From Rikenella sp. (GTDB lineage: Bacteria; Bacteroidota; Bacteroidia; Bacteroidales; Rikenellaceae), in contig JAFLSI010000002.1 of the NCBI GenBank assembly GCA_022511025.1, forward strand, positions 1 through 56,621: a stretch of DNA of 56,621 nt, written 5' to 3'. Each line of letters opens with the position of its first letter. Position 1 is the stretch's first letter. A program made the position numbers and the translations under genes. Shown in pieces: positions 1-56,621 of this stretch. The notes below the pieces were generated by a model. That model saw only the letters and a list, made by a program, of their open reading frames with translations. It searched no databases and was not told where the DNA came from.

Positions 1-75
1 GCTGGCTCCGACACTCGGCGGTGCTCGTGTCTCCACGCCGGGCGGCTGACCCAATAGCACTCAACATCCAAAAAC
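1..75. repeat. Partial copy of a dispersed intergenic repeat
   Basis: The first ~75 bases align almost base for base with about 47238-47312: both carry GCTGG, a CACTCG block, CGGTGCTCGTG, CGCCGG, CGGCTG and an AGCACT block in the same order and spacing. No ORF here is convincing. It looks like one end of a repeat that continues to the left of the window. Function unknown. Confidence 0.5.
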
Positions 76-140
76 GGCCGCCTATACCCCTACACTCGTC
101 CCAAATTTTTTCGGGCGCGGGCGGCCTTACGGCCGCCATT

Positions 141-168
141 AAAAGCGGCGGGCCTGCAAGCCCGCCGC
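141..168 (-). terminator. Minus-strand intrinsic terminator of the fimbrillin operon
   Basis: A perfect 9-bp GC stem (GCGGCGGGC / GCCCGCCGC) with a 6-base loop is followed on the minus strand by TTTT. It lies downstream of the last fimbrillin gene. A second GC hairpin (about 122-137) sits just beyond it. Confidence 0.6.
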
Positions 169-197
169 CATATTCCCCCCGATCCCCCTCAGGCCTC

Positions 198-269
198 CGC
201 GAAACGGGGAGACACAGACCGCGGGACATCAATGTCCCGCGGTCTATATCTCCCGTTCCGTTTCGCGTC
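198..269 (-). terminator. Long hairpin directly after the fimbrillin stop codon
   Basis: Bases 216-229 and 232-244 form a near loopless perfect stem (AGACCGCGGGACAT and its complement). The stem extends outward with CGCGAAACGG pairing near 251-269. It starts a few bases past the stop codon at 277. There is no T-run directly after it, so it may protect the mRNA 3' end or act together with the terminator at 141-168. Confidence 0.45.
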
Positions 270-276
270 GCCCGGA

Positions 277-2616
277 TTATTCTTGGAGGCAACGCACCTG
301 ACGACCGTACGCACGGTAGGCGCTGTTCTGCGGGGTAACCCCACTGTAGCTGAAGTGCAAGTAGTAGGCATTGGTGCCGCTCGCCGACGACGACCAGCTG
401 TACCCGCTCTGGCCGACGTAGTACAACTGACCATTGCCGCGGTAGCGGTTGCCCGGCGCAGGGTACCACGCCTTCACGTTCCCCGAAGCCGGCTGGTAGA
501 GGCGGCCGTTCCGCGCGCTCTGCACGAAAGCCGGAGTCCCGCTCTGGGTCTGCTGCACACCGTTGATGTAGTAGAAGAACGGAGCCGCGTAAGCATCAGT
601 ACCGAAGTCATCCCACGTGCCGTTCGGGGCAATACGCCACCCCTTCGGACACGGGTCATAAGCACTCTTCGGACCTCCATCGCCCCACAAATTGTTATCC
701 TGGTAATCTGCATTATCCGTGTACCAGTCGCAAATACCAGAGGCATTCGAGATAAACCGGGTCGGATTCTTGATCGAATATTGCAACGTGTTATTACCTG
801 TTTTCGCAGTGCCTACATCGACATTTTGAACCGTACCTGCCGAAGAACTGTAGCCCAATTCCATCGTTTTATTCGACGTTCCGTCTGCCCCGTACATAAT
901 CCGCGTAAGAGCCTGTTGGTTCGTGGTGCTTCCCTCACCGCTCCACTGAGGCAGCGGGTCTTTCCGTCCCCACTGGTAGAAGAGACCGAAACTATTGGCA
1001 TCGGCCGCAGCAGGCGCTGCATACAATCCGGACAAAGCCCCGAGGTTCCGGTCCATAATCACCCGGCCGGGATTCAAAGCCATGAATTTTTCGCCGTAAG
1101 TATGCACCTGACCGCCGCTCACGGTGTAAGCGGTGTTGGCGGTACGCACACCGGTACCGGCTTCGTTCGGGTCGTAGCTCGTTACCCAAACGTGCCAGCT
1201 CCACAGAATATCGCCGCCGCTCGTATTATTATACAGAGCAACCACTGCATTCCCCTGAGTAGTTTTGGAGGATTTGACGGTCAACAGGCCGTTCACCTTA
1301 TCCAAGGTTACGTCGCCGGCATTGATCACATTCCCGTCCTGCCACAAAATCTCAGCCCGCAACGTTGCGCTCGCACCGAGTGCCGGCAGGCTCGTCCAGC
1401 TGTTGCCGTTCACTTTCCGGATATCGAACGTTACGGCCCCTGCATCGCCCGAATTGGGTTTGATGATGGCGCTGTTGTTCATGTCGAAGGTCTCAACGGT
1501 TACACGGCCGTCGGAGGTGTTGGTGCCGAGGATGTCGACAGTTACGTTGTAGACGTTGTTCCGCAGGACGTTGAAGTCGCCCATGTTGGTCGACGGGTCG
1601 CCGAGCAAAATGGCATAGGTGGCACGTTCGCTCTTGGCGGAACTCTTGTAATCGCCTTTGATTTCGATATAGGTGGCGTTGCCGTCGGTCTTGCTCAGCA
1701 CGCGGTCGCCGGCCGAGGTGATGCCGGAAACAACGGTCCGGACGTTTTCAGGTACGTACCACACGAATTTCTTATATCCGCCATCGTCGGCTGCATTGGC
1801 TACCGTTTCGGCCGGATAGTCGATGTGGCTGCCGTTCGCTTTTGCCGGGAAAACGCTCGATGTGGAGAGTTCGCCGCAGAATGCGATATTGGCGGAGACG
1901 TTCCGCATCTGTACGCCGGTTACGGTGAAGCCGCTGAACGAGTCGGCCACTTTGTACTTCAGGATCACTTTAGCCACGAGGCGTTTCATGTTCACGTTGC
2001 CGATGGCAGCGGCAGAGTTGACAGTCCCGGTGTAAACCCCGAGCATCGGAATCCCGCTGTTGCCGTCGGGTTTGTATTCGGTGCCGATGGTTTTCAGCAC
2101 GGCTGCGAGTTTCTGTTCGTTGGCAACGTTCTCCGTGTTAAAGAAACTCGGCGAGTGGGTGTTGGCCACGAAATATACTTTCCCGCCCGCTTCCGCATTG
2201 GAGGTCAGATTGACGGAAAGATTGTAGGTGGCGTCGATCCCCGAACTGCTCCCGCTGGAGGCCGGAATGTCGGTCGTGTAATAGGGGGTACCGAGCAGTG
2301 TCCCGTCGGCCTTGAACTGAATGGCCCACACGTTCTGGACTTTGGAGTCGTCGGTGGTGGTGAGTTCGGTGGTCGACTTGGTGTCTGCCGCTCCGCCGAC
2401 GCTGACTGCGAGCGAGGAGTTTTCAACTCCCGCTGCGGCTTTGGTGGCGGCGGTAAATCCGCTCCCGGGCTGACTCAAGGCTTCGGCACTCAGGGATACC
2501 GTTACGGGCAGCTCGTTGGGCCGACCGGTGGTCTCCGGATGCTGAATGTCTGATTTCGTGCACGATGCCAAACCGAAACCGACGGCGACAACTGCAAAAA
2601 TCATCAATCTTTTCAT
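277..2616 (-). CDS. Fimbrillin-like lipoprotein with C-terminal FISUMP-type domain
   Basis: A 779-residue predicted surface lipoprotein. The start is set at the ATG that opens a lipoprotein signal peptide (MKRLMIF..., lipobox LASC, Cys at about residue 20) rather than the longer upstream reading frame. The first ~450 residues have the Thr/Asn/Val-rich beta-sandwich texture of Mfa/FimA-type fimbrillins, with ATKAAAG near the mature N terminus as is common in fimbrillin-like proteins. The last ~250 residues resemble the Fibrobacter succinogenes major paralogous (FISUMP) domain: GRVIMDRNLGA, FGLFYQWGRKDP, YDPCPKGWRIP-like (here CPKGWRIAPNG) and a terminal VRCLQE. It is the distal gene after the 390-residue lipoprotein, 141 bases downstream with no recognisable promoter between, so the two are probably co-transcribed from the invertible promoter at 4033-4063. 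The role as tip or accessory pilin or adhesin is inferred. Confidence 0.75.
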   Translation of the reverse strand: MKRLMIFAVVAVGFGLASCTKSDIQHPETTGRPNELPVTVSLSAEALSQPGSGFTAATKAAAGVENSSLAVSVGGAADTKSTTELTTTDDSKVQNVWAIQFKADGTLLGTPYYTTDIPASSGSSSGIDATYNLSVNLTSNAEAGGKVYFVANTHSPSFFNTENVANEQKLAAVLKTIGTEYKPDGNSGIPMLGVYTGTVNSAAAIGNVNMKRLVAKVILKYKVADSFSGFTVTGVQMRNVSANIAFCGELSTSSVFPAKANGSHIDYPAETVANAADDGGYKKFVWYVPENVRTVVSGITSAGDRVLSKTDGNATYIEIKGDYKSSAKSERATYAILLGDPSTNMGDFNVLRNNVYNVTVDILGTNTSDGRVTVETFDMNNSAIIKPNSGDAGAVTFDIRKVNGNSWTSLPALGASATLRAEILWQDGNVINAGDVTLDKVNGLLTVKSSKTTQGNAVVALYNNTSGGDILWSWHVWVTSYDPNEAGTGVRTANTAYTVSGGQVHTYGEKFMALNPGRVIMDRNLGALSGLYAAPAAADANSFGLFYQWGRKDPLPQWSGEGSTTNQQALTRIMYGADGTSNKTMELGYSSSAGTVQNVDVGTAKTGNNTLQYSIKNPTRFISNASGICDWYTDNADYQDNNLWGDGGPKSAYDPCPKGWRIAPNGTWDDFGTDAYAAPFFYYINGVQQTQSGTPAFVQSARNGRLYQPASGNVKAWYPAPGNRYRGNGQLYYVGQSGYSWSSSASGTNAYYLHFSYSGVTPQNSAYRAYGRQVRCLQE

Positions 2617-2757
2617 AATCGGTATTGTTGTGTTTTTTATGTTATTTTTTGTACTGTAGTCTCTCGCTCGGTTTTCTTCGGGGTGCGGCGCCTGCCGCGG
2701 GCATATCAATACGTAACGAATCGTATCTCTAAACTTTCTCTCTCCTCCGGGGCTCGC

Positions 2758-3930
2758 TTACTGGCCTACGCTGCTGCCGCTGTCGACACTCCCCCAACCA
2801 CCGACTCCGCCGGATCCGTTCGACCCGATAAAACTGTCGTCCTGTGCCACTGACTGCCAACTCCCGACCTCCAAAACTCCATCGGTTACATCGGGGTTGG
2901 TCCCGACGGCTCCGCTCCAATCGACATTCCCCCAAGTCCCGACGAGAATCGTTCCGTTCGGACCGCCGAAACCGCCCAAATCCTGATCGACTTCGTTCCA
3001 CGAAAGAACGTCGAGCATGAGGTCGATGCTCCCGTTTTTCACGCGTGCGGTGAAACGGTAATCATTCCCTTTCTCAAAGGCCCGCGAGGGGAGTTCTGCG
3101 GTCAGCTTGTAACGGGCGTTTCCGATCTTCACATAAAACTCGGCGGGAACGGCTCCTGCACTCTTAGGCAGGAAAATCCCGGAACCGGAGGCGCCTTTCC
3201 CTTTCTGCGAAGGATCGAGGTAGGAGAAGGTCTTCAACACGCCTTTGTCGTCGGTCCCTCCGACGGTGGGGGTCAAATCGCCGCCGATGGTGTAATCGCC
3301 GGCCGGCGAAACAGCCAACGAATGGAGCACGACGCTGTCGGCAAAAAGATCGGAACTCTCTATCCCGCCTTCCACGGGCTGAACGCTAAAGGTGATTTTC
3401 GCACATTCGTGCTCAAACAGCAACCGAACACTGGTCGACGAACGGTTGATAACCTGACTGCCGACGAATGCACCCAAAAAATCGGTCCCGTGGGCTACGC
3501 CTTTCACGGTCTGGTTGTCTCCCTCGATCTTCCGGGCGGGCGAATAGGCGTAAAAATCATAGGTCCCGTTCCCCAATTCCATCCCTTTCGCTCCGGCGGT
3601 GGCGATTTCCACTCCTTCATCGTCGACGTCGCAGGGTACGAGGGTGGTCCCGTCGCTCTGCACTTTATAGGTTGCTTCTGCTTTGAAAATATCGGTCGCC
3701 AATGCGGGATCGCTCTGACCTGCACCGCCGCTCCGCTGATAAGCAACTACGCGTACGGTGCTCCCGGCTTCCAAAGCTACGTCTGCCTTGGTGGCTGCCT
3801 CCAACTGCAAACTGCCGGCCGAAAAATGAATCTCGCAGCTCTCACCTGCCACACCATCAAAAATGGTGCGACGCTGGCATCCCGCCAATACCCACACTGC
3901 CGCTGCTGCAATCACTAAACAACGTTTCAT
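2758..3930 (-). CDS. Fimbrillin family (Mfa-like) lipoprotein
   Basis: A 390-residue lipoprotein; start chosen at MKRCLVIAAAAVWVLAGC, giving a good lipobox (LAGC, Cys at residue 18). The mature N terminus has the fimbrillin family signature of a short strand followed by ATKAD. The body shows features of Mfa-like proteins such as YDFYAYSPA, TDFLGAF and LLFEHECAKITFSV. The last ~65 residues are unusual: a Gly/Ser/Trp-rich tail with three loose repeats (VGTWGNVDWSGAVG, VGSWQSVAQDDSFIG, VGGWGSVDSGSSVG), which could be a donor strand or exposed ligand region. It is the first gene after the invertible promoter; the predicted leader is about 95 nt and contains the left recombination site. Surface fimbrial subunit is the likely role; the exact one is unknown. 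Confidence 0.75.
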   Translation of the reverse strand: MKRCLVIAAAAVWVLAGCQRRTIFDGVAGESCEIHFSAGSLQLEAATKADVALEAGSTVRVVAYQRSGGAGQSDPALATDIFKAEATYKVQSDGTTLVPCDVDDEGVEIATAGAKGMELGNGTYDFYAYSPARKIEGDNQTVKGVAHGTDFLGAFVGSQVINRSSTSVRLLFEHECAKITFSVQPVEGGIESSDLFADSVVLHSLAVSPAGDYTIGGDLTPTVGGTDDKGVLKTFSYLDPSQKGKGASGSGIFLPKSAGAVPAEFYVKIGNARYKLTAELPSRAFEKGNDYRFTARVKNGSIDLMLDVLSWNEVDQDLGGFGGPNGTILVGTWGNVDWSGAVGTNPDVTDGVLEVGSWQSVAQDDSFIGSNGSGGVGGWGSVDSGSSVGQ

Positions 3931-4001
3931 CTCCGTCTTGCTTGTTTTTACCTCCCGGAAAATACTTAAAGCCAAAGACTTAAATGCCCCGGACTTTACT
4001 T

Positions 4002-4017
4002 TTAACCGTTCGATTAA
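4002..4017 (+). repeat. Left inverted recombination site
   Basis: TTAACCGTTCGATTAA. Compared with the reverse complement of 4170-4185 it matches 14 of 16 positions, and the two differences are placed symmetrically. The central dinucleotide TT is at 4009-4010. The site lies between the promoter and the fimbrillin genes. Confidence 0.7.
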
Positions 4018-4032
4018 ATACTAATAGTGCTA

Positions 4033-4063
4033 CAAATGTATGACAAGTTCTTGAATATCCAAA
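4033..4063 (-). promoter_or_regulatory. Invertible promoter, currently facing the fimbrillin operon
   Basis: On the minus strand there is a perfect -7 element TACATTTG (4040 to 4033) and a TTTG -33 element (4063 to 4060) with a 19-base spacer, the standard Bacteroidetes sigma-ABfr form. Predicted transcription starts near 4026, so the transcript crosses the left recombination site and reaches the ATG at 3930. If the segment flipped, the -7 element would lie near 4147-4154 on the plus strand and drive the recombinase gene. Confidence 0.7.
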
Positions 4064-4169
4064 AAATTTTTGCCCTTATTCTTTGCCCCTGCTTCGTCTC
4101 AAAGTACCTCGCATATGACAAAATGGCGCTCCAATCCGGTTTTTCCCTATCCTCAATAACGCTTTCCAT

Positions 4170-4185
4170 TTAACCGAACGATTAA
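4170..4185 (-). repeat. Right inverted recombination site
   Basis: TTAACCGAACGATTAA on the plus strand. Its reverse complement TTAATCGTTCGGTTAA pairs with the left site at 4002-4017. The central dinucleotide is AA at 4177-4178, opposite in polarity to the left site. Identity extends two bases (AT) into the segment. Confidence 0.7.
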
Positions 4186-4305
4186 TTGAATGGGTCCGGC
4201 TGCAAAACAAAAGGTTCCATTTATAGCTATATTTATTATACACAGACTTTTATGCGACTATATGCGTATGTATCCTACTTACTTTATCAAATCTTTTATT
4301 CTACT

Positions 4306-4908
4306 ATGGTTATCGCTTATCTTAGGGTCAGCACGGAAAAACAACACCTCGAAAACCAACACCTCGAAATCTCAAAGTTCGCCGAGGCCCGAAACATCAA
4401 AATCGACCGCTGGGTTACCGAAATCGTCAGCGGAAAAACCAAACGCTCGGAAAGACGACTCGGAGCCCTCATCCGAAGACTCAAAAAAGGAGATACGCTG
4501 ATCGTTACGGAACTCTCCAGACTCAGCCGAACACTGCTCGATATCATGTCGATCCTCAATATCTGCATGGAAAAACAAATCACGGTCTACAGTACCAAAG
4601 ATGGCTATGCGTTCGATAACAACATCAATAGCAAGGTCCTGGCGTTCGCGTTCGGTCTGGTTGCGGAAATCGAACACAACCTGATCTCGCTCCGTACCAA
4701 AGAGGCGCTGGCTCTCAAAAAAGCCGAGGGAATCCGTATCGGCAGACCGGTCGGAAGCCGGGTCAAACTCCAAAAATTGATCGATGACAAAAAAAAGGTG
4801 ATCGATATGCTCAACCAAGGGGTGTCGATCGCGCATATCTGCCGGGAATACCAAGTCTCGCGAGGGGTGTTCTACCAATTCCGAAACCAGTGTCTGGCGG
4901 CATCCTGA
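4306..4908 (+). CDS. Serine site-specific recombinase (Mpi-like DNA invertase)
   Basis: A 200-residue resolvase/invertase-family protein. The start is ATG 4306 (MVIAYLRVST), because the catalytic Ser sits at residue 9 as in this family; an upstream in-frame extension is AT-rich and lacks domain character. The catalytic domain (about 1-140) carries YLRVST, TELSRLSR (the Arg-rich active-site helix) and EIEHNLISLRTKEAL (long E helix). The C-terminal ~50 residues begin with GRPVG and form a helix-turn-helix (ISIAHICREYQVSRGVFYQF-like). Size and arrangement match simple invertases rather than large serine integrases. It is divergent from the fimbrillin operon and directly beside the 4002-4185 segment, which makes that segment its likely substrate. 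It could also act on distant sites, as Mpi does. Confidence 0.85.
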   Translation: MVIAYLRVSTEKQHLENQHLEISKFAEARNIKIDRWVTEIVSGKTKRSERRLGALIRRLKKGDTLIVTELSRLSRTLLDIMSILNICMEKQITVYSTKDGYAFDNNINSKVLAFAFGLVAEIEHNLISLRTKEALALKKAEGIRIGRPVGSRVKLQKLIDDKKKVIDMLNQGVSIAHICREYQVSRGVFYQFRNQCLAAS

Positions 4909-4938
4909 CTCGCGCGCAATGAAACAATCAAACAGTAA

Positions 4939-5002
4939 GCCGGTCGTTTCAGCCAGCGCCGGCGCTGGCTGAAACGACCGGCGCTGGCTGAGACGGCCGG
5001 CG
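4939..5002. repeat. 44-bp perfect palindrome plus a third arm copy
   Basis: Bases 4939-4960 and 4961-4982 are exact reverse complements with no loop (arm GCCGGTCGTTTCAGCCAGCG plus CC). A further slightly diverged direct copy of the right arm follows at 4981-5002. It starts 30 bases after the recombinase stop codon. No T-run follows, so it is not a canonical terminator; it may be a binding or recombination site, or help end transcription together with 5027-5074. Confidence 0.55.
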
Positions 5003-5026
5003 CGGAAATTGTGCGGTGCACAGGCA

Positions 5027-5074
5027 GCGCGGGCGAACGCTCCCCCTTCGGAGCGTCCGCCCGCGCGTTTTTTT
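5027..5074 (+). terminator. Intrinsic terminator after the recombinase gene
   Basis: A 17-bp GC-rich stem with one mismatch (5027-5043 with 5050-5066) and a 6-base loop is followed by seven T residues on the plus strand (5068-5074). It separates the recombinase gene from the convergent DUF362 gene. Confidence 0.75.
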
Positions 5075-5127
5075 CTCTCCTATTATATAATAGGTGTGGT
5101 TCCGAACCAACCCCTAACGGGGTGAAA

Positions 5128-6114
5128 TCAGTCCAATACTACCAGTTCATACGTCTGACTCCCCAACCCGATCGCTTCGGCATGCTCCAACGTGTGCATG
5201 CCGTGGCGCGAGTCGATCCGTTCGATCAAATGGATCTTGCCGTGATCCTCGGATGCGCGCACCAAATCGGTGCATGCTTTGTCCAATGCCACCGGATCGA
5301 GCGAAGCCAATATCCCGATGTCGCCCATCTGAGGATCCTCCGGCGAGGAGTCGCAATCGCAATCGACGGACAAATTGTTGGCTACGCTGATATACAGAAT
5401 CCGGTCGCCGCAATGGTCGGCCACGGCTTTGGCCGCTTCGGCCATCGACTCCAAAAAGTCGTCCTGTTCCGGCAGGTTGTTCCACAGTTCGTCCGGATTC
5501 TTGATCTTGCCGGCCGTGTGGATCCAGGTCTTCCCCTCGGCCGAGGCGATCCCGATCGACATGTTCTTCACCGCTCCGCCGAAACCGCCCATCGCATGGC
5601 CCTTGAAATGCGACAGCACGATCGTGAAGTCGTAGTCCGGATAGCTCTTCCCGACATAATCCTCGGTCAGGTGCTTCCCGCCGGCAACCGGCAGGGCGAC
5701 CTCTCCCTCGGAATCCATAATGTCGACCGGAGCGATCGCTGTGAAGCCATGCTCCTCGGCCGCTTTCCGGTGGCTCTCCACATCGGAGCGCCGACCCTTG
5801 TAAGCGGTGTTGCATTCGACGATCGTCCCGTTCACTTTCTGCACCAAATCCTTGATGAGCACCGGTTGCAGGTAGTTGTGGCCGCCGGGTTCGCCGGTCG
5901 ACAGTTTCACGGCCACTTTGCCGGTGGCCTCGCGTCCCAATGCCTCGTAGATCTTCACGAGGTTTTCGGCCGAGATCTCTTTGAACAGGTAGACTTTAGC
6001 CGCTTTCGACTCGTCCGCCCCCTGTGCGCAAGAGAGGCTCAGGCCTGCCGCCGAAACGGCCAATCCGCAAGAAATCATAGTGATGATTTTTTTCATATCG
6101 GTCTGTTTTTTCAT
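5128..6114 (-). CDS. Exported DUF362 family protein
   Basis: A 328-residue protein with an N-terminal signal sequence (MKKQTDMKKIITMISCGLAV, cleavage or lipid-type Cys near SLSCAQG). An inner ATG at 6096 gives an equally good signal peptide. The body matches DUF362 proteins: VAVKLSTGEPGG near the start, IVLSHFKGHAMGGFGGA mid-protein, and DCDCDSSPEDPQMGDIGILA toward the C terminus. The family often has a ferredoxin partner or domain; none is present here, and the biochemical role is not established. It is the last gene of a minus-strand operon, starting 20 bases after the TonB receptor stop. Confidence 0.7.
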   Translation of the reverse strand: MKKQTDMKKIITMISCGLAVSAAGLSLSCAQGADESKAAKVYLFKEISAENLVKIYEALGREATGKVAVKLSTGEPGGHNYLQPVLIKDLVQKVNGTIVECNTAYKGRRSDVESHRKAAEEHGFTAIAPVDIMDSEGEVALPVAGGKHLTEDYVGKSYPDYDFTIVLSHFKGHAMGGFGGAVKNMSIGIASAEGKTWIHTAGKIKNPDELWNNLPEQDDFLESMAEAAKAVADHCGDRILYISVANNLSVDCDCDSSPEDPQMGDIGILASLDPVALDKACTDLVRASEDHGKIHLIERIDSRHGMHTLEHAEAIGLGSQTYELVVLD

Positions 6115-6134
6115 GGAATTATTCGTAGTAAGCC

Positions 6135-8027
6135 TCAAAAACTCAGATTCACCCCGGCCAGCACCGTCGCCCGCGGCATCGGAAACCCGGCGTTGATCTC
6201 ATAGCGTTGCGCCAGCAGATTTTCGCCCCGCGCCCAGAAGGTCAGCCAGTCCGTCGCCCGAAACGACGCCCGCAGGTTCCACAGGACGAAATCCTCCCGC
6301 TCGGCCGGCTCCAGCGACTTGTACAGCCCCGCCACATACTGCACCCCCGTCGAAACCGTCCAACGTCCCTTCGCCCAGTCGACACCGCCGTAGAGTTTGT
6401 GTTCCGGCGAGGCCAGCACCGGGTGTTCCATGTGCAGATAGCTGTAATTGGCCTCGACCGACCACTCGGACGAAATCCGGTAAGCGATCTGCGCCTCGGC
6501 CCCCGCATTCTCGACCCGCCCCGTATTGACATTCGTCGGCCGGCCGTCGACCGGCATCCGCATAATCAGATTTTCGCCGTCGATATAGAACAGATTCACT
6601 CCGTAAAACAGGCGCCCGTCGAGCAGCCGCTGCGCATAGGAGAGTTCGTAGCTCCACAGCCGTTCCGGTTTCAGGTCGGGATTGGCCGGACGGAACATGT
6701 ACATCTCGCGGATCGTCGGATAGCGAAATCCCTTCGCCGCCCGCAGTTTGATCTCCGCCCCGTGCGGCAGGGAGAACGACACCCCCGCCTGCGGCACCCA
6801 CTCCGTCCCGACATGCGAATGGTGGTCGATCCTCACCCCCGCATCCAAGGTCAGCCACGGCGCGACCGTCTGCCGAAAATCGACATACCCCGCCACCTCG
6901 TCCTGCATCTTGTCCACGAGCGGCTCGCACCGGCCGTCCAAGTAGCGGTTCCACGACCGGCCGCCGAAATGGAAATAGTCCGCCCCCACCGTCAGCCGGT
7001 TTCCCTCGAAGAGCCGGGCACTCTGGAACCACGACACGCCGAGCATCCGGTCTCGCGACAGGAAGCGGTAATCCAACGGCTCTCCTCCCGGATGGTACCC
7101 GTCGTCGATCCAGTGGTTCCCCCAGTTGGCGAAAAAACTCAGCGAACCGGAGGTGTGTCCGTAGTCATTCTCGACCGCCACCGATGCCATACCGCGCGTG
7201 ATCCGCTGGTCGTTGTCGATCAGCGGGTCGAAAATTTCGCCCGGATTCGAGGCGTTGAAATGGATCAAGTTCACATCGGCCAGCACGTTCCACGCCTCCG
7301 AAATCTCGTACCCCAACTTGGCATATCCGCCGTACTGCTCGAACCCCATATCGGCCCGGTGGCCGTCGGTCCGGTTGTACGAAGCGCCGACCACGCTGGA
7401 GAAGCGTCCTTTGCGAATCCGGTTGGTCGCTTCGCTCTGGAAGGTATTGAACGAGCCGTAACCCAACCGGGCATGGGTCCGCACTCCGTCCTCCTGCATC
7501 CGGCGCGTAACGATGTTGATCACGCCTCCCATCGCATTCGACCCGTACAGCGTGGAGGCCGGCCCCCGCACCACTTCGACCCGTTCGGCAAGCATCGACT
7601 GGCAAGCATCCGCAATCGGGTGCCCCATCAGCCCGGCATACTGGGGATGGCCGTCGACCAGCACCAACAGGCCGGTGGTCGGCACGCCCGCCTGCGACGC
7701 CCCGCCCACGCCGCGAACCGACATCTGACCGGCCGCTCCGCCCGACACGCCGTACCCCATGATCCCGCGTCCGGTAACGAACAGACCGGGCACCTGTTCC
7801 GTCAGCAGGGGCAGCAGCGACGGTTCGTTGCTGCGCTCGATCTTCGCCCGCCCCACCACCGACACGCTCATCGGCAGGAGGCGAACATCGGTCCGGTTGC
7901 GCGTCCCGGTAACCACCACCGTCTCGGCATCATACACCGGCCCTGCCGGCCGCAGCGAATCACCTTGCGCCGCTGCGAACCGGCAACCCGAACCGAGCAT
8001 CGCTCCGAGCAAAATCCATTTTTTCAT
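6135..8027 (-). CDS. TonB-dependent outer-membrane receptor
   Basis: A 630-residue outer-membrane transporter; start at MKKWILLGAML with signal peptide ending near FAAAQG. A TonB-box-like segment (AETVVVTGTRN) is followed by a plug domain (about 45-160) with LVLVDGHPQYAG and VEVVRGPASTLYGSNAMGG, then a 22-strand-type barrel ending in the terminal aromatic residue of outer-membrane proteins (VNLSF). It lacks the carboxypeptidase-like N-terminal extension of SusC-type receptors, so it resembles BtuB or siderophore receptors more than glycan importers. The substrate is not evident; there is no riboswitch upstream. It sits between a CMD-cupin protein and a DUF362 protein, suggesting import of a small molecule processed by neighbouring enzymes. 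Confidence 0.85.
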   Translation of the reverse strand: MKKWILLGAMLGSGCRFAAAQGDSLRPAGPVYDAETVVVTGTRNRTDVRLLPMSVSVVGRAKIERSNEPSLLPLLTEQVPGLFVTGRGIMGYGVSGGAAGQMSVRGVGGASQAGVPTTGLLVLVDGHPQYAGLMGHPIADACQSMLAERVEVVRGPASTLYGSNAMGGVINIVTRRMQEDGVRTHARLGYGSFNTFQSEATNRIRKGRFSSVVGASYNRTDGHRADMGFEQYGGYAKLGYEISEAWNVLADVNLIHFNASNPGEIFDPLIDNDQRITRGMASVAVENDYGHTSGSLSFFANWGNHWIDDGYHPGGEPLDYRFLSRDRMLGVSWFQSARLFEGNRLTVGADYFHFGGRSWNRYLDGRCEPLVDKMQDEVAGYVDFRQTVAPWLTLDAGVRIDHHSHVGTEWVPQAGVSFSLPHGAEIKLRAAKGFRYPTIREMYMFRPANPDLKPERLWSYELSYAQRLLDGRLFYGVNLFYIDGENLIMRMPVDGRPTNVNTGRVENAGAEAQIAYRISSEWSVEANYSYLHMEHPVLASPEHKLYGGVDWAKGRWTVSTGVQYVAGLYKSLEPAEREDFVLWNLRASFRATDWLTFWARGENLLAQRYEINAGFPMPRATVLAGVNLSF

Positions 8028-8066
8028 CGTGGCAAAATTTATCGGCCGCACGGACCGTCCGCAAAA

Positions 8067-8900
8067 TTATCGAACCGGTTCGAGTGCGTCATACACCTCG
8101 TCCGAGATCGGTTCGAGCCATTCGGTGGAGGTGTTCTCCCCTTCGATCTCGACCGCCAGATGAGCGAACCAACTGTCGGCCGCCGCCCCGTGCCAGTGTT
8201 TCACGCCGGCCGGAATGTGGATCACCGTACCGGGCAGAATCTCCTGCGCCGGCTGCCCCTCCTCCTGGTACCAGCCGCGCCCGGCCACACCGATCAACAT
8301 CTGTCCTCCGCCCCGGGTCGCGCGGTGGATGTGCCAGTGGTTGCGGCAGCGCGGCTCGAAGGTTACATTGGCGATGCGCACCTGCCGGTCGGAAACGGGC
8401 GCTAAATAGCTTCGACCTGTGAAATACTGCGCATAGGCATCGTTCGGTTCGCCGACCGGGAAGATCATCTCCCGCTGAAAAGCGGTTTTCGCATCGGTCG
8501 AATCGGAGGCCTCGGCCCACACCTCTTTGGCCAACCGGAATGCCCCCCATGCGTTCGGCCAACCGGCATAAAAGGCGATGTGGGTGAGCAGCTCCGCCAT
8601 TTCGGTCCGCGTAACGCCGTTGTCTTTGGCGAACTGGAGATGGTGGCCGAGCGACGAGTCGACGATCCCTTTGCCGACCAAGGCGGCCACGGTAATCAAG
8701 CTGCGTTCCCGGGGAGCGAGTCCCGGCCGGTTCCACACCTCGCCGAAAAGAATGTCGTCGTTGAGTTGGGCGAATTTCGGAGCGAACTCGCCCAACTGAG
8801 TCCGTCCGGCGGTCTGTTCGATCTTTTTCTGTGCCATAACAAGTGGAGTGTTTACTGCGGTCAGTGCAACGATCGCAACGAGTACAATACGCTGTTTCAT
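8067..8900 (-). CDS. Carboxymuconolactone decarboxylase-like plus cupin fusion, exported
   Basis: A 277-residue protein with a signal peptide (MKQRIVLVAIVALTAVNTPL, cut near VMAQ). Residues ~35-135 form a CMD/AhpD-like domain: WNRPGLAPRERSLITVAALV and AELLTHIAFYAGWPNAW. It has no CxxC pair, so an AhpD-type thiol peroxidase role is unlikely. Residues ~165-270 form a cupin with metal-binding pattern HWHIHRA, GRGWYQEEG, and IPAGVKHWHGA. Such fusions are known in bacteria and annotated as lactone decarboxylase-like; the substrate is unknown. The start lies 6 bases after the stop of the hydrolase gene, so the genes are translationally close, and the product probably acts in the periplasm. Confidence 0.8.
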   Translation of the reverse strand: MKQRIVLVAIVALTAVNTPLVMAQKKIEQTAGRTQLGEFAPKFAQLNDDILFGEVWNRPGLAPRERSLITVAALVGKGIVDSSLGHHLQFAKDNGVTRTEMAELLTHIAFYAGWPNAWGAFRLAKEVWAEASDSTDAKTAFQREMIFPVGEPNDAYAQYFTGRSYLAPVSDRQVRIANVTFEPRCRNHWHIHRATRGGGQMLIGVAGRGWYQEEGQPAQEILPGTVIHIPAGVKHWHGAAADSWFAHLAVEIEGENTSTEWLEPISDEVYDALEPVR

Positions 8901-8906
8901 AGAGAG

Positions 8907-9878
8907 TTATTTCGCTAAATACCGGTTCAGAAAGGCCTCGATCCGGTCGAAGGGAATGATCTCGGTCCGGTCGTACAGGTCGGTGTGGCTCGCTCCGGGA
9001 ACGATCAACAGCTCTTTGTTGTCGCCGGTCAGTTTCCGGAAGATCTCTTCGCCGAAGTAGCGCGAGTGGGCCTTTTCGCCGTGAACGACGAGCACGGCGC
9101 TGCGGATTTCGTCGCTGTAGGCCAGAATCGGCTGGTTGAGAAACGACAGCATCGAGGTGCGGTTCCAGCCGCCGTTGGAGTTGAGCGACCGGAGGTGGTA
9201 ACCGCGCGGGGTTTTGTAATAGTCGTAATAGTCTCTCACGAACTGCGGCACGTCGTCCGGAAGGGGGTCGGCCACCCCGCCGGCCAAAGCGTACGAGCCG
9301 TTCCGGGCATCTTCCGTCCGACAGGCGTTCAGCTGCCGCCGCAGTTCATACCGCGCATCGGCATCCATCGAGTCGAAATAGCCGCGGGCACTCAACCGGC
9401 TCATATCGTAGAGGGTGGAGGCGACGGTCGCCCGGATGCGGGTGTCGACGGCGGCAGCGTTGACCGCCAGCCCGCCCCAGCCGCAAATGCCGAGGATACC
9501 GATCCGGTCGGGGTCGACCCGGTCGTGGATGGAGAGAAAATCGACCGCCGCGCAGAAATCTTCCGTATTGATGTCGGGCGAGGCTACATAGCGCGGTTCG
9601 CCGCCGCTTTCGCCCGTAAACGACGGGTCGAAAGCTACGGTCAGAAAGCCCCGTTCGGCCAGCGTCTGGGCATACAGACCCGAACACTGCTCCTTAACGG
9701 CTCCGAACGGTCCGCACACGGCGACCGCCGGCAGCCTCCCCTCCGCACCCGCCGGCAGGTAGAGGTCGGCGGCCAGCGTTATGCCGTAACGGTTCGGAAA
9801 GGTTACTTTCGTGTGGTTCACTTTGTCGCTCTGCGGGAAAGTTTTGTCCCACTCGGCGGTGAGGTGCAGATTTTCCAT
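8907..9878 (-). CDS. Alpha/beta hydrolase with Cys nucleophile elbow
   Basis: A 323-residue alpha/beta hydrolase of the dienelactone-hydrolase/YcjY type. N-terminal strands (RYGITLAADLYLP) lead to an oxyanion region (VCGPFGAVKEQ), a nucleophile elbow GICGWGG with Cys in place of the usual Ser, a lid region with GYFDSMDAD, and a C-terminal VVHGEKAHSR and PGASHTDLYD giving the acid and His. There is no clear signal peptide, so it is cytoplasmic. It is the first gene of the operon with the CMD-cupin, TonB receptor and DUF362 genes. Cys nucleophiles are typical of dienelactone hydrolases, which fits a lactone-type substrate together with the CMD protein; this is inference. Confidence 0.75.
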   Translation of the reverse strand: MENLHLTAEWDKTFPQSDKVNHTKVTFPNRYGITLAADLYLPAGAEGRLPAVAVCGPFGAVKEQCSGLYAQTLAERGFLTVAFDPSFTGESGGEPRYVASPDINTEDFCAAVDFLSIHDRVDPDRIGILGICGWGGLAVNAAAVDTRIRATVASTLYDMSRLSARGYFDSMDADARYELRRQLNACRTEDARNGSYALAGGVADPLPDDVPQFVRDYYDYYKTPRGYHLRSLNSNGGWNRTSMLSFLNQPILAYSDEIRSAVLVVHGEKAHSRYFGEEIFRKLTGDNKELLIVPGASHTDLYDRTEIIPFDRIEAFLNRYLAK

Positions 9879-9940
9879 GCCTCAAAAACGTTGGTATCGA
9901 CCGTACAACCGCAAGACAAATCTGTCGAAGTCTTGCCGAA

Positions 9941-9977
9941 AACAAAAGACACCGGTGTTTTTGCAAACACCGGTGTC
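9941..9977 (-). terminator. Terminator downstream of tRNA-Gly
   Basis: A perfect 13-bp stem (GACACCGGTGTTT and complement, 9948-9960 with 9965-9977) with a 4-base loop is followed on the minus strand by TTTTGTTTT. It lies directly after the 3' end of tRNA-Gly. Confidence 0.75.
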
Positions 9978-9986
9978 CCGAAAAAG

Positions 9987-10059
9987 AGCGGAAAACGAGA
10001 CTCGAACTCGCGACCCCAACCTTGGCAAGGTTGTGCTCTACCAACTGAGCTATTTCCGC
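9987..10059 (-). tRNA. tRNA-Gly (GCC)
   Basis: A 73-nt cloverleaf: acceptor GCGGAAA paired with TTTCCGC, D-arm AGCTCAGTTGGTAGAGC, anticodon arm CAACCTTGCCAAGGTTG with anticodon GCC, T-arm with GTTCGAGTC, and discriminator U as usual for tRNA-Gly. CCA is not encoded. Confidence 0.95.
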
Positions 10060-10170
10060 CAAATCCCCTTTTGTCCTCTTTCGGCAGTCCTGTTTTGACA
10101 ACTGCCGCGTACAAAGATAGGATGAATTTCCGAATCTGCCAAATGTTTTGCAACGGGGCAGCCCTCCCCG

Positions 10171-11643
10171 TCAATCCTGCCTGCTGTAGTTCGGAGCCTC
10201 GCGCGTAATGGTTACGTCGTGGGGATGGCTCTCCTGCATCCCCGAGGCGGTGATGCGCACGAACTTGGCCCCTTTCAAGGCCTCGATATCCTTGGCTCCG
10301 CAATAGCCCATCCCGGCGCGCAGCCCGCCGACGATCTGGTAAATGACCTCGGCCAACCGCCCTTTGTAAGGCACCCGCGCTGCAATCCCCTCCGGCACCA
10401 ACTTTTTGACATCGTCTTCCGCATCCTGGAAATAGCGGTCTTTGGATCCTTTCTGCATCGCCTCCAACGACCCCATTCCGCGATAGGTTTTGAACTTCCG
10501 TCCGTTGAAGATCACCGTTTCGCCCGGCGACTCTTCGACTCCGGCGAACATCGACCCGGCCATCACGCAGTCCGCCCCCGCCGCAATCGCCTTGACGACA
10601 TCGCCCGTATAGCGGATCCCGCCGTCCGCAATCACCGGCACGCCGGTCCCTTTGAGCGCCGAAGCCACGTCGTAGACCGCATTGAGCTGCGGCACCCCGA
10701 CCCCTGCGATGATCCGGGTGGTGCAGATCGACCCCGGCCCGATCCCCACCTTCACTCCGTCGGCACCCGCTTCGACCAGCATCTTCGCCGCCGCCGCGGT
10801 CGCCACGTTCCCCACCACCACATCCAACTCCGGATAACGTGCCTTGACCTCCCGGAGTTTTTCGACCACTCCCCGCGAATGGCCGTGCGCCGTGTCGATC
10901 ACGATCGCATCGGCTCCCGCCTCATACAGCGCCGCTACCCGCTCCATCGTGTCGGGGGTAACCCCCACTCCGGCCGCCACCCGGAGCCGCCCTTTCGAGT
11001 CTTTCGCCGCATTCGGGTTGTCCTTGACCTTCGTAATGTCCTTGTAGGTCAGCAGACCGACCAATTTCCCCGCAGCATCCACCACCGGCAGCTTTTCGAT
11101 CTTGTTGTCGAGCAGTATCTCCGCCGCTTCGCCCAAATCCGAGTTGTGGGTCGTAACCAAGTTGTCTTTGGTCATCACTTCGCTGATCCGTTTGGCCGCA
11201 TCGGTCTGGAAACGCAGGTCGCGGTTGGTAACGATCCCGATCAACCGGCGGTCGTCGTCGATCACGGGGATTCCGCCGATCTTGTTTTCGTGCATGAGCG
11301 CCTTGGCTTCGCCCACCGTACCGTCCGCCCCGATCGTGATCGGATCGTAAATCATTCCGTTCTCCGCCCGCTTCACCTTCCGCACCTGACGGGCCTGCTC
11401 CTCGATGGACATGTTCTTGTGAATCACGCCGATCCCGCCCTCTCTCGCGATGGCGATCGCCAAGTCCGCTTCGGTTACGGTATCCATCGCGGCCGAAACG
11501 ATCGGGGTGTTGATCGGCACGCGGCGCGAGAAACGCGAAGCCACGCACACCTCGCGCGGCAATACTTCGGAATAGGCCGGGACGAGCAAAACGTCATCGA
11601 ACGTCAGCCCTTCGGATACGATTTTTTCATCTATGAACGACAT
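10171..11643 (-). CDS. guaB: Inosine-5'-monophosphate dehydrogenase
   Basis: A 490-residue enzyme converting IMP to XMP with NAD, the committed step of GMP synthesis. Start at ATG 11643 ([20 protein letters not shown]). The TIM barrel is interrupted at about 95-205 by two CBS domains ([20 protein letters not shown] and [19 protein letters not shown]). The catalytic Cys loop [15 protein letters not shown] lies near residue 305, followed by the active-site flap region with [11 protein letters not shown] and the C-terminal [13 protein letters not shown] -7-like TACCTTTG is present on the minus strand at 11678-11671, 28 bases upstream of the start. Length is normal. Confidence 0.97.
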
Positions 11644-11706
11644 AACGGCTACCCTTTTAGTAAATTTGGGCAAAGGTAATACTTTTTGCCGAGATCCGGC
11701 GGTTTT

Positions 11707-12114
11707 TCAGACGAAAAACGGCGCCAACCGCTCCAACAGCACTTTCGGCGGCCGGCAGGCGCTCTTCGTGCCGGCGTGCATAAAGGCCAGCGTTACCGCC
11801 CCGGTGGTGATCCGTTCGCCGTTTTCGCGAAGAACTTCGTAGTCGAATTTTATTCTCACGCCGGGCATTTCGCGCAGGGTGGTCCGCACGGTCAGCAGGT
11901 CGTCGTAATAGGCCGGATTCCGGTACTCCACTTCGACTTTCAAAACGGGCAGCATCACGCCGCCGGCTTCGATCTCGGCGTTCGACAGCCCGATGCTGCG
12001 CATCAGTTCGGTGCGCCCCATGTCGAACAGTTCGACGTAGTGCGAGTGGTAAAAAAAGCCCATCCGGTCGACATCGCCGTACGGTACGCGAAATTGGGTC
12101 TCGTGAGTGATCAT
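11707..12114 (-). CDS. Acyl-CoA thioesterase, YbgC/4HBT hotdog family
   Basis: A 135-residue single hotdog-fold protein. It carries the family motif of the YbgC type: VPYGDVDRMGFFYHSHYVE with the catalytic Asp early in the sequence, then RTELMRSIG. The hotdog continues with VEVEYRNPAYYDDLLTVR and ends VTLAFMHAGT. It most likely hydrolyses acyl-CoA thioesters; the physiological substrate is unknown. It lies between surE and guaB on the same strand and may be co-transcribed with surE. Confidence 0.85.
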   Translation of the reverse strand: MITHETQFRVPYGDVDRMGFFYHSHYVELFDMGRTELMRSIGLSNAEIEAGGVMLPVLKVEVEYRNPAYYDDLLTVRTTLREMPGVRIKFDYEVLRENGERITTGAVTLAFMHAGTKSACRPPKVLLERLAPFFV

Positions 12115-12192
12115 TCGGTTTATGGATTTGTGGTCAGGCCGTCGCCGGTCCGCAGCGCCTCACGGCGCGCAAGACAAACCGTTCAGCAGTTC

Positions 12193-12987
12193 CTAATTCC
12201 CTGTATCGAGCCGCTCCCGCAAAGAGTCGAGCCGCGCATAGTCGGTCAAATCCATCTGAACCGGCACCACCGCCACAAAACCCTGCCGCAAAGCCCATTC
12301 GTCCGAATCGACCGCCTCCGGCTCCTCATTGCAGAACCGTCCCGACATCCAGTAGTAGTCGCGGTTTTGCGGATCGGTCCGGTGGACGAAATCTTCGCGC
12401 CAGTTTCCGCGGGTCTGCCGGCAGACCCGGATTCCCCGTATTTCGTCCAACGGGATGTTCGGCACGTTGACATTGAGACACAGCCCTTTCCGCTGTTCGG
12501 CGGGACAGCTCAGCACACGGCCGATCACTTCGCGCGCATAATGCACTGCGGCCGAGAAGTCTGCCGCCGGCGAGTGGTCGGTCAGCGAGAGGCCGATGGC
12601 CGGCAAACCGTACATCGCTGCCTCGGTGGCTGCCCCCATCGTTCCGGAATAGACTACGCTGACATTCGCATTCGAGCCGTGGTTGATGCCCGACAACACC
12701 AAATCGGGCACCCGGTCCCGCAAAATTTCGTCGAACCCGATCTTCACGCAGTCCACCGGCGTACCGGTGCAGGAGTAGACTTCGAGTCCCGGTTCCCGGC
12801 TGACGGCACTGACAAAAAGCGGCCGCTGCATGGTGATGGAGTGCGACATGCCGGAGTAGCTCTCGTTCGGCGCCACCGCCACCACATCGCCGAACTCGGC
12901 GGCCAAACGCATCAAGGCGGCGATACCCGCAGCCTGTACGCCATCGTCGTTGGTTACGAAAATCAGAGGTCGGTCGGTCGGAGTCAT
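12193..12987 (-). CDS. surE: 5'/3'-nucleotidase SurE
   Basis: A 264-residue survival protein SurE, a metal-dependent nucleoside monophosphate phosphatase. Start chosen at MTPTDRPLIFVTNDDGV; a five-residue longer start at 13002 is possible. The metal-binding acidic pair is in FVTNDDG, with further active-site elements SYSGMSHSIT, CTGTPVDCVK and LSGINHGSN. The C terminus is slightly extended compared with E. coli. Its 5' region is divergent from rplS. Confidence 0.93.
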   Translation of the reverse strand: MTPTDRPLIFVTNDDGVQAAGIAALMRLAAEFGDVVAVAPNESYSGMSHSITMQRPLFVSAVSREPGLEVYSCTGTPVDCVKIGFDEILRDRVPDLVLSGINHGSNANVSVVYSGTMGAATEAAMYGLPAIGLSLTDHSPAADFSAAVHYAREVIGRVLSCPAEQRKGLCLNVNVPNIPLDEIRGIRVCRQTRGNWREDFVHRTDPQNRDYYWMSGRFCNEEPEAVDSDEWALRQGFVAVVPVQMDLTDYARLDSLRERLDTGN

Positions 12988-13032
12988 ACAGAGGTCGGTC
13001 AAAGGATTGGAGAGACAAATTTAGACAAATAT

Positions 13033-13063
13033 TTTGCCTGTTCCGAATTTATCGTTACTTTTG
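13033..13063 (+). promoter_or_regulatory. rplS promoter
   Basis: TTTG at 13033-13036, a 19-base spacer and TACTTTTG at 13056-13063: a full match to the Bacteroidetes form. It predicts a leader of about 155 nt before rplS. Confidence 0.7.
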
Positions 13064-13139
13064 TCCCCGCTTCGTGCAGGAATCTCTTGCGGCGGGCGGT
13101 ACTTCGGATAATGGGGCAGTGGCCTCGTTTGTTTTCCCT

Positions 13140-13183
13140 GCGGTCGTTTCCGGAGGGGACGGAGCGCGCCCGGACGGAACCGC
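13140..13183 (+). promoter_or_regulatory. Possible structured leader upstream of rplS
   Basis: GCGGTCGTTTCCGG pairs imperfectly with CCGGACGGAACCGC inside the long 5' leader of rplS. Ribosomal protein leaders that bind L19 are known in other bacteria; whether this is one is inference from position and length only. Confidence 0.3.
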
Positions 13184-13223
13184 AATATTCCGCACTTAAC
13201 CTTCTTTTAGATTCAGTTCAACC

Positions 13224-13586
13224 ATGAAGAACAATCTGATTGCGATCGCCCAGGAGGCATTCAAGCAGGAGACGGCCGAAGTCCCTGATTTCAAGGCTGG
13301 TGATACGATCACCGTAACCATCAAAATTCGCGAAGGAAACAAGGAGCGCTTGCAGAATTTCCGCGGCGTGGTGTTGCAGCGGAGAGGCTCCGGAGCTACC
13401 GAAACGTTCACGATCCGGAAGATTTCGGACGGGATCGGGGTGGAACGTATTTTCCCGATCAACTCGCCTACGATCAGCAAGATCGAGTTGAACAAACTCG
13501 GTGTGGTTCGCCGGGCGCGGATTTTCTATCTGCGGAAATTGACCGGGAAGAAAGCGCGGATCAAGGAAAAGAAGATGGTGAAATAA
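13224..13586 (+). CDS. rplS: 50S ribosomal protein L19
   Basis: A 120-residue ribosomal protein. Core L19 motifs are clear: GDTITVTIKIREGNKERLQN, FRGVVLQRRGSG and ERIFPINSPTI, then VVRRARIFYLRKL. Normal length, with its own promoter and a strong terminator, so monocistronic. It helps form the subunit interface of the ribosome. Confidence 0.97.
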   Translation: MKNNLIAIAQEAFKQETAEVPDFKAGDTITVTIKIREGNKERLQNFRGVVLQRRGSGATETFTIRKISDGIGVERIFPINSPTISKIELNKLGVVRRARIFYLRKLTGKKARIKEKKMVK

Positions 13587-13617
13587 CGATCTTCTTCGAC
13601 TTGAGAACATCATTTAT

Positions 13618-13663
13618 CGATCGGGGTGTTTGTTTTGGAAAACAAACACCCCGATCGGCTTTT
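13618..13663 (+). terminator. rplS terminator
   Basis: A perfect 19-bp stem with a 2-base loop (13618-13636 with 13639-13657) followed by GCTTTTA, 32 bases after the rplS stop codon. Confidence 0.8.
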
Positions 13664-13930
13664 AGAACATCTTCATCGCTTCAGGCATCTTTTTTTGAAA
13701 GAACTCGCGCCAGGCCGGAGGCGAGCAGCGCGAGGGGTGCTGCATAAACCACAGATCGAGGGTGTAGCCGTTCTTCGGACAAGTGATTGTGGCATAACGA
13801 GGCTTGGTTCTCCCTCCGACAGGTTCCGAATAATCCTCGAGCGACCCACGGCCGCCAGCGGAGGCTCCCGATCGCATCGAACCGCGGGTCGTACGAGGTG
13901 TCTAACAATCCATTTTCATGGTAGTCTTTT
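13662..13930 (-). pseudogene. Degenerate remnant ORF
   Basis: Two overlapping minus-strand frames carry protein-like pieces that do not join: one reads TSYDPRFDAIGSLRWRPWV, the other ends TCPKNGYTLDLWFMQHPS then SPPAWREFF. The first piece resembles the N terminus, and the HPS segment the C terminus, of a widespread uncharacterised Bacteroidetes family; this recollection is uncertain. The simplest reading is a gene with an internal deletion and frameshift. It abuts the rplS terminator and the AT-rich membrane-protein gene. Confidence 0.35.
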
Positions 13931-13931
13931 T

Positions 13932-14525
13932 TTAGAGGAATGTTTTCTGATCTCCCAACAACATGATATATGTAATGCAATTTGAGAAGGAGAGGATTCC
14001 CATTAAGAAAGCATAGAAAGTCCTATCAAATAAATCAAATTGTTCCCATGCCAAAGCCATGAAGAGAATCAAGAATAGGCTTAAGGCATTGAAAATAGCC
14101 ATAAACGCTCCTATAAATATTCCATGTTCTGAAACTTTAGGGTCTTTTTTTGTTGCTCTGATTAAAGCTATGCCAAATAAAATATTAAAACTTAGTATTA
14201 AAAAATAAGTTATGCCATATATGAAAGCTGACAGGAAAAAGGATAATACCCCTACGGTATTAAGCAATATTAAGATAAGACAGTAATTCCGAAGTAATCG
14301 TACAGGATGATCTAAGCTTAAGCGTTTAAAAATCATATACAAAGCAGTAAAACCTCCGATAAATAACAAATCGAAAAAGAATCTTGCTACCGAAGGTTCG
14401 ATGGGTCCCCCCGCCAATAAACTGATGATTGCGCACAGTAGCACACAAATGAATCCAAAAATGGACCAACGAGAATTCCATTTCGCAGAGGATGATGCGA
14501 AAACTTGAGACTGATTTTGTTTCAT
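13932..14525 (-). CDS. Small multi-spanning membrane protein, unknown function
   Basis: A 197-residue integral membrane protein; start at MKQNQSQVFASS (ATG 14525). About six hydrophobic segments can be seen: WSIFGFICVLLCAIISLLAG, FFFDLLFIGGFTALYMI, NYCLILILLNTVGVLSFFL, FIYGITYFLILSFNILFGIA, a span starting GIFIGAFMAIFNALSLFLIL, and one near TFYAFLMGILSF. I do not recognise a family. Its base and codon use is markedly more AT-rich than both neighbours, and the mRNA would carry the long hairpin element at 14578-14711 in its leader. These are signs of recent transfer. Confidence 0.6.
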   Translation of the reverse strand: MKQNQSQVFASSSAKWNSRWSIFGFICVLLCAIISLLAGGPIEPSVARFFFDLLFIGGFTALYMIFKRLSLDHPVRLLRNYCLILILLNTVGVLSFFLSAFIYGITYFLILSFNILFGIALIRATKKDPKVSEHGIFIGAFMAIFNALSLFLILFMALAWEQFDLFDRTFYAFLMGILSFSNCITYIMLLGDQKTFL

Positions 14526-14577
14526 GGCTTTTTTGTTTGTTTTGGTGAGTAAAATAGAGACTGTATACAAACAAAAG

Positions 14578-14711
14578 CGTGGGCCTTGAATCTTATTTGC
14601 TATCCAGGTATCGCCAAACACCGTGCAACCAAATAAGTAAAGCCCACGTGCTGCCACGTGAGCGTTACTGCTTTACTTTTGGTTGCTTCAAAATTGGCGA
14701 TTTTGGATAGC
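14578..14711 (-). repeat. Long imperfect inverted repeat with two exclusive foldings
   Basis: Fold B pairs 14599-14617 (GCTATCC..TCGCCAA) with 14694-14711 and 14626-14643 (GCAACCAAATAAGTAAAGC) with about 14669-14685, capped by CACGTG-CTGC-CACGTG at 14645-14660. Fold A pairs CGTGGGC at 14578-14584 with GCCCACG at 14642-14648, and CTTATTTG at 14592-14599 with CAAATAAG at 14630-14637. The segment 14630-14648 is used by both. It lies in the leader of the membrane-protein gene. The remaining bases to 14810 hold no gene. Confidence 0.5.
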
Positions 14712-14810
14712 AAAAGGAAAAGCTAACGCTTTATATGTATGTCCTAAACGAGCAGGTTTATTTCATCGGCAAATCAGGTTTGATTGGGGCAAATATAACA
14801 AAAATCGGGA

Positions 14811-16262
14811 TTATTCACCGTTTCCGTCCAAAAAGAACCGGTCGTCGTAATTGACCAAGTAGAGCCGCTCCGTAGCCCGCGTAACCGCCGTGTAGAGCCA
14901 CCGCAGCAACTCGAGCGTCATCGGCTCCTCCCCGAACAGCATCGCATCCAAGAAAATCGCCGACCACTGCCCCCCCTGCGCCTTGTGGCACGTGATCGCA
15001 TAGGCGAACTTCACCTGCAAGGCACAAAAATACTCATCCCCCAGCACCGCCTTGTAGCGTTTTCCCTTCTGCTTAATCTCCGCATAGTCCTGCTCCACCG
15101 CCAGAAACAGCCTCGCCTGCTGCTCCCGACTCAGCGACGGCGCATCGCTGTACAACACGTCTAACAGCAGCCAGCACTCCAACCGGTAATCGTCGTAATC
15201 CGGAAACTCCAGCTCCGCATACGCAAACCGGAAACCGTACCGCTCCCGCGTCTTGTAAATCCGGTGGACCCGCGCAATGTCCCCGTTGGCGATGAAATCC
15301 ATCCGGGCATTCGGATCCCGCTCCACATAGTGGTAATTGTTCTTGACCACCATCAACATGTCGCCCGCCCCGATCTCCCCGTCGCCATCCAGAATCGTCC
15401 GCCGGATACCTTGGTTATAGTGGTTCGCCCGTTTGTTCGAGCGCGTAACGACCGCCGTCTCCGACCGGCCGTAGCGACCGTAGCAGGAGTCGATCTCGTC
15501 GATCAGCTCCCGGCCGTCGATCCGCACGACATCCGGAAAGCGCAGATCGAACTGCGGGATCCCCGGCAGCCCCCCCTCGATCATCCGGCGAATCCCGGTC
15601 GCATTGTGCAGAATCCCCGAATCGTCCTGCTGCCGCACCACCTCCGACAACGACCCCTCCCACACCGTGCCGTACTTGGCCATATATACCGGGTCCAACG
15701 CCGGCGAAGAGGCATACCCAACAGGCGGCAGCTGCGCCGCGTCGCCCACTAAAATCACCTTGTTGTTCCGCCCCAGCCGGATGTAGTCGAACATATCCTC
15801 GATCAAGTCGCCCGTACCGAACGTCGCCCCCTCGCCGCCGAATGCCGTCGCCGCCCGCCCCGTCAGCATCGAAGCCTCGTCCACGATGTAGAGCGTATCG
15901 TGCGCCTTGTTGAAATTCAGATCGAAACGGCTCCCCTCGGCCCCCCCCGCCGTCCGTTCGCGGTAGATCGTTTTGTGGATCGTACAGGCCTCCGCCCCCG
16001 CATACCGTCCCATCACCTTCGCCGCCCGTCCCGTCGGCGCCATCAACACGCACGGAACCTCCATCCGCCCCAGCGTCCGCACCAAAGCGCCGATCACGGA
16101 CGTTTTCCCCGTCCCGGCATACCCGTTGATCAGGAAAACGGCGCTCTCGTCGCCCGAAGCGAGGTACTCGCCCAACCGGTCGATCAACTTTTTTTGCTCG
16201 TCAGTTGGTGTAAATGGAAAATTATTATATATTTGGGTCGAAATATGACTGCTCAGGGACAT
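14811..16262 (-). CDS. RecD-like ATP-dependent DNA helicase (UvrD/RecD superfamily 1)
   Basis: A 483-residue SF1B-type helicase; start at MSLSSHISTQIYN (ATG 16262). Motifs in order: Q-like FTPTDEQKKLID, Walker A NGYAGTGKTS (about residue 45), motif Ia APTGRAAKVM, Walker B YIVDEASML, motif III LVGDAAQLPPVG, motif V/VI AITCHKAQGGQW and WLYTAVTRATERLYLV. An OB-like insertion lies before the last motifs. Length is that of the stand-alone Bacteroidetes RecD-like helicases, shorter than RecD2. The likely role is DNA repair or recombination. It is divergent from the gene at 16334. Confidence 0.85.
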   Translation of the reverse strand: MSLSSHISTQIYNNFPFTPTDEQKKLIDRLGEYLASGDESAVFLINGYAGTGKTSVIGALVRTLGRMEVPCVLMAPTGRAAKVMGRYAGAEACTIHKTIYRERTAGGAEGSRFDLNFNKAHDTLYIVDEASMLTGRAATAFGGEGATFGTGDLIEDMFDYIRLGRNNKVILVGDAAQLPPVGYASSPALDPVYMAKYGTVWEGSLSEVVRQQDDSGILHNATGIRRMIEGGLPGIPQFDLRFPDVVRIDGRELIDEIDSCYGRYGRSETAVVTRSNKRANHYNQGIRRTILDGDGEIGAGDMLMVVKNNYHYVERDPNARMDFIANGDIARVHRIYKTRERYGFRFAYAELEFPDYDDYRLECWLLLDVLYSDAPSLSREQQARLFLAVEQDYAEIKQKGKRYKAVLGDEYFCALQVKFAYAITCHKAQGGQWSAIFLDAMLFGEEPMTLELLRWLYTAVTRATERLYLVNYDDRFFLDGNGE

Positions 16263-16333
16263 GGGCTTTCGATTGTTTCTGCCGGCGGTCGTGCTGCTCA
16301 CCGCAAAACAAACTTAAAAATTAAAATCATAAG

Positions 16334-16984
16334 ATGAAAAAAATTCTTCTCCAAGTCATTCTGCTGGCTGCGATCGCGGCTTTGGTGTGGTGGATGTACT
16401 CGCTGTTCAACACGCCGCTGGAGTTTGAAAAAGTCCGCAAGGAGCGCGAAACGAAAGTGGTGGAACGGCTCAAGGATATTCGGACGGCCCAGCGGGCTTT
16501 CCGGAACAAATACCTGAAATTTACGCCGAACTTCGACTCGCTGATCGCTTTCATCGAAAACGATTCGCTGACCTATGAACTCGCGATCGGATCGGCCGAC
16601 GACTCGGTGGCGGTGGCACAGGGGTTGGTGAGCGTCAAGAAGTTCAATGTAGCGGTTAAAGACACGCTGTCGTTTATCAGTCTCGACGGCAATTTCAACA
16701 ACCTGCGCTACATTCCGGGGTCGAACATTCCGTCGAAATTCAACCCGACGGGGGAATGGCAGGAGTTCCTGATGGACACCGCCTCGATCAAGACCGAATC
16801 GGCGGTGGTGGTGCCGGTGGTCGAGATTTTCGCGAAATACCCGACTTTCCTCGGCGACCTGAACGAACAGGAACTGATCAATTTCCGCGACTACCAAATC
16901 AATACGCTCAACCGGGCCGACGGTCTGAAAGTCGGTTCGCTGACCGCTACGACCAACGAAGCGGGGAACTGGGACGGGGAGTAA
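16334..16984 (+). CDS. Conserved membrane-anchored protein, unknown function
   Basis: A 216-residue protein with one N-terminal transmembrane anchor (ILLQVILLAAIAALVWWMYS, residues ~4-23) followed by a charged coiled-coil-like stretch (FEKVRKERETKVVERLKDI) and a globular periplasmic part. The sequence KDIRTAQRAFRNKYLKFTPN after the anchor is reminiscent of pseudopilin-like proteins that process a leading helix, but no prepilin peptidase site is present. I do not recognise a named family. It precedes DUF3822 and rsmD on the same strand with a 109-base gap. Confidence 0.65.
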   Translation: MKKILLQVILLAAIAALVWWMYSLFNTPLEFEKVRKERETKVVERLKDIRTAQRAFRNKYLKFTPNFDSLIAFIENDSLTYELAIGSADDSVAVAQGLVSVKKFNVAVKDTLSFISLDGNFNNLRYIPGSNIPSKFNPTGEWQEFLMDTASIKTESAVVVPVVEIFAKYPTFLGDLNEQELINFRDYQINTLNRADGLKVGSLTATTNEAGNWDGE

Positions 16985-17093
16985 TTCCCTGTCGACCGTT
17001 TTTTAGGAGGAGGATTGATTTGCAGCAGGAAGAAAGTTCGACGCGGATTCGTTCCGGAGAGTTTTCTCTCTTTCCCTGTCAGGGGCTTTTTCC

Positions 17094-17879
17094 GTGCATA
17101 AGTTAAAAGACCCTATCGTACTTTTACCGACCTTTGCGATGCAGGAAGAAGTTCAACCTTACAGCCGCAGCCGGGAATTATCCATTCAGCTCAGTCTGAA
17201 TGGATTTTCTTTTGTCGTGTTCGACCTCTCGCCGGGAGGGGGCGGCGAAGCGATCCTCCGCTCGGTGGCCTACCGCGAAAACGACATCGAGTCGATTTTG
17301 CAGCGGGAACCGATGCTTACGGCCATAGAGCCGCCGTTGGAACGGGTATTCGTCTCCTGCTCGACAGACCATGTGCTGTTGATCCCCCAACCGCTGTTCG
17401 AACCGGAACGGGCCGAACAATATTTGGTAGCGGCCAACATGTACGTGCCGGGAATGACGACCCTCTCCAACAACTTGCTCTCCGCTCAGGCGGCGGCAGT
17501 CTGGCAGGTCGACGCAGGTTCAGCGGCCGGACTGCTGCAACTCTATCCGGGCGCACTGTTCTATCACCCGTTGCTGCTGGAACTCGAGGCTACTCCGGCC
17601 AACCATATCCATGCGATTTTAGACGGAGAGCTGGTCCACCTGACGATCTGCCACGACCGGCTCTATGCCGCCGAATCTTTCCGGGCCGAGACGCCGGAAG
17701 AGCTGCTCTACTACATCCAGCGGTTAGTCAAACACGACGGTTTCACCTCGTACCGGTTAGTGCTGACGGGCGAGGGGGCGGAGCGGCTCCGGGGATTTTT
17801 CGACCGCTATTTCAACGAGGTCGAAGCACGCGAGATCACATTCTATAACCACCAACGGATCAGAGAGCTATGCGGATAG
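17094..17879 (+). CDS. DUF3822 family protein
   Basis: A 261-residue protein matching the Bacteroidetes DUF3822 family, which is usually found directly upstream of rsmD as here. The start is a GTG at 17094; an ATG at 17139 (MQEEVQPYSRS) is the main alternative. Recognisable parts are LSIQLSLNGFSFVVFD near the N terminus, VFVSCSTDHVLLIPQPLF mid-protein, and LVLTGEGAERLRGFFDRYF toward the end. The overall strand-helix rhythm is like actin/hexokinase-fold proteins. Its function is not known. It overlaps rsmD by 10 bases, implying coupled translation. Confidence 0.75.
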   Translation: MHKLKDPIVLLPTFAMQEEVQPYSRSRELSIQLSLNGFSFVVFDLSPGGGGEAILRSVAYRENDIESILQREPMLTAIEPPLERVFVSCSTDHVLLIPQPLFEPERAEQYLVAANMYVPGMTTLSNNLLSAQAAAVWQVDAGSAAGLLQLYPGALFYHPLLLELEATPANHIHAILDGELVHLTICHDRLYAAESFRAETPEELLYYIQRLVKHDGFTSYRLVLTGEGAERLRGFFDRYFNEVEAREITFYNHQRIRELCG

Positions 17880-18415
17880 TAGGAGGGGTTCGCAAACGGC
17901 GGCAGATCGTTCCGCCGCGCAACTTCAGAGCCAGACCGACGACCGACTTCGCGAAAGAAAACCTGTTCAACGTCTTGCAGAACCGGTACGATCTGGAAGA
18001 GGTGGCCGTGCTGGATCTCTTTTCGGGCACCGGGTCGATCAGTTACGAGTTCGCTTCGCGCGGGGCTGTTCGTGTGGTGTCGGTGGAGCTGAACCCGATC
18101 CACCAGCGGTTCATCGCTGAAACGGCGAAAGAATTGGGATTCAACCAGATTCAGAGCATCCGGACCCATGTTTTCGTCTACCTCAAGAGTATGGCGGGAA
18201 GCGACGGTTTCGACATCGTCTTCGCCGACCCGCCGTACGACATGGAGGGGGTCGAAACTTTGCCGGAATTGGTTTTCGGAGGCGGTTTCGTGAACGAGGG
18301 GGGTGTTTTCATCCTGGAACATTCGGCGGAGAAAGATTTTTCTGCATACCCAAACTTTTCAGAACGAAGAAGTTACGGCAGCGTCCAGTTCTCGTTTTTC
18401 CGAAAAGGGGAATAA
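17870..18415 (+). CDS. rsmD: 16S rRNA (guanine(966)-N(2))-methyltransferase
   Basis: A 181-residue SAM-dependent methyltransferase modifying G966 of 16S rRNA. The N-terminal MRIVGGVRKRRQIVPP matches the RsmD RI-GG-rG motif, and RPTTDFAKENLFNVL follows as usual. SAM-binding motif I is LDLFSGTGSISYE and the catalytic motif IV is FADPPYD. Normal length. It overlaps the DUF3822 gene by 10 bases. Confidence 0.93.
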   Translation: MRIVGGVRKRRQIVPPRNFRARPTTDFAKENLFNVLQNRYDLEEVAVLDLFSGTGSISYEFASRGAVRVVSVELNPIHQRFIAETAKELGFNQIQSIRTHVFVYLKSMAGSDGFDIVFADPPYDMEGVETLPELVFGGGFVNEGGVFILEHSAEKDFSAYPNFSERRSYGSVQFSFFRKGE

Positions 18416-18431
18416 AATTTCGGTCTCCGTC

Positions 18432-18460
18432 TTGTATTTCCGAAAAAGGCGTTATCTTTG
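18432..18460 (+). promoter_or_regulatory. tRNA-Asp promoter
   Basis: TTG at 18432-18434, 18-base spacer and TATCTTTG at 18453-18460; predicted start about 37 bases before the tRNA. Confidence 0.65.
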
Positions 18461-18503
18461 CTTCCGCAATTCCGGAAACGGAAAGGTCGCAGTCATAGAG
18501 TTC

Positions 18504-18580
18504 GGTGCGGTAGTTCAGCTGGTTAGAATACCTGCCTGTCACGCAGGGGGTCGCGAGTTCGAGTCTCGTCCGCACCGCCA
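18504..18580 (+). tRNA. tRNA-Asp (GTC), CCA encoded
   Basis: Acceptor GGTGCGG pairs with CCGCACC; anticodon arm CTGCCTGTCACGCAG has anticodon GTC; T-arm GTTCGAGTC. Discriminator G is followed by a genomic CCA (18578-18580), unlike the other tRNAs in this window. Confidence 0.95.
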
Positions 18581-18584
18581 TATC

Positions 18585-18626
18585 ACGGGAGAGATCATCA
18601 TTTTATGATCTCTCCCGTACTTTTTT
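18585..18626 (+). terminator. tRNA-Asp terminator
   Basis: A perfect 14-bp stem (ACGGGAGAGATCAT with its complement, 18585-18598 and 18605-18618), 6-base loop, then AC and six T residues. Confidence 0.8.
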
Positions 18627-18667
18627 GCCAACCTGCATCCTATTTTTGTGAGAGCAAACACGAGAAG

Positions 18668-18991
18668 ATGAACTGGATTATTTTGATCGCAGCCGGACTG
18701 TTTGAAGCCGGTTTCGCCTTCTGTTTGGGCAAGATGAAAACCGTCGCCGGAACCGCCTGGTACCTATGGGGTGCAGGATTTCTCATTTCGTTGACACTCA
18801 GCATGCTGCTCTTGGCCAAAGCCGCCCAGACCCTGCCGATCGGCACCGCCTATCCCGTGTGGACCGGCATCGGCGCCGTGGGAACCGTCCTACTCGGCAT
18901 CCTGTTTCTCGACGAACCGCTGACCGCAGCCCGAATCGGCTTCATCACCCTGTTGATCGCCTCTATTATCGGCCTGAAGATCGCCGGATAA
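18668..18991 (+). CDS. gdx: SMR-family guanidinium exporter (Gdx/SugE type)
   Basis: A 107-residue, four-helix small multidrug resistance protein; start ATG 18668 (MNWIILIAAGLFEAGFAFCL). The essential Glu is at residue 13, exactly as in Gdx transporters. The helix-3 signature LPIGTAYPVWTGIGAVGTVL is that of the SugE/Gdx subfamily rather than EmrE. It probably acts as an antiparallel dimer exchanging guanidinium for protons. No guanidine riboswitch is visible upstream; the gene begins shortly after the tRNA-Asp terminator and is followed 48 bases later by the metallophosphoesterase gene. Confidence 0.88.
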   Translation: MNWIILIAAGLFEAGFAFCLGKMKTVAGTAWYLWGAGFLISLTLSMLLLAKAAQTLPIGTAYPVWTGIGAVGTVLLGILFLDEPLTAARIGFITLLIASIIGLKIAG

Positions 18992-19039
18992 CGATGCTCC
19001 GGCGAGAAACCGTCCAACGAACCGAAAACCCGACATCCG

Positions 19040-20194
19040 ATGATTCTGTTTCCCCTGCTCTTCGTACTGCTCCTGCTGCTGCCCGACCTCTATATCTGGA
19101 ACACATTCGTCCGGGGAGCCATTCCCGCAGCCGGGTCGATCGCCTACTGGATCCCTGCCGCCTTGGCCTGCGCCACAGTCATCGCTTGGTTCGCCGGCAT
19201 CCATGCGGATTGGACGATACGCCTCTTTTTCGGTTTACTGGTCTGCGTCGCCCTGCCGAAAGCCCTTTTCACCCTCGTTTCGCTCGTCGGGCGAGGCATC
19301 GGAACATTCGCCCCCCATGCTGCGACCGTCGGGAACACGATCGGCATCGGACTTGCCCTGCTGGTATGCGGAGCCTTTCTTTACGGCTTCGTTCACGGTT
19401 GGAAACGGTTGCAAACCAAAGAAATCGAGATCGTTTCGGCCGATCTGCCCGCCGCATTCGACGGGTACCGGATCGTCCAATTTTCCGACCTGCATATCGG
19501 GACATTCGGCAACGATACGACCTACGTTCGACGACTCGTCGAACGAATCCAGCATTTGCACCCCGACATGATCGTCTTCACGGGCGACTTGGTAAACGCC
19601 TCAACCGAAGAACTCGATCCGTACGGTTCGCTGCTGTCGCAGCTTCGGGCTACGGACGGGGTCTTTTCGGTCCTCGGCAACCACGACTATTGCACCTACC
19701 GCCGTTACGATACGGACGACGGAGCAGCGCTCAACGTGGCCGAGTTGAAACGCCGGCAGAGGGCATTCGGCTGGGATTTGCTGCTGAACGAGCACCGGAC
19801 GATTCGGCGAGGCAGCGACAGCATCGTCTTGGTCGGCGTGGAAAACGACAGCCAGCCTCCGTTTCCCGCACACGGTGATTTGGAGGCTGCCTTGCAAGGA
19901 GTCGCAACCGGTTCGTACAAAATTCTGCTGAGCCACGATCCGAGCCACTGGCGGCGCGAAGTTCTCCCCGGGAGCGACATCCAGCTGATGCTGTCCGGCC
20001 ACACCCACGGCATGCAGTTGAAGATCGGCCGCTTCTCGCCGAGCCGCTGGAGCTATCCCGAATGGGGCGGCCTTTACCGCGACAATGAGGGGCGTACCCT
20101 TTTCGTCTCGTTAGGTGTGGGCGGCACCGTTCCGTTCCGCTTCGGCGCATGGCCCGAAATCGATCTCATCACGCTGCGGAGCGGGAGACGATAA
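19040..20194 (+). CDS. Membrane-anchored metallophosphoesterase
   Basis: A 384-residue protein. Four transmembrane segments occupy residues ~1-130, beginning FPLLFVLLLLLPDLYIW. They are followed by a calcineurin-like phosphoesterase domain (about 145-384) with all five metal motifs: FSDLHIGTFG, FTGDLVN, LGNHDY, LLSHDPSHW and LSGHTHGMQLK. The arrangement matches the YaeI/LpxG-type membrane phosphoesterases, some of which cleave UDP-diacylglucosamine in lipid A synthesis; the substrate here is not determined. The active site faces one side of the inner membrane. It is probably co-transcribed with the gdx gene. Confidence 0.85.
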   Translation: MILFPLLFVLLLLLPDLYIWNTFVRGAIPAAGSIAYWIPAALACATVIAWFAGIHADWTIRLFFGLLVCVALPKALFTLVSLVGRGIGTFAPHAATVGNTIGIGLALLVCGAFLYGFVHGWKRLQTKEIEIVSADLPAAFDGYRIVQFSDLHIGTFGNDTTYVRRLVERIQHLHPDMIVFTGDLVNASTEELDPYGSLLSQLRATDGVFSVLGNHDYCTYRRYDTDDGAALNVAELKRRQRAFGWDLLLNEHRTIRRGSDSIVLVGVENDSQPPFPAHGDLEAALQGVATGSYKILLSHDPSHWRREVLPGSDIQLMLSGHTHGMQLKIGRFSPSRWSYPEWGGLYRDNEGRTLFVSLGVGGTVPFRFGAWPEIDLITLRSGRR

Positions 20195-20297
20195 CCGGCT
20201 GCCTATTCTTTTGTTTTTCAAATCGTTTTCGTATTTTTACCGTATAGGAGAACTCACCTGCCATAACAAAGATTGTTTTTATTAACATGCGTTTGTT

Positions 20298-20935
20298 ATG
20301 AAACGTTTTAGATTTTTATTGCTGTTGATGATCGGCTCGTTGGCCGGGACAATGGCACTGGCACAGTAGCCTGCGGAACGTCCGTTCAAAACCCGGTTTT
20401 CCGTCGGAGCCGGTTTCACGCCCGAATGGTTAGTGGAAAAGGGTGATATCCAAGGGCATTTTTCCCCGAGTTTCGGGGTGGCGTTCGAGGCGCAGTTTAC
20501 CCGCCACAGCGGAATCGAGGTCGGGATTTACGATCGATCCCAGCGGGAGTCGTGGACGGAATATGTGCCGATCGACGCCAAAATAGTGAACTATCCGCCG
20601 GACCAATATCGCCCGGTCAAGCGGTCGGAACGGGGACACTGGCTTTCATTCCGAGGCGGATACAAGCTCTCGACCCCGTTTTGGATGTCAGCGCCGGGTT
20701 GGTTTATGATCTCCGGTTAGCCTATCATATACACGGAGAAGGGATATATGTAGGGAGAGGAGAACTCGATCTGATTAGGCCGTACCTGACATTGAGTCGA
20801 AATATCACGCTCTACAAAGGGCTGTTGCTGGAGTTGCGGGCACAGGTCAATCCGGTATTCTACGTTCGGGAAGGAAATTCCGGGTATGCCGGAACCTTTG
20901 TCGGGCCGGGGATCGGGTTCAAATACCGGTTCTGA
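20298..20935 (+). pseudogene. Broken outer-membrane beta-barrel protein
   Basis: The gene opens with a normal signal peptide (MKRFRFLLLLMIGSLAGTMA then LAQ) but an in-frame TAG at 20367-20369 follows immediately. The same frame then continues with FKTRFSVGAGFTPEW and a barrel-like pattern to GGYKLSTP, where one base appears lost from a C-run at 20674-20677. The +1 frame continues VLDVSAGLVYDL and ends GPGIGFKYRF, a typical outer-membrane C terminus. Joined, the parts give about 212 residues, the size of a small OmpA/OmpW-like barrel. A possible weak promoter (TTTG 20210, TATTTTTA 20232) precedes it. Two independent lesions argue for a true pseudogene, though sequencing error cannot be excluded. 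Confidence 0.75.
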
Positions 20936-20967
20936 GGCCTTCGGGAAACTATCCCCCCCACATACAC

Positions 20968-21003
20968 CGAGGGTGCTGCACGCTTATGTGCGCAGCACCC
21001 TCG
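20968..21003. terminator. Hairpin between convergent genes
   Basis: A perfect 12-bp stem (CGAGGGTGCTGC / GCAGCACCCTCG) with a 12-base loop lies between the broken outer-membrane gene and the convergent lipoprotein gene. No strong T-run; a shared terminator is the likely role. Confidence 0.5.
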
Positions 21004-21026
21004 TTCGCATTCAACCGGGATTCGCA

Positions 21027-22541
21027 TCAATCGAGCAAATCCGGTTTTCCCGCTCCCGCCTTCGAAACCCAGTGGTCGAATATGGCCCCGATCTGACTAT
21101 CCGTCGCCGTCGAGGGAAGAGCGATCAAGGCATCGAAGATATCATGCACCGCCTCGGTGCACGGTTCCGGATTGCCCGTATACGGCGGGGTATTCATTCC
21201 TTGCACAATATTGTACAGCGTCGCGTAAGAATAGCCGTTCAGCATATCCTTTCGGGTCTGCATCTCCACATAAGTGTCCAATACAGGATGTAACCCTTCG
21301 CCCAAAGCCAGCATATCGCCGGATTGAACGAAACCCCTTATTTTATTGACAAAGAAAGAACGCATTTTCGTCAGTGCTTCGCTGCGGCTGTCCATATAGT
21401 AATACATGCCGTGAATATACTCGTCGCCGAAGTTTTGGTACTCATTGTCGACCGTATGGCTGCCTGCTCGGAGGTATTTATATTCACCGACCGAGAGATC
21501 GTACTCAAAGATCTCCTGCAACATGAGTTCATGAACTGTAGGCACGGTTTTATCACTGTATATTTCTCCTTCTCCCCTATCTTCTCCCCCGAGCAGATGG
21601 AAACAAAGCAACGTTTTGCAAATTTCACATCCGACTTTTTCAATAGTTCCGCCGCATGTACAAGTCTCCTGCAATCGATATTTCCCCTCAAAACGTTTCC
21701 CGCATGTTCCGCAACGGGCGCAAACGCATTGAGATTCAAACGGCATAGCATAATCATTGTATTTATCGCACATTATACAATGCTTACTTCTATCATTCTT
21801 TGCCTTACAGTCTTTCCTGCAAATTGTACAGATATCGTCAGCATAAACTTTAGTTTTGATTGAAAGCAACAGAATTGAATGCTCTGGATAGAGAATCGCT
21901 TCATCCACAATCTCGAGGATCTTCGCTTCGTTTTCGCCCGTCGGCTCCGCACTTTGCGTACAGGTGCCGTTTTCGTATCTCGCCACTTGGACGAGTCTCC
22001 CCGTCAGATCATGCCACGACACGAAACCGTCGAAGCCGGCCAAGCCGATCGCCGAAGAAAAATCGCGGAGTTCCGCCACACATCCTGCCTCCGGAACGAT
22101 CGTAGCCACCAAAGCCCGTTGCGATCCATCGGTCTGCATTTGAACCACCAGTTTTTGCAAAGTTCGTACGGCAGAGCGGTCGTGTCCGCAAGCCTCTCCG
22201 TCATGGCTGTGATGCCCCTGACGTACAGCGGTATAAATAATAGCCGATTCGATCGGCACATCCACCCATGCAGTCCCGTCCGACCAAACGGTCGCCGCGG
22301 CCCGGTCCCACAGCGGAGTCATTTCTCCCGGCAGCGGTTTAATTGCGATTGACTGTCCGCCGGAGATCTTGGTCAGCGGAGCGGCGATACTTTCATAATA
22401 GGAACGCGCCTGTACAATGACATTCTCCGTCCGCCAATCATATTCCTGCGAATAATCGGCTTTCGTACAGGACCATCCGACAACAGCGAATGTCGCCAGA
22501 CACAACATGTTGTGTCCGATCGAAAAGAAAACTTGTTTCAT
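21027..22541 (-). CDS. Cys-rich predicted lipoprotein with variable C-terminal domain
   Basis: A 504-residue exported protein; signal segment MKQVFFSIGHNMLCLATFAV with a weak lipobox before CTKAD. Residues ~25-215 resemble an N-terminal module common to Bacteroidetes lipoproteins (ARSYYESIAAPL, LPGEMTPLWDRA, WVDVPIESA, LVVQMQTDG). A central Cys-rich stretch (about 235-320) has at least 14 Cys in CxxC pairs (CTICRKDCKAK, CIMCDKY, CARCGTCGK, CTCGG, CEICKTLLC), probably binding zinc, which is odd for an exported protein. The last ~180 residues are helical with GDEYIHGMYYYMDSRSEAL and LALGEGLHPVLDTY. That pattern loosely resembles the ALGxALHxxQD helix of HET-C or zinc-phospholipase-like effector domains, but ligands are incomplete. 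It is distal to two paralogous secreted genes. Confidence 0.65.
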   Translation of the reverse strand: MKQVFFSIGHNMLCLATFAVVGWSCTKADYSQEYDWRTENVIVQARSYYESIAAPLTKISGGQSIAIKPLPGEMTPLWDRAAATVWSDGTAWVDVPIESAIIYTAVRQGHHSHDGEACGHDRSAVRTLQKLVVQMQTDGSQRALVATIVPEAGCVAELRDFSSAIGLAGFDGFVSWHDLTGRLVQVARYENGTCTQSAEPTGENEAKILEIVDEAILYPEHSILLLSIKTKVYADDICTICRKDCKAKNDRSKHCIMCDKYNDYAMPFESQCVCARCGTCGKRFEGKYRLQETCTCGGTIEKVGCEICKTLLCFHLLGGEDRGEGEIYSDKTVPTVHELMLQEIFEYDLSVGEYKYLRAGSHTVDNEYQNFGDEYIHGMYYYMDSRSEALTKMRSFFVNKIRGFVQSGDMLALGEGLHPVLDTYVEMQTRKDMLNGYSYATLYNIVQGMNTPPYTGNPEPCTEAVHDIFDALIALPSTATDSQIGAIFDHWVSKAGAGKPDLLD

Positions 22542-22579
22542 AGTAAAACTCGAGGTTAAGTTATAAAATTAACAAAGAT

Positions 22580-23293
22580 TTATCTTTCGTCCGGTTTATC
22601 CGCTATAAAAGCAAGATAGTACCAGACCGGTGTAGGAACGGACTTGGCATACTGACTTTTCGCCCAAGAGTAGGCACTATAAGCATGACCATCACTCTCA
22701 AGTTCCATTTGGTAAGCAATTAATTCCGAAGAAGATCCTTTTATATAAGGATACGCAGGTCTCCCCCACCCCAACTGCTTCTTCCCCCACCACGGTTCAT
22801 TCAGCGTAAAATTATAGCTCTTGGGGATATAGGATAAATATTCTTTTCTCAGATAATCCCCCGCATTGGGCCACTCCTTGCTCACCGTATCATAGATACA
22901 TTGATACTGCAAAGGAAAAACGACAAAGAGCGACGTATCCCGACCAGAAAGCGATGCGAGCAAAGCACGGTCCACACGCAGATCCTTCGTCGCAGAAAGA
23001 AAGGCCGGTGTAACATAAGCCCCGATATGGTTCGCACTCACCCGAGTCAGCTTGTTCTTGACCTTTCCGTTCCGGCCGACAGTAAGTTGGACATAAAGCT
23101 CCGCCGGCTCATCCGTCGGCAAGGCCAAGGCGAACAGCGTGTCCCGAGTCGAAAAAAACACCGGCCCGTCGATTCGTTCGGAAACAGCATGAAACAAAGC
23201 CCGATTCAAGGTTTGCGCCCGCCCGATTCCTCCGACAGCCAATACTGCTATACATATACAAAACAAACTCTGTTTGAATGAAAATCGTTTCAT
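22580..23293 (-). CDS. Secreted protein, tandem paralog A
   Basis: A 237-residue exported protein with signal peptide (MKRFSFKQSLFCICIAVLAV, cut near GRAQ). Residues ~38-145 are almost identical to paralog B at 23328-24014, with only a few conservative differences (L/I, L/M, V/I). The part LYVQLTVGRNGKVKNKLTRV has the strand pattern of TonB C-terminal domains, but this is weak. A short region of ~60 residues then differs completely, after which both end with YSWAKSQYAKSVPTP and WYYLAFIA. I do not recognise a family. It lies 34 bases after paralog B and 38 bases before the Cys-rich lipoprotein, so the three form an operon. Confidence 0.7.
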   Translation of the reverse strand: MKRFSFKQSLFCICIAVLAVGGIGRAQTLNRALFHAVSERIDGPVFFSTRDTLFALALPTDEPAELYVQLTVGRNGKVKNKLTRVSANHIGAYVTPAFLSATKDLRVDRALLASLSGRDTSLFVVFPLQYQCIYDTVSKEWPNAGDYLRKEYLSYIPKSYNFTLNEPWWGKKQLGWGRPAYPYIKGSSSELIAYQMELESDGHAYSAYSWAKSQYAKSVPTPVWYYLAFIADKPDER

Positions 23294-23327
23294 AAAATTC
23301 TGTATATCAAGTTATAAAAAACAGAGA

Positions 23328-24014
23328 TCATTCCGATCGGGCAATAAAAGCAAGATAGTACCAGATCGGTGTAGGAACGGACTTGGCATACTGACTTTTC
23401 GCCCAAGAGTAACCCCCTGACCCCACACAACTATTCTTATACTCTATTTGGTAAGTGGTTAATTCCGAAGAATACCCTTTTATGTAAGAGTAATTAGGCT
23501 TTTCCAAAATCATATAAGCCATATCACGACTATCGGGTATGCGACTTACAGCTTTCCTTGCATAATCTCCCGCATTGGGCCACTCTTTGCTAATCGTATC
23601 ATAGATGCATTGATACTGCAAAGGAAAAACGACAAAGAGCGACGTGTCCCGACCAGAAAGCGATGCGAGCATAGCACGGTCCACACGCAGATCCTTCGTC
23701 GCAGAAAGAAAGGCCGGTGTAACATAAGCCCCGATATGGTTCGCACTTACCCGAGTCAGCTTGTTCTTGACCTTTCCATTCCGGCCGACAGTAAGTTGAA
23801 CATAAATCTCAGCCGGTTCGTCCGTCGGCAAAGCCAAAGCGAACAGCGTGTCCCGGGTCGAAAAAAACACCGGCCCGTCGATCCGTTCGGAAATCGAGCA
23901 TAAAAAAGCCTCCTCCAAACTCCCGAAAGAGTCGGTTTCTTGGGCCATAACACCATTTCGGAACAAGGCAAGAACAACGGCAATGCCGAACCAAGTTTTG
24001 AATCCTGTTTTCAT
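23328..24014 (-). CDS. Secreted protein, tandem paralog B
   Basis: A 228-residue exported protein (signal peptide MKTGFKTWFGIAVVLALFRN, cut near VMAQ). It shares a ~108-residue nearly identical core and an identical C-terminal block with paralog A, separated by an unrelated variable segment (here RIPDSRDMAYMILEKPNYSY). Similarity is also strong at the DNA level, pointing to recent duplication or gene conversion with the variable segment kept different. First gene of the three-gene operon; function unknown. Confidence 0.7.
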   Translation of the reverse strand: MKTGFKTWFGIAVVLALFRNGVMAQETDSFGSLEEAFLCSISERIDGPVFFSTRDTLFALALPTDEPAEIYVQLTVGRNGKVKNKLTRVSANHIGAYVTPAFLSATKDLRVDRAMLASLSGRDTSLFVVFPLQYQCIYDTISKEWPNAGDYARKAVSRIPDSRDMAYMILEKPNYSYIKGYSSELTTYQIEYKNSCVGSGGYSWAKSQYAKSVPTPIWYYLAFIARSE

Positions 24015-24160
24015 CCGATTGAGATTTTAGAAGCGTTCAGGACAAATCTAATAAAATTAATCTGAAAAACAAGGAAATACACCAAAAATTTCAGCCGGCG
24101 AGTCCGAACCGAACCCCAAAATAAATCGAAAAATAATTTTAGGCGAACCCCGCGATGATG

Positions 24161-24168
24161 TATCTTTG
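24161..24168 (+). promoter_or_regulatory. -7 element of ftsE promoter
   Basis: TATCTTTG only 12 bases before the ATG, so the transcript would be nearly leaderless. The -33 region has only a T-run (24137-24140). Confidence 0.5.
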
Positions 24169-24180
24169 CCCCTGAAGACT

Positions 24181-24870
24181 ATGAGACCGGACAGACCCTT
24201 TTTGCAGCTCACGGACGCTGTGATTTTTCAGAAAAACACCCGTCGGGAACTCTTGCGGGATGTGAACCTTTGCGCCTATCCCGGCGAACTGATCTACTTG
24301 GTGGGGCGCGTGGGGAGCGGCAAGAGCAGTCTGCTGAAGACCCTGTACGGCGAGTTGCCGTTGCGAGTCGGCCGGGGACAGATCGCCGGATTTATGCTCC
24401 ACGCCCTGCCCCGAAAAAAAGTGCCTTATCTGCGGCGACAGTTGGGGATCGTGTTTCAGGAGGCCTCCCTGCTCGAAGATTGCACCGTTTATCAAAACCT
24501 CGAATTCGTGCTGCGGGCCACGAACTGGCGCGATGCAGCAGCGATCGACAACCGGATCTGGCACGTGCTGAATCTGACCGGCATGGAACACAAGGCGCAC
24601 GCCTACCCCAACCAGCTGTCCGGCGGGGAGAGACAGCGGGCCGGAATTGCACGGGCCTTGCTGAACGGCCCCCAGATCGTGCTGGCCGACGAACCGACAG
24701 CCAACCTCGACCCGAACACGACACGCGAAGTGATGGAACTGTTCCGCGGAATTGCCGAGGAGGGGCGAACCGTCATCATCTCGACCCACAACATGGACAA
24801 CATCCGCCAGTATCCCGGCCGCACGTGGCTGTTGGAAGAGGGATACGTTACGGAACTCGATCCGGAATGA
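24181..24870 (+). CDS. ftsE: Cell division ATP-binding protein FtsE
   Basis: A 229-residue ABC ATPase; start ATG 24181 (MRPDRPFLQLTDAVIF). Walker A is GRVGSGKSSLLK (about residue 38), Q-loop IVFQEASLL, signature LSGGERQRAGIARALL, Walker B IVLADEPTANLDP, H-loop ISTHN. The spacing and the leading LQLTDAVIF fit FtsE, which pairs with FtsX to activate peptidoglycan hydrolases at the septum. No ftsX lies beside it in this window. The last 23 bases overlap the convergent rubrerythrin-like gene. Confidence 0.85.
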   Translation: MRPDRPFLQLTDAVIFQKNTRRELLRDVNLCAYPGELIYLVGRVGSGKSSLLKTLYGELPLRVGRGQIAGFMLHALPRKKVPYLRRQLGIVFQEASLLEDCTVYQNLEFVLRATNWRDAAAIDNRIWHVLNLTGMEHKAHAYPNQLSGGERQRAGIARALLNGPQIVLADEPTANLDPNTTREVMELFRGIAEEGRTVIISTHNMDNIRQYPGRTWLLEEGYVTELDPE

Positions 24871-25498
24871 CCGCTTCGACAGCAACAGAGACCGGCATTT
24901 CACAAATTTCGCACCGCTCCGGCAGCGTCGTCTCCGGAGCGAACAACCCTCCGCACCGTGCACACACCGACCACGAACCGGCGGCCGTATCCCGGCCCGG
25001 ACCCTCCAACGTCCGGCGGAAGCAAGCCTCGTGGCGTTCGGCCAGAATCGTCAGCATCCGAAACAAACGCACCGCCTCGTCCACCCCTTCGGCCGCAGCA
25101 GTCTGTTCGAAAATCGGGAAAGCGGTCAGCATCTTGTAACTCTCCATCCGGCGGGCATTTTCCAGATTGATCCGCGTCGATTCGATCGGACCGATCGAAT
25201 CGACCGGCAGCGCCTCCCACGCCATCCGTTCGCCATATCCGTTCAACAACCGGAGCTGGTGTTCCGCCTGGATCTCCTCCGACCGGGCCAGTGCAGCAAA
25301 CAGACGGGCCGCATCGAAGCACCCCTCCTCCTGTGCCCGCACCGCACAGGCGCGACAACGCTCCGCCGCACCCCGCTCGTAGAGAACCGCATTCCGCAAA
25401 TTGCCGATCGTCTTGACCGGCCGCGACGAACAAGCCCACGCAAACGGGACGATTGCCAGACCCATCCGCATCCATCGAAAGAGAGACCACCGTATCAT
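24848..25498 (-). CDS. Exported rubrerythrin-like protein with rubredoxin-like C-terminal zinc/iron site
   Basis: A 216-residue protein; start chosen at MIRWSLFRWMRMGLAIVPFA (ATG 25498; ATG 25540 is an alternative). The N-terminal segment ends in AWACSSR, a lipoprotein-like export signal. The four-helix part has rubrerythrin-type diiron candidates: a first Glu helix (YERGAAERCRACA), ARSEEIQAEHQ (E-x5-H), FEQTAAAEG and LAERHEAC. The C terminus has a CARCG...CEIC pair in the position of rubrerythrin's rubredoxin domain. Rubrerythrins normally act as cytoplasmic peroxidases, so export is unusual. It overlaps ftsE tail to tail. Confidence 0.65.
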   Translation of the reverse strand: MIRWSLFRWMRMGLAIVPFAWACSSRPVKTIGNLRNAVLYERGAAERCRACAVRAQEEGCFDAARLFAALARSEEIQAEHQLRLLNGYGERMAWEALPVDSIGPIESTRINLENARRMESYKMLTAFPIFEQTAAAEGVDEAVRLFRMLTILAERHEACFRRTLEGPGRDTAAGSWSVCARCGGLFAPETTLPERCEICEMPVSVAVEAVIPDRVP

Positions 25499-25654
25499 CG
25501 CCAATTTCGTTTTATATCCGTCCAACCCGGACCGAATCATACTGCAATAAAACTTATCGTTGTACAAATATACGAAAAAACGCGATTCTATACAAGCCTC
25601 ATCCGACCGATTTTCGGTCCGAGCCGCAAAAACCCGACGAAAAGAGAACGGGGG

Positions 25655-26866
25655 TCAATCCTTCGCCGTGTAATTCTTGGCCAGCCCCCCTTCCGCCGTC
25701 TCCTTGTACAGGCTCGGCAAGTCATGCCCCGTCTGGCGCATCACCTCCACCGCGCGGTCGAAACTCACCCGATGCTTGCCGTCCGAGTAGGTCGCATAGA
25801 TGTTCGAGTCCAACGCCCGCGCCGCCGCATAGGCATTCCGTTCGATACAGGGGATCTGCACCAGTCCGCAGATCGGGTCGCAGGTCAGCCCCAAGTGGTG
25901 TTCCAGCCCCATCTCCGCCGCATACTCGATCTGGGCCGGCGTCCCCCCGAACAGCTGGCACGCCGCAGCCGCCGCCATCGCACACGCCACCCCCACTTCG
26001 CCCTGACACCCCACCTCGGCCCCCGACACCGAGGCATTGTACTTCACCACATTCCCGAACAGCCCTGCCGTAGCCAGCGCCCTCAACAGGCGCGGCCGGC
26101 TGAATTCACGCGTCTGCCGGAGGTAGTAGAGCACCGCCGGCACCACGCCCGACGAACCGCACGTCGGCGCCGTAACGATCTCCCCCCCGGCTGCATTCTC
26201 TTCCGAGGTGGCCAGCGCATAGGCATAGACCATGCCCCGGCTCCGCATCGAGTCCGAATAGCCTTTGGAGCGGATGTAGTAGTCCACCGCTTTCCGCCGC
26301 ACGCCGAGTCCGCCCGGCAGCACCCCTTCCGCCTGCAATCCCCGCTGAATCCCCTGCTGCATTACCTCCCACACCCGGTCGAGGTAGTCCCAGATCTCCG
26401 GCCCCTCGCACTGCTCGACGTACTCCCAGTAGGAATAGCCGGTCCGCTCGCACCAGGCCAGAATCTCGGCGATCGTCGTCATTTCGTAAATCCTCCGCGG
26501 CCGCTGCACGGCTGTCTGTTCGTCGGCTAACGAACCGCCTCCGATGCTGTAGGTCCTCCAGCGCTCGCGCGGCTCTGCCTCCGAACCGAAATAGCTCTCG
26601 AACTGCATTCCGTTCGGGTGAAAGGGCAGGAAAACTTCCGGCCGCCAATGGATGGCCGTGGGCGCTTCCGGCTCCAGCACCTCCAAAATCGCGCGGTCGG
26701 TCAGGTGGCCTTTGCCCGTGGCAGCCAAACTGCCGAACAGCGTTACATCATAACGCACGGCCCCCCGGTTGCGCTCCAAAAACTCTTGGGCCGCCCGGCG
26801 CGGAGCCATCGTATGGCTGCTCGACGGTCCGTGCCCGATACGAAATATCCCTGTGATCGATTCCAT
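25655..26866 (-). CDS. sdaA: L-serine ammonia-lyase (iron-sulfur L-serine dehydratase)
   Basis: A 403-residue enzyme that deaminates L-serine to pyruvate; start ATG 26866 (MESITGIFRIGHGPSSSHTM). The N-terminal beta domain carries GHGPSSSHTMAP. The alpha domain carries the [4Fe-4S] Cys set: TAPTCGSSGVVPA, SGAEVGCQGEVGVA and LTCDPICGLVQIPCIERN. It is the single-chain type with both domains fused, slightly shorter than E. coli SdaA. A -7-like TATCTTTG lies at 26904-26897 on the minus strand, about 30 bases upstream, without a clear -33 element. Confidence 0.92.
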   Translation of the reverse strand: MESITGIFRIGHGPSSSHTMAPRRAAQEFLERNRGAVRYDVTLFGSLAATGKGHLTDRAILEVLEPEAPTAIHWRPEVFLPFHPNGMQFESYFGSEAEPRERWRTYSIGGGSLADEQTAVQRPRRIYEMTTIAEILAWCERTGYSYWEYVEQCEGPEIWDYLDRVWEVMQQGIQRGLQAEGVLPGGLGVRRKAVDYYIRSKGYSDSMRSRGMVYAYALATSEENAAGGEIVTAPTCGSSGVVPAVLYYLRQTREFSRPRLLRALATAGLFGNVVKYNASVSGAEVGCQGEVGVACAMAAAAACQLFGGTPAQIEYAAEMGLEHHLGLTCDPICGLVQIPCIERNAYAAARALDSNIYATYSDGKHRVSFDRAVEVMRQTGHDLPSLYKETAEGGLAKNYTAKD

Positions 26867-26976
26867 ACCTAATAACCTTTTTGATGCTTCGATTCTCAAA
26901 GATACTATTTTTTGAATGCCCGCTTTTTGGAGTACAGGAGAGAACTGTTCCCAACGAATAGAGTATGCAAAAAATA

Positions 26977-27007
26977 TTTGCAAATTCAGGGAAAGCATAT
27001 ACCTTTG
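26977..27007 (+). promoter_or_regulatory. Promoter of the riboswitch-btuG transcript
   Basis: TTTG at 26977-26980, 19-base spacer, TACCTTTG at 27000-27007. Predicted start near 27014, just before the riboswitch, giving a leader of about 470 nt before btuG. Confidence 0.75.
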
Positions 27008-27013
27008 TCCCCG

Positions 27014-27265
27014 GCAATGGTTCGCCGGCACGTGCCGCTTCTCGAGCGGCGCAGGCGATTAAAAGGGAATCGGGTGGAAATCCCGAACAGTCCCGCTGCT
27101 GTGAACCTCATCCGGCCGTTTCACCGCCGGATTGCGAGTGCAGGACATTCTGTTTCAGGCCACTGTTCGCCGAAGGGCGCCTCTACACAGGGGAGAGGCG
27201 GCACCGACAAAGAACGGGAAGGCAACGTCCGACACACTCCGAGGTAAGTCAGAAGACCTGCCTTG
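27014..27265 (+). ncRNA. Cobalamin (adenosylcobalamin-type) riboswitch
   Basis: Conserved cobalamin riboswitch core: GGGAAT near 27065, GGTGGAAATCCCGAAC, CAGTCCCGCTGCTGTGAA near 27088-27104, and the B12 box GTAAGTCAGAAGACCTGCC near 27244-27262, which pairs back in the aptamer. It sits in the leader of the BtuG-like gene, so high cobalamin should lower expression. Confidence 0.92.
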
Positions 27266-27274
27266 TCATTACCT

Positions 27275-27308
27275 GTCGTCCGCTTCCGGGGATTTGGAGC
27301 GGGACGGC
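27275..27308 (+). promoter_or_regulatory. Hairpin just after the riboswitch (possible expression platform)
   Basis: GTCGTCCGCTTCC pairs with GGAGCGGGACGGC across an 8-base loop. It is the first strong structure after the B12 box. The remaining ~180 bases to the btuG start codon hold no ORF I can support. Mechanism (loop contact, ribosome access or termination) is not visible. Confidence 0.4.
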
Positions 27309-27486
27309 GCCAGTCGGAAATTCTTGCAGCCAGAAACGAAAGTTTCATCCCGTCCCCAGTTATGCGGGTTCGGAGCGGACTTTTGCCACGGAACGATAGC
27401 ACACGCAAACACATCTGCGTATGTTTCATCGTATGATTTTTCGGCCGGCCGATGAGACGGAAACACACTCAAAAACATACGAAAAG

Positions 27487-28533
27487 ATGAAAAAAATCAA
27501 CTTGTTCGCAGCCCTCTCGGCTGCCCTTCTGCTGTTCGGCTGCTCGAAAGACAAAGGTCCCAAAGTGCCGGAGCCGCACGAACCCACCGAAACCGTCGGG
27601 TATTACATTCTGAGTGAAGGGACATGGGGGCAGGCCGGCTCGGCCTCGATCGCCTGGTACGACCTCGCCGCCAAAGAGCTGACGCCCGACTGGTACAGCA
27701 AACAAAACGGCGGCGCCACCTTGGGCGGCACACCCAGCGACCTGAAAATCTACGGCACGAAGATGTACTGCACGGTGTTGGAGGACAACGCCGTATTAGT
27801 GATGAACGCCGCAGACGGCAAATTAGTGAAGACATTGCCCGTTACCTCGGCCCGTTCGTTGGCCTGCGACGACGGGAAAGTCTACGTATCGTCGTACAAA
27901 GGCGAAGTGGTACGGATCGACACCACAACCCTGACGATCACCGGAACAGCCGCCGTAAACGGCGAATACTGCGAAGGCATCGCCGTACTGAACGACAAAC
28001 TGTATGTCGCCAACGACGCCACCAAAGGCGGATACCAAGGCGGCGGGAACACCGTGTCGGTCATCGACCTGACCACCTTTGCCGAGACGGCTCAGATCGA
28101 AACCCCGGTCAACCCGACCGGTCTGCTGACCGGTACGGACGGCTACATCTACCTGACCACCTCCGGCGACTGGATGACAGTGGACGCCCAGCTGCACCGC
28201 ATCGACCCGGCCCAGAACAAAGTGATCTACACCTTCCCCGACCTGATGGCCAGCAAGATGGCCATCTTCGGCGACTACATCTACACGAGCCACTTCAGCT
28301 ACATCGAATTCGAGTCGGCAGTGAAACGGGTGAACATCAAAACGAACGAGGTAACGACCTTCGTGGAGGACGAACCGATCTATTACGGCGTGGCGACCAA
28401 TCCGCTCAGCGGCGAGATTTTCTACTTGAACGAGGGGGGGCGGATCGACTGTTACAAGGCCGACGGCACGAAACTGTACAGCATCGGAACGGTCAGCCTG
28501 CGTCCGAATTCCATGGCATTCCTGTTAAAGTAA
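27487..28533 (+). CDS. btuG: BtuG-like cobalamin-binding beta-propeller surface lipoprotein
   Basis: A 348-residue lipoprotein; start ATG 27487 (MKKINLFAALSAALLLFGC; lipobox LFGC, Cys 19). After a charged linker (SKDKGPKVPEPHEPTE) comes a YncE/DUF5074-like seven-bladed propeller, visible as repeated blocks: YYILSEGTWG, PSDLKIYGTKMYCTV, ARSLACDDGKVYVSSY, CEGIAVLNDKLYVAND, TGLLTGTDGYIYLTT and YYGVATNPLSGEIFYL. In Bacteroides, BtuG proteins of this type bind cobalamin tightly at the cell surface and hand it to BtuB. The cobalamin riboswitch upstream supports the assignment. Unlike typical loci, no btuB is adjacent; a terminator follows, so the gene is monocistronic. Confidence 0.85.
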   Translation: MKKINLFAALSAALLLFGCSKDKGPKVPEPHEPTETVGYYILSEGTWGQAGSASIAWYDLAAKELTPDWYSKQNGGATLGGTPSDLKIYGTKMYCTVLEDNAVLVMNAADGKLVKTLPVTSARSLACDDGKVYVSSYKGEVVRIDTTTLTITGTAAVNGEYCEGIAVLNDKLYVANDATKGGYQGGGNTVSVIDLTTFAETAQIETPVNPTGLLTGTDGYIYLTTSGDWMTVDAQLHRIDPAQNKVIYTFPDLMASKMAIFGDYIYTSHFSYIEFESAVKRVNIKTNEVTTFVEDEPIYYGVATNPLSGEIFYLNEGGRIDCYKADGTKLYSIGTVSLRPNSMAFLLK

Positions 28534-28599
28534 AAACTTGATCCAAAGTTTTTATTCGTGAAGCGCCCGTACGTGTTTTGCAGGTGCGGCGGGTGCGGA

Positions 28600-28636
28600 G
28601 GCACGGGGAAGGTGGTTCTCCCCGTGCCTTTCTTTT
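28600..28636 (+). terminator. btuG terminator
   Basis: Perfect 10-bp stem GGCACGGGGA / TCCCCGTGCC with a 9-base loop followed by TTTCTTTT. Confidence 0.75.
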
Positions 28637-28660
28637 GTTCCCGGCCCCGGCCGTTTCCGG

Positions 28661-29197
28661 TCAGAGCGGTTTCCGGTCGAAAAACGGATTCTTGGCCGTC
28701 GCGCTGAGCGGCAGGGCCAACACCGCCCGGCAGCCCGGCAACAGATTCATCGCCAAGGCCGCCGCCCCCGCCGAATAGAGCACCCGGCAGTCCGTCCGGT
28801 GGTCGGCCGCCACCGACACCGCCGATCCGACGGCAATCCCCAAGTCGTTGGTATTGAATGCACACGGAGCCGCCGGCGCCTGCAACGCTTTGGCCTCGCA
28901 AGTCGCAAAACCGCACCACCCGCAGTTCAGCCCCAACGGTTCGTACCGGCTGCCGATCAACACCACAGCTCCGGCCTGAGCGATGTTCTCCGCATCGCGA
29001 ATGAAAAAACTCCGGCCGGACTCCTCGCCCATTTCGCGCAGTTTGCCGGCCAGCCGCAACCGGTCGTCTCCGGTCAGCAGGGCGATTTCCAACCGGTCGA
29101 CCCCGCGCGCCTTCGGAGCGGTCCGGGCAGCATTCATCATCAACGCGGCCACCTGCCGCAGGGTCTCTTCGCCGATCTCGGTCTGCATCTCGATCAT
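28661..29197 (-). CDS. DUF2148 ferredoxin-like protein
   Basis: A 178-residue protein; start ATG 29197 (MIEMQTEIGEETLRQVAALM). It shows the DUF2148 Cys cluster LNCGWCGFATCEAK followed by PCAFNTNDLGIAVGSA, a likely iron-sulfur site. The preceding helices (ARTAPKARGVD, LEIALLTGDD) are typical of the family, as is the C-terminal FFDRKP. It is cytoplasmic and the function is unknown. It is convergent with btuG and divergent from the tRNA cluster. Confidence 0.85.
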   Translation of the reverse strand: MIEMQTEIGEETLRQVAALMMNAARTAPKARGVDRLEIALLTGDDRLRLAGKLREMGEESGRSFFIRDAENIAQAGAVVLIGSRYEPLGLNCGWCGFATCEAKALQAPAAPCAFNTNDLGIAVGSAVSVAADHRTDCRVLYSAGAAALAMNLLPGCRAVLALPLSATAKNPFFDRKPL

Positions 29198-29348
29198 AAT
29201 TCGTACAGGTTTAAGTTTCAACATTCAAATCTAACGAAAAAATCCTCCGGTACAGAACCATCGCCTCCGCAGACCGCACAGGAAAACCCGTCAAACGGCT
29301 CTTTATCATCGGCTTACCGTACGGGCACCGGAAAATTCTCGAAAAATT

Positions 29349-29379
29349 TTTGTCCGGTCCGAAAATTTAGCTACCTTTG
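29349..29379 (+). promoter_or_regulatory. Promoter of the tRNA-Lys/Lys/Leu cluster
   Basis: TTTG at 29349-29352, 19-base spacer, TACCTTTG at 29372-29379, 16 bases before the first tRNA. The rest of the 29198-29394 gap shows nothing else. Confidence 0.75.
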
Positions 29380-29394
29380 CGCTACCAAAAGGAT

Positions 29395-29467
29395 GCTTCT
29401 TTAGCTCAGTTGGTAGAGCACGACACTCTTAATGTTGGGGTCCAGGGTTCGAGCCCCTGAGGAAGCA
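29395..29467 (+). tRNA. tRNA-Lys (CTT)
   Basis: Acceptor GCTTCTT / AGGAAGC, anticodon arm CGACA-CTCTTAA-TGTTG with anticodon CTT, T-arm GGTTCGAGCC, discriminator A, no encoded CCA. Confidence 0.95.
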
Positions 29468-29471
29468 CGAT

Positions 29472-29544
29472 GATTCCGTAGCTCAGCTGGTAGAGCACAA
29501 CACTTTTAATGTTGGGGTCCTGGGTTCGAGCCCCAGCGGGATCA
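29472..29544 (+). tRNA. tRNA-Lys (TTT)
   Basis: Acceptor GATTCCG / CGGGATC, anticodon arm CAACA-CTTTTAA-TGTTG with anticodon TTT, T-arm GGTTCGAGCC, discriminator A, no encoded CCA. Four bases after tRNA-Lys (CTT) and nearly identical through the central arms, so the pair arose by duplication. Confidence 0.95.
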
Positions 29545-29621
29545 CAGGAGCGGCCTTGTAATCGACAGATTGTGAGACCGCTTCGCTTTTATCGGGAACA
29601 CACACACTCTCTCAGCGAGAG

Positions 29622-29706
29622 GCTCCGGTGGTGGAATGGTAGACACGAAGGACTTAAAATCCTTTGGCCATTTTCGGCTGTGCGGGTTCAAGTCCCGCCC
29701 GGAGTA
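29622..29706 (+). tRNA. tRNA-Leu (TAA)
   Basis: An 85-nt class II tRNA: acceptor GCTCCGG / CCGGAGT (first pair G-U), D-arm TGGAATGGTAGACA, anticodon arm AAGGA-CTTAAAA-TCCTT with anticodon TAA, long variable arm, T-arm GCGGGTTCAAGTCCCGC, discriminator A, no encoded CCA. Confidence 0.93.
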
Positions 29707-29708
29707 CG

Positions 29709-29748
29709 AAACAGACAGATAACGACCGGTTTATCTGTCTGTTTTCGT
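29709..29748 (+). terminator. Terminator of the tRNA cluster
   Basis: Perfect 14-bp stem (AAACAGACAGATAA / TTATCTGTCTGTTT) with an 8-base loop, continuing into a T-rich stretch. Confidence 0.7.
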
Positions 29749-29800
29749 TTCGACCGCTCCCGCTGCGGAGCGCCGTCGGGGAAATCCGCGCCCCGACCGC

Positions 29801-29829
29801 TTGTTTTTACAAGGTTTTTACTACTTTTG
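29801..29829 (+). promoter_or_regulatory. Promoter of the histone-like gene
   Basis: TTG at 29801-29803, 18-base spacer, TACTTTTG at 29822-29829; predicted leader about 20 nt. Confidence 0.65.
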
Positions 29830-29856
29830 CCCTCGCAAAACTTAACCAACACACAC

Positions 29857-30033
29857 ATGGAAGCATTACTCAAAAAAATCGCCGCAGAGATCGCGAACTT
29901 TCAGGAAAACGCTGCCTTGCAGTGCGAAAAAGGCAACAAAGCTGCCGGGACGCGCGCACGCAAAGCTACGCTGGAACTGACCAAACTGATGAAAGAGTTC
30001 CGTCAGGTATCGCTCGAAGCATCGAAGAAGTAG
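29857..30033 (+). CDS. Histone H1-like small DNA-binding protein
   Basis: A 58-residue protein; start ATG 29857 (MEALLKKIAAEIANFQENAA). It matches the short Bacteroidetes histone H1-like family with the block GNKAAGTRARKATLELTKLM and the Lys-rich end EASKK. Two helices with a basic face are predicted. The role is nucleoid-associated DNA binding, by family. It has its own promoter and terminator. Confidence 0.88.
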   Translation: MEALLKKIAAEIANFQENAALQCEKGNKAAGTRARKATLELTKLMKEFRQVSLEASKK

Positions 30034-30058
30034 TCCTCGCTTTGCGACGAATAACACG

Positions 30059-30104
30059 GCCCGCCGTTTCTCCAATACACATTTGGAGAAGCGGCGGGCT
30101 TTTT
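30059..30104 (+). terminator. Terminator of the histone-like gene
   Basis: A stem of about 17 bp (GCCCGCCGTTTCTCCAA with TTGGAGAAGCGGCGGGC) and a short loop, followed by five T residues; 25 bases after the stop codon. Confidence 0.8.
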
Positions 30105-30146
30105 CGCACCGCATCCGCATTCGGACAGGGCGGCCGGCAAAACCTC

Positions 30147-32066
30147 TCACTCCAGCATCATCCCCCCGTCGGTCATCTGCCGGATTCGCCCCGCCGCCAA
30201 CAAACGGCGCAGCATCGTCAGGATCGTCATCGGCCGTCCGGAGACCCGCGCCATCAATGTCCGCACCGACATCGACCGCCCCGCCGGAAGCTCCGCCAGC
30301 ACCTTCAGCAGCTCCGATTCGATCCGCACAAAAGCATCGCTCTCCCGATACCCATCCGCCGACCGCCGCGACAGACACACATCGCACACCCCGCACGGTT
30401 CCGGCTCCTTTTCATCGAAATACTCCCGCAGCAGCACACTCCGGCACTGCGACCCGTTTTCCGCATACTCGACCATGGCCGACGCCCGCAACTCCTCCAT
30501 CTCGCGCCGCCAGTGGTACGTTGCCGGAGCGATCGCCACATCCTCCGTCGGCAGGCGCTCCTCGTGCAAAATCAGCAGCGGCGAACTCCGCCGCGGGATA
30601 TAACGGATCACCCGCATGACCGACAACTGGTAAAGCAACTCTTTGACCCGCTGCTCCGTATATCCCGACATCCGCGCCATATAGGCCTCGTCCACCGCCA
30701 CGAACTCCGTGAACAGCCCCGTATAGAGCCGCAGCACGATACGCAGAAAGCTCTCCAAATCGGTCCGGTCCACCTGCAACCGGTACAGCTCCTCGCGCGA
30801 CATGCGAAACATGATCCGCGTCGGATTGTCCAATACATCCGTCAGCGTCATGTAACCGTTCAACTCCAACAGTTTGACGGCACTGAACGCCGTGAGCGAA
30901 AAGAGTTTGAACTTCGCCGCGAACTCCTCTATATCGAAATCGAAAACCGCCTCTTTTCCTCCCCCCACCGACACTTGCAGGTAGTTGAAAATCGACTCGT
31001 AGACCTTCTTGATCGTTTCGATCGGCGGATAAGCCGCTTCGATCCTCCGTCGCGCCGCCGTCTCGTCCATCTCGTTGTAGAGCAGCACGGCAAACGACGG
31101 CCGTCCGTCCCGTCCGGCCCGCCCCGCCTCTTGGTAATAAGCCTCCAACGAGGCCGGCATCTGGTCGTGAATCACGAACCGCACATCGGCTTTGTCGATC
31201 CCCATGCCGAACGCATTCGTCGCCACGATCACCCGCACTTCGCCCCGCAGCCAAGCCTCCTGTTTGGCGGCCCGCAGCCGGAATCCCAACCCTGCGTGGT
31301 AGAAATCGGCTGCAATCCCCTCCTCCCGCAGCCGATCCGCAATCTCTTCCGTTGCCCGCCGCGTGCGGGCATAGACGATCCCCGACCCTTCGACTGCACG
31401 GATCACGCGGAGCATCTGTTCCGCTTTGTTCTCGGCCCGCCGAACCACGAAACGGATGTTCGGCCGTGCGAACGATCCCCGAAAAACCTGCGGATCGTCC
31501 AATCTCAGATGCCGTTTTATGTCTTCCAAGACGAGTGAGGTTGCCGTAGCCGTTACCGCCAGAAACGGCACCTCCGGCAGCCACTCCCTGAGCCGGGCGA
31601 TTTTGAGGTAGGCCGGCCGGAAATCGTACCCCCACTCCGACACGCAGTGCGCCTCGTCCACCGCGACCAAAGCGACCTCCATCTTTTGCACACGGGCATG
31701 AAAAAGACGGGTTTCGATCCGCTCCGGAGCGATGTAGAGCAGTTTCACATCGCCGTAGACGCAATTGTCCAACGCAATGTCGATCTCCCGCGCGGACAGG
31801 GCGGAGTGGATCGCCACGGCCCGAATCCCCCGGTCGCGCAACGCGTCGACTTGGTCTTTCATCAAGGCGATGAGCGGGGTGATGACGATCGTTACACCGG
31901 ACTGAGCCAAAGCCGGAAGCTGGTAGGTCAACGATTTTCCGCCCCCGGTCGGCAACAGTGCCACTGTGTCCCGACGGGACAGCACCGAGTCGACAACCTC
32001 GCGCTGCAAGGGCCGAAAACTCTTGTAACCCCAGTATTTTTCGAGTATTTGCTGAATATCTGCCAT
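30147..32066 (-). CDS. recQ: ATP-dependent DNA helicase RecQ
   Basis: A 639-residue 3'-5' helicase; start ATG 32066 (MADIQQILEKYWGYKSFRPL). Motif 0 FRPLQREVV, Walker A LLPTGGGKSLTYQLP, DEAH motif AVDEAHCVSEWGYDFRP, SAT-like VTATAT, motif VI YQEAGRAGRDG. The RQC zinc site uses CRSVLLREYF...CGVCDVC (about residues 530-560), followed by a winged-helix-like end. There is no typical HRDC domain, as in the shorter Bacteroidetes RecQ forms. A -7-like TAAATTTG lies at 32086-32079, so the mRNA may be nearly leaderless. Divergent from rpe. Confidence 0.9.
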   Translation of the reverse strand: MADIQQILEKYWGYKSFRPLQREVVDSVLSRRDTVALLPTGGGKSLTYQLPALAQSGVTIVITPLIALMKDQVDALRDRGIRAVAIHSALSAREIDIALDNCVYGDVKLLYIAPERIETRLFHARVQKMEVALVAVDEAHCVSEWGYDFRPAYLKIARLREWLPEVPFLAVTATATSLVLEDIKRHLRLDDPQVFRGSFARPNIRFVVRRAENKAEQMLRVIRAVEGSGIVYARTRRATEEIADRLREEGIAADFYHAGLGFRLRAAKQEAWLRGEVRVIVATNAFGMGIDKADVRFVIHDQMPASLEAYYQEAGRAGRDGRPSFAVLLYNEMDETAARRRIEAAYPPIETIKKVYESIFNYLQVSVGGGKEAVFDFDIEEFAAKFKLFSLTAFSAVKLLELNGYMTLTDVLDNPTRIMFRMSREELYRLQVDRTDLESFLRIVLRLYTGLFTEFVAVDEAYMARMSGYTEQRVKELLYQLSVMRVIRYIPRRSSPLLILHEERLPTEDVAIAPATYHWRREMEELRASAMVEYAENGSQCRSVLLREYFDEKEPEPCGVCDVCLSRRSADGYRESDAFVRIESELLKVLAELPAGRSMSVRTLMARVSGRPMTILTMLRRLLAAGRIRQMTDGGMMLE

Positions 32067-32099
32067 CTTTCTGCTAAACAAATTTACACAAATTAATCG

Positions 32100-32107
32100 T
32101 ACCTTTG
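32100..32107 (+). promoter_or_regulatory. -7 element of rpe promoter
   Basis: TACCTTTG 26 bases before the rpe start codon, in the recQ-rpe divergent gap; the -33 element is weak. Confidence 0.45.
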
Positions 32108-32132
32108 TTCGGTAAATTTATATAGAGAACAG

Positions 32133-32783
32133 ATGCCACGGATTTTATCGCCCTCCTTTTTGTCCGCCGATTTTTTGCAGTTGGGAGCTGCCGCCCGGAT
32201 GATCGACCAAAGCCGCGCCGAGTGGTTCCACCTCGACATCATGGACGGCCGGTTCGTGCCCAACATCACTTTCGGGCCTCCCGTGGTCAAAGCTCTGCGG
32301 CGCACGACAGAGAAGATTTTGGACGTACATTTGATGATCGAACAGCCGGAGCGGTATATAAGCGACTTCAAAGCAGCCGGGGCAGACTACCTCACGGTGC
32401 ACGTCGAAGCATCGGTTCACCTGCACCGGACCTTGCAGGCCATTCACGATGCCGGGATGCGGGCCGGCGTCGCCCTGAACCCGCACACCCCCGTTTGCGC
32501 CGTCGAAGAGGTGGCGGCACTGGCCGACTTGGTGCTCGTGATGAGCGTCAATCCGGGGTTCGGCGGGCAGCAGTTCATCGCCTCCTCGTTGGAGAAAGTC
32601 AGCCGGATGAAAGACCTTTTGATCCGCAAGAACAGCACCGCCCTGATCGAAGTGGACGGCGGGGTGAACACCGAGAACGCCGCATCGCTTTTCGCCGCCG
32701 GAGCCGACGTATTGGTGGCCGGGCAGGCCGTATTCGGCGCGGCAGATCCCGTGGCCGCCATCCAACAGTTGCTCGAAGCATAG
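32133..32783 (+). CDS. rpe: Ribulose-phosphate 3-epimerase
   Basis: A 216-residue TIM-barrel enzyme of the pentose phosphate pathway interconverting ribulose-5-P and xylulose-5-P. It starts PRILSPSFLSADF. Metal and catalytic residues are in EWFHLDIMDGRFVPNITFG, VHLMIEQP-like HLMIEQPERYI, MSVNPGFGGQQFI and EVDGGVN, and the phosphate site is AGADVLVAGQAVFG. Normal length. Confidence 0.95.
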   Translation: MPRILSPSFLSADFLQLGAAARMIDQSRAEWFHLDIMDGRFVPNITFGPPVVKALRRTTEKILDVHLMIEQPERYISDFKAAGADYLTVHVEASVHLHRTLQAIHDAGMRAGVALNPHTPVCAVEEVAALADLVLVMSVNPGFGGQQFIASSLEKVSRMKDLLIRKNSTALIEVDGGVNTENAASLFAAGADVLVAGQAVFGAADPVAAIQQLLEA

Positions 32784-32803
32784 CCAGTACCTTATAGAAA
32801 AAG

Positions 32804-34795
32804 ATGTTATCCGTAGATAATCTGACCGTATCGTTCGGCGGCACCGACCTGTTCCGCGACATTTCGTTCCTGATCAACGCCAAGGAACGGATCGGTCTCG
32901 TGGGACGGAACGGCGCCGGAAAATCGACCCTGCTGAAGATTATCGCCGGCCTTCAGGCCCCCATCTCCGGGAGCGTATCGAAGAGCGACGACTGCACCAT
33001 CGGCTACCTGCCGCAGCAGATGCGCGTCGCCGACGACACCGACCTCGTTACCGAGTGCGGCAAAGCCTTCACCGAACTGATCCGGCTCGAACAGGAGATC
33101 GCCGCCAGCACCGAAGCGGTTTCCAACCGCACCGATTACGAATCCGACGACTACGCCCGGCTGCTCCACCGGCTCCACGAAGCCACCGAGCGGTACCACC
33201 TCTTGGAGGGCGACAACCGCGAAGCAGAGATCGAGAAAACCCTGTTAGGCTTAGGATTCCGGCGCGAAGAGTTCACCCGTCCCACCTCCACCTTTTCCGG
33301 CGGCTGGCGGATGCGGATCGAATTAGCCAAGCTGCTCCTGCGGAAGCCCACCCTTTTTCTGCTCGACGAGCCGACCAACCACCTCGACATCGAAAGCATC
33401 CAGTGGCTCGAAAGCTATTTGCAGAACTACGGCGGCGCCGTGATTCTCATTTCGCACGACCGCGCCTTTTTGGACAACGTAACGAACCGGACGATCGAAC
33501 TGGCCTGCGGGCGGGCGACCGACTACAAAGTTTCGTACAGCCGGTACGTCGAGTTGCGCGCCGAACGGAGGCAGCAGCAGCGGGCCGCTTACGAGAACCA
33601 GCAGCGGATGATCGAAAAGACCGAAGAGTTCATCGAACGGTTCCGGTACAAGCCCACCAAATCGAACCAAGTGCAGTCCCGGATCAAACAGCTCGAAAAG
33701 CTCGACCGGATCGAGATCGAAGAGGAGGAGACCACAGCCCTCAACATCCGGTTTCCCGCCGCACCGCGGTCGGGACAGATCGTCGTCGAAGCCAAGGAGG
33801 CCGGCATGACCTTTCCCGCACGGGATCATACAGCAGCGAAACAGGTCTTTTCCGGCGCCAACATTTCGGTGGAGCGGGGCGAGAAGGTAGCCCTCGTGGG
33901 GCGGAACGGAGAGGGGAAGACCACTTTCGTGCGAATGGTGCTGAACGAAATCGCCGCCACCGAAGGTTCGGTCCGAACCGGCCACAACGTCCGGATCGGT
34001 TACTTCGCCCAGAACCAGGATGATTTGATGGACGGCGAGTTCACCGTGTTCGACACGTTGGACCGCGTGGCAGTGGGCGAGATCCGGACACGGCTGCGGG
34101 ACATACTCGGCGCATTTCTTTTCCGCGGCGAGGAGATCGACAAGAAAGTCAAGGTGTTGAGCGGCGGCGAACGATCGCGGTTGGCCTTGGCGCGGCTGAT
34201 GTTGGAGCCGTACAACCTGCTGATCCTCGACGAACCCACCAACCACATGGACATGCGGTCGAAAGACATTCTGAAGCAAGCCCTGCTGGCTTACGACGGA
34301 ACCGTGCTGGTGATTTCGCACGACCGCGAATTTTTGGACGGCTTGGTGAGCAAAGTGTACGAATTTCGCAACGGGCGGGTCAAAGAGTATTTAGGCGGCA
34401 TTTACGACTTTCTGCGGGCCCGGCAGATCGAGAACATGCGGGAGATCGAGCGGAGCGCGGCACCCTCCGCCGCTGCGGATAAAAAACAGACTGCCGACAG
34501 GAAACAGGCCGCCGCACCCCCGCCGGAGAAAACGAGACGGCCGGAGCTGTCGTATGCCGAGAAGAAAGAGCGGGACCGGCAGCAGACACGGCTGCGAAAC
34601 GCCGTGGCCAAGTTGGAGGGCGAGATTGCCGAATTGGAGCAGGCTGCCGCGGCGTTGGAGAACCGGTTGATGGATCCGGAGCAGTACACGCTGGCTCTGT
34701 TCGAGGAGTACAACCAGTTGAAGACCCGGTTAGACGACCGGATGCGGGAGTGGGCCGAAACGACTGAAAAATTGGAACAGCATGGGATACGATAA
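32804..34795 (+). CDS. ABC-F family ATPase (YdiF/Uup-like)
   Basis: A 663-residue soluble protein with two ABC domains and no membrane segments. NBD1 has GRNGAGKSTLLK (about residue 37), signature FSGGWRMRIELA and LDEPTNHLDIE. The linker (about 240-300) carries the arm and P-site-tRNA-interaction-like segment rich in Arg/Gln. NBD2 has GRNGEGKTTFVR, signature LSGGERSRLALA and LDEPTNHMDM. The C-terminal ~110 residues are a low-complexity Ala/Lys/Pro stretch and a coiled coil, as in Uup/YdiF-type ABC-F proteins. The family works on ribosomes as translation factors. It overlaps rlmB by 14 bases. Confidence 0.9.
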   Translation: MLSVDNLTVSFGGTDLFRDISFLINAKERIGLVGRNGAGKSTLLKIIAGLQAPISGSVSKSDDCTIGYLPQQMRVADDTDLVTECGKAFTELIRLEQEIAASTEAVSNRTDYESDDYARLLHRLHEATERYHLLEGDNREAEIEKTLLGLGFRREEFTRPTSTFSGGWRMRIELAKLLLRKPTLFLLDEPTNHLDIESIQWLESYLQNYGGAVILISHDRAFLDNVTNRTIELACGRATDYKVSYSRYVELRAERRQQQRAAYENQQRMIEKTEEFIERFRYKPTKSNQVQSRIKQLEKLDRIEIEEEETTALNIRFPAAPRSGQIVVEAKEAGMTFPARDHTAAKQVFSGANISVERGEKVALVGRNGEGKTTFVRMVLNEIAATEGSVRTGHNVRIGYFAQNQDDLMDGEFTVFDTLDRVAVGEIRTRLRDILGAFLFRGEEIDKKVKVLSGGERSRLALARLMLEPYNLLILDEPTNHMDMRSKDILKQALLAYDGTVLVISHDREFLDGLVSKVYEFRNGRVKEYLGGIYDFLRARQIENMREIERSAAPSAAADKKQTADRKQAAAPPPEKTRRPELSYAEKKERDRQQTRLRNAVAKLEGEIAELEQAAAALENRLMDPEQYTLALFEEYNQLKTRLDDRMREWAETTEKLEQHGIR

Positions 34796-35726
34796 CGACA
34801 AACCGTTGAAAAGCCGTTTTTACCGGCGGCCGTCGGATGCCGAGAGTCGGGACCTTCCGGCGCCTCAACGCCGGACGACACCACAGCCGCAGCGAATGCA
34901 CAGCCACGGAGCACACCCCGACCGCAAAAGGCCGGAGAGAGCGGCGCCGGAGAACCTCATCTTCGGGATTCATCCGGTGCGCGAAGCGATCGAAGCGGGG
35001 ACCGGTATCGAAAAGATCTATTTTCGGAAAAGCGCCGGCGAAGTGCTTTCGCCGCAGGAGCGGGCCGGCGTCGGTGCATTGAATGCGCTGCGGACGCAGG
35101 CGGCAGAGGCCGACATACACATCCAGGAGGTGCCTGTCGAAAAACTCGACCGGCTGACCCGCCACGGCAACCACCAAGGGGTGGTTGCCGTGGCGGCGGC
35201 CATCGCCTACCGGGAGATCAACGAACTGGCCGAAGCGATAGAGGCGCAGATCGAGGCCGGCGAGGCACCGGTCGTCGTGGTGCTGGACTCCGTTACCGAC
35301 ATCCGCAACTTCGGCGCGATCGCCCGGAGCGCCGAGTGTGCAGGGGTGGCGGCACTCATTGTACCGGCCAAGCACGCAGCCCCGGTCAATGCCGAAGCGA
35401 TCAAGAGTTCGGCGGGGGCCTTGAACCTGATTCCGGTCTGCCGGGCGGGATCGCTCAGGGGGGCCGTCTCGCTGCTCAAAGGGATCGGCATGCAGTGCGT
35501 GGCGGCCACGGAGAAAAGCAACACCTTGATCTACGAAGTCGATTTCGTGCAGCCGACCGTGATCGTCATGGGGGCGGAAGACCGGGGAATCTCGCGCGAC
35601 CTGCTGAACCTGTGCGACGTACAGGCCGGGATCCCGCTCGCCGGACGGATCGAATCGCTGAACGTCAGCGCGGCAGCCGCCGTGATTCTCTTCGAATCCC
35701 GGCGACAGCGCTTCGAGCGGAGTTGA
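34782..35726 (+). CDS. rlmB: 23S rRNA (guanosine(2251)-2'-O)-methyltransferase RlmB, SPOUT family
   Basis: A 314-residue protein. The first ~60 residues are a basic, disordered Arg/Pro-rich extension (about residues 5-50) not present in E. coli RlmB. An L30e-like substrate domain follows (LIFGIHPVREAIEAG), then the SpoU methyltransferase domain with the three motifs NFGAIARSAECAGV, IVMGAEDRGISRDLL and IPLAGRIESLNVSAAAAV forming the knotted SAM site. RlmB versus another TrmH-family target cannot be fully separated by eye. It overlaps the ABC-F gene. Confidence 0.87.
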   Translation: MGYDNDKPLKSRFYRRPSDAESRDLPAPQRRTTPQPQRMHSHGAHPDRKRPERAAPENLIFGIHPVREAIEAGTGIEKIYFRKSAGEVLSPQERAGVGALNALRTQAAEADIHIQEVPVEKLDRLTRHGNHQGVVAVAAAIAYREINELAEAIEAQIEAGEAPVVVVLDSVTDIRNFGAIARSAECAGVAALIVPAKHAAPVNAEAIKSSAGALNLIPVCRAGSLRGAVSLLKGIGMQCVAATEKSNTLIYEVDFVQPTVIVMGAEDRGISRDLLNLCDVQAGIPLAGRIESLNVSAAAAVILFESRRQRFERS

Positions 35727-35820
35727 CCACAGCCGCCGGCCCTTTTCGGAAGCGGCGCTTTCGGAATCCCGGACAAGCATAAAAAAGCGGCCGAATGAGG
35801 CGCGGAGCCGAAAAAAGTTC

Positions 35821-35828
35821 TATATTTG
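35821..35828 (+). promoter_or_regulatory. -7 element upstream of uppS
   Basis: TATATTTG matches TAnnTTTG; predicted leader about 70 nt. No clear -33 element. Confidence 0.45.
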
Positions 35829-35906
35829 CGTGTTGCACAGTCTCCGCACAGAGCCGGAATGCTCTGCGAGAGCCGGGAAAAGACCGGGAGACGACGCACC
35901 GGGAGT

Positions 35907-36653
35907 ATGGCACAAAACGACAACCACACCGCATCGCGACCTGCGTTGAACGCTGTACCGCGCCACGTGGCCATCATCATGGACGGCAACGGCCGGTGGG
36001 CGAAAGGGCGCGGCGAGGAGCGGCTCTACGGACACCGGCACGGCGTGGACGCCGTGCGCGAAGTGGTTCGGACCGCAGCGGAAGTCGGGATCGAATATCT
36101 GACCGTCTACGCCTTCTCCACCGAGAACTGGGGACGGCCGGAGGCAGAGGTGGACGGAATCATGGCACTGATTGCGAACGCCATTCTCGCCGAACTCGAC
36201 ACGTTGACTGGAGCCGGAATCCGGATGCGGTTCATCGGCGACACCGGGTCGCTGCCGGAAAACCTCCGCGCCAGCATCCGAACGGCCGAAAACACAGCGA
36301 TTCCGAAAGAACGGCTACGAATGACGCTGAACGTAGCGGTCAACTACAGCGCCCGGTGGGAGCTGGCCGAAGCCGCGAGACAGATCGGAGAATCGGTGTG
36401 CCGGGGCGTACTGAGTCCGGAGGAGATCACCCCGGAGTTGATTTCGGACCACCTGACGACCCGCGGGATGCCGGATCCGGAACTCCTGATCCGCACCAGC
36501 GGCGAGCAGCGCCTGAGCAACTTTCTGCTGTGGCAGCTCTCGTACACCGAACTGTACTTTACCGACACCCTTTGGCCGGAGTTCGGACGCGACGGCCTGT
36601 TGGCCGCCCTGCACGAATACGAACAGCGCGAACGGCGTTTCGGACGCCTGTAA
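35907..36653 (+). CDS. uppS: Isoprenyl transferase (undecaprenyl diphosphate synthase)
   Basis: A 248-residue cis-prenyltransferase making the C55 carrier lipid for peptidoglycan and surface polymers. Start ATG 35907 (MAQNDNHTASRP). The catalytic Asp is in HVAIIMDGNGRWAKGRG, followed by GHRHGVDAVR, YLTVYAFSTENW, and the C-terminal diphosphate-binding RTSGEQRLSNFLLWQLSYTE. Normal length. It heads the uppS-bamA-ompH cluster, 61 bases before bamA. Confidence 0.95.
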   Translation: MAQNDNHTASRPALNAVPRHVAIIMDGNGRWAKGRGEERLYGHRHGVDAVREVVRTAAEVGIEYLTVYAFSTENWGRPEAEVDGIMALIANAILAELDTLTGAGIRMRFIGDTGSLPENLRASIRTAENTAIPKERLRMTLNVAVNYSARWELAEAARQIGESVCRGVLSPEEITPELISDHLTTRGMPDPELLIRTSGEQRLSNFLLWQLSYTELYFTDTLWPEFGRDGLLAALHEYEQRERRFGRL

Positions 36654-36714
36654 ATAACCGGCCGCAGCGACCGGCAAGACCGGTTCCGGACAGCGGCCCA
36701 CACGACACACACGA

Positions 36715-39312
36715 ATGAGGATGACAAGACGACAGCTTTTCACGATACTGGCCTTGGCGATAGGGAGTTCGACGTCGGTCTCGGCACAGCAGATCGCCAC
36801 CCCGGACTCCATATCGAAAGCGATGGAGAGCGTGATGCCGGTCTACGACTCGCTGCTCGGCCGGCCGGTGGACGAAGAGTTGGGCGTTTTGCCGCGCGTG
36901 GACTACAGCGGGACGCCCAAAACATACATCGTCGGGAAGATCCGCGTGCACGGAGCGGTGGCGGTCGACCCGCAGATGATTATCGACAACCTGGCGATCG
37001 CCGCGGGCGACACCATTACCGTGCCCGGCGACGCGATTACGATCGCCACGCGCGGACTGCTCGACCGGCGCTTTTTCGCCAACATGAAAGTCGGAACCTC
37101 GTTTCGGGCCGACACCATCGACCTCGACTTCTACGTACGCGAACGGATGCAGGTGCGCGGCTGGGACTTCGTCGGAGCCAAAAACACCGAGCGGAAAGAT
37201 CTGGAAGAGAAACTGCGGCTCAGGCAGAACAGCGAACTCTCGGACTACCTGCTGACCACCTGCATGAACCTCATCCGCAAGTACTACGACGAAAAAGCCT
37301 TCCGGCATGCCAAGATCAGCTACACCGTTACGCCCGACACCTTGGTGCAGACGGCCGTACTGGTCCATTTCCATATCGACCGCGGAGACAAAGTGCGGAT
37401 CGGAGAGATCGAATTTGCCGGGAACGACCACCTGTCGGCCAAAAAGCTCACCCGGTCGATGAAAAAGACCCACAAAGTCGGAATCAACTTCCTGCGCAAC
37501 ACCAAATTCAACGAAAAAGACTTCGAAGGGGATTTGGACAACATCCGGAACTACGCCCGGTCGCAGGGGTACCGCGATGTGGTGATCACGAAAGACTCCC
37601 TCTACGCCATCCCGGGAAAGCCGAAACGGTTAGGGATATACATCGCGATGGAAGAGGGCGACAAGTACCACTACCGGAATATTACGTGGTTAGGGAATAC
37701 CCTCTACCCCACCTCGGTGCTGGAACAGACCCTGGGGCTGCAACACGGCGACGTGTACGACAGCGAAGCGATGAACAAGCGGCTCAACGGAATGGACCCG
37801 ACCGACATGTCCATTGCCAACACCTATAAGGATCGCGGCTATCTGGCCTTTTCAGCCGAACCGGTCGAGACCGTCGTGCCGGGCGACTCCGTGGACGTCG
37901 AAATCCGGATCGTGGAAGGGAGCCAGTTCCGAATCAAAAACGTAACATTCGACGGGAATACGCGCACCAACGACCACGTGATCCGGCGCGAACTCTCGAC
38001 CCTGCCGGGCGAACTCTACAGCCAGTCCCTGTTGATGCGGACCTACCAGCGGCTCGCTTCGATGGGCCAGTTCGACGCCCAGACCCTGCTGCCGAACGTC
38101 AACCCGAATATCCAGCAGGAGTTGGTGGACATCAACTACTCGCTCAAAGAGGTGCCCAACGACCAGCTCGAACTCTCCGGCGGCTGGGGAGCCGGGATGT
38201 TTATCGCCTCGGTGGGGATCAACTTCACGAACGTCTCGCTGCGCAACTTCTTCAACAAAAAAGCCTGGCGGCCCTATCCCGCGGGGGACAACCAGACCAT
38301 CGGGCTGAAAGTCCAGACCAACGGGAGTTATTACCGGGCCTTGTCGGTGAATTTCATCGAACCGTGGCTCGGCGGACGGAAGCCGACCTCGTTCTCCGTC
38401 TCGTTCTACACCTCGCGCGAGACCAACGCCTACTACTTAGGCCAGAAAGCCACCGCCCACTTCGGGACATTGGGCGGAACGGTCGGAATCGGGAAGCGAC
38501 TCAACTGGCCCGACCCCTACTTTACGATGTCCGTCGGGCTGACGATGCAGACCTACCGGCTCTACAACTGGGACTACTTCATCGTCAAAGACGGGACGTG
38601 CAACACACTGGCCCTGAACCTCGGCCTGACCCGCAACTCGGTGGACGACATCATGCAGTATCCGACCACCGGATCGAAATTCGACCTCTCGGTGGCCCTG
38701 ACCCCGCCGTGGTCGGCATTCGACGGCAAGGACTACAGCAAACCCATGACCGACCGCGAACGCTACCACTGGATCGAATACCACAAATGGAAACTCAACG
38801 CACAGTGGTTCGTACCCCTTTCGGCCAACAACAAATTGGTGCTGATGGCCCGGGCGCAATTCGGCTATTTGGGCCATTACAACAAATACAGACTCTCCCC
38901 GTTCGAAGGATTCGAGATGGGAGGCGACGGGCTGACCGGGTACAGCATGTACGGGGTCGAAACCGTCGGGCTGCGCGGTTACAAGGAGGATGCTTTGACC
39001 CCGATGGCGAACTACGGGATCTATGCCCGGATTTTCAGCAAATACACGATCGAGATGCGCTACCCGTTAGTGCGGACGGCCGGGACCTTGGTCTATGCGC
39101 TGGCGTTCGGCGAAGCGGGGAATGCGTTCAACACCCTGGCCGAATTCAAACCCTTCAGTTTGAAACGGTCGGCAGGGATCGGGCTGCGCGTCTACCTGCC
39201 CTACTTAGGGATGCTCGGGATCGACTGGGGCTACGGCTTCGACCAGACCACCGAATCGAACGGAAAAGCCTCCGGCGGAAAATTCAGCTTCTCGTTGGGA
39301 CAAACGTTCTAA
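36715..39312 (+). CDS. bamA: Outer membrane protein assembly factor BamA
   Basis: An 865-residue outer-membrane protein with signal peptide (FTILALAIGSSTSVSAQ). Five POTRA domains span about residues 65-430; recognisable starts are YIVGKIRVHGAVAVDP, MQVRGWDFVGAKNTE, VRIGEIEFAGNDHLSAKKL, YHYRNITWLGNTLYP and FRIKNVTFDGNTRTND. The 16-strand barrel follows (GGWGAGMFIASVGINFTN and on), ending FSFSLGQTF with terminal Phe. It inserts beta-barrels into the outer membrane. Followed by ompH after 42 bases, the usual Bacteroidetes order. Confidence 0.95.
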   Translation: MRMTRRQLFTILALAIGSSTSVSAQQIATPDSISKAMESVMPVYDSLLGRPVDEELGVLPRVDYSGTPKTYIVGKIRVHGAVAVDPQMIIDNLAIAAGDTITVPGDAITIATRGLLDRRFFANMKVGTSFRADTIDLDFYVRERMQVRGWDFVGAKNTERKDLEEKLRLRQNSELSDYLLTTCMNLIRKYYDEKAFRHAKISYTVTPDTLVQTAVLVHFHIDRGDKVRIGEIEFAGNDHLSAKKLTRSMKKTHKVGINFLRNTKFNEKDFEGDLDNIRNYARSQGYRDVVITKDSLYAIPGKPKRLGIYIAMEEGDKYHYRNITWLGNTLYPTSVLEQTLGLQHGDVYDSEAMNKRLNGMDPTDMSIANTYKDRGYLAFSAEPVETVVPGDSVDVEIRIVEGSQFRIKNVTFDGNTRTNDHVIRRELSTLPGELYSQSLLMRTYQRLASMGQFDAQTLLPNVNPNIQQELVDINYSLKEVPNDQLELSGGWGAGMFIASVGINFTNVSLRNFFNKKAWRPYPAGDNQTIGLKVQTNGSYYRALSVNFIEPWLGGRKPTSFSVSFYTSRETNAYYLGQKATAHFGTLGGTVGIGKRLNWPDPYFTMSVGLTMQTYRLYNWDYFIVKDGTCNTLALNLGLTRNSVDDIMQYPTTGSKFDLSVALTPPWSAFDGKDYSKPMTDRERYHWIEYHKWKLNAQWFVPLSANNKLVLMARAQFGYLGHYNKYRLSPFEGFEMGGDGLTGYSMYGVETVGLRGYKEDALTPMANYGIYARIFSKYTIEMRYPLVRTAGTLVYALAFGEAGNAFNTLAEFKPFSLKRSAGIGLRVYLPYLGMLGIDWGYGFDQTTESNGKASGGKFSFSLGQTF

Positions 39313-39354
39313 CCGGCATACATAACAACCGAAAAATCAAACAACACACAGACC

Positions 39355-39882
39355 ATGAAAATCGCACAGAAACTGACACTGACATTCGCTGTAGCAGCAG
39401 CGTTCCTGTTTATCGGTACCGGCTCGGCCAGCGCACAGAAATTCGGTTACCTCAACATGGAGGAGTTGCTGGCAACCATGCCCGAAACCGACTCCGTACA
39501 GAAGAAAGTCATGGACTTGGGGAAAGAGTTGGAAGAACAGTTCACCGTCATGCGGACCGAATACACCAACAAAGCACAGGATCTGGCCAATAACTTGAAC
39601 ACGATGTCCGAGACCGTCCGCAAACAGAAGGAAAAAGACCTCTTCGACCTGCAAACCCGGTTGGAAGAGTTCCAGCAGTCGGCTCAGCAGGAGATTCAAA
39701 GCAAACAGATCGAATGGATCAAACCGGTGATCGACAAGGCACAGGAAGCCATCTCCAAAGTGGCGAAAGAACAGGGGCTGACCGCAGTATTCAATTTGAG
39801 TTCCAATGCACTGGTCTATCAGAACGAGGCACAGATGGTCAACATGCTGCCGTTGGTGAAGCAGTCGCTGGGGATTAAGTAA
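39355..39882 (+). CDS. ompH: OmpH/Skp family periplasmic chaperone
   Basis: A 175-residue protein with signal peptide ending in GSASAQ. The mature protein starts KFGYLNMEELLATMPETDSV, the family hallmark, and is then mostly long charged helices (coiled-coil arms, about residues 55-130) as in the Skp trimer. It holds unfolded outer-membrane proteins for BamA. It ends the uppS-bamA-ompH unit before a strong terminator. Confidence 0.92.
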   Translation: MKIAQKLTLTFAVAAAFLFIGTGSASAQKFGYLNMEELLATMPETDSVQKKVMDLGKELEEQFTVMRTEYTNKAQDLANNLNTMSETVRKQKEKDLFDLQTRLEEFQQSAQQEIQSKQIEWIKPVIDKAQEAISKVAKEQGLTAVFNLSSNALVYQNEAQMVNMLPLVKQSLGIK

Positions 39883-39928
39883 GGGGTATAGCGAGAACAC
39901 AGGGCTGACCTGGTTACCCTATTGTGCT

Positions 39929-39965
39929 GTCGCGTCCGAAATTTTTCGGACGCGACCGCTTTTTT
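39929..39965 (+). terminator. Terminator after ompH
   Basis: Perfect 12-bp stem (GTCGCGTCCGAA / TTCGGACGCGAC) followed by CGC and six T residues. The T-run runs directly into the murI -7 element. Confidence 0.8.
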
Positions 39966-39966
39966 G

Positions 39967-39974
39967 TATCTTTG
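39967..39974 (+). promoter_or_regulatory. -7 element of murI promoter
   Basis: TATCTTTG, 23 bases before the murI ATG; the -33 region falls inside the upstream terminator stem. Confidence 0.5.
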
Positions 39975-39997
39975 CTAATTGTAACCGCAGAGAAGCA

Positions 39998-40807
39998 ATG
40001 GCAATCGACAAACACGCTCCGATCGGCATCATCGACTCCGGCGTAGGCGGCATCAGCGTTTGGGCCGAGATCGTCCGGCAGCTGCCGTTCGAGAGCGTCG
40101 TCTACTGGGCCGACAGCGCCCATTGTCCATACGGCGGACGGACACAGGAAGAGATCATCCGACTGGTTCGCCCCGGCGTCGAGACCTTGATTCGGGCCGG
40201 CGTCAAACTCATCGTCATCGCCTGCAACACCGCGACCACAGCCGCCATCGCCACCTTGCGGGCAGAGTGGCCGCAGCTGCCCTTCGTCGGACTGGAACCC
40301 GCCGTGAAACCGGCCGCACGGGCGACACGCAGCGGCATTGTAGGCGTGCTCGGCACCGCTTATACCGTGCACAGCGAGATGTTCCGGCGGACCGCCGAGA
40401 AATACGCTTCAGGCGTGCAGATTATCGCCACCGCTGGGAACGGACTCGTCGAACTGGTCGAAAGCGGCAGAGAAGAGACCCCGGAAGCCGAACGGTTGCT
40501 GCGACAGTATATCGAGCCGATGCTCACCGCCGGAGCGGATCAGTTGGTGCTGGCCTGCACCCACTTTCCGCTGTTGCGCGCGACGATCCGCCGCGTGATC
40601 GGTCCCCGGTCCGTAGCCGTCATCGACCCTGCACCCGCAATTGCGCGGCACACCGCAGATTTGCTGCGCGAGCACAACCTGCTGACCGACCGGACGACAC
40701 CGGGCGAAAGGCGATTTATGAGCAGCGGCACACCCGCCGACACCGAACGGCTCCGGCAGCAGGCCCAACGATACGAAAACACGACATGGCAGCAAAACGA
40801 CAGATAG
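39998..40807 (+). CDS. murI: Glutamate racemase
   Basis: A 269-residue cytoplasmic enzyme making D-glutamate for peptidoglycan. Catalytic Cys pair: IACNTATTAAIATL and LACTHFPLLR. The acid residue lies in GIIDSGVGG, with the substrate loop WADSAHCPYGGR. Normal length. Its last 22 bases overlap the start of ftsK. Confidence 0.95.
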   Translation: MAIDKHAPIGIIDSGVGGISVWAEIVRQLPFESVVYWADSAHCPYGGRTQEEIIRLVRPGVETLIRAGVKLIVIACNTATTAAIATLRAEWPQLPFVGLEPAVKPAARATRSGIVGVLGTAYTVHSEMFRRTAEKYASGVQIIATAGNGLVELVESGREETPEAERLLRQYIEPMLTAGADQLVLACTHFPLLRATIRRVIGPRSVAVIDPAPAIARHTADLLREHNLLTDRTTPGERRFMSSGTPADTERLRQQAQRYENTTWQQNDR

Positions 40808-43800
40808 ACAGCATAGCCGAACGTGCCGTTCGGGCACCTCGTCCGGTCGCCCCGTCCGATAGCCGGGCTGCGGGGGCGTCGTCCCGTCGGGCTGCCGACC
40901 CATCCGGATCGGCACGGACCGGGAAGCCGGCCGGAGCAGCGAAGCGGCCCGATAGAGCCGGAGCGAAAAGCGACCGGTTGCGGACCGACCGCGTGCAACG
41001 CGTTGCGAACCGGAGCGCCCTGCGCGGTTCCGGGAGCGCGGTATCGGACACAACGGCGAATCCGCAGAAGAAACAGAGTCCGGCCGGCCGGCAGCCGGCA
41101 CGCCAACCGGCTCCCAAAACCGAACAGGCCTCGGACCGCTACATCTGGCCCAGCCTGATGCTGCTCTTTCTGGCCGGCTACCTCGCCGTCTCCGCCATTT
41201 CGTACCTCATCTACTGGGATGTAGACCAAAATATCGCCACCTGGGGCCACCTCTTTGCCAACCCGAAGCAAGACGCCATGAACTGGGGCGGGCGGATCGG
41301 AGCGATTCTCGCCGACAGCATCGTCGGCCGGTGGTTCGGCATCTTCGGCGAGCTGTTCGCCCTGCTCGTCTTTTTCTTCTCGATCAAACTGATGCGGCTG
41401 CGTTCGATGCGGCTGCGGCGCGCCATCCGTTCGACCCTGCTGTTGATGATCATCGGCTCGATCGCCGCCGGACACTTCTGGGGGGCCGATCCGCAGGTTT
41501 TCGGCAGCGGCTGGGGAGGGGCACACGGCGTCTTCGTCGCCCAATGGTTAGAAGCCATGATCGGCTACGAAGGGACATCGCTGTTGGTGATCGTTTTGTC
41601 GGTCGGGACACTCTACTACGCCAACGGATGGCTGATCCGGCAATGGGCCGCACAGTGGAAAGCATACAGCCGGCGCAAACGGGAAGAACGTCGCGTGCGG
41701 AGCGAAATGGCCCGGATAGCCGCTCAGGAACGCATGCTCCGGATGCGGGCCGCGATGGAGCGTCAGCGAGAAGCGATGGCAGCCTTTCAGTCGGCACAAC
41801 CGATCCCCCAGCCTCCGGCGGCCACCCCTCCGGACACGCCGGAACCGCCCGAAGCGAAGCCGCAGGCAGCAGAGCCGCCGATTCCGCCTCAATCTCAACC
41901 CGCGGCGCATCCTGTGCCGGAGCCGTACGTGCCGGCTCCTGCCGAGCGGAACCGTTTGGTGGCGAACTACGACGGATCGTGGGGCTACTTGGTCGGATAC
42001 GACGGCTGGGGGCAGCCGGTCGTTTACAGTTTCGACCGGGAGACCTACTATTACAATCTCTACTACCCCTCCGGTTACGATTCCGCCGGTTATCCGACCG
42101 CACCGGAAGAGCACCCGGAGGCGGCACCTTCGGTGAACGAGGAGGAGGTCCGGTTCACGGTTGCTTCCCGGCCGCCGGCGGAACCGGAAGAACCCGCACG
42201 GCCGACGCCCCGCCCCCTGCAACCGGATGAAGACCCGGGCTTCATCGTCGAGCAGCCCGAAGAGGAGCAAGTGGACGACGAGGTGATCAACAGCAGCGAC
42301 CTGTACGACCCGACTCTGGAGCTTTCGCACTACCGGAAACCGCCGGTGGAGCTGCTCGACGACCACACCAAGCGCGTTACCGTAACCGACGCCGAATTAG
42401 TCGAAAACAAAAACCGGATCGTTACCACACTGGAAAACTTCGGTATCCGGATCGACACCATCGAAGCAACGATCGGGCCGACCGTAACGCTGTACGAAAT
42501 CGTCCCCGCACCGGGGGTCCGGATCAGCAAAATCAAGAACTTGGAAGACGACATTGCGCTGAGTCTGGCCGCACTCGGTATCCGGATCATCGCCCCGATA
42601 CCGGGCAAGGGGACGGTCGGGATCGAAGTGCCCAACAAGGACAAGGAGGTCGTTTCGATGTACTCGGTCATCAAATCGCCCCGGTTCCACGACTCGCGGG
42701 CCGACCTGCCGGTGGCATTGGGCAAGACGATCCAGAACGAAACCTTCGTGTTCGACCTCGCCAAGATGCCCCACCTGTTGGTGGCCGGGGCGACGGGTCA
42801 GGGGAAATCGGTGGGGCTGAACGCGATCATCACCTCACTCCTGTACAAGAAGCATCCGGCCGAGCTGAAATTCATCCTCGTCGACCCGAAGAAGGTCGAG
42901 CTGACCCTGTATGCCAAGCTCGAAAAGCACTTCTTAGCCAAGATGCCGGCCGAGGAGGAGGCCATCATTACCGACACCCAGAAGGTGATCTACACCCTCA
43001 ACTCGATCTGCATCGAGATGGACGCCCGGTACGACCTGCTCAAGGCGGCCAAAGTGCGGAACATCAAGGAGTACAACGAGAAATTCATCAACCGGCGCCT
43101 CAATCCGGAGAAGGGGCACCGCTACCTGCCCTACTTCGTGGTGATCGTGGACGAATTCGCCGACCTGATCATGACCGCCGGCCGGGAGATCGAGACCCCG
43201 ATCGCCCGGATCGCACAGCTGGCGCGGGCCGTGGGGATCCACCTGATTATCGCCACCCAGCGGCCGACGACCAACATCATTACGGGGGTCATCAAAGCCA
43301 ACTTCCCCGCCCGGATCGCATTCCGCGTAACCAGCATGATCGACTCGCGCACCATTCTCGACCAGCCGGGCGCCAACCAGTTAGTCGGACGCGGCGACAT
43401 GCTCATCTCGACAGGAAGCGAAATGACCCGCGTGCAGTGCGCCTTTATCGACACGCCGGAGGTGGAGCGGATCACCGACCACATCGAGCGCCAGCAGGGT
43501 TACCCGTCGGCGTACGAGCTGCCCGAATACACCCCGGAGGGCGAGGAGTCCGGGGCGGTGTCGGGAAGCGACCTGCTGGCCAAACGCGACTCGCTGTTCG
43601 AGGAGGTGGCCCGGTACGTAGTGGCCAATCAACAGGGATCGGCCTCGACCATCCAGCGGAAATTCTCGATCGGCTTCAACCGCGCCGGACGGCTGATCGA
43701 CCAGTTGGAAGCGGCCGGCATCGTGGGACACAGCGAAGGGGGGGGGAAACCGCGGCAAGTGCTGGTCAACGACCCGATGTCGCTCGAAACGATACTCGAC

Positions 43801-43809
43801 AACTTGTAA
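40786..43809 (+). CDS. ftsK: DNA translocase FtsK/SpoIIIE
   Basis: A 1007-residue DNA pump for chromosome segregation at the septum. Start ATG 40786 (MAAKRQIDSIAERAV); a much longer upstream frame is only the shadow of murI. The first ~120 residues are basic and disordered, followed by four transmembrane segments (about 125-290). A long linker (about 300-520) is Pro/Glu-rich and includes an unusual Tyr/Gly patch (YDGSWGYLVGYDGWGQPV, YYYNLYYPSGYDSAGYP). The motor has AGATGQGKSVGLNAI, LVDPKKVELTLY, VIVDEFADL and ATQRPTTNIITG. The C-terminal gamma winged helix (QQGSASTIQRKFSIGFNRAG) reads KOPS-like sequences. It overlaps murI by 22 bases. Confidence 0.95.
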   Translation: MAAKRQIDSIAERAVRAPRPVAPSDSRAAGASSRRAADPSGSARTGKPAGAAKRPDRAGAKSDRLRTDRVQRVANRSALRGSGSAVSDTTANPQKKQSPAGRQPARQPAPKTEQASDRYIWPSLMLLFLAGYLAVSAISYLIYWDVDQNIATWGHLFANPKQDAMNWGGRIGAILADSIVGRWFGIFGELFALLVFFFSIKLMRLRSMRLRRAIRSTLLLMIIGSIAAGHFWGADPQVFGSGWGGAHGVFVAQWLEAMIGYEGTSLLVIVLSVGTLYYANGWLIRQWAAQWKAYSRRKREERRVRSEMARIAAQERMLRMRAAMERQREAMAAFQSAQPIPQPPAATPPDTPEPPEAKPQAAEPPIPPQSQPAAHPVPEPYVPAPAERNRLVANYDGSWGYLVGYDGWGQPVVYSFDRETYYYNLYYPSGYDSAGYPTAPEEHPEAAPSVNEEEVRFTVASRPPAEPEEPARPTPRPLQPDEDPGFIVEQPEEEQVDDEVINSSDLYDPTLELSHYRKPPVELLDDHTKRVTVTDAELVENKNRIVTTLENFGIRIDTIEATIGPTVTLYEIVPAPGVRISKIKNLEDDIALSLAALGIRIIAPIPGKGTVGIEVPNKDKEVVSMYSVIKSPRFHDSRADLPVALGKTIQNETFVFDLAKMPHLLVAGATGQGKSVGLNAIITSLLYKKHPAELKFILVDPKKVELTLYAKLEKHFLAKMPAEEEAIITDTQKVIYTLNSICIEMDARYDLLKAAKVRNIKEYNEKFINRRLNPEKGHRYLPYFVVIVDEFADLIMTAGREIETPIARIAQLARAVGIHLIIATQRPTTNIITGVIKANFPARIAFRVTSMIDSRTILDQPGANQLVGRGDMLISTGSEMTRVQCAFIDTPEVERITDHIERQQGYPSAYELPEYTPEGEESGAVSGSDLLAKRDSLFEEVARYVVANQQGSASTIQRKFSIGFNRAGRLIDQLEAAGIVGHSEGGGKPRQVLVNDPMSLETILDNL

Positions 43810-43821
43810 TACCGCCATACG

Positions 43822-44460
43822 ATGAAAGCGAAACAACTGCTTCTTTTCAGCCTGTTGGTCTTGGGACCGGCCAGCGGGCGGGCCGACGAACGGTCGGCCG
43901 AACTGCTCGGCCGGCTGAGGGCGAAAGTGCGGACCATGTCGAGCTACCGGCTCGACTTCACCGCCACGGTCGAGGACGGGGGAACGATGCAGGGGAGACT
44001 GACCGTAAGCGGCCAGCGGTTTGCGGCTCAGGTTCAAGGGCAGGAGCTTTATTGCGACGGGACCACGCTGTGGAACTACACGCCTCAGCAGCACGAGGTA
44101 ACGGTCGAGCGGCTCGACCCGAAAAGTTCGAGCCTCTTCTCGAACCCCTCGAAACTGTTGGACATCGATCCCGCCGACTACACACACCGGTCGCTGCCGG
44201 AGGTTTCGGATCCGAAAGGGAAACGGTTGGCCGTCGTGGAGCTGACACCGAAAGCACGGATGGAAGATGTGTCGACCCTCACGCTCTATATCGACCCGGC
44301 GACCTCGCTGCCGGAGCGGATCGCAATCGCTTCGCCGGCGGCCGCAGAGCCGGTCGAACTGACTTTGCAGGGGATACAAAGCCCGGTTCCGGTTTCGGAG
44401 TCGACCTTTCGGTTCGACGTCAAGGCCCATCCCGGAGTCGAAGTGATCGATTTCCGATAG
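43822..44460 (+). CDS. lolA: LolA-like outer-membrane lipoprotein carrier
   Basis: A 212-residue periplasmic protein with signal peptide (LLLFSLLVLGPASGRA). The mature part starts with a helix (AELLGRLRAKVRTMSSYRLD) and then eleven or so strands forming the LolA half-barrel, with GTTLWNYTPQQHEVTV as the typical family block. It ferries lipoproteins from LolCDE to the outer membrane. It follows ftsK by 12 bases, as in many Bacteroidetes. Confidence 0.85.
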   Translation: MKAKQLLLFSLLVLGPASGRADERSAELLGRLRAKVRTMSSYRLDFTATVEDGGTMQGRLTVSGQRFAAQVQGQELYCDGTTLWNYTPQQHEVTVERLDPKSSSLFSNPSKLLDIDPADYTHRSLPEVSDPKGKRLAVVELTPKARMEDVSTLTLYIDPATSLPERIAIASPAAAEPVELTLQGIQSPVPVSESTFRFDVKAHPGVEVIDFR

Positions 44461-44484
44461 CGCACATTGTAAAAATATGATTTT

Positions 44485-45438
44485 ATGACCCTAAAAATCA
44501 AATCCATAGCGATCGGTTTTATATGCGCCGCCGGCTGGACGGCTGTCGCGGCCCAGCAACGGTTCGACATCGAAACGACGACCCGGTGGGTGAACAACAA
44601 CACCAGTTTGGAGATCAACGCCGAGAAACGGACGACAGGGAGCTATACGGTCCTGCTGCAATTCACCGACCGGCAGAACACCCGGCAGCAGCCGATCTTC
44701 AAGACCGTCATGCGCAACCCTACCCAAAAGCTGCTGACCGTCGAACCGATTCAGGCGGACCGACCCGTTCGGTGTACCTACCGATACTATTATATCCGGG
44801 GCTACCGCCATCCGAAGCTCGACAGCACATTCGTCTACCGGCTGCCGTACAGCCCGGCGCGGAAAGCGGTGCAGGCCCATTCGCTCTACGACCTGAACGA
44901 ACGGCATTTCGACGGCAAGCCGATCCGGGGATGGAGTGCATGGCAGTTTCTGTTGGAGGAGGGAGACACCGTATTCGCCATGCGGAAAGGGATCGTCGTC
45001 GAGGTGCATGACGGCGAGACACCGCTACAGGCAGGATTGCAGTCGACCTTCCGCTCGAAAAACAACTCCGTATTGGTGGAGCATCCGGACGGGACGCTGT
45101 GCAACTACTCGGTGCTCGCCAACGGCACGATAACAGTTCGCGAAGGGGATGTCGTTTTCCCCGGCACGCCGATCGCACAGGCCGGAGCTTATTATGAAGA
45201 AGGCGAACGACAAGTGCGGATCTGCATTTACTTCCCGGACGACAATCCGGCATTCCGGCCGAACGCCTCGGTAAGGGATGTTTCGGCATTCGAATGGGTC
45301 TTCTACAACCCGTGGTTCGCAACGGGCGACGGGACGATGCAGTTGACCGGCGGCCGGTTCTACCGGGCGACGACCTCGCCGGAGTTGGTGCAGAAAGAGA
45401 TGACCAAGAAAGAGATCAAACTCTATCCGGATTTGTAA
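44485..45438 (+). CDS. Degenerate M23 (LytM)-like periplasmic protein
   Basis: A 317-residue exported protein (signal peptide cut near AAGWTAVAAQ). The C-terminal half keeps the M23 beta-core: EEGDTVFAMRKGIVVEVHDG, NNSVLVEHPDGTLCNYSVL and VREGDVVFPGTPIAQAG. The zinc ligands are missing: the expected HxxxxxD before the core is GWSAWQFLLEEGD, and the HxH block is replaced by VRICIYF. It is therefore probably not a peptidase but a LytM pseudoenzyme, which in other bacteria activates amidases. It is 24 bases downstream of lolA. Confidence 0.75.
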   Translation: MTLKIKSIAIGFICAAGWTAVAAQQRFDIETTTRWVNNNTSLEINAEKRTTGSYTVLLQFTDRQNTRQQPIFKTVMRNPTQKLLTVEPIQADRPVRCTYRYYYIRGYRHPKLDSTFVYRLPYSPARKAVQAHSLYDLNERHFDGKPIRGWSAWQFLLEEGDTVFAMRKGIVVEVHDGETPLQAGLQSTFRSKNNSVLVEHPDGTLCNYSVLANGTITVREGDVVFPGTPIAQAGAYYEEGERQVRICIYFPDDNPAFRPNASVRDVSAFEWVFYNPWFATGDGTMQLTGGRFYRATTSPELVQKEMTKKEIKLYPDL

Positions 45439-45463
45439 CCGCTTTATATTCTGAGCAGACCCG

Positions 45464-45862
45464 ATGAACCGCTACCAGCTGTACACCCGTTTCCGCCACG
45501 CCGCCACTGCCGGACATTGGCGCGGCCACGGCATTCACTCGCCGATGATGTACCGCTTCGTCCGTGAAGTGGCGATGCCGGTTCGCCGCCGGGCCTTGGC
45601 GGCGGCCATTGTCGAGCGGTACGGTGCGGAACGGGTGGCGGCGGTCGATTCGGTCGCCGAACTGACCGCCCTGCCCGCAGACGAGGCCGCCGGGACGAAG
45701 CGGATCGTGCTGCTGCGCGAGCCGTTCCGCTCGGCCGGCGAACGAAAAACATTCGCCGGGTGGTTCGACCGGACGCACGTCGTAGCCGCCCATTTTCAAG
45801 GGCTGCTGGTACTTTTCTTCGACCCGAAACTGCAAAAACAGTTCTTCCGCATCCGGAACTAA
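45464..45862 (+). CDS. Shrunken methyltransferase-family protein lacking its SAM domain
   Basis: A 132-residue protein. The N terminus YTRFRHAATAGHWRGHGIHS and following PMMYRFVREV match the start of a Bacteroidetes SAM-methyltransferase family (pattern HGxHSPF). The end FDRTHVVAAHFQGLLVLFFD and QKQFFRIRN matches its C terminus. The normal family length is about 240 residues; the Rossmann core with the SAM-binding Gly motif is absent and only a ~50-residue linker remains. It is either a decaying gene with an in-frame internal deletion or a reduced protein with a new role. It lies between the M23-like gene and an intact methyltransferase gene. Confidence 0.6.
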   Translation: MNRYQLYTRFRHAATAGHWRGHGIHSPMMYRFVREVAMPVRRRALAAAIVERYGAERVAAVDSVAELTALPADEAAGTKRIVLLREPFRSAGERKTFAGWFDRTHVVAAHFQGLLVLFFDPKLQKQFFRIRN

Positions 45863-45884
45863 ACCCTATCACAGAGCATCTCGC

Positions 45885-47120
45885 GTGGAACCCTCCGATT
45901 TCGACATACTGACCTCGGCCGACGGGCAGGCCCTGATCGAACGCCACCTGACGGACGATCCGGCCCGGCTGGCCCTCAAACTGCGCAATCCGGCCGTAAC
46001 GCAGCAAATCCGGATGCTCCAGCGGTGCCGGACCAAGCTGCCTGCGTTCTACGCCGCACGGTGCATCGTGCCGCAGCTCGCCTACGAACAGGCCAGCAGT
46101 GAAGCGGCCGCCGCTGCCCGGACAGAGGGTCTGACAGCAGCGGTTCCGGCCGGCGAGCGGCGGTTGGCGGTCGATTTGACCTGCGGGTTGGGGGTCGATG
46201 CGCTGACGCTCGGCCGCAGTTTCGAGCGGGTCGTGGCCGTGGAGAGCGATCCGCTGCGCGCACGGATCGCCCGCTGGAATTTCGAGCGGCTCGGTGCGGA
46301 GAATATCGAAGTCGTCCACGACTCGGCCGAACGTTTCACGGAGCTTTGGGAAGCGGAGGGGCGGCCGGCGATCGACTTGGTCTATGTCGATCCGTCGCGC
46401 AAAACGGCGGAGGGCAAACGGGTCTACTCCTTGGAGGACAGCTCGCCGCAGATACTCGACCTGCTGCCTGCGCTGCGGCGGATTGCGCGGCGGGTGGTGG
46501 TCAAGCTGTCGCCGCTGTTCGACGTCTCGGAGGTCTACCGGCGGTTCGGTCCGGAGGCGAGCGCGGAGGTGATCTCGTTGGAGGGCGAGTGCAAAGAGGT
46601 GCTGGCCCGGATCGGGTTTCCGGACACGGAGGCGGATCTGCGCGCGACGGTCATTCGGCGGGGCAGGGTCGAACGGTTCGATTTCAGCCGGACGGTGCTG
46701 ACCTCCGAAACCTCCTCCGGTCAAGAGGCAAAATCGACGGAGGAGGCGCGCTTTCTGCTGGTTCCGGACGTGGCGTTCTACAAGACACGGACGGTGGAGG
46801 CCTACTGTACGCAGTATCTGGCGGCCGAGGCATGCAACCTGCGGATGGCCGGCGGGTACCTCTTTTCGGACGAGGTTCCGGAACAGTTTGCAGGCAAAAC
46901 CTACCGAATCACTTTCCGGCATCCGTACCACCCGAAAACGATCTCCCGCATGCTCCGTTCGCGGGGAATCCGGCGGGTCAATGTCCACCGCCGCAATTTC
47001 CCGTTCCCGGCGGAGGAGGTGGCCCGGGCGCTGGGGGTCGAATTAGGAGGGACGACGGATATTTTCTGTTTGAACGTGCAAAACGATCTTTCGGTCTTCT
47101 TTGTCCTCCGGATTGACTAA
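45885..47120 (+). CDS. Class I SAM-dependent methyltransferase with THUMP-like C-terminal domain
   Basis: A 411-residue protein with a GTG start. An N-terminal helical region (about 1-90) leads to a Rossmann methyltransferase: motif I LAVDLTCGLGVDALTLGR, VVAVESDPLRARIARWN, and YVDPSRKTAEGKRVYSLED as the catalytic-loop motif. The C-terminal ~150 residues match the THUMP-like domain that accompanies this family (LVPDVAFYKTRTVEAY, YRITFRHPYHPKTISRML, RRNFPFPAEEV). An RNA substrate is likely from the family architecture; the exact nucleotide is unknown. Confidence 0.82.
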   Translation: MEPSDFDILTSADGQALIERHLTDDPARLALKLRNPAVTQQIRMLQRCRTKLPAFYAARCIVPQLAYEQASSEAAAAARTEGLTAAVPAGERRLAVDLTCGLGVDALTLGRSFERVVAVESDPLRARIARWNFERLGAENIEVVHDSAERFTELWEAEGRPAIDLVYVDPSRKTAEGKRVYSLEDSSPQILDLLPALRRIARRVVVKLSPLFDVSEVYRRFGPEASAEVISLEGECKEVLARIGFPDTEADLRATVIRRGRVERFDFSRTVLTSETSSGQEAKSTEEARFLLVPDVAFYKTRTVEAYCTQYLAAEACNLRMAGGYLFSDEVPEQFAGKTYRITFRHPYHPKTISRMLRSRGIRRVNVHRRNFPFPAEEVARALGVELGGTTDIFCLNVQNDLSVFFVLRID

Positions 47121-47340
47121 TTTTGTCCGCAAACCGTTCGTTTTTTTTGACCGGTGGCCGGCGCCAACGCATTTTTTAGGGCAAAGGCAGTCCAGACTGC
47201 GACTCTTCGAGTCGCGCGGGCCAGCCGCCGCCCACCGGCTGGGCCGCCACTCGACGGTGCTCGTGGCGTTCCGCCGGACGGCTGCCCCGCAGCACTTTGC
47301 AGCACACAAAGGACTCTCAAAAAAACGAACCGATAAACAG
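47121..47340. repeat. Dispersed intergenic repeat
   Basis: No gene is supported between 47121 and 47346. The right part (about 47238-47312) is related to bases 1-75. The left part has GGCCGGCGCCAACGC, TTTTTTAGGGCAAAGGCAG and a small hairpin GCGACTC-TTC-GAGTCGC. Overall it reads like a repeated, non-coding element of the genome rather than a leader for kdsC. Confidence 0.5.
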
Positions 47341-47346
47341 TCAGAT

Positions 47347-47853
47347 ATGGGCAACTTCAAGGAAGAGATCGCCAAGATTCGCGCTTTCGTGTTCGACGTA
47401 GACGGCGTATTCACCGACGGCCGGATTCTGTTGACCCCCGACGGACAGTTTTTGCGCGAATACAGCGTACGCGACGGATTGGCCGTCGTGCGCGCCGTCG
47501 AGAGAGGATACCCCATCGGCATCATCTCCGGCGGCCACGGCGAACAGCTGCGCCAGCGGATGGAGGGGCTCGGCATCCGGCACATTTACACCGGGAAAGA
47601 GCGCAAAATCGACTCTCTGCACCATTTCAGCGCAGCATGCGGCGTCCCGTTGGACGAGATGATCTACATGGGCGACGACTATCCCGACATCGAGCCGATG
47701 CGGGCCGTGCACCTCGCCACCGCCCCGGCCGACGCCGATGCGGCCGTCAAAGGCACGGTCCATTACGTCTCCCCCTTCGAGGGCGGCCGGGGATGCGTGC
47801 GCGACATCATCGAACAGGTGCTCCGGGTCCGCGGCGACTGGTTCGAGAGTTAG
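47347..47853 (+). CDS. kdsC: 3-deoxy-D-manno-octulosonate 8-phosphate phosphatase (KdsC-like HAD)
   Basis: A 168-residue HAD phosphatase of the small, cap-less KdsC type that forms tetramers. Start ATG 47347 (MGNFKEEIAKIRAFVFDVDG). Motif I is FVFDVDGVFTDGRILL, motif II IISGG, motif III Lys in TGKERKID, motif IV MGDDYPDIEPM. It makes Kdo for the LPS core; closely related HADs act on other sugar phosphates. It converges with the NlpE-like gene with a 1-base gap. Confidence 0.9.
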   Translation: MGNFKEEIAKIRAFVFDVDGVFTDGRILLTPDGQFLREYSVRDGLAVVRAVERGYPIGIISGGHGEQLRQRMEGLGIRHIYTGKERKIDSLHHFSAACGVPLDEMIYMGDDYPDIEPMRAVHLATAPADADAAVKGTVHYVSPFEGGRGCVRDIIEQVLRVRGDWFES

Positions 47854-47854
47854 A

Positions 47855-48295
47855 CTACTCCTTCAGGACCAGCGTGTGGTTCACCCCCGTCCGCACCCGT
47901 TGCAGATCCATCCCGAGCAGCTCCAACCGGTCGCCGAACGAGAGGAAATGCAACGTATCCGGATGCAGCCTTTCCGACGAGATCAACCGGAGGACGACCG
48001 CCTCCGCATCGTCCGGAATCCCCCGCAAAGTCGTCCACCGGCCTGCCGACTCGAACGAGACATCTCTCCCCTTGTCCCCCTCGATGTAAGTCATCGTCAG
48101 CGAGAAATCGCCTCTGACCAGCGAATCCCCCGCCGGACCGCTCAAGGTCAAGTCATACACGATACCCGGCCCGTCGGCCGCCGGCAATGTGCCCACATAC
48201 CGGTGCGACACGGTCCCTGTCCCGCGGCTGCCGCAAGCCGCAGCGGCGAATCCCAATGCAACGGCACAAATCATAGATACCCCGACTCTTTTCAT
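47855..48295 (-). CDS. NlpE N-terminal domain lipoprotein
   Basis: A 146-residue lipoprotein; start ATG 48295 (MKRVGVSMICAVALGFAAAAC; Cys 21). The mature part begins with a short Gly/Ser linker and then the NlpE-N beta-barrel: YVGTLPAADGPGIVYDLTL, SLTMTYIEGDKG and LHFLSFGDRLELLGMDLQRV. In E. coli the domain helps sense envelope stress or copper; the CxxC motif used there is not present. Role here unknown. Confidence 0.82.
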   Translation of the reverse strand: MKRVGVSMICAVALGFAAAACGSRGTGTVSHRYVGTLPAADGPGIVYDLTLSGPAGDSLVRGDFSLTMTYIEGDKGRDVSFESAGRWTTLRGIPDDAEAVVLRLISSERLHPDTLHFLSFGDRLELLGMDLQRVRTGVNHTLVLKE

Positions 48296-48411
48296 ACGCT
48301 TCTTGTTGTTTTCAGGTTTGTCATTCTGTTCTGTACTTTCTGCCGGCGCTCTGCCGGTCTGCACAAACACCGTACAAAAAACAAGCCAAAGAGACAAAGC
48401 GAAAAATTTCT

Positions 48412-48419
48412 ATCTTTGT
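48412..48419 (+). promoter_or_regulatory. -7 element of tsaD promoter
   Basis: TATCTTTG 26 bases before the tsaD ATG; no clear -33 element. Confidence 0.45.
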
Positions 48420-48445
48420 CTGCCAGAACCCACAGTTTTCCCTTC

Positions 48446-49477
48446 ATGGAGATCACCATTCTCGGCATCGAATCCTCCTGCGACGACACCTCCGCCGCCG
48501 TCGTTCGCGACGGCAGGCTGCTGTCGAACGTCATCGCCTCGCAAGCCGTTCATGCCGAATACGGCGGCGTCGTACCGGAACTCGCCTCGCGTGCGCACGG
48601 ACAGAACATCGTACCCGTCGTAGACCTCGCCCTCAAACGCGCCGGCATTACACCGGCAGAGGTGGACGGCATCGCCGTTACCCGCGGTCCCGGACTGCTC
48701 GGTTCGCTGCTCGTCGGCGTTTCGTTCGCCAAAGGCTTTTCGATCGCACAGAACACCCCGATGATGGAGGTCAACCACCTGCAAGGACACGTGCTGGCCC
48801 ACTTCGTAACGCTGCCCGAACAGCCCGACCGGCCGAAGCCGCGGTTTCCGTTCCTGTGCCTGCTGGTCTCCGGCGGGAACTCCCAGATCGTGCTCGTGCG
48901 AGACTACCTCGACATGGAGATCGTCGGCAGCACGATCGACGACGCCGCGGGAGAGGCATTCGACAAGTGCGCGAAAATCATGGGCCTGTCCTATCCGGGC
49001 GGTCCGCTGATCGACCGGCTCGCCCGGAGCGAAGGAGCCGACCCCCACGCATTCAAGTTCGCCAAACCGTCGGTCCCCGGATTCGACTACAGCTTCAGCG
49101 GTCTGAAGACCTCGTTTCTCTATTTTCTGCGGGAGCGCGTGGCTGAAGATCCGGAATTTATCGACAAACACCAAGCCGATTTGTGCGCCTCGCTGCAAGC
49201 CACGATCGTCGAAATCCTGATGAACAAACTCATCCGGGCCGCCAAACAGTACGACATCCGGGAGATCGCCGTGGCAGGAGGCGTATCAGCCAACTCCGGA
49301 CTGCGCGACGCCATTCGTGCCGCCGGACAGCGGTTCGGCTGGGAGACCTATATCCCCCCCGTCGAATTGACCACCGACAACGCCGCCATGATCGCCATTA
49401 CAGGCTATTACAAATACCTGCGCGAAGAGTTCGCCGGGTTGGACATGACCCCCGTTGCCAAGATCGGTGCCCTGTAG
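48446..49477 (+). CDS. tsaD: tRNA N6-threonylcarbamoyladenosine transferase TsaD
   Basis: A 343-residue ASKHA-fold enzyme transferring the threonylcarbamoyl group to A37 of ANN-decoding tRNAs. Start ATG 48446 (MEITILGIESSCDDTSAAVV). Metal-binding His residues lie in VNHLQGHVLAHF; nucleotide-binding motifs are LCLLVSGGNSQIVL, TIDDAAGEAFDKCAK and VAGGVSANSGLR, then PPVELTTDNAAMIA. Normal length. A longer frame to the left is not real. Confidence 0.97.
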   Translation: MEITILGIESSCDDTSAAVVRDGRLLSNVIASQAVHAEYGGVVPELASRAHGQNIVPVVDLALKRAGITPAEVDGIAVTRGPGLLGSLLVGVSFAKGFSIAQNTPMMEVNHLQGHVLAHFVTLPEQPDRPKPRFPFLCLLVSGGNSQIVLVRDYLDMEIVGSTIDDAAGEAFDKCAKIMGLSYPGGPLIDRLARSEGADPHAFKFAKPSVPGFDYSFSGLKTSFLYFLRERVAEDPEFIDKHQADLCASLQATIVEILMNKLIRAAKQYDIREIAVAGGVSANSGLRDAIRAAGQRFGWETYIPPVELTTDNAAMIAITGYYKYLREEFAGLDMTPVAKIGAL

Positions 49478-49510
49478 GCACCCTGTAGAGGCACCCGACA
49501 ACCAAGCGCG

Positions 49511-50641
49511 ATGCGATTCACCCTCGAACATACCGATCCGCACTCGGCCGCCCGCGCCGGCGTGTTTCGCACCGACCACGGCGAGATACGCACCCCGGTG
49601 TTCATGCCCGTCGGGACAGTGGGAAGCGTCAAGGGAGTCTTTCACCGCGACCTGATCGACGAAGTCGGGGCACAGATCATTTTGGGGAACACCTATCACC
49701 TCTACCTGCGGCCCGGCACTGAGATTCTGCGCCGGGCCGGCGGACTGCACCGGTTTGCGGGGTGGGACCGTCCCATACTGACCGACAGCGGCGGTTTTCA
49801 GGTCTTTTCGCTCACCGGCATTCGCAAACTGACCGAAGAGGGATGCCGGTTTCAGTCGCACATCGACGGCTCGCGGCACCTCTTCACACCGGAAAACGTC
49901 ATCGACACCCAGCGGTCGATCGGTGCCGACATCATGATGGCCTTCGACGAATGTCCGCCGGGGACCGCCGAGTACGACTATGCGGCCAAGTCGTGGGGGC
50001 GGACGGCCCGGTGGCTCGAACGCTGTTTTACGCAATACGCCAAGACCGATTGCCCGTACGGACACCACCAGTCGCTCTTTCCGATCGTGCAGGGGTGCAC
50101 CTATGCCGACCTGCGGCGGCAATCGGCCGAATTCGTGCGGCAGTTCGACGCAGACGGCTACGCCATCGGCGGACTGGCCGTGGGCGAACCCGCCCCGGTG
50201 ATGTACCGGATGATCGAAGTGGTGAACGACGTGCTGCCGCAGGACCGGCCGCGCTATTTGATGGGAGTCGGGACACCGGTCAACATCCTGGAGGCGATCG
50301 AACGGGGGGTGGACCTGTTCGACTGCGTGATGCCGACACGCAACGGACGGAACGGCATGCTCTTCACGTCGGAAGGGATGATCAACATCCGGAACGCGAA
50401 ATGGGCCGAAGACTTTTCGCCGATCGACCCGATGGGGCATACCTTCGTCGACACGCACTACACCAAAGCCTATCTGCGCCACCTGACGGTGGCGGGCGAG
50501 ATGTTGGCGGCCCAGATCGCCTCGCTGCACAATCTGGGCTTCTACCTGTGGCTCGTGGGCGAAGCGCGGCGGCATATCGCGGCGGGGGACTTTGCGGCGT
50601 GGAAAGCGGAAACGGTCGAAAAGTTAGGCAAACGGCTATGA
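49511..50641 (+). CDS. tgt: tRNA-guanine transglycosylase
   Basis: A 376-residue TIM-barrel enzyme exchanging G34 for a queuosine precursor in tRNA. Catalytic Asp residues are in TDSGGFQVFSL and in LFDCVMPTRNGRNG; IVQGCTYADLR and GGLAVGEP build the base pocket. The zinc site of classical bacterial Tgt (CxCxxC) is absent: the segment between INIRNAKWAEDFSPIDP and TKAYLRHL reads MGHTFVDTHY. The last bases overlap the LptF/G-like start (ATGA). Confidence 0.92.
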   Translation: MRFTLEHTDPHSAARAGVFRTDHGEIRTPVFMPVGTVGSVKGVFHRDLIDEVGAQIILGNTYHLYLRPGTEILRRAGGLHRFAGWDRPILTDSGGFQVFSLTGIRKLTEEGCRFQSHIDGSRHLFTPENVIDTQRSIGADIMMAFDECPPGTAEYDYAAKSWGRTARWLERCFTQYAKTDCPYGHHQSLFPIVQGCTYADLRRQSAEFVRQFDADGYAIGGLAVGEPAPVMYRMIEVVNDVLPQDRPRYLMGVGTPVNILEAIERGVDLFDCVMPTRNGRNGMLFTSEGMINIRNAKWAEDFSPIDPMGHTFVDTHYTKAYLRHLTVAGEMLAAQIASLHNLGFYLWLVGEARRHIAAGDFAAWKAETVEKLGKRL

Positions 50642-51744
50642 CGACACTCCTGAGACACTTTCGGTTGCAGATCATCGACCGGTACATCATGCGCCGGTTT
50701 CTGGGGACCTATCTGTTCGCCATCGCGTTGATTATCGTCATTGTCGTAATCTTCGACGCCGCCGAAAAGATCGACGACTTTCTCGAAGGACACGCCCCCT
50801 TCTCGGAGATCATACTGGGCTATTACGTCAACTTCATCCCCTACTTCGTCAACCAGTTCAGCGGACTGTTCACTTTCATCGCCGTGATCTTCTTCACCTC
50901 GAAAATGGCCTACAACACCGAGATCATCGCCATTCTGTCGAGCGGAGTCAGTTTCCGGCGGATGATGTGGCCCTACTTCGTCTCCTCCCTGCTGATCACG
51001 CTGCTCAGCCTGAGCCTCAACCTCTTTCTGATTCCGGAAGCCAATGCCCGGCGGTTGGCGTTCGAGGCCAAATACATGGGCAAGCACAAATCGAACTACG
51101 AAGCGCACATCTACCGGCAGCTCGAACCGGGTACGTTCGTCTATATCCGCGGTTTCCAGGGGCAGTCGAAAATGGCCGAATTTCTCGCCATCGAATCGTA
51201 CGAAGGGGGGAGCATCGTCAGCTCGCTCGAAACGCAGAACGCCCGGTTCGACACGCTGACCGGCCGCTGGCGGGCGCCGAAATACATGATCCGGCGCTAC
51301 GAGGGGGAACACGAGATGCTGACCAAGTACATGACCCCGCTGGATACGTTGGTGAACCTCTCGGCAGACGAACTGGGCCGGACGCAGGACCTGGTGCAGA
51401 CGATGAACTCGGTGAAACTGAGCCGTTTCATCCGGCAGCAGCAGAAAAAGGGGTCGGACATGGTGCCGCTCTTTCAGGTCGAAGCCTATTCGCGGTGGGC
51501 CTATCCGATTTCGACCTTCGTACTGACACTGATCGGCGTGTCGCTCTCGTCGCGGAAAGTGCGCGGCGGAACGGGGCTGCACATCGGCGTGGGGATCGCG
51601 CTCTGTTTCACTTACATCGTCCTGATGCGCTTCACGGGCGAGTTCGCCAAAGGGGGATTGATGCCGCCGGTGGTGGCGATCTGGCTGCCGAACATCATCT
51701 ACGCAGCAGTCGGGGTCTATCTCTACCAAAAGGCACCGAAATAG
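50638..51744 (+). CDS. LptF/LptG family LPS export permease
   Basis: A 368-residue inner-membrane protein. Three transmembrane helices at the N terminus (IMRRFLGTYLFAIALIIVIV; VNQFSGLFTFIAVIFFTS; YFVSSLLITLLSLSLNLFLI), a ~170-residue periplasmic beta-jellyroll, and three C-terminal helices (AYPISTFVLTLIGVSLSS and on). RKVRGGTGLHIGVGIA is the family motif near TM5. It belongs to the LptBFG exporter of LPS. The start overlaps the tgt stop codon, so the two are coupled. Confidence 0.9.
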   Translation: MTTLLRHFRLQIIDRYIMRRFLGTYLFAIALIIVIVVIFDAAEKIDDFLEGHAPFSEIILGYYVNFIPYFVNQFSGLFTFIAVIFFTSKMAYNTEIIAILSSGVSFRRMMWPYFVSSLLITLLSLSLNLFLIPEANARRLAFEAKYMGKHKSNYEAHIYRQLEPGTFVYIRGFQGQSKMAEFLAIESYEGGSIVSSLETQNARFDTLTGRWRAPKYMIRRYEGEHEMLTKYMTPLDTLVNLSADELGRTQDLVQTMNSVKLSRFIRQQQKKGSDMVPLFQVEAYSRWAYPISTFVLTLIGVSLSSRKVRGGTGLHIGVGIALCFTYIVLMRFTGEFAKGGLMPPVVAIWLPNIIYAAVGVYLYQKAPK

Positions 51745-51761
51745 CCGAGATCCCCTCCGAC

Positions 51762-51832
51762 TGTCAAAAAATCAGACACCGAACGTCTAAGAATTAGACA
51801 CTCACGGTGCCGCCAATAGACCCGCAACAGAC
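51762..51832 (+). promoter_or_regulatory. Phased dyad array, predicted enhancer sites
   Basis: Two dyads of form GTC-N9-GAC lie at 51763-51777 and 51785-51799, exactly 22 bases apart, and agree at 13 of 17 positions. Further AGAC half-sites occur at 51818-51821 (22 bases on) and 51829-51832 (11 bases on), so all face one side of the helix. The array lies 40-95 bases upstream of the sigma-54-like promoter. Confidence 0.5.
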
Positions 51833-51855
51833 TCATTCCAAACCGGTTATCCGTT

Positions 51856-51872
51856 TAGGCATAAAATTTGCG
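51856..51872 (+). promoter_or_regulatory. Sigma-54-type promoter
   Basis: AGGCAT followed by TTTGCG with GG at 51858-51859 and GC at 51870-51871, exactly ten bases between, as in -24/-12 promoters. No TAnnTTTG element is seen in the gap. The start codon of the permease is 39 bases downstream. Confidence 0.55.
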
Positions 51873-51910
51873 AAAAACGGAGAGCAAAAACCAACCTCTC
51901 CCCTGTCGAC

Positions 51911-54337
51911 ATGTTCGGAAACTACCTGCTGCTGGCCTTTCGTCATTTGAAACGTCAAAAACTGTTCAGCATCGTCAACACCCTCTCGTTGGCCCTCGGC
52001 ATGGCCGTGGCGCTGCTGATTTTGAACTACGTCGTTTTCGAGCAAAGCTACGACTCGATGCACCCGGCCAAAGAGCGGCTGTACCGCGTCGAGAGCCGCT
52101 TCTACGAAGGCGAGGAGCTGACCGACGACTGGGCCACCTCCTCCTACGGCTACGGCCCCGCCATGAAACGCTCCATTCCCGGCGTCGAACAATTCGTCCG
52201 CTTCGACATCAACAACCCCGAACAGATCGTCCGCTACAACGACCGCTGTTCGCGCGAAAACAGCATTACCGCAGCCGATCCGTCGATGTTCGAACTGTTC
52301 GGGTTCCGCCTGCAGGCGGGCGACCCCGACCGCGCATTAGCCGGACCGAACAAAGTCGTCATCACCCCGTATGCCGCCTCCAAATACTTTCCGAAGGGCG
52401 AAGACCCACTGGGGAAAACCCTGCGTTTCAACTCCCTGAACGGCGAACTGCACTGCGAAGTAACCGGCATTTTGGAAGAGCTGCCCCGAAACACCCACCT
52501 CCGTTTCGACTTTTTCATCTCCTGGGAGACCCTCCCCCGGTGGATCGACGAATTTTGGTACCGCCACGAAGCCTACACCTACGTCCGCTTAGCACCGGGC
52601 GTCGACCCGCGGCAAGTCGAAGCCCTCTTTCCCGATCTCGCCGAAAGCTACAAGACCGAAGAGGCCCTCCGGAACAAAACCTGGAAGATCGTTCTGAACC
52701 CCGTGGAAGCGATCCACCTGACCCCGTGGAAACAATACGAACGCGAAGCGAAAGGGAGCCGGAACGCCGTCGACATCCTGATTCTCGTTGCGTGGGCCAT
52801 GCTGATCATCGCCTGGATCAATTCCATCAACCTCTCCACCATCCGGTCGCTCGACCGGGCCCGCGAAGTGGGCATCCGGAAAGTATCGGGCGGCACGCGG
52901 CGGCAGCTGACCGGCCAATTCCTGCTCGAATCGGCCCTCGTCAATCTGCTGGCCCTGTGGATCGCGATCGGCCTCGTTGCGCTTTTCGGACCGTGGCTCG
53001 ACCGGCTGATCGGTCAGGAGGTCGGCTTCATCCTGTCCGACCGGCCGATCTTTTGGGTCGCGGCGACCGGCCTTTTCCTCCTCGGCATTCTCCTTTCGGG
53101 CTTCTATCCCGCCTTCATCCTCTCGAACACCCCTCCTGCCGCCGTACTGAAAGGAAAATACATCCACACGGCCCAAGCCGGCTCGCTGCGCAAAACGCTC
53201 GTCGTCGTGCAATTCACCGCCGCCTTAGTGCTCCTCGCCGGCACCTTCGCCGTCGACCGGCAGTCGGCCTACATGCGCCGCCAGCCGTTAGGGATGAACA
53301 TCGGGCAGGTATTCGCCATCCGATACCCCGGATCGACCGACGCGATAGAGAGCAAAATCGAAGCCTACAAACAGGAGCTGAAAAATATTCGCGGCGTGGA
53401 ACAGGTCTCGCTGTCGGGTGCCGTACCGGGGATGGAGGTAGCCACGTTCCTCTCCAACCGGCTGACCGGCGACATCGCCCGACAGAACCGGCTGTACGAA
53501 ATGTTGGTCGTCGACGACGACTACCTCGCGACCTACGGCCTCCGGGTGATTGCCGGCCGCGGGTTCGGCCGGGCATTCACCGGCGACGAGAACCGGATGG
53601 TGGTCAACGAAGCCGCCGTCCGCGCTTTGGGATTCACCTCGCCCGACGAAGCGATCGGGAAACGGGTAACGGTCGAGACGCGCGAAGACCGGCCGATGGA
53701 AATCGTCGGCGTTCTGGCCGACTTTCACCAGCAGGGGCTGAACAACCCCTACACCCCGATCATGGCGATCCGCGAAAGCGCCATCGACTGGCTGCCGCGG
53801 CGCTTCATCTCGGTTCGTTTCTCGGCCGGCACCCCGATCGACGATCTGCTGCACGAAGCCGAACGGCGGTGGACGAAGTTTTTCCCCGATGCACCTTTCG
53901 ACCGCTTTTTCGTAGACCGTTTTTACGACCGGCAGTACGCTGCCGACAAACGTTTCGGCCGCGTATTCGCCCTCTTTGCCGCCCTGACACTCTTCATCGC
54001 AGTCGTGGGGCTGTGGGTGCTGACCCTGTTCGCAGCCAACCGCCGGCGCAAAGAGATGGGCATCCGCAAGGTATTCGGCGCAACCGGCCGGAAACTGTTC
54101 GGCTGTTTGTCGGCCGAGTTTTGCTACCTGACGGCGGCCGCCGTCGTCATCGGCCTCCCGATCGCGTGGTATGTCATGAAGAGCTGGCTGGCCCGCTACC
54201 CGTTCCGGGTGGAGCTTTCGTGGTGGCTGTTCGCGGTTCCGGCGGCGGCGATCGTCGCGATCACGCTGGCGACGGTGGGCGGACAAATCTGGATCACGCT
54301 GCGCACAGATCCGATCCGGTCGCTGAAACACGAATAA
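51911..54337 (+). CDS. FtsX-like ABC transporter permease (MacB/FtsX domain type)
   Basis: An 808-residue permease with two copies of the MacB periplasmic-core plus FtsX unit. The N terminus NYLLLAFRHLKRQKLFSIVN is typical. TM1 is near residue 25 and the periplasmic core spans about 45-270. The first FtsX helices are near 290, 345 and 390; the second unit begins with LRKTLVVVQFTAALVLLAG near 430. The last helices are near 690, 735 and 775, and the end reads TDPIRSLKHE. It needs a separate ATPase, not found here. In Bacteroidetes such permeases are often under sigma-54 response regulators, in keeping with the promoter and dyad array upstream. Substrate unknown. Confidence 0.87.
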   Translation: MFGNYLLLAFRHLKRQKLFSIVNTLSLALGMAVALLILNYVVFEQSYDSMHPAKERLYRVESRFYEGEELTDDWATSSYGYGPAMKRSIPGVEQFVRFDINNPEQIVRYNDRCSRENSITAADPSMFELFGFRLQAGDPDRALAGPNKVVITPYAASKYFPKGEDPLGKTLRFNSLNGELHCEVTGILEELPRNTHLRFDFFISWETLPRWIDEFWYRHEAYTYVRLAPGVDPRQVEALFPDLAESYKTEEALRNKTWKIVLNPVEAIHLTPWKQYEREAKGSRNAVDILILVAWAMLIIAWINSINLSTIRSLDRAREVGIRKVSGGTRRQLTGQFLLESALVNLLALWIAIGLVALFGPWLDRLIGQEVGFILSDRPIFWVAATGLFLLGILLSGFYPAFILSNTPPAAVLKGKYIHTAQAGSLRKTLVVVQFTAALVLLAGTFAVDRQSAYMRRQPLGMNIGQVFAIRYPGSTDAIESKIEAYKQELKNIRGVEQVSLSGAVPGMEVATFLSNRLTGDIARQNRLYEMLVVDDDYLATYGLRVIAGRGFGRAFTGDENRMVVNEAAVRALGFTSPDEAIGKRVTVETREDRPMEIVGVLADFHQQGLNNPYTPIMAIRESAIDWLPRRFISVRFSAGTPIDDLLHEAERRWTKFFPDAPFDRFFVDRFYDRQYAADKRFGRVFALFAALTLFIAVVGLWVLTLFAANRRRKEMGIRKVFGATGRKLFGCLSAEFCYLTAAAVVIGLPIAWYVMKSWLARYPFRVELSWWLFAVPAAAIVAITLATVGGQIWITLRTDPIRSLKHE

Positions 54338-54417
54338 CCCTTTCAGCGATCCGGAGGAGCGACGGCTTTGTCCCCGTTCACCCCGGCTCCGTATTTCGGA
54401 AATCCGGCACAATTCCG

Positions 54418-54425
54418 TACTTTTG
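54418..54425 (+). promoter_or_regulatory. -7 element of cysQ promoter
   Basis: TACTTTTG, 27 bases before the cysQ ATG; weak -33 region. Confidence 0.45.
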
Positions 54426-54452
54426 TCTCGTGGACATCAATGCCGAAAGACT

Positions 54453-55307
54453 ATGATCCAGAGAGAACAAGCCGATTTTTTCCTCGCCGAAGCCTACAAC
54501 GCCGCCTTGCGGGCCGGGGCGAAAATCATGGAGATATACACCCGCTACGACGATTTTTTCGTCGGCCTCAAAGCCGACAGCACCCCGATTACGATCGCCG
54601 ACCGGGAGGCCCACACGCTGATCAAGCATTACCTGAGTGCGACCCGGATTCCGCTTTTGTCGGAGGAGGGTCGCGACCTCTACTTCGACGAGCGGCGCGG
54701 GTGGGACCTCTACTGGTTGGTCGATCCGTTGGACGGCACCGAAGAGTTCATCAAGCGCAACGGCGAATTTACGGTCAACATCGCCTTGATGGTGGACAAC
54801 CGGCCCTACTTGGGCGTGATCTACCTGCCGACCACCGAGACGATCTACTTCAGCGACCCGGACCGCGGGTCGTTCTGCAAGACCGGCGTGCGGCCGGAGA
54901 TGGGGGCCAAATATACGATCGGCCAGCTGTTCGGCGGAGCGCGGCGGCTGCCGTCGGCGACCGAACGGAACACTCCGCTGAAGATCGCCTTGAGCCGCTC
55001 GCACGAGTCGGACCAGGTGCGGGAACACATTCTGCGGTTGCAGGAGCGGGTCGGCGAGGTGCAAATCGTCGAATACGGCAGTTCGCTGAAGATGTGTTTG
55101 GTGGCGGAAGGATCGGTGGACTGCTACCTGCGGACGACGCCGACCTCGGAATGGGACACGGCGGCCGGCGAAGCGATTGTACGCGGAGCAGGATGCCGGA
55201 TCGTCGCGCTGAACGGCGAGCCGCTACGGTACAACGAGGAGTCGCTCGAAAATCCGCCTTTCATTTGTCTGACCCAATACCTGAACGGCTATGAGTGGCA
55301 GCGGTAG
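54453..55307 (+). CDS. cysQ: 3'(2'),5'-bisphosphate nucleotidase CysQ
   Basis: A 284-residue inositol monophosphatase-fold enzyme that hydrolyses 3'-phosphoadenosine 5'-phosphate formed in sulfate assimilation. Start ATG 54453 (MIQREQADFFLAEAYN). Metal residues: LLSEEGRD, WLVDPLDGTEEFIKR and SEWDTAAGEAIV; the GSSLKMCLVAEG segment is the conserved substrate-side helix. Slightly longer than E. coli CysQ. Overlaps the next gene by 17 bases. Confidence 0.92.
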   Translation: MIQREQADFFLAEAYNAALRAGAKIMEIYTRYDDFFVGLKADSTPITIADREAHTLIKHYLSATRIPLLSEEGRDLYFDERRGWDLYWLVDPLDGTEEFIKRNGEFTVNIALMVDNRPYLGVIYLPTTETIYFSDPDRGSFCKTGVRPEMGAKYTIGQLFGGARRLPSATERNTPLKIALSRSHESDQVREHILRLQERVGEVQIVEYGSSLKMCLVAEGSVDCYLRTTPTSEWDTAAGEAIVRGAGCRIVALNGEPLRYNEESLENPPFICLTQYLNGYEWQR

Positions 55308-56364
55308 CACCCCTTTTGGGGCGGGATTTTCGCCGGACGATGTCGGGGTGGCCAACGGATGTTACTTCGGGCTGCCGTTTTCGCCGGAGGAGGCGGAGTT
55401 GGTGCTGCTTTCGGCGCCATGGGATGTAACGGTGTCGTACCGCGCGGGAAGTGCGGCGGGGCCGGAGGCGATTTTGGCTGCTTCGACTCAGGTGGAGCTG
55501 CGCGATGTCCACTATCCGGAGGGGTGGCGGCGCGGGATAGCGACGGTGGCGGCGGACCCGTGGATCGCCGAAGCCTCGGCCCGGCTGCGGCACGAGGCGG
55601 AACGGGTAATCGCCCATTTGGAAAACGGTGGTTCTTTAACGGACCCGTGTATCGCCGCCCCGCTGAAGGCAGTCAACGAAGGATCCGAAAAACTGAACGA
55701 TACGATTTTCGCCCAAGCCGCACCGTTTTTGGCGGAGGGGCGCATCGTGGGGCTGGTGGGGGGCGACCACAGCACGCCGCTGGGATTGATGCGTGCTGTG
55801 AACGAGCGGTTGAAAGGTCGGGGGGAGTCGTTCGGAATTTTGCACATAGATGCCCACGCGGATTTGCGGGCGGGATACGAGGGGTTCCTCTATTCGCATG
55901 CGTCGATCATGCACCATGCCGTGCAGCTGTCGCAGGTGGAACGGCTGGTTCAGGTGGGGATTCGCGACTTCTGCGGGGCGGAGACCGAACGGACGGCGGA
56001 GAGCGGTGGACGAATCGTGCCGTTCGACGATTGCACGCTGGCGCGACGGGCGTTCGAGGGGATGAGCTGGGGGAGGCAGTGTGCGGAGATCATCGACCGG
56101 CTGCCGGAGACGGTCTACGTCAGTTTCGACATCGACGGTCTCTCGCCGGATAACTGTCCCGGAACGGGAACGCCGGTGCCGGGGGGGCTCTCTTTTCGGG
56201 AGGCGGTCTACCTGCTGGCGGCATTGGTCGATTCGGGCCGGAGGATCGTGGGCTTCGACCTCTCGGAGGTGGCACCGGCGGTGAACGATGGGGAGTGGAA
56301 TGCGAATGTGGGGGCCAGAATCCTCTACAAACTGGCTAACCTCACCCTCAAATCTATTCTTTAA
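55291..56364 (+). CDS. Arginase/agmatinase family ureohydrolase
   Basis: A 357-residue enzyme of the binuclear manganese ureohydrolase family. Metal motifs are complete: VGGDHSTPLG, ILHIDAHADLR and VSFDIDGLSP, with a conserved His in SHASIMHHAV. The N-terminal part (about 35-100) is typical of agmatinase-like members: LLSAPWDVTVSYRAGSAAGP. Agmatinase, formimidoylglutamase and arginase cannot be told apart by eye; the Bacteroidetes version is usually called agmatinase-like. Translation is coupled to cysQ by a 17-base overlap. Confidence 0.85.
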   Translation: MSGSGSTPFGAGFSPDDVGVANGCYFGLPFSPEEAELVLLSAPWDVTVSYRAGSAAGPEAILAASTQVELRDVHYPEGWRRGIATVAADPWIAEASARLRHEAERVIAHLENGGSLTDPCIAAPLKAVNEGSEKLNDTIFAQAAPFLAEGRIVGLVGGDHSTPLGLMRAVNERLKGRGESFGILHIDAHADLRAGYEGFLYSHASIMHHAVQLSQVERLVQVGIRDFCGAETERTAESGGRIVPFDDCTLARRAFEGMSWGRQCAEIIDRLPETVYVSFDIDGLSPDNCPGTGTPVPGGLSFREAVYLLAALVDSGRRIVGFDLSEVAPAVNDGEWNANVGARILYKLANLTLKSIL

Positions 56365-56410
56365 CCGTTCGTTTTTCTGCTGTTTTGTTCTTTGGTGTCG
56401 GGAGGATACT

Positions 56411-56616
56411 GTTCTCTTTGTGAACAAAGAGAACCAGAAAAACTTTAGGCGATACTGGCGTATCGCTATGGCAGCCTCGGCCTTATGTTTGTTTTGCTTT
56501 TGGGTTGGGGTAATGGAGCGCTAAATGTGGTTTTCTCCCTAAGCGCTCCATTACCCCAACCCAAGAACAGGGCGAAGCATATCACCGCGAACGGTCATGG
56601 AATGCGCAAGCATTCC
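56411..56616. repeat. Cluster of four perfect hairpins
   Basis: Within about 200 bases lie GTTCTCTTTG-TGAA-CAAAGAGAAC (56411-56434), GCGATAC-TGGC-GTATCGC (56449-56466), a 23-bp perfect stem with 19-base loop (56500-56522 with 56542-56564), and GGAATGC-GCAA-GCATTCC (56599-56616). No convincing gene is present. The third could end transcription of the cysQ-arginase unit, but lacks a T-run. The cluster looks like a composite intergenic element continuing to the right. Confidence 0.5.
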
Positions 56617-56621
56617 CGAAA

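Follow-up and report, generated by a model that had tools for sequence, protein, structure and literature searches.

Sigma-54 promoters served by an upstream enhancer and an IHF site form a textbook class of regulatory DNA (PMC4740811; PMC3897727). Among the described members, the orp operons of Desulfovibrio resemble the locus studied here in their tandem palindromic activator sites, their -24/-12 promoter and their NtrC-type activator. Their IHF sites lie at -42/-43, between enhancer and promoter (PMC3897727), and a degenerate IHF-like site lies at about -45 here. The sigma-54 regulome of Desulfovibrio vulgaris offers a second parallel, in that activator sites were inferred comparatively upstream of sigma-54 promoters. 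However, the site-to-promoter distances in that organism vary widely, being mostly within 100 nt but in some cases over 300 nt, and some sites lie downstream (PMC4641369).

In the Bacteroidia, passages of a 2025 paper (PMC12316311) predict sigma-54 -24/-12 promoters for COG0577 (FtsX-like) permeases and call this first evidence; for these permease genes, the same passages give no activator-binding sites, cognate regulator, bend site or geometry. A literature search that covered few subscription journals found no prior description of the enhancer sites or their regulator, none of the bend site and fixed geometry reported below, and no paper on a Bacteroides host factor. The main text of a B. 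fragilis bile-fitness study holds nothing on these genes. As for the gene products, the permease, adaptor, ATPase and TolC parts match those of MacAB-TolC, of the DarBCD (darobactin) exporters and of the ADOP duplicated permeases. However, all of them score under the curated cut-offs of ADOP and Dar, and the parts here are scattered over three loci.

The array upstream of the permease gene

In the window, by which we mean the whole 56,621-nucleotide stretch of Rikenella DNA that was analysed, the array sits between the stop codon of an LptF/LptG-family gene, at 51744, and a permease gene that starts at 51911. The sequence-only reading had described GTC-N9-GAC dyads repeated every 22 bases, and we confirmed two of them. 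The upstream dyad (TGTCAAAAAATCAGACA, 51762..51778, forward strand) has its core at 51763-51777 (GTCAAAAAATCAGAC). The downstream dyad (CGTCTAAGAATTAGACA, 51784..51800, forward strand) follows exactly 22 bp later, with its core at 51785-51799 (GTCTAAGAATTAGAC). Both are predicted activator sites; the upstream one matches the R1 model, and its extended form, TGTC-N9-GACA, is kept in same-genus orthologues and paralogues. Across the Bacteroidales the dyad spacing is 22 bp and sometimes 21 bp.

The GG-N10-GC promoter that had been read downstream of the dyads is likewise present, at 51858-51871 (GG at 51858-51859, GC at 51870-51871), within a sigma-54 element (AGGCATAAAATTTGCG, 51857..51872, forward strand) that is kept in orthologues. 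Transcription is expected to start 24 bp after the GG, near 51883; relative to this start, the dyads are centred at about -113 and -91. Two further AGAC half-sites had been assigned to the array at offsets of +22 and +11. Their GAC triplets do occur, at 51819 and 51830 respectively (span 51819..51832, forward strand), but they are not conserved, since GAC is found at each of these offsets in only one of 91 related arrays. We therefore rejected them as parts of the array; they are probably chance matches.

The gene that follows (51911..54337, forward strand) encodes an 808-aa duplicated MacB_PCD/FtsX permease in which each Pfam domain occurs in two stretches (PF12704, MacB_PCD, 132.5 bits; PF02687, FtsX, 89.7 bits; both above the gathering cut-offs). 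Its closest NCBIfam model is ADOP (TIGR03434), at 270.3 bits against a curated cut-off of 622.3, and the DarB darobactin export permease model (NF038008) gave 80.1 bits against a curated cut-off of 700. The next genes belong to the inositol-monophosphatase and arginase families, so that the permease has no adjoining ATPase gene.

We also examined eight genomes of the same genus, including G002 (Millionella massiliensis) and G003 (Rikenella microfusus), the names being assigned by shared array sequences. All five permease orthologues found there (69-76% identity) carry the array with both full dyads and the promoter conserved; the -24/-12 element is good and in the same place in four of the five, with a weak match in R. 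microfusus. Many paralogous permeases carry the array, as does the ATPase gene. In one R. microfusus locus (L150), TolC, HlyD and ATPase genes lie within 8 kb, with a separate array before each. As a separate observation, a reversed control pattern, ACAG-N9-CTGT-N5-ACAG-N9-CTGT, occurs exactly once in each of the eight genomes, which suggests that it is an unrelated conserved element.

The pattern could have arisen by chance or from base composition, as AT-rich intergenic DNA with repeated half-sites, and the two extra half-sites do lack conservation. However, an independent model trained on other genomes only gives the array stretch 41.6 bits, with E = 2.1e-10 when its own genome is searched, and the array is conserved in all five permease orthologues found. 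The comparative data refute this explanation, and we give it practically no weight.

Further arrays, rpoN and a candidate regulator

The sequence-only reading had staked itself on further sites and an rpoN gene in the genome, and both were found. The genome is a Rikenella-type metagenome-assembled genome of 1.87 Mb in 207 contigs, and its rpoN (PF04552, 182.7 bits) lies on G000:C144. The exact tandem GTC-N9-GAC-N7-GTC-N9-GAC occurs in two places in these 1.87 Mb, namely in the window and on contig C178. Tandem matches with one mismatch were dismissed, because there were 13 on the forward strand in all compared with eight in the control. Searching with the strict pattern alone left arrays in other genera undetected; therefore, we built a sequence model of 114 positions from 68 sites, none of them from this genome. 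In the genome of the window, this model detects three full arrays and no more, with E-values of 7e-14, 2e-10 and 3e-9.

The array on C178 is upstream of an ABC ATPase gene and is followed by TGGCACGATTTCGGTA. The third array, on C13, has 21-bp spacing and TGGCACGCCCCTTGTG, and lies ahead of a TolC-FtsX-HlyD operon. This operon is divergent from the genes for an NtrC-type response regulator and a histidine kinase.

A cognate response regulator had been proposed as something to look for, and the protein encoded on C13, beside a copy of the array, is a credible NtrC-type candidate. The genome gave five matches to the sigma-54-activator domain, three of them strong and full-domain. Of these three true activators, only the C13 protein combines a receiver with a Fis-type HTH (Response_reg, Sigma54_activat and HTH_8, that is, REC-AAA+-Fis HTH). 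Its sigma-54 contact loop is GAFTDA, as in 28 of 30 orthologue loci, and GAFTDA is listed as an active variant (PMC4641369). The recognition end of the HTH is nearly constant among the regulator orthologues (GITRQTLYNKIKKYGL). Another NtrC-type protein (G000:C141; L001, about 5900-7100) has a receiver and an AAA+ domain, with no DNA-binding domain detected. The activator on C35 has an HTH and lacks a receiver, being a one-component protein. We consider these two unlikely as the cognate regulator, given the undetected HTH of the former and the missing receiver of the latter.

Next, we compared where the array and the regulator occur across 81 genomes of this family, counting as regulator orthologues those that scored at least 430 bits (the next group drops to 342). 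Both were present in 29 genomes, the array only in three, the regulator only in five and neither in 44. The co-occurrence gave a Fisher p of 1.3e-13, a value inflated by shared ancestry and by arrays that adjoin the regulator gene. At many regulator loci, an array lies within 1.5 kb, upstream of TolC.

It is also conceivable that the arrays are sigma-54 enhancers bound in the organism of the window by a different activator, either another NtrC-family protein or several. A 99%-complete genome (G045) has three good arrays (L259, L260 and L261) and lacks an orthologue of the C13-type regulator, and several NtrC-type proteins occur per genome. However, of the other two true activators here, one is a receiver protein with no HTH detected and the other is a one-component protein, and the arrays adjoin the C13-type regulator in many orthologues and a related regulator in Proteobacteria. 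We regard a different activator as improbable. Our reading from sequence comparison is that the window very probably holds a sigma-54 promoter whose two-site enhancer serves an NtrC-family response regulator, as part of a switch for exporter genes.

Array-to-promoter geometry and a putative bend site

To cover a wider range of species, we scanned GTDB genomes for the array followed by TGGCA-N8-G, leaving the gap free over 40-70 nt. The matches listed include Rikenella, Alistipes, Millionella, Bacteroides, Phocaeicola, Parabacteroides, Prevotella and other Bacteroidales, and also a GC-rich group in the Burkholderiales and Acetobacteraceae. In Parabacteroides distasonis, an array (L105) precedes an FtsX permease gene. 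Pooling the matches listed from all searches gave 102 AT-rich sites, of which 88 lead into TolC, FtsX, HlyD or ATPase genes by BLAST; two of the remaining 14 lead into TolC-like genes by eye. On the basis of these predicted sites, the array would define a shared exporter regulon across gut Bacteroidales.

Some arrays of the Rikenella group (L061, L062, L065, L190 and L201) stand before exported, non-exporter proteins that look GIN/DUF2807-like by eye. Several of these genes start 240-440 nt downstream of the promoter, which implies a long leader. The GC-rich arrays (L102, L109, L122, L130, L135, L161, L167, L174 and similar) have 22-bp spacing and a gap of 51-53 nt. They adjoin a related NtrC-type regulator (34-44% identity) and usually a kinase, and the gene downstream of them encodes a small periplasmic protein in which the motif NPxGxxDGxxLxDGxxxxxPP is repeated. 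This looks like a separate regulon with the same geometry.

Textbook sigma-54 enhancers tolerate loose spacing. Among the matches listed, nearly all public Bacteroidales sites had 52-55 nt between the array and the -24 element. Given that the public scan was restricted to 40-70 nt, the distance was retested on 52 arrays found without any promoter requirement, for each of which we took the best-matching sigma-54-like 16-mer at a distance of 10-184 nt to either side. The fixed distance held, as the best site was 53-56 nt downstream in 48 of the 52 arrays; of the other four, two had a match at 55 that equalled or nearly equalled the best, one had a weak match at 54 and one had none. Rare gaps of 43, 63 and 66 nt, seen in few cases, are about one helical turn off the norm of 52-56 nt, and the 66-nt case (L058) also has a near-equal match at 55.

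These distances bear on whether the dyads could instead be operators of an ordinary repressor or of a sigma-70-type activator, with an incidental GG-N10-GC match. Palindromic TGTC-N9-GACA sites do also serve regulators other than those of the NtrC type. However, TGGCA-N8-G stands at one fixed downstream distance in nearly every array, and the GG and the G of GG-N10-G do not vary across an alignment of 68 related sites, many of which were found with the TGGCA requirement. In addition, TAnnTTTG, the primary Bacteroidetes -7 box, does not fall in register at this locus by eye. An ordinary operator is thus very unlikely, and we retain the sigma-54 enhancer as the preferred reading.

When 91 sites were anchored on the promoter, the spacer between array and promoter showed conserved columns of the form AA-N4-YTGATWWATCAR-N4-TT. 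Allowing up to one mismatch, the IHF consensus (WATCAANNNNTTR) was present in 33 of the 91 spacers, where 5.2 were expected, and these matches gather at a single position. The frequencies of the spacer columns are reverse-complement symmetric (r = 0.87), with the centre of symmetry 19.5 nt ahead of the -24 element; other centres give 0.17-0.71. On the strength of this information profile, the consensus count and the symmetry, we assign a putative IHF/HU-like bend site to 51826..51849 in the window, centred some 45 bp before the expected start. The window copy is degenerate, yet it scores above 98.8% of its own shuffles (empirical P 0.012). The E. coli IHF consensus is one-sided, whereas the bend site of this array family is symmetric. 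Two HU/IHF-family genes are present in the genome, and we infer that a homodimeric protein would favour a symmetric bend site.

Proposed mechanism and significance

The earlier proposal of an NtrC-type activator array with a sigma-54 promoter before the FtsX-like permease is supported by the rpoN gene, the further arrays and the linked NtrC-type regulator, although it overlooked the conserved IHF-like palindrome and the fixed array-to-promoter distance. We regard the array as probably a further case of the known enhancer/IHF/sigma-54 class, and the fixed geometry could make it a variant. Compared with NtrC-, ZraR- and AtoC-class enhancers with IHF, the distances here are nearly fixed over many genes and across an order, and the binding is predicted.

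We propose that an envelope or antimicrobial-type signal would activate the histidine kinase encoded on C13, which may then phosphorylate the adjoining response regulator. Dimers of the regulator would sit next to each other on one helical face, at the two TGTC-N9-GACA dyads (about -113 and -91), and, as is usual for its family, the protein would oligomerise through its AAA+ domain. An IHF/HU-type protein may bend the spacer at about -45, as the conserved palindrome suggests, and the bent DNA would bring the AAA+ ring onto the sigma-54 polymerase at the -24/-12 element, where ATP hydrolysis would open the promoter. In this way, one switch could control three scattered units, namely the orphan permease of the window, the ABC ATPase and the TolC-FtsX-HlyD operon, which would jointly supply the parts of a MacAB-TolC-like or DarBCD-like exporter in step. 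More tentatively, and with doubt outweighing confidence, the Bacteroidales sigma-54 enhancer may be a fixed-geometry complex, in which two activator dimers, a symmetric bend site for a homodimeric HU/IHF-type protein and the promoter hold set rotational positions, the distance shifts by whole helical turns only, and one regulator drives the whole exporter set of the cell.

For the Bacteroidales, a dominant gut order, these predictions would provide a defined sigma-54 regulon with a searchable signature. Scattered exporter parts, including orphan permeases, a lone ATPase, TolC and an adaptor, would be tied together through one regulator. Dozens of natural promoters with a distance kept within a few bases and a symmetric bend site would also form a set for studying the helical-phase dependence of short enhancer loops. 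Should the exporters turn out to act on antimicrobial peptides or bile compounds, the array would flag the genes that respond to this stress.
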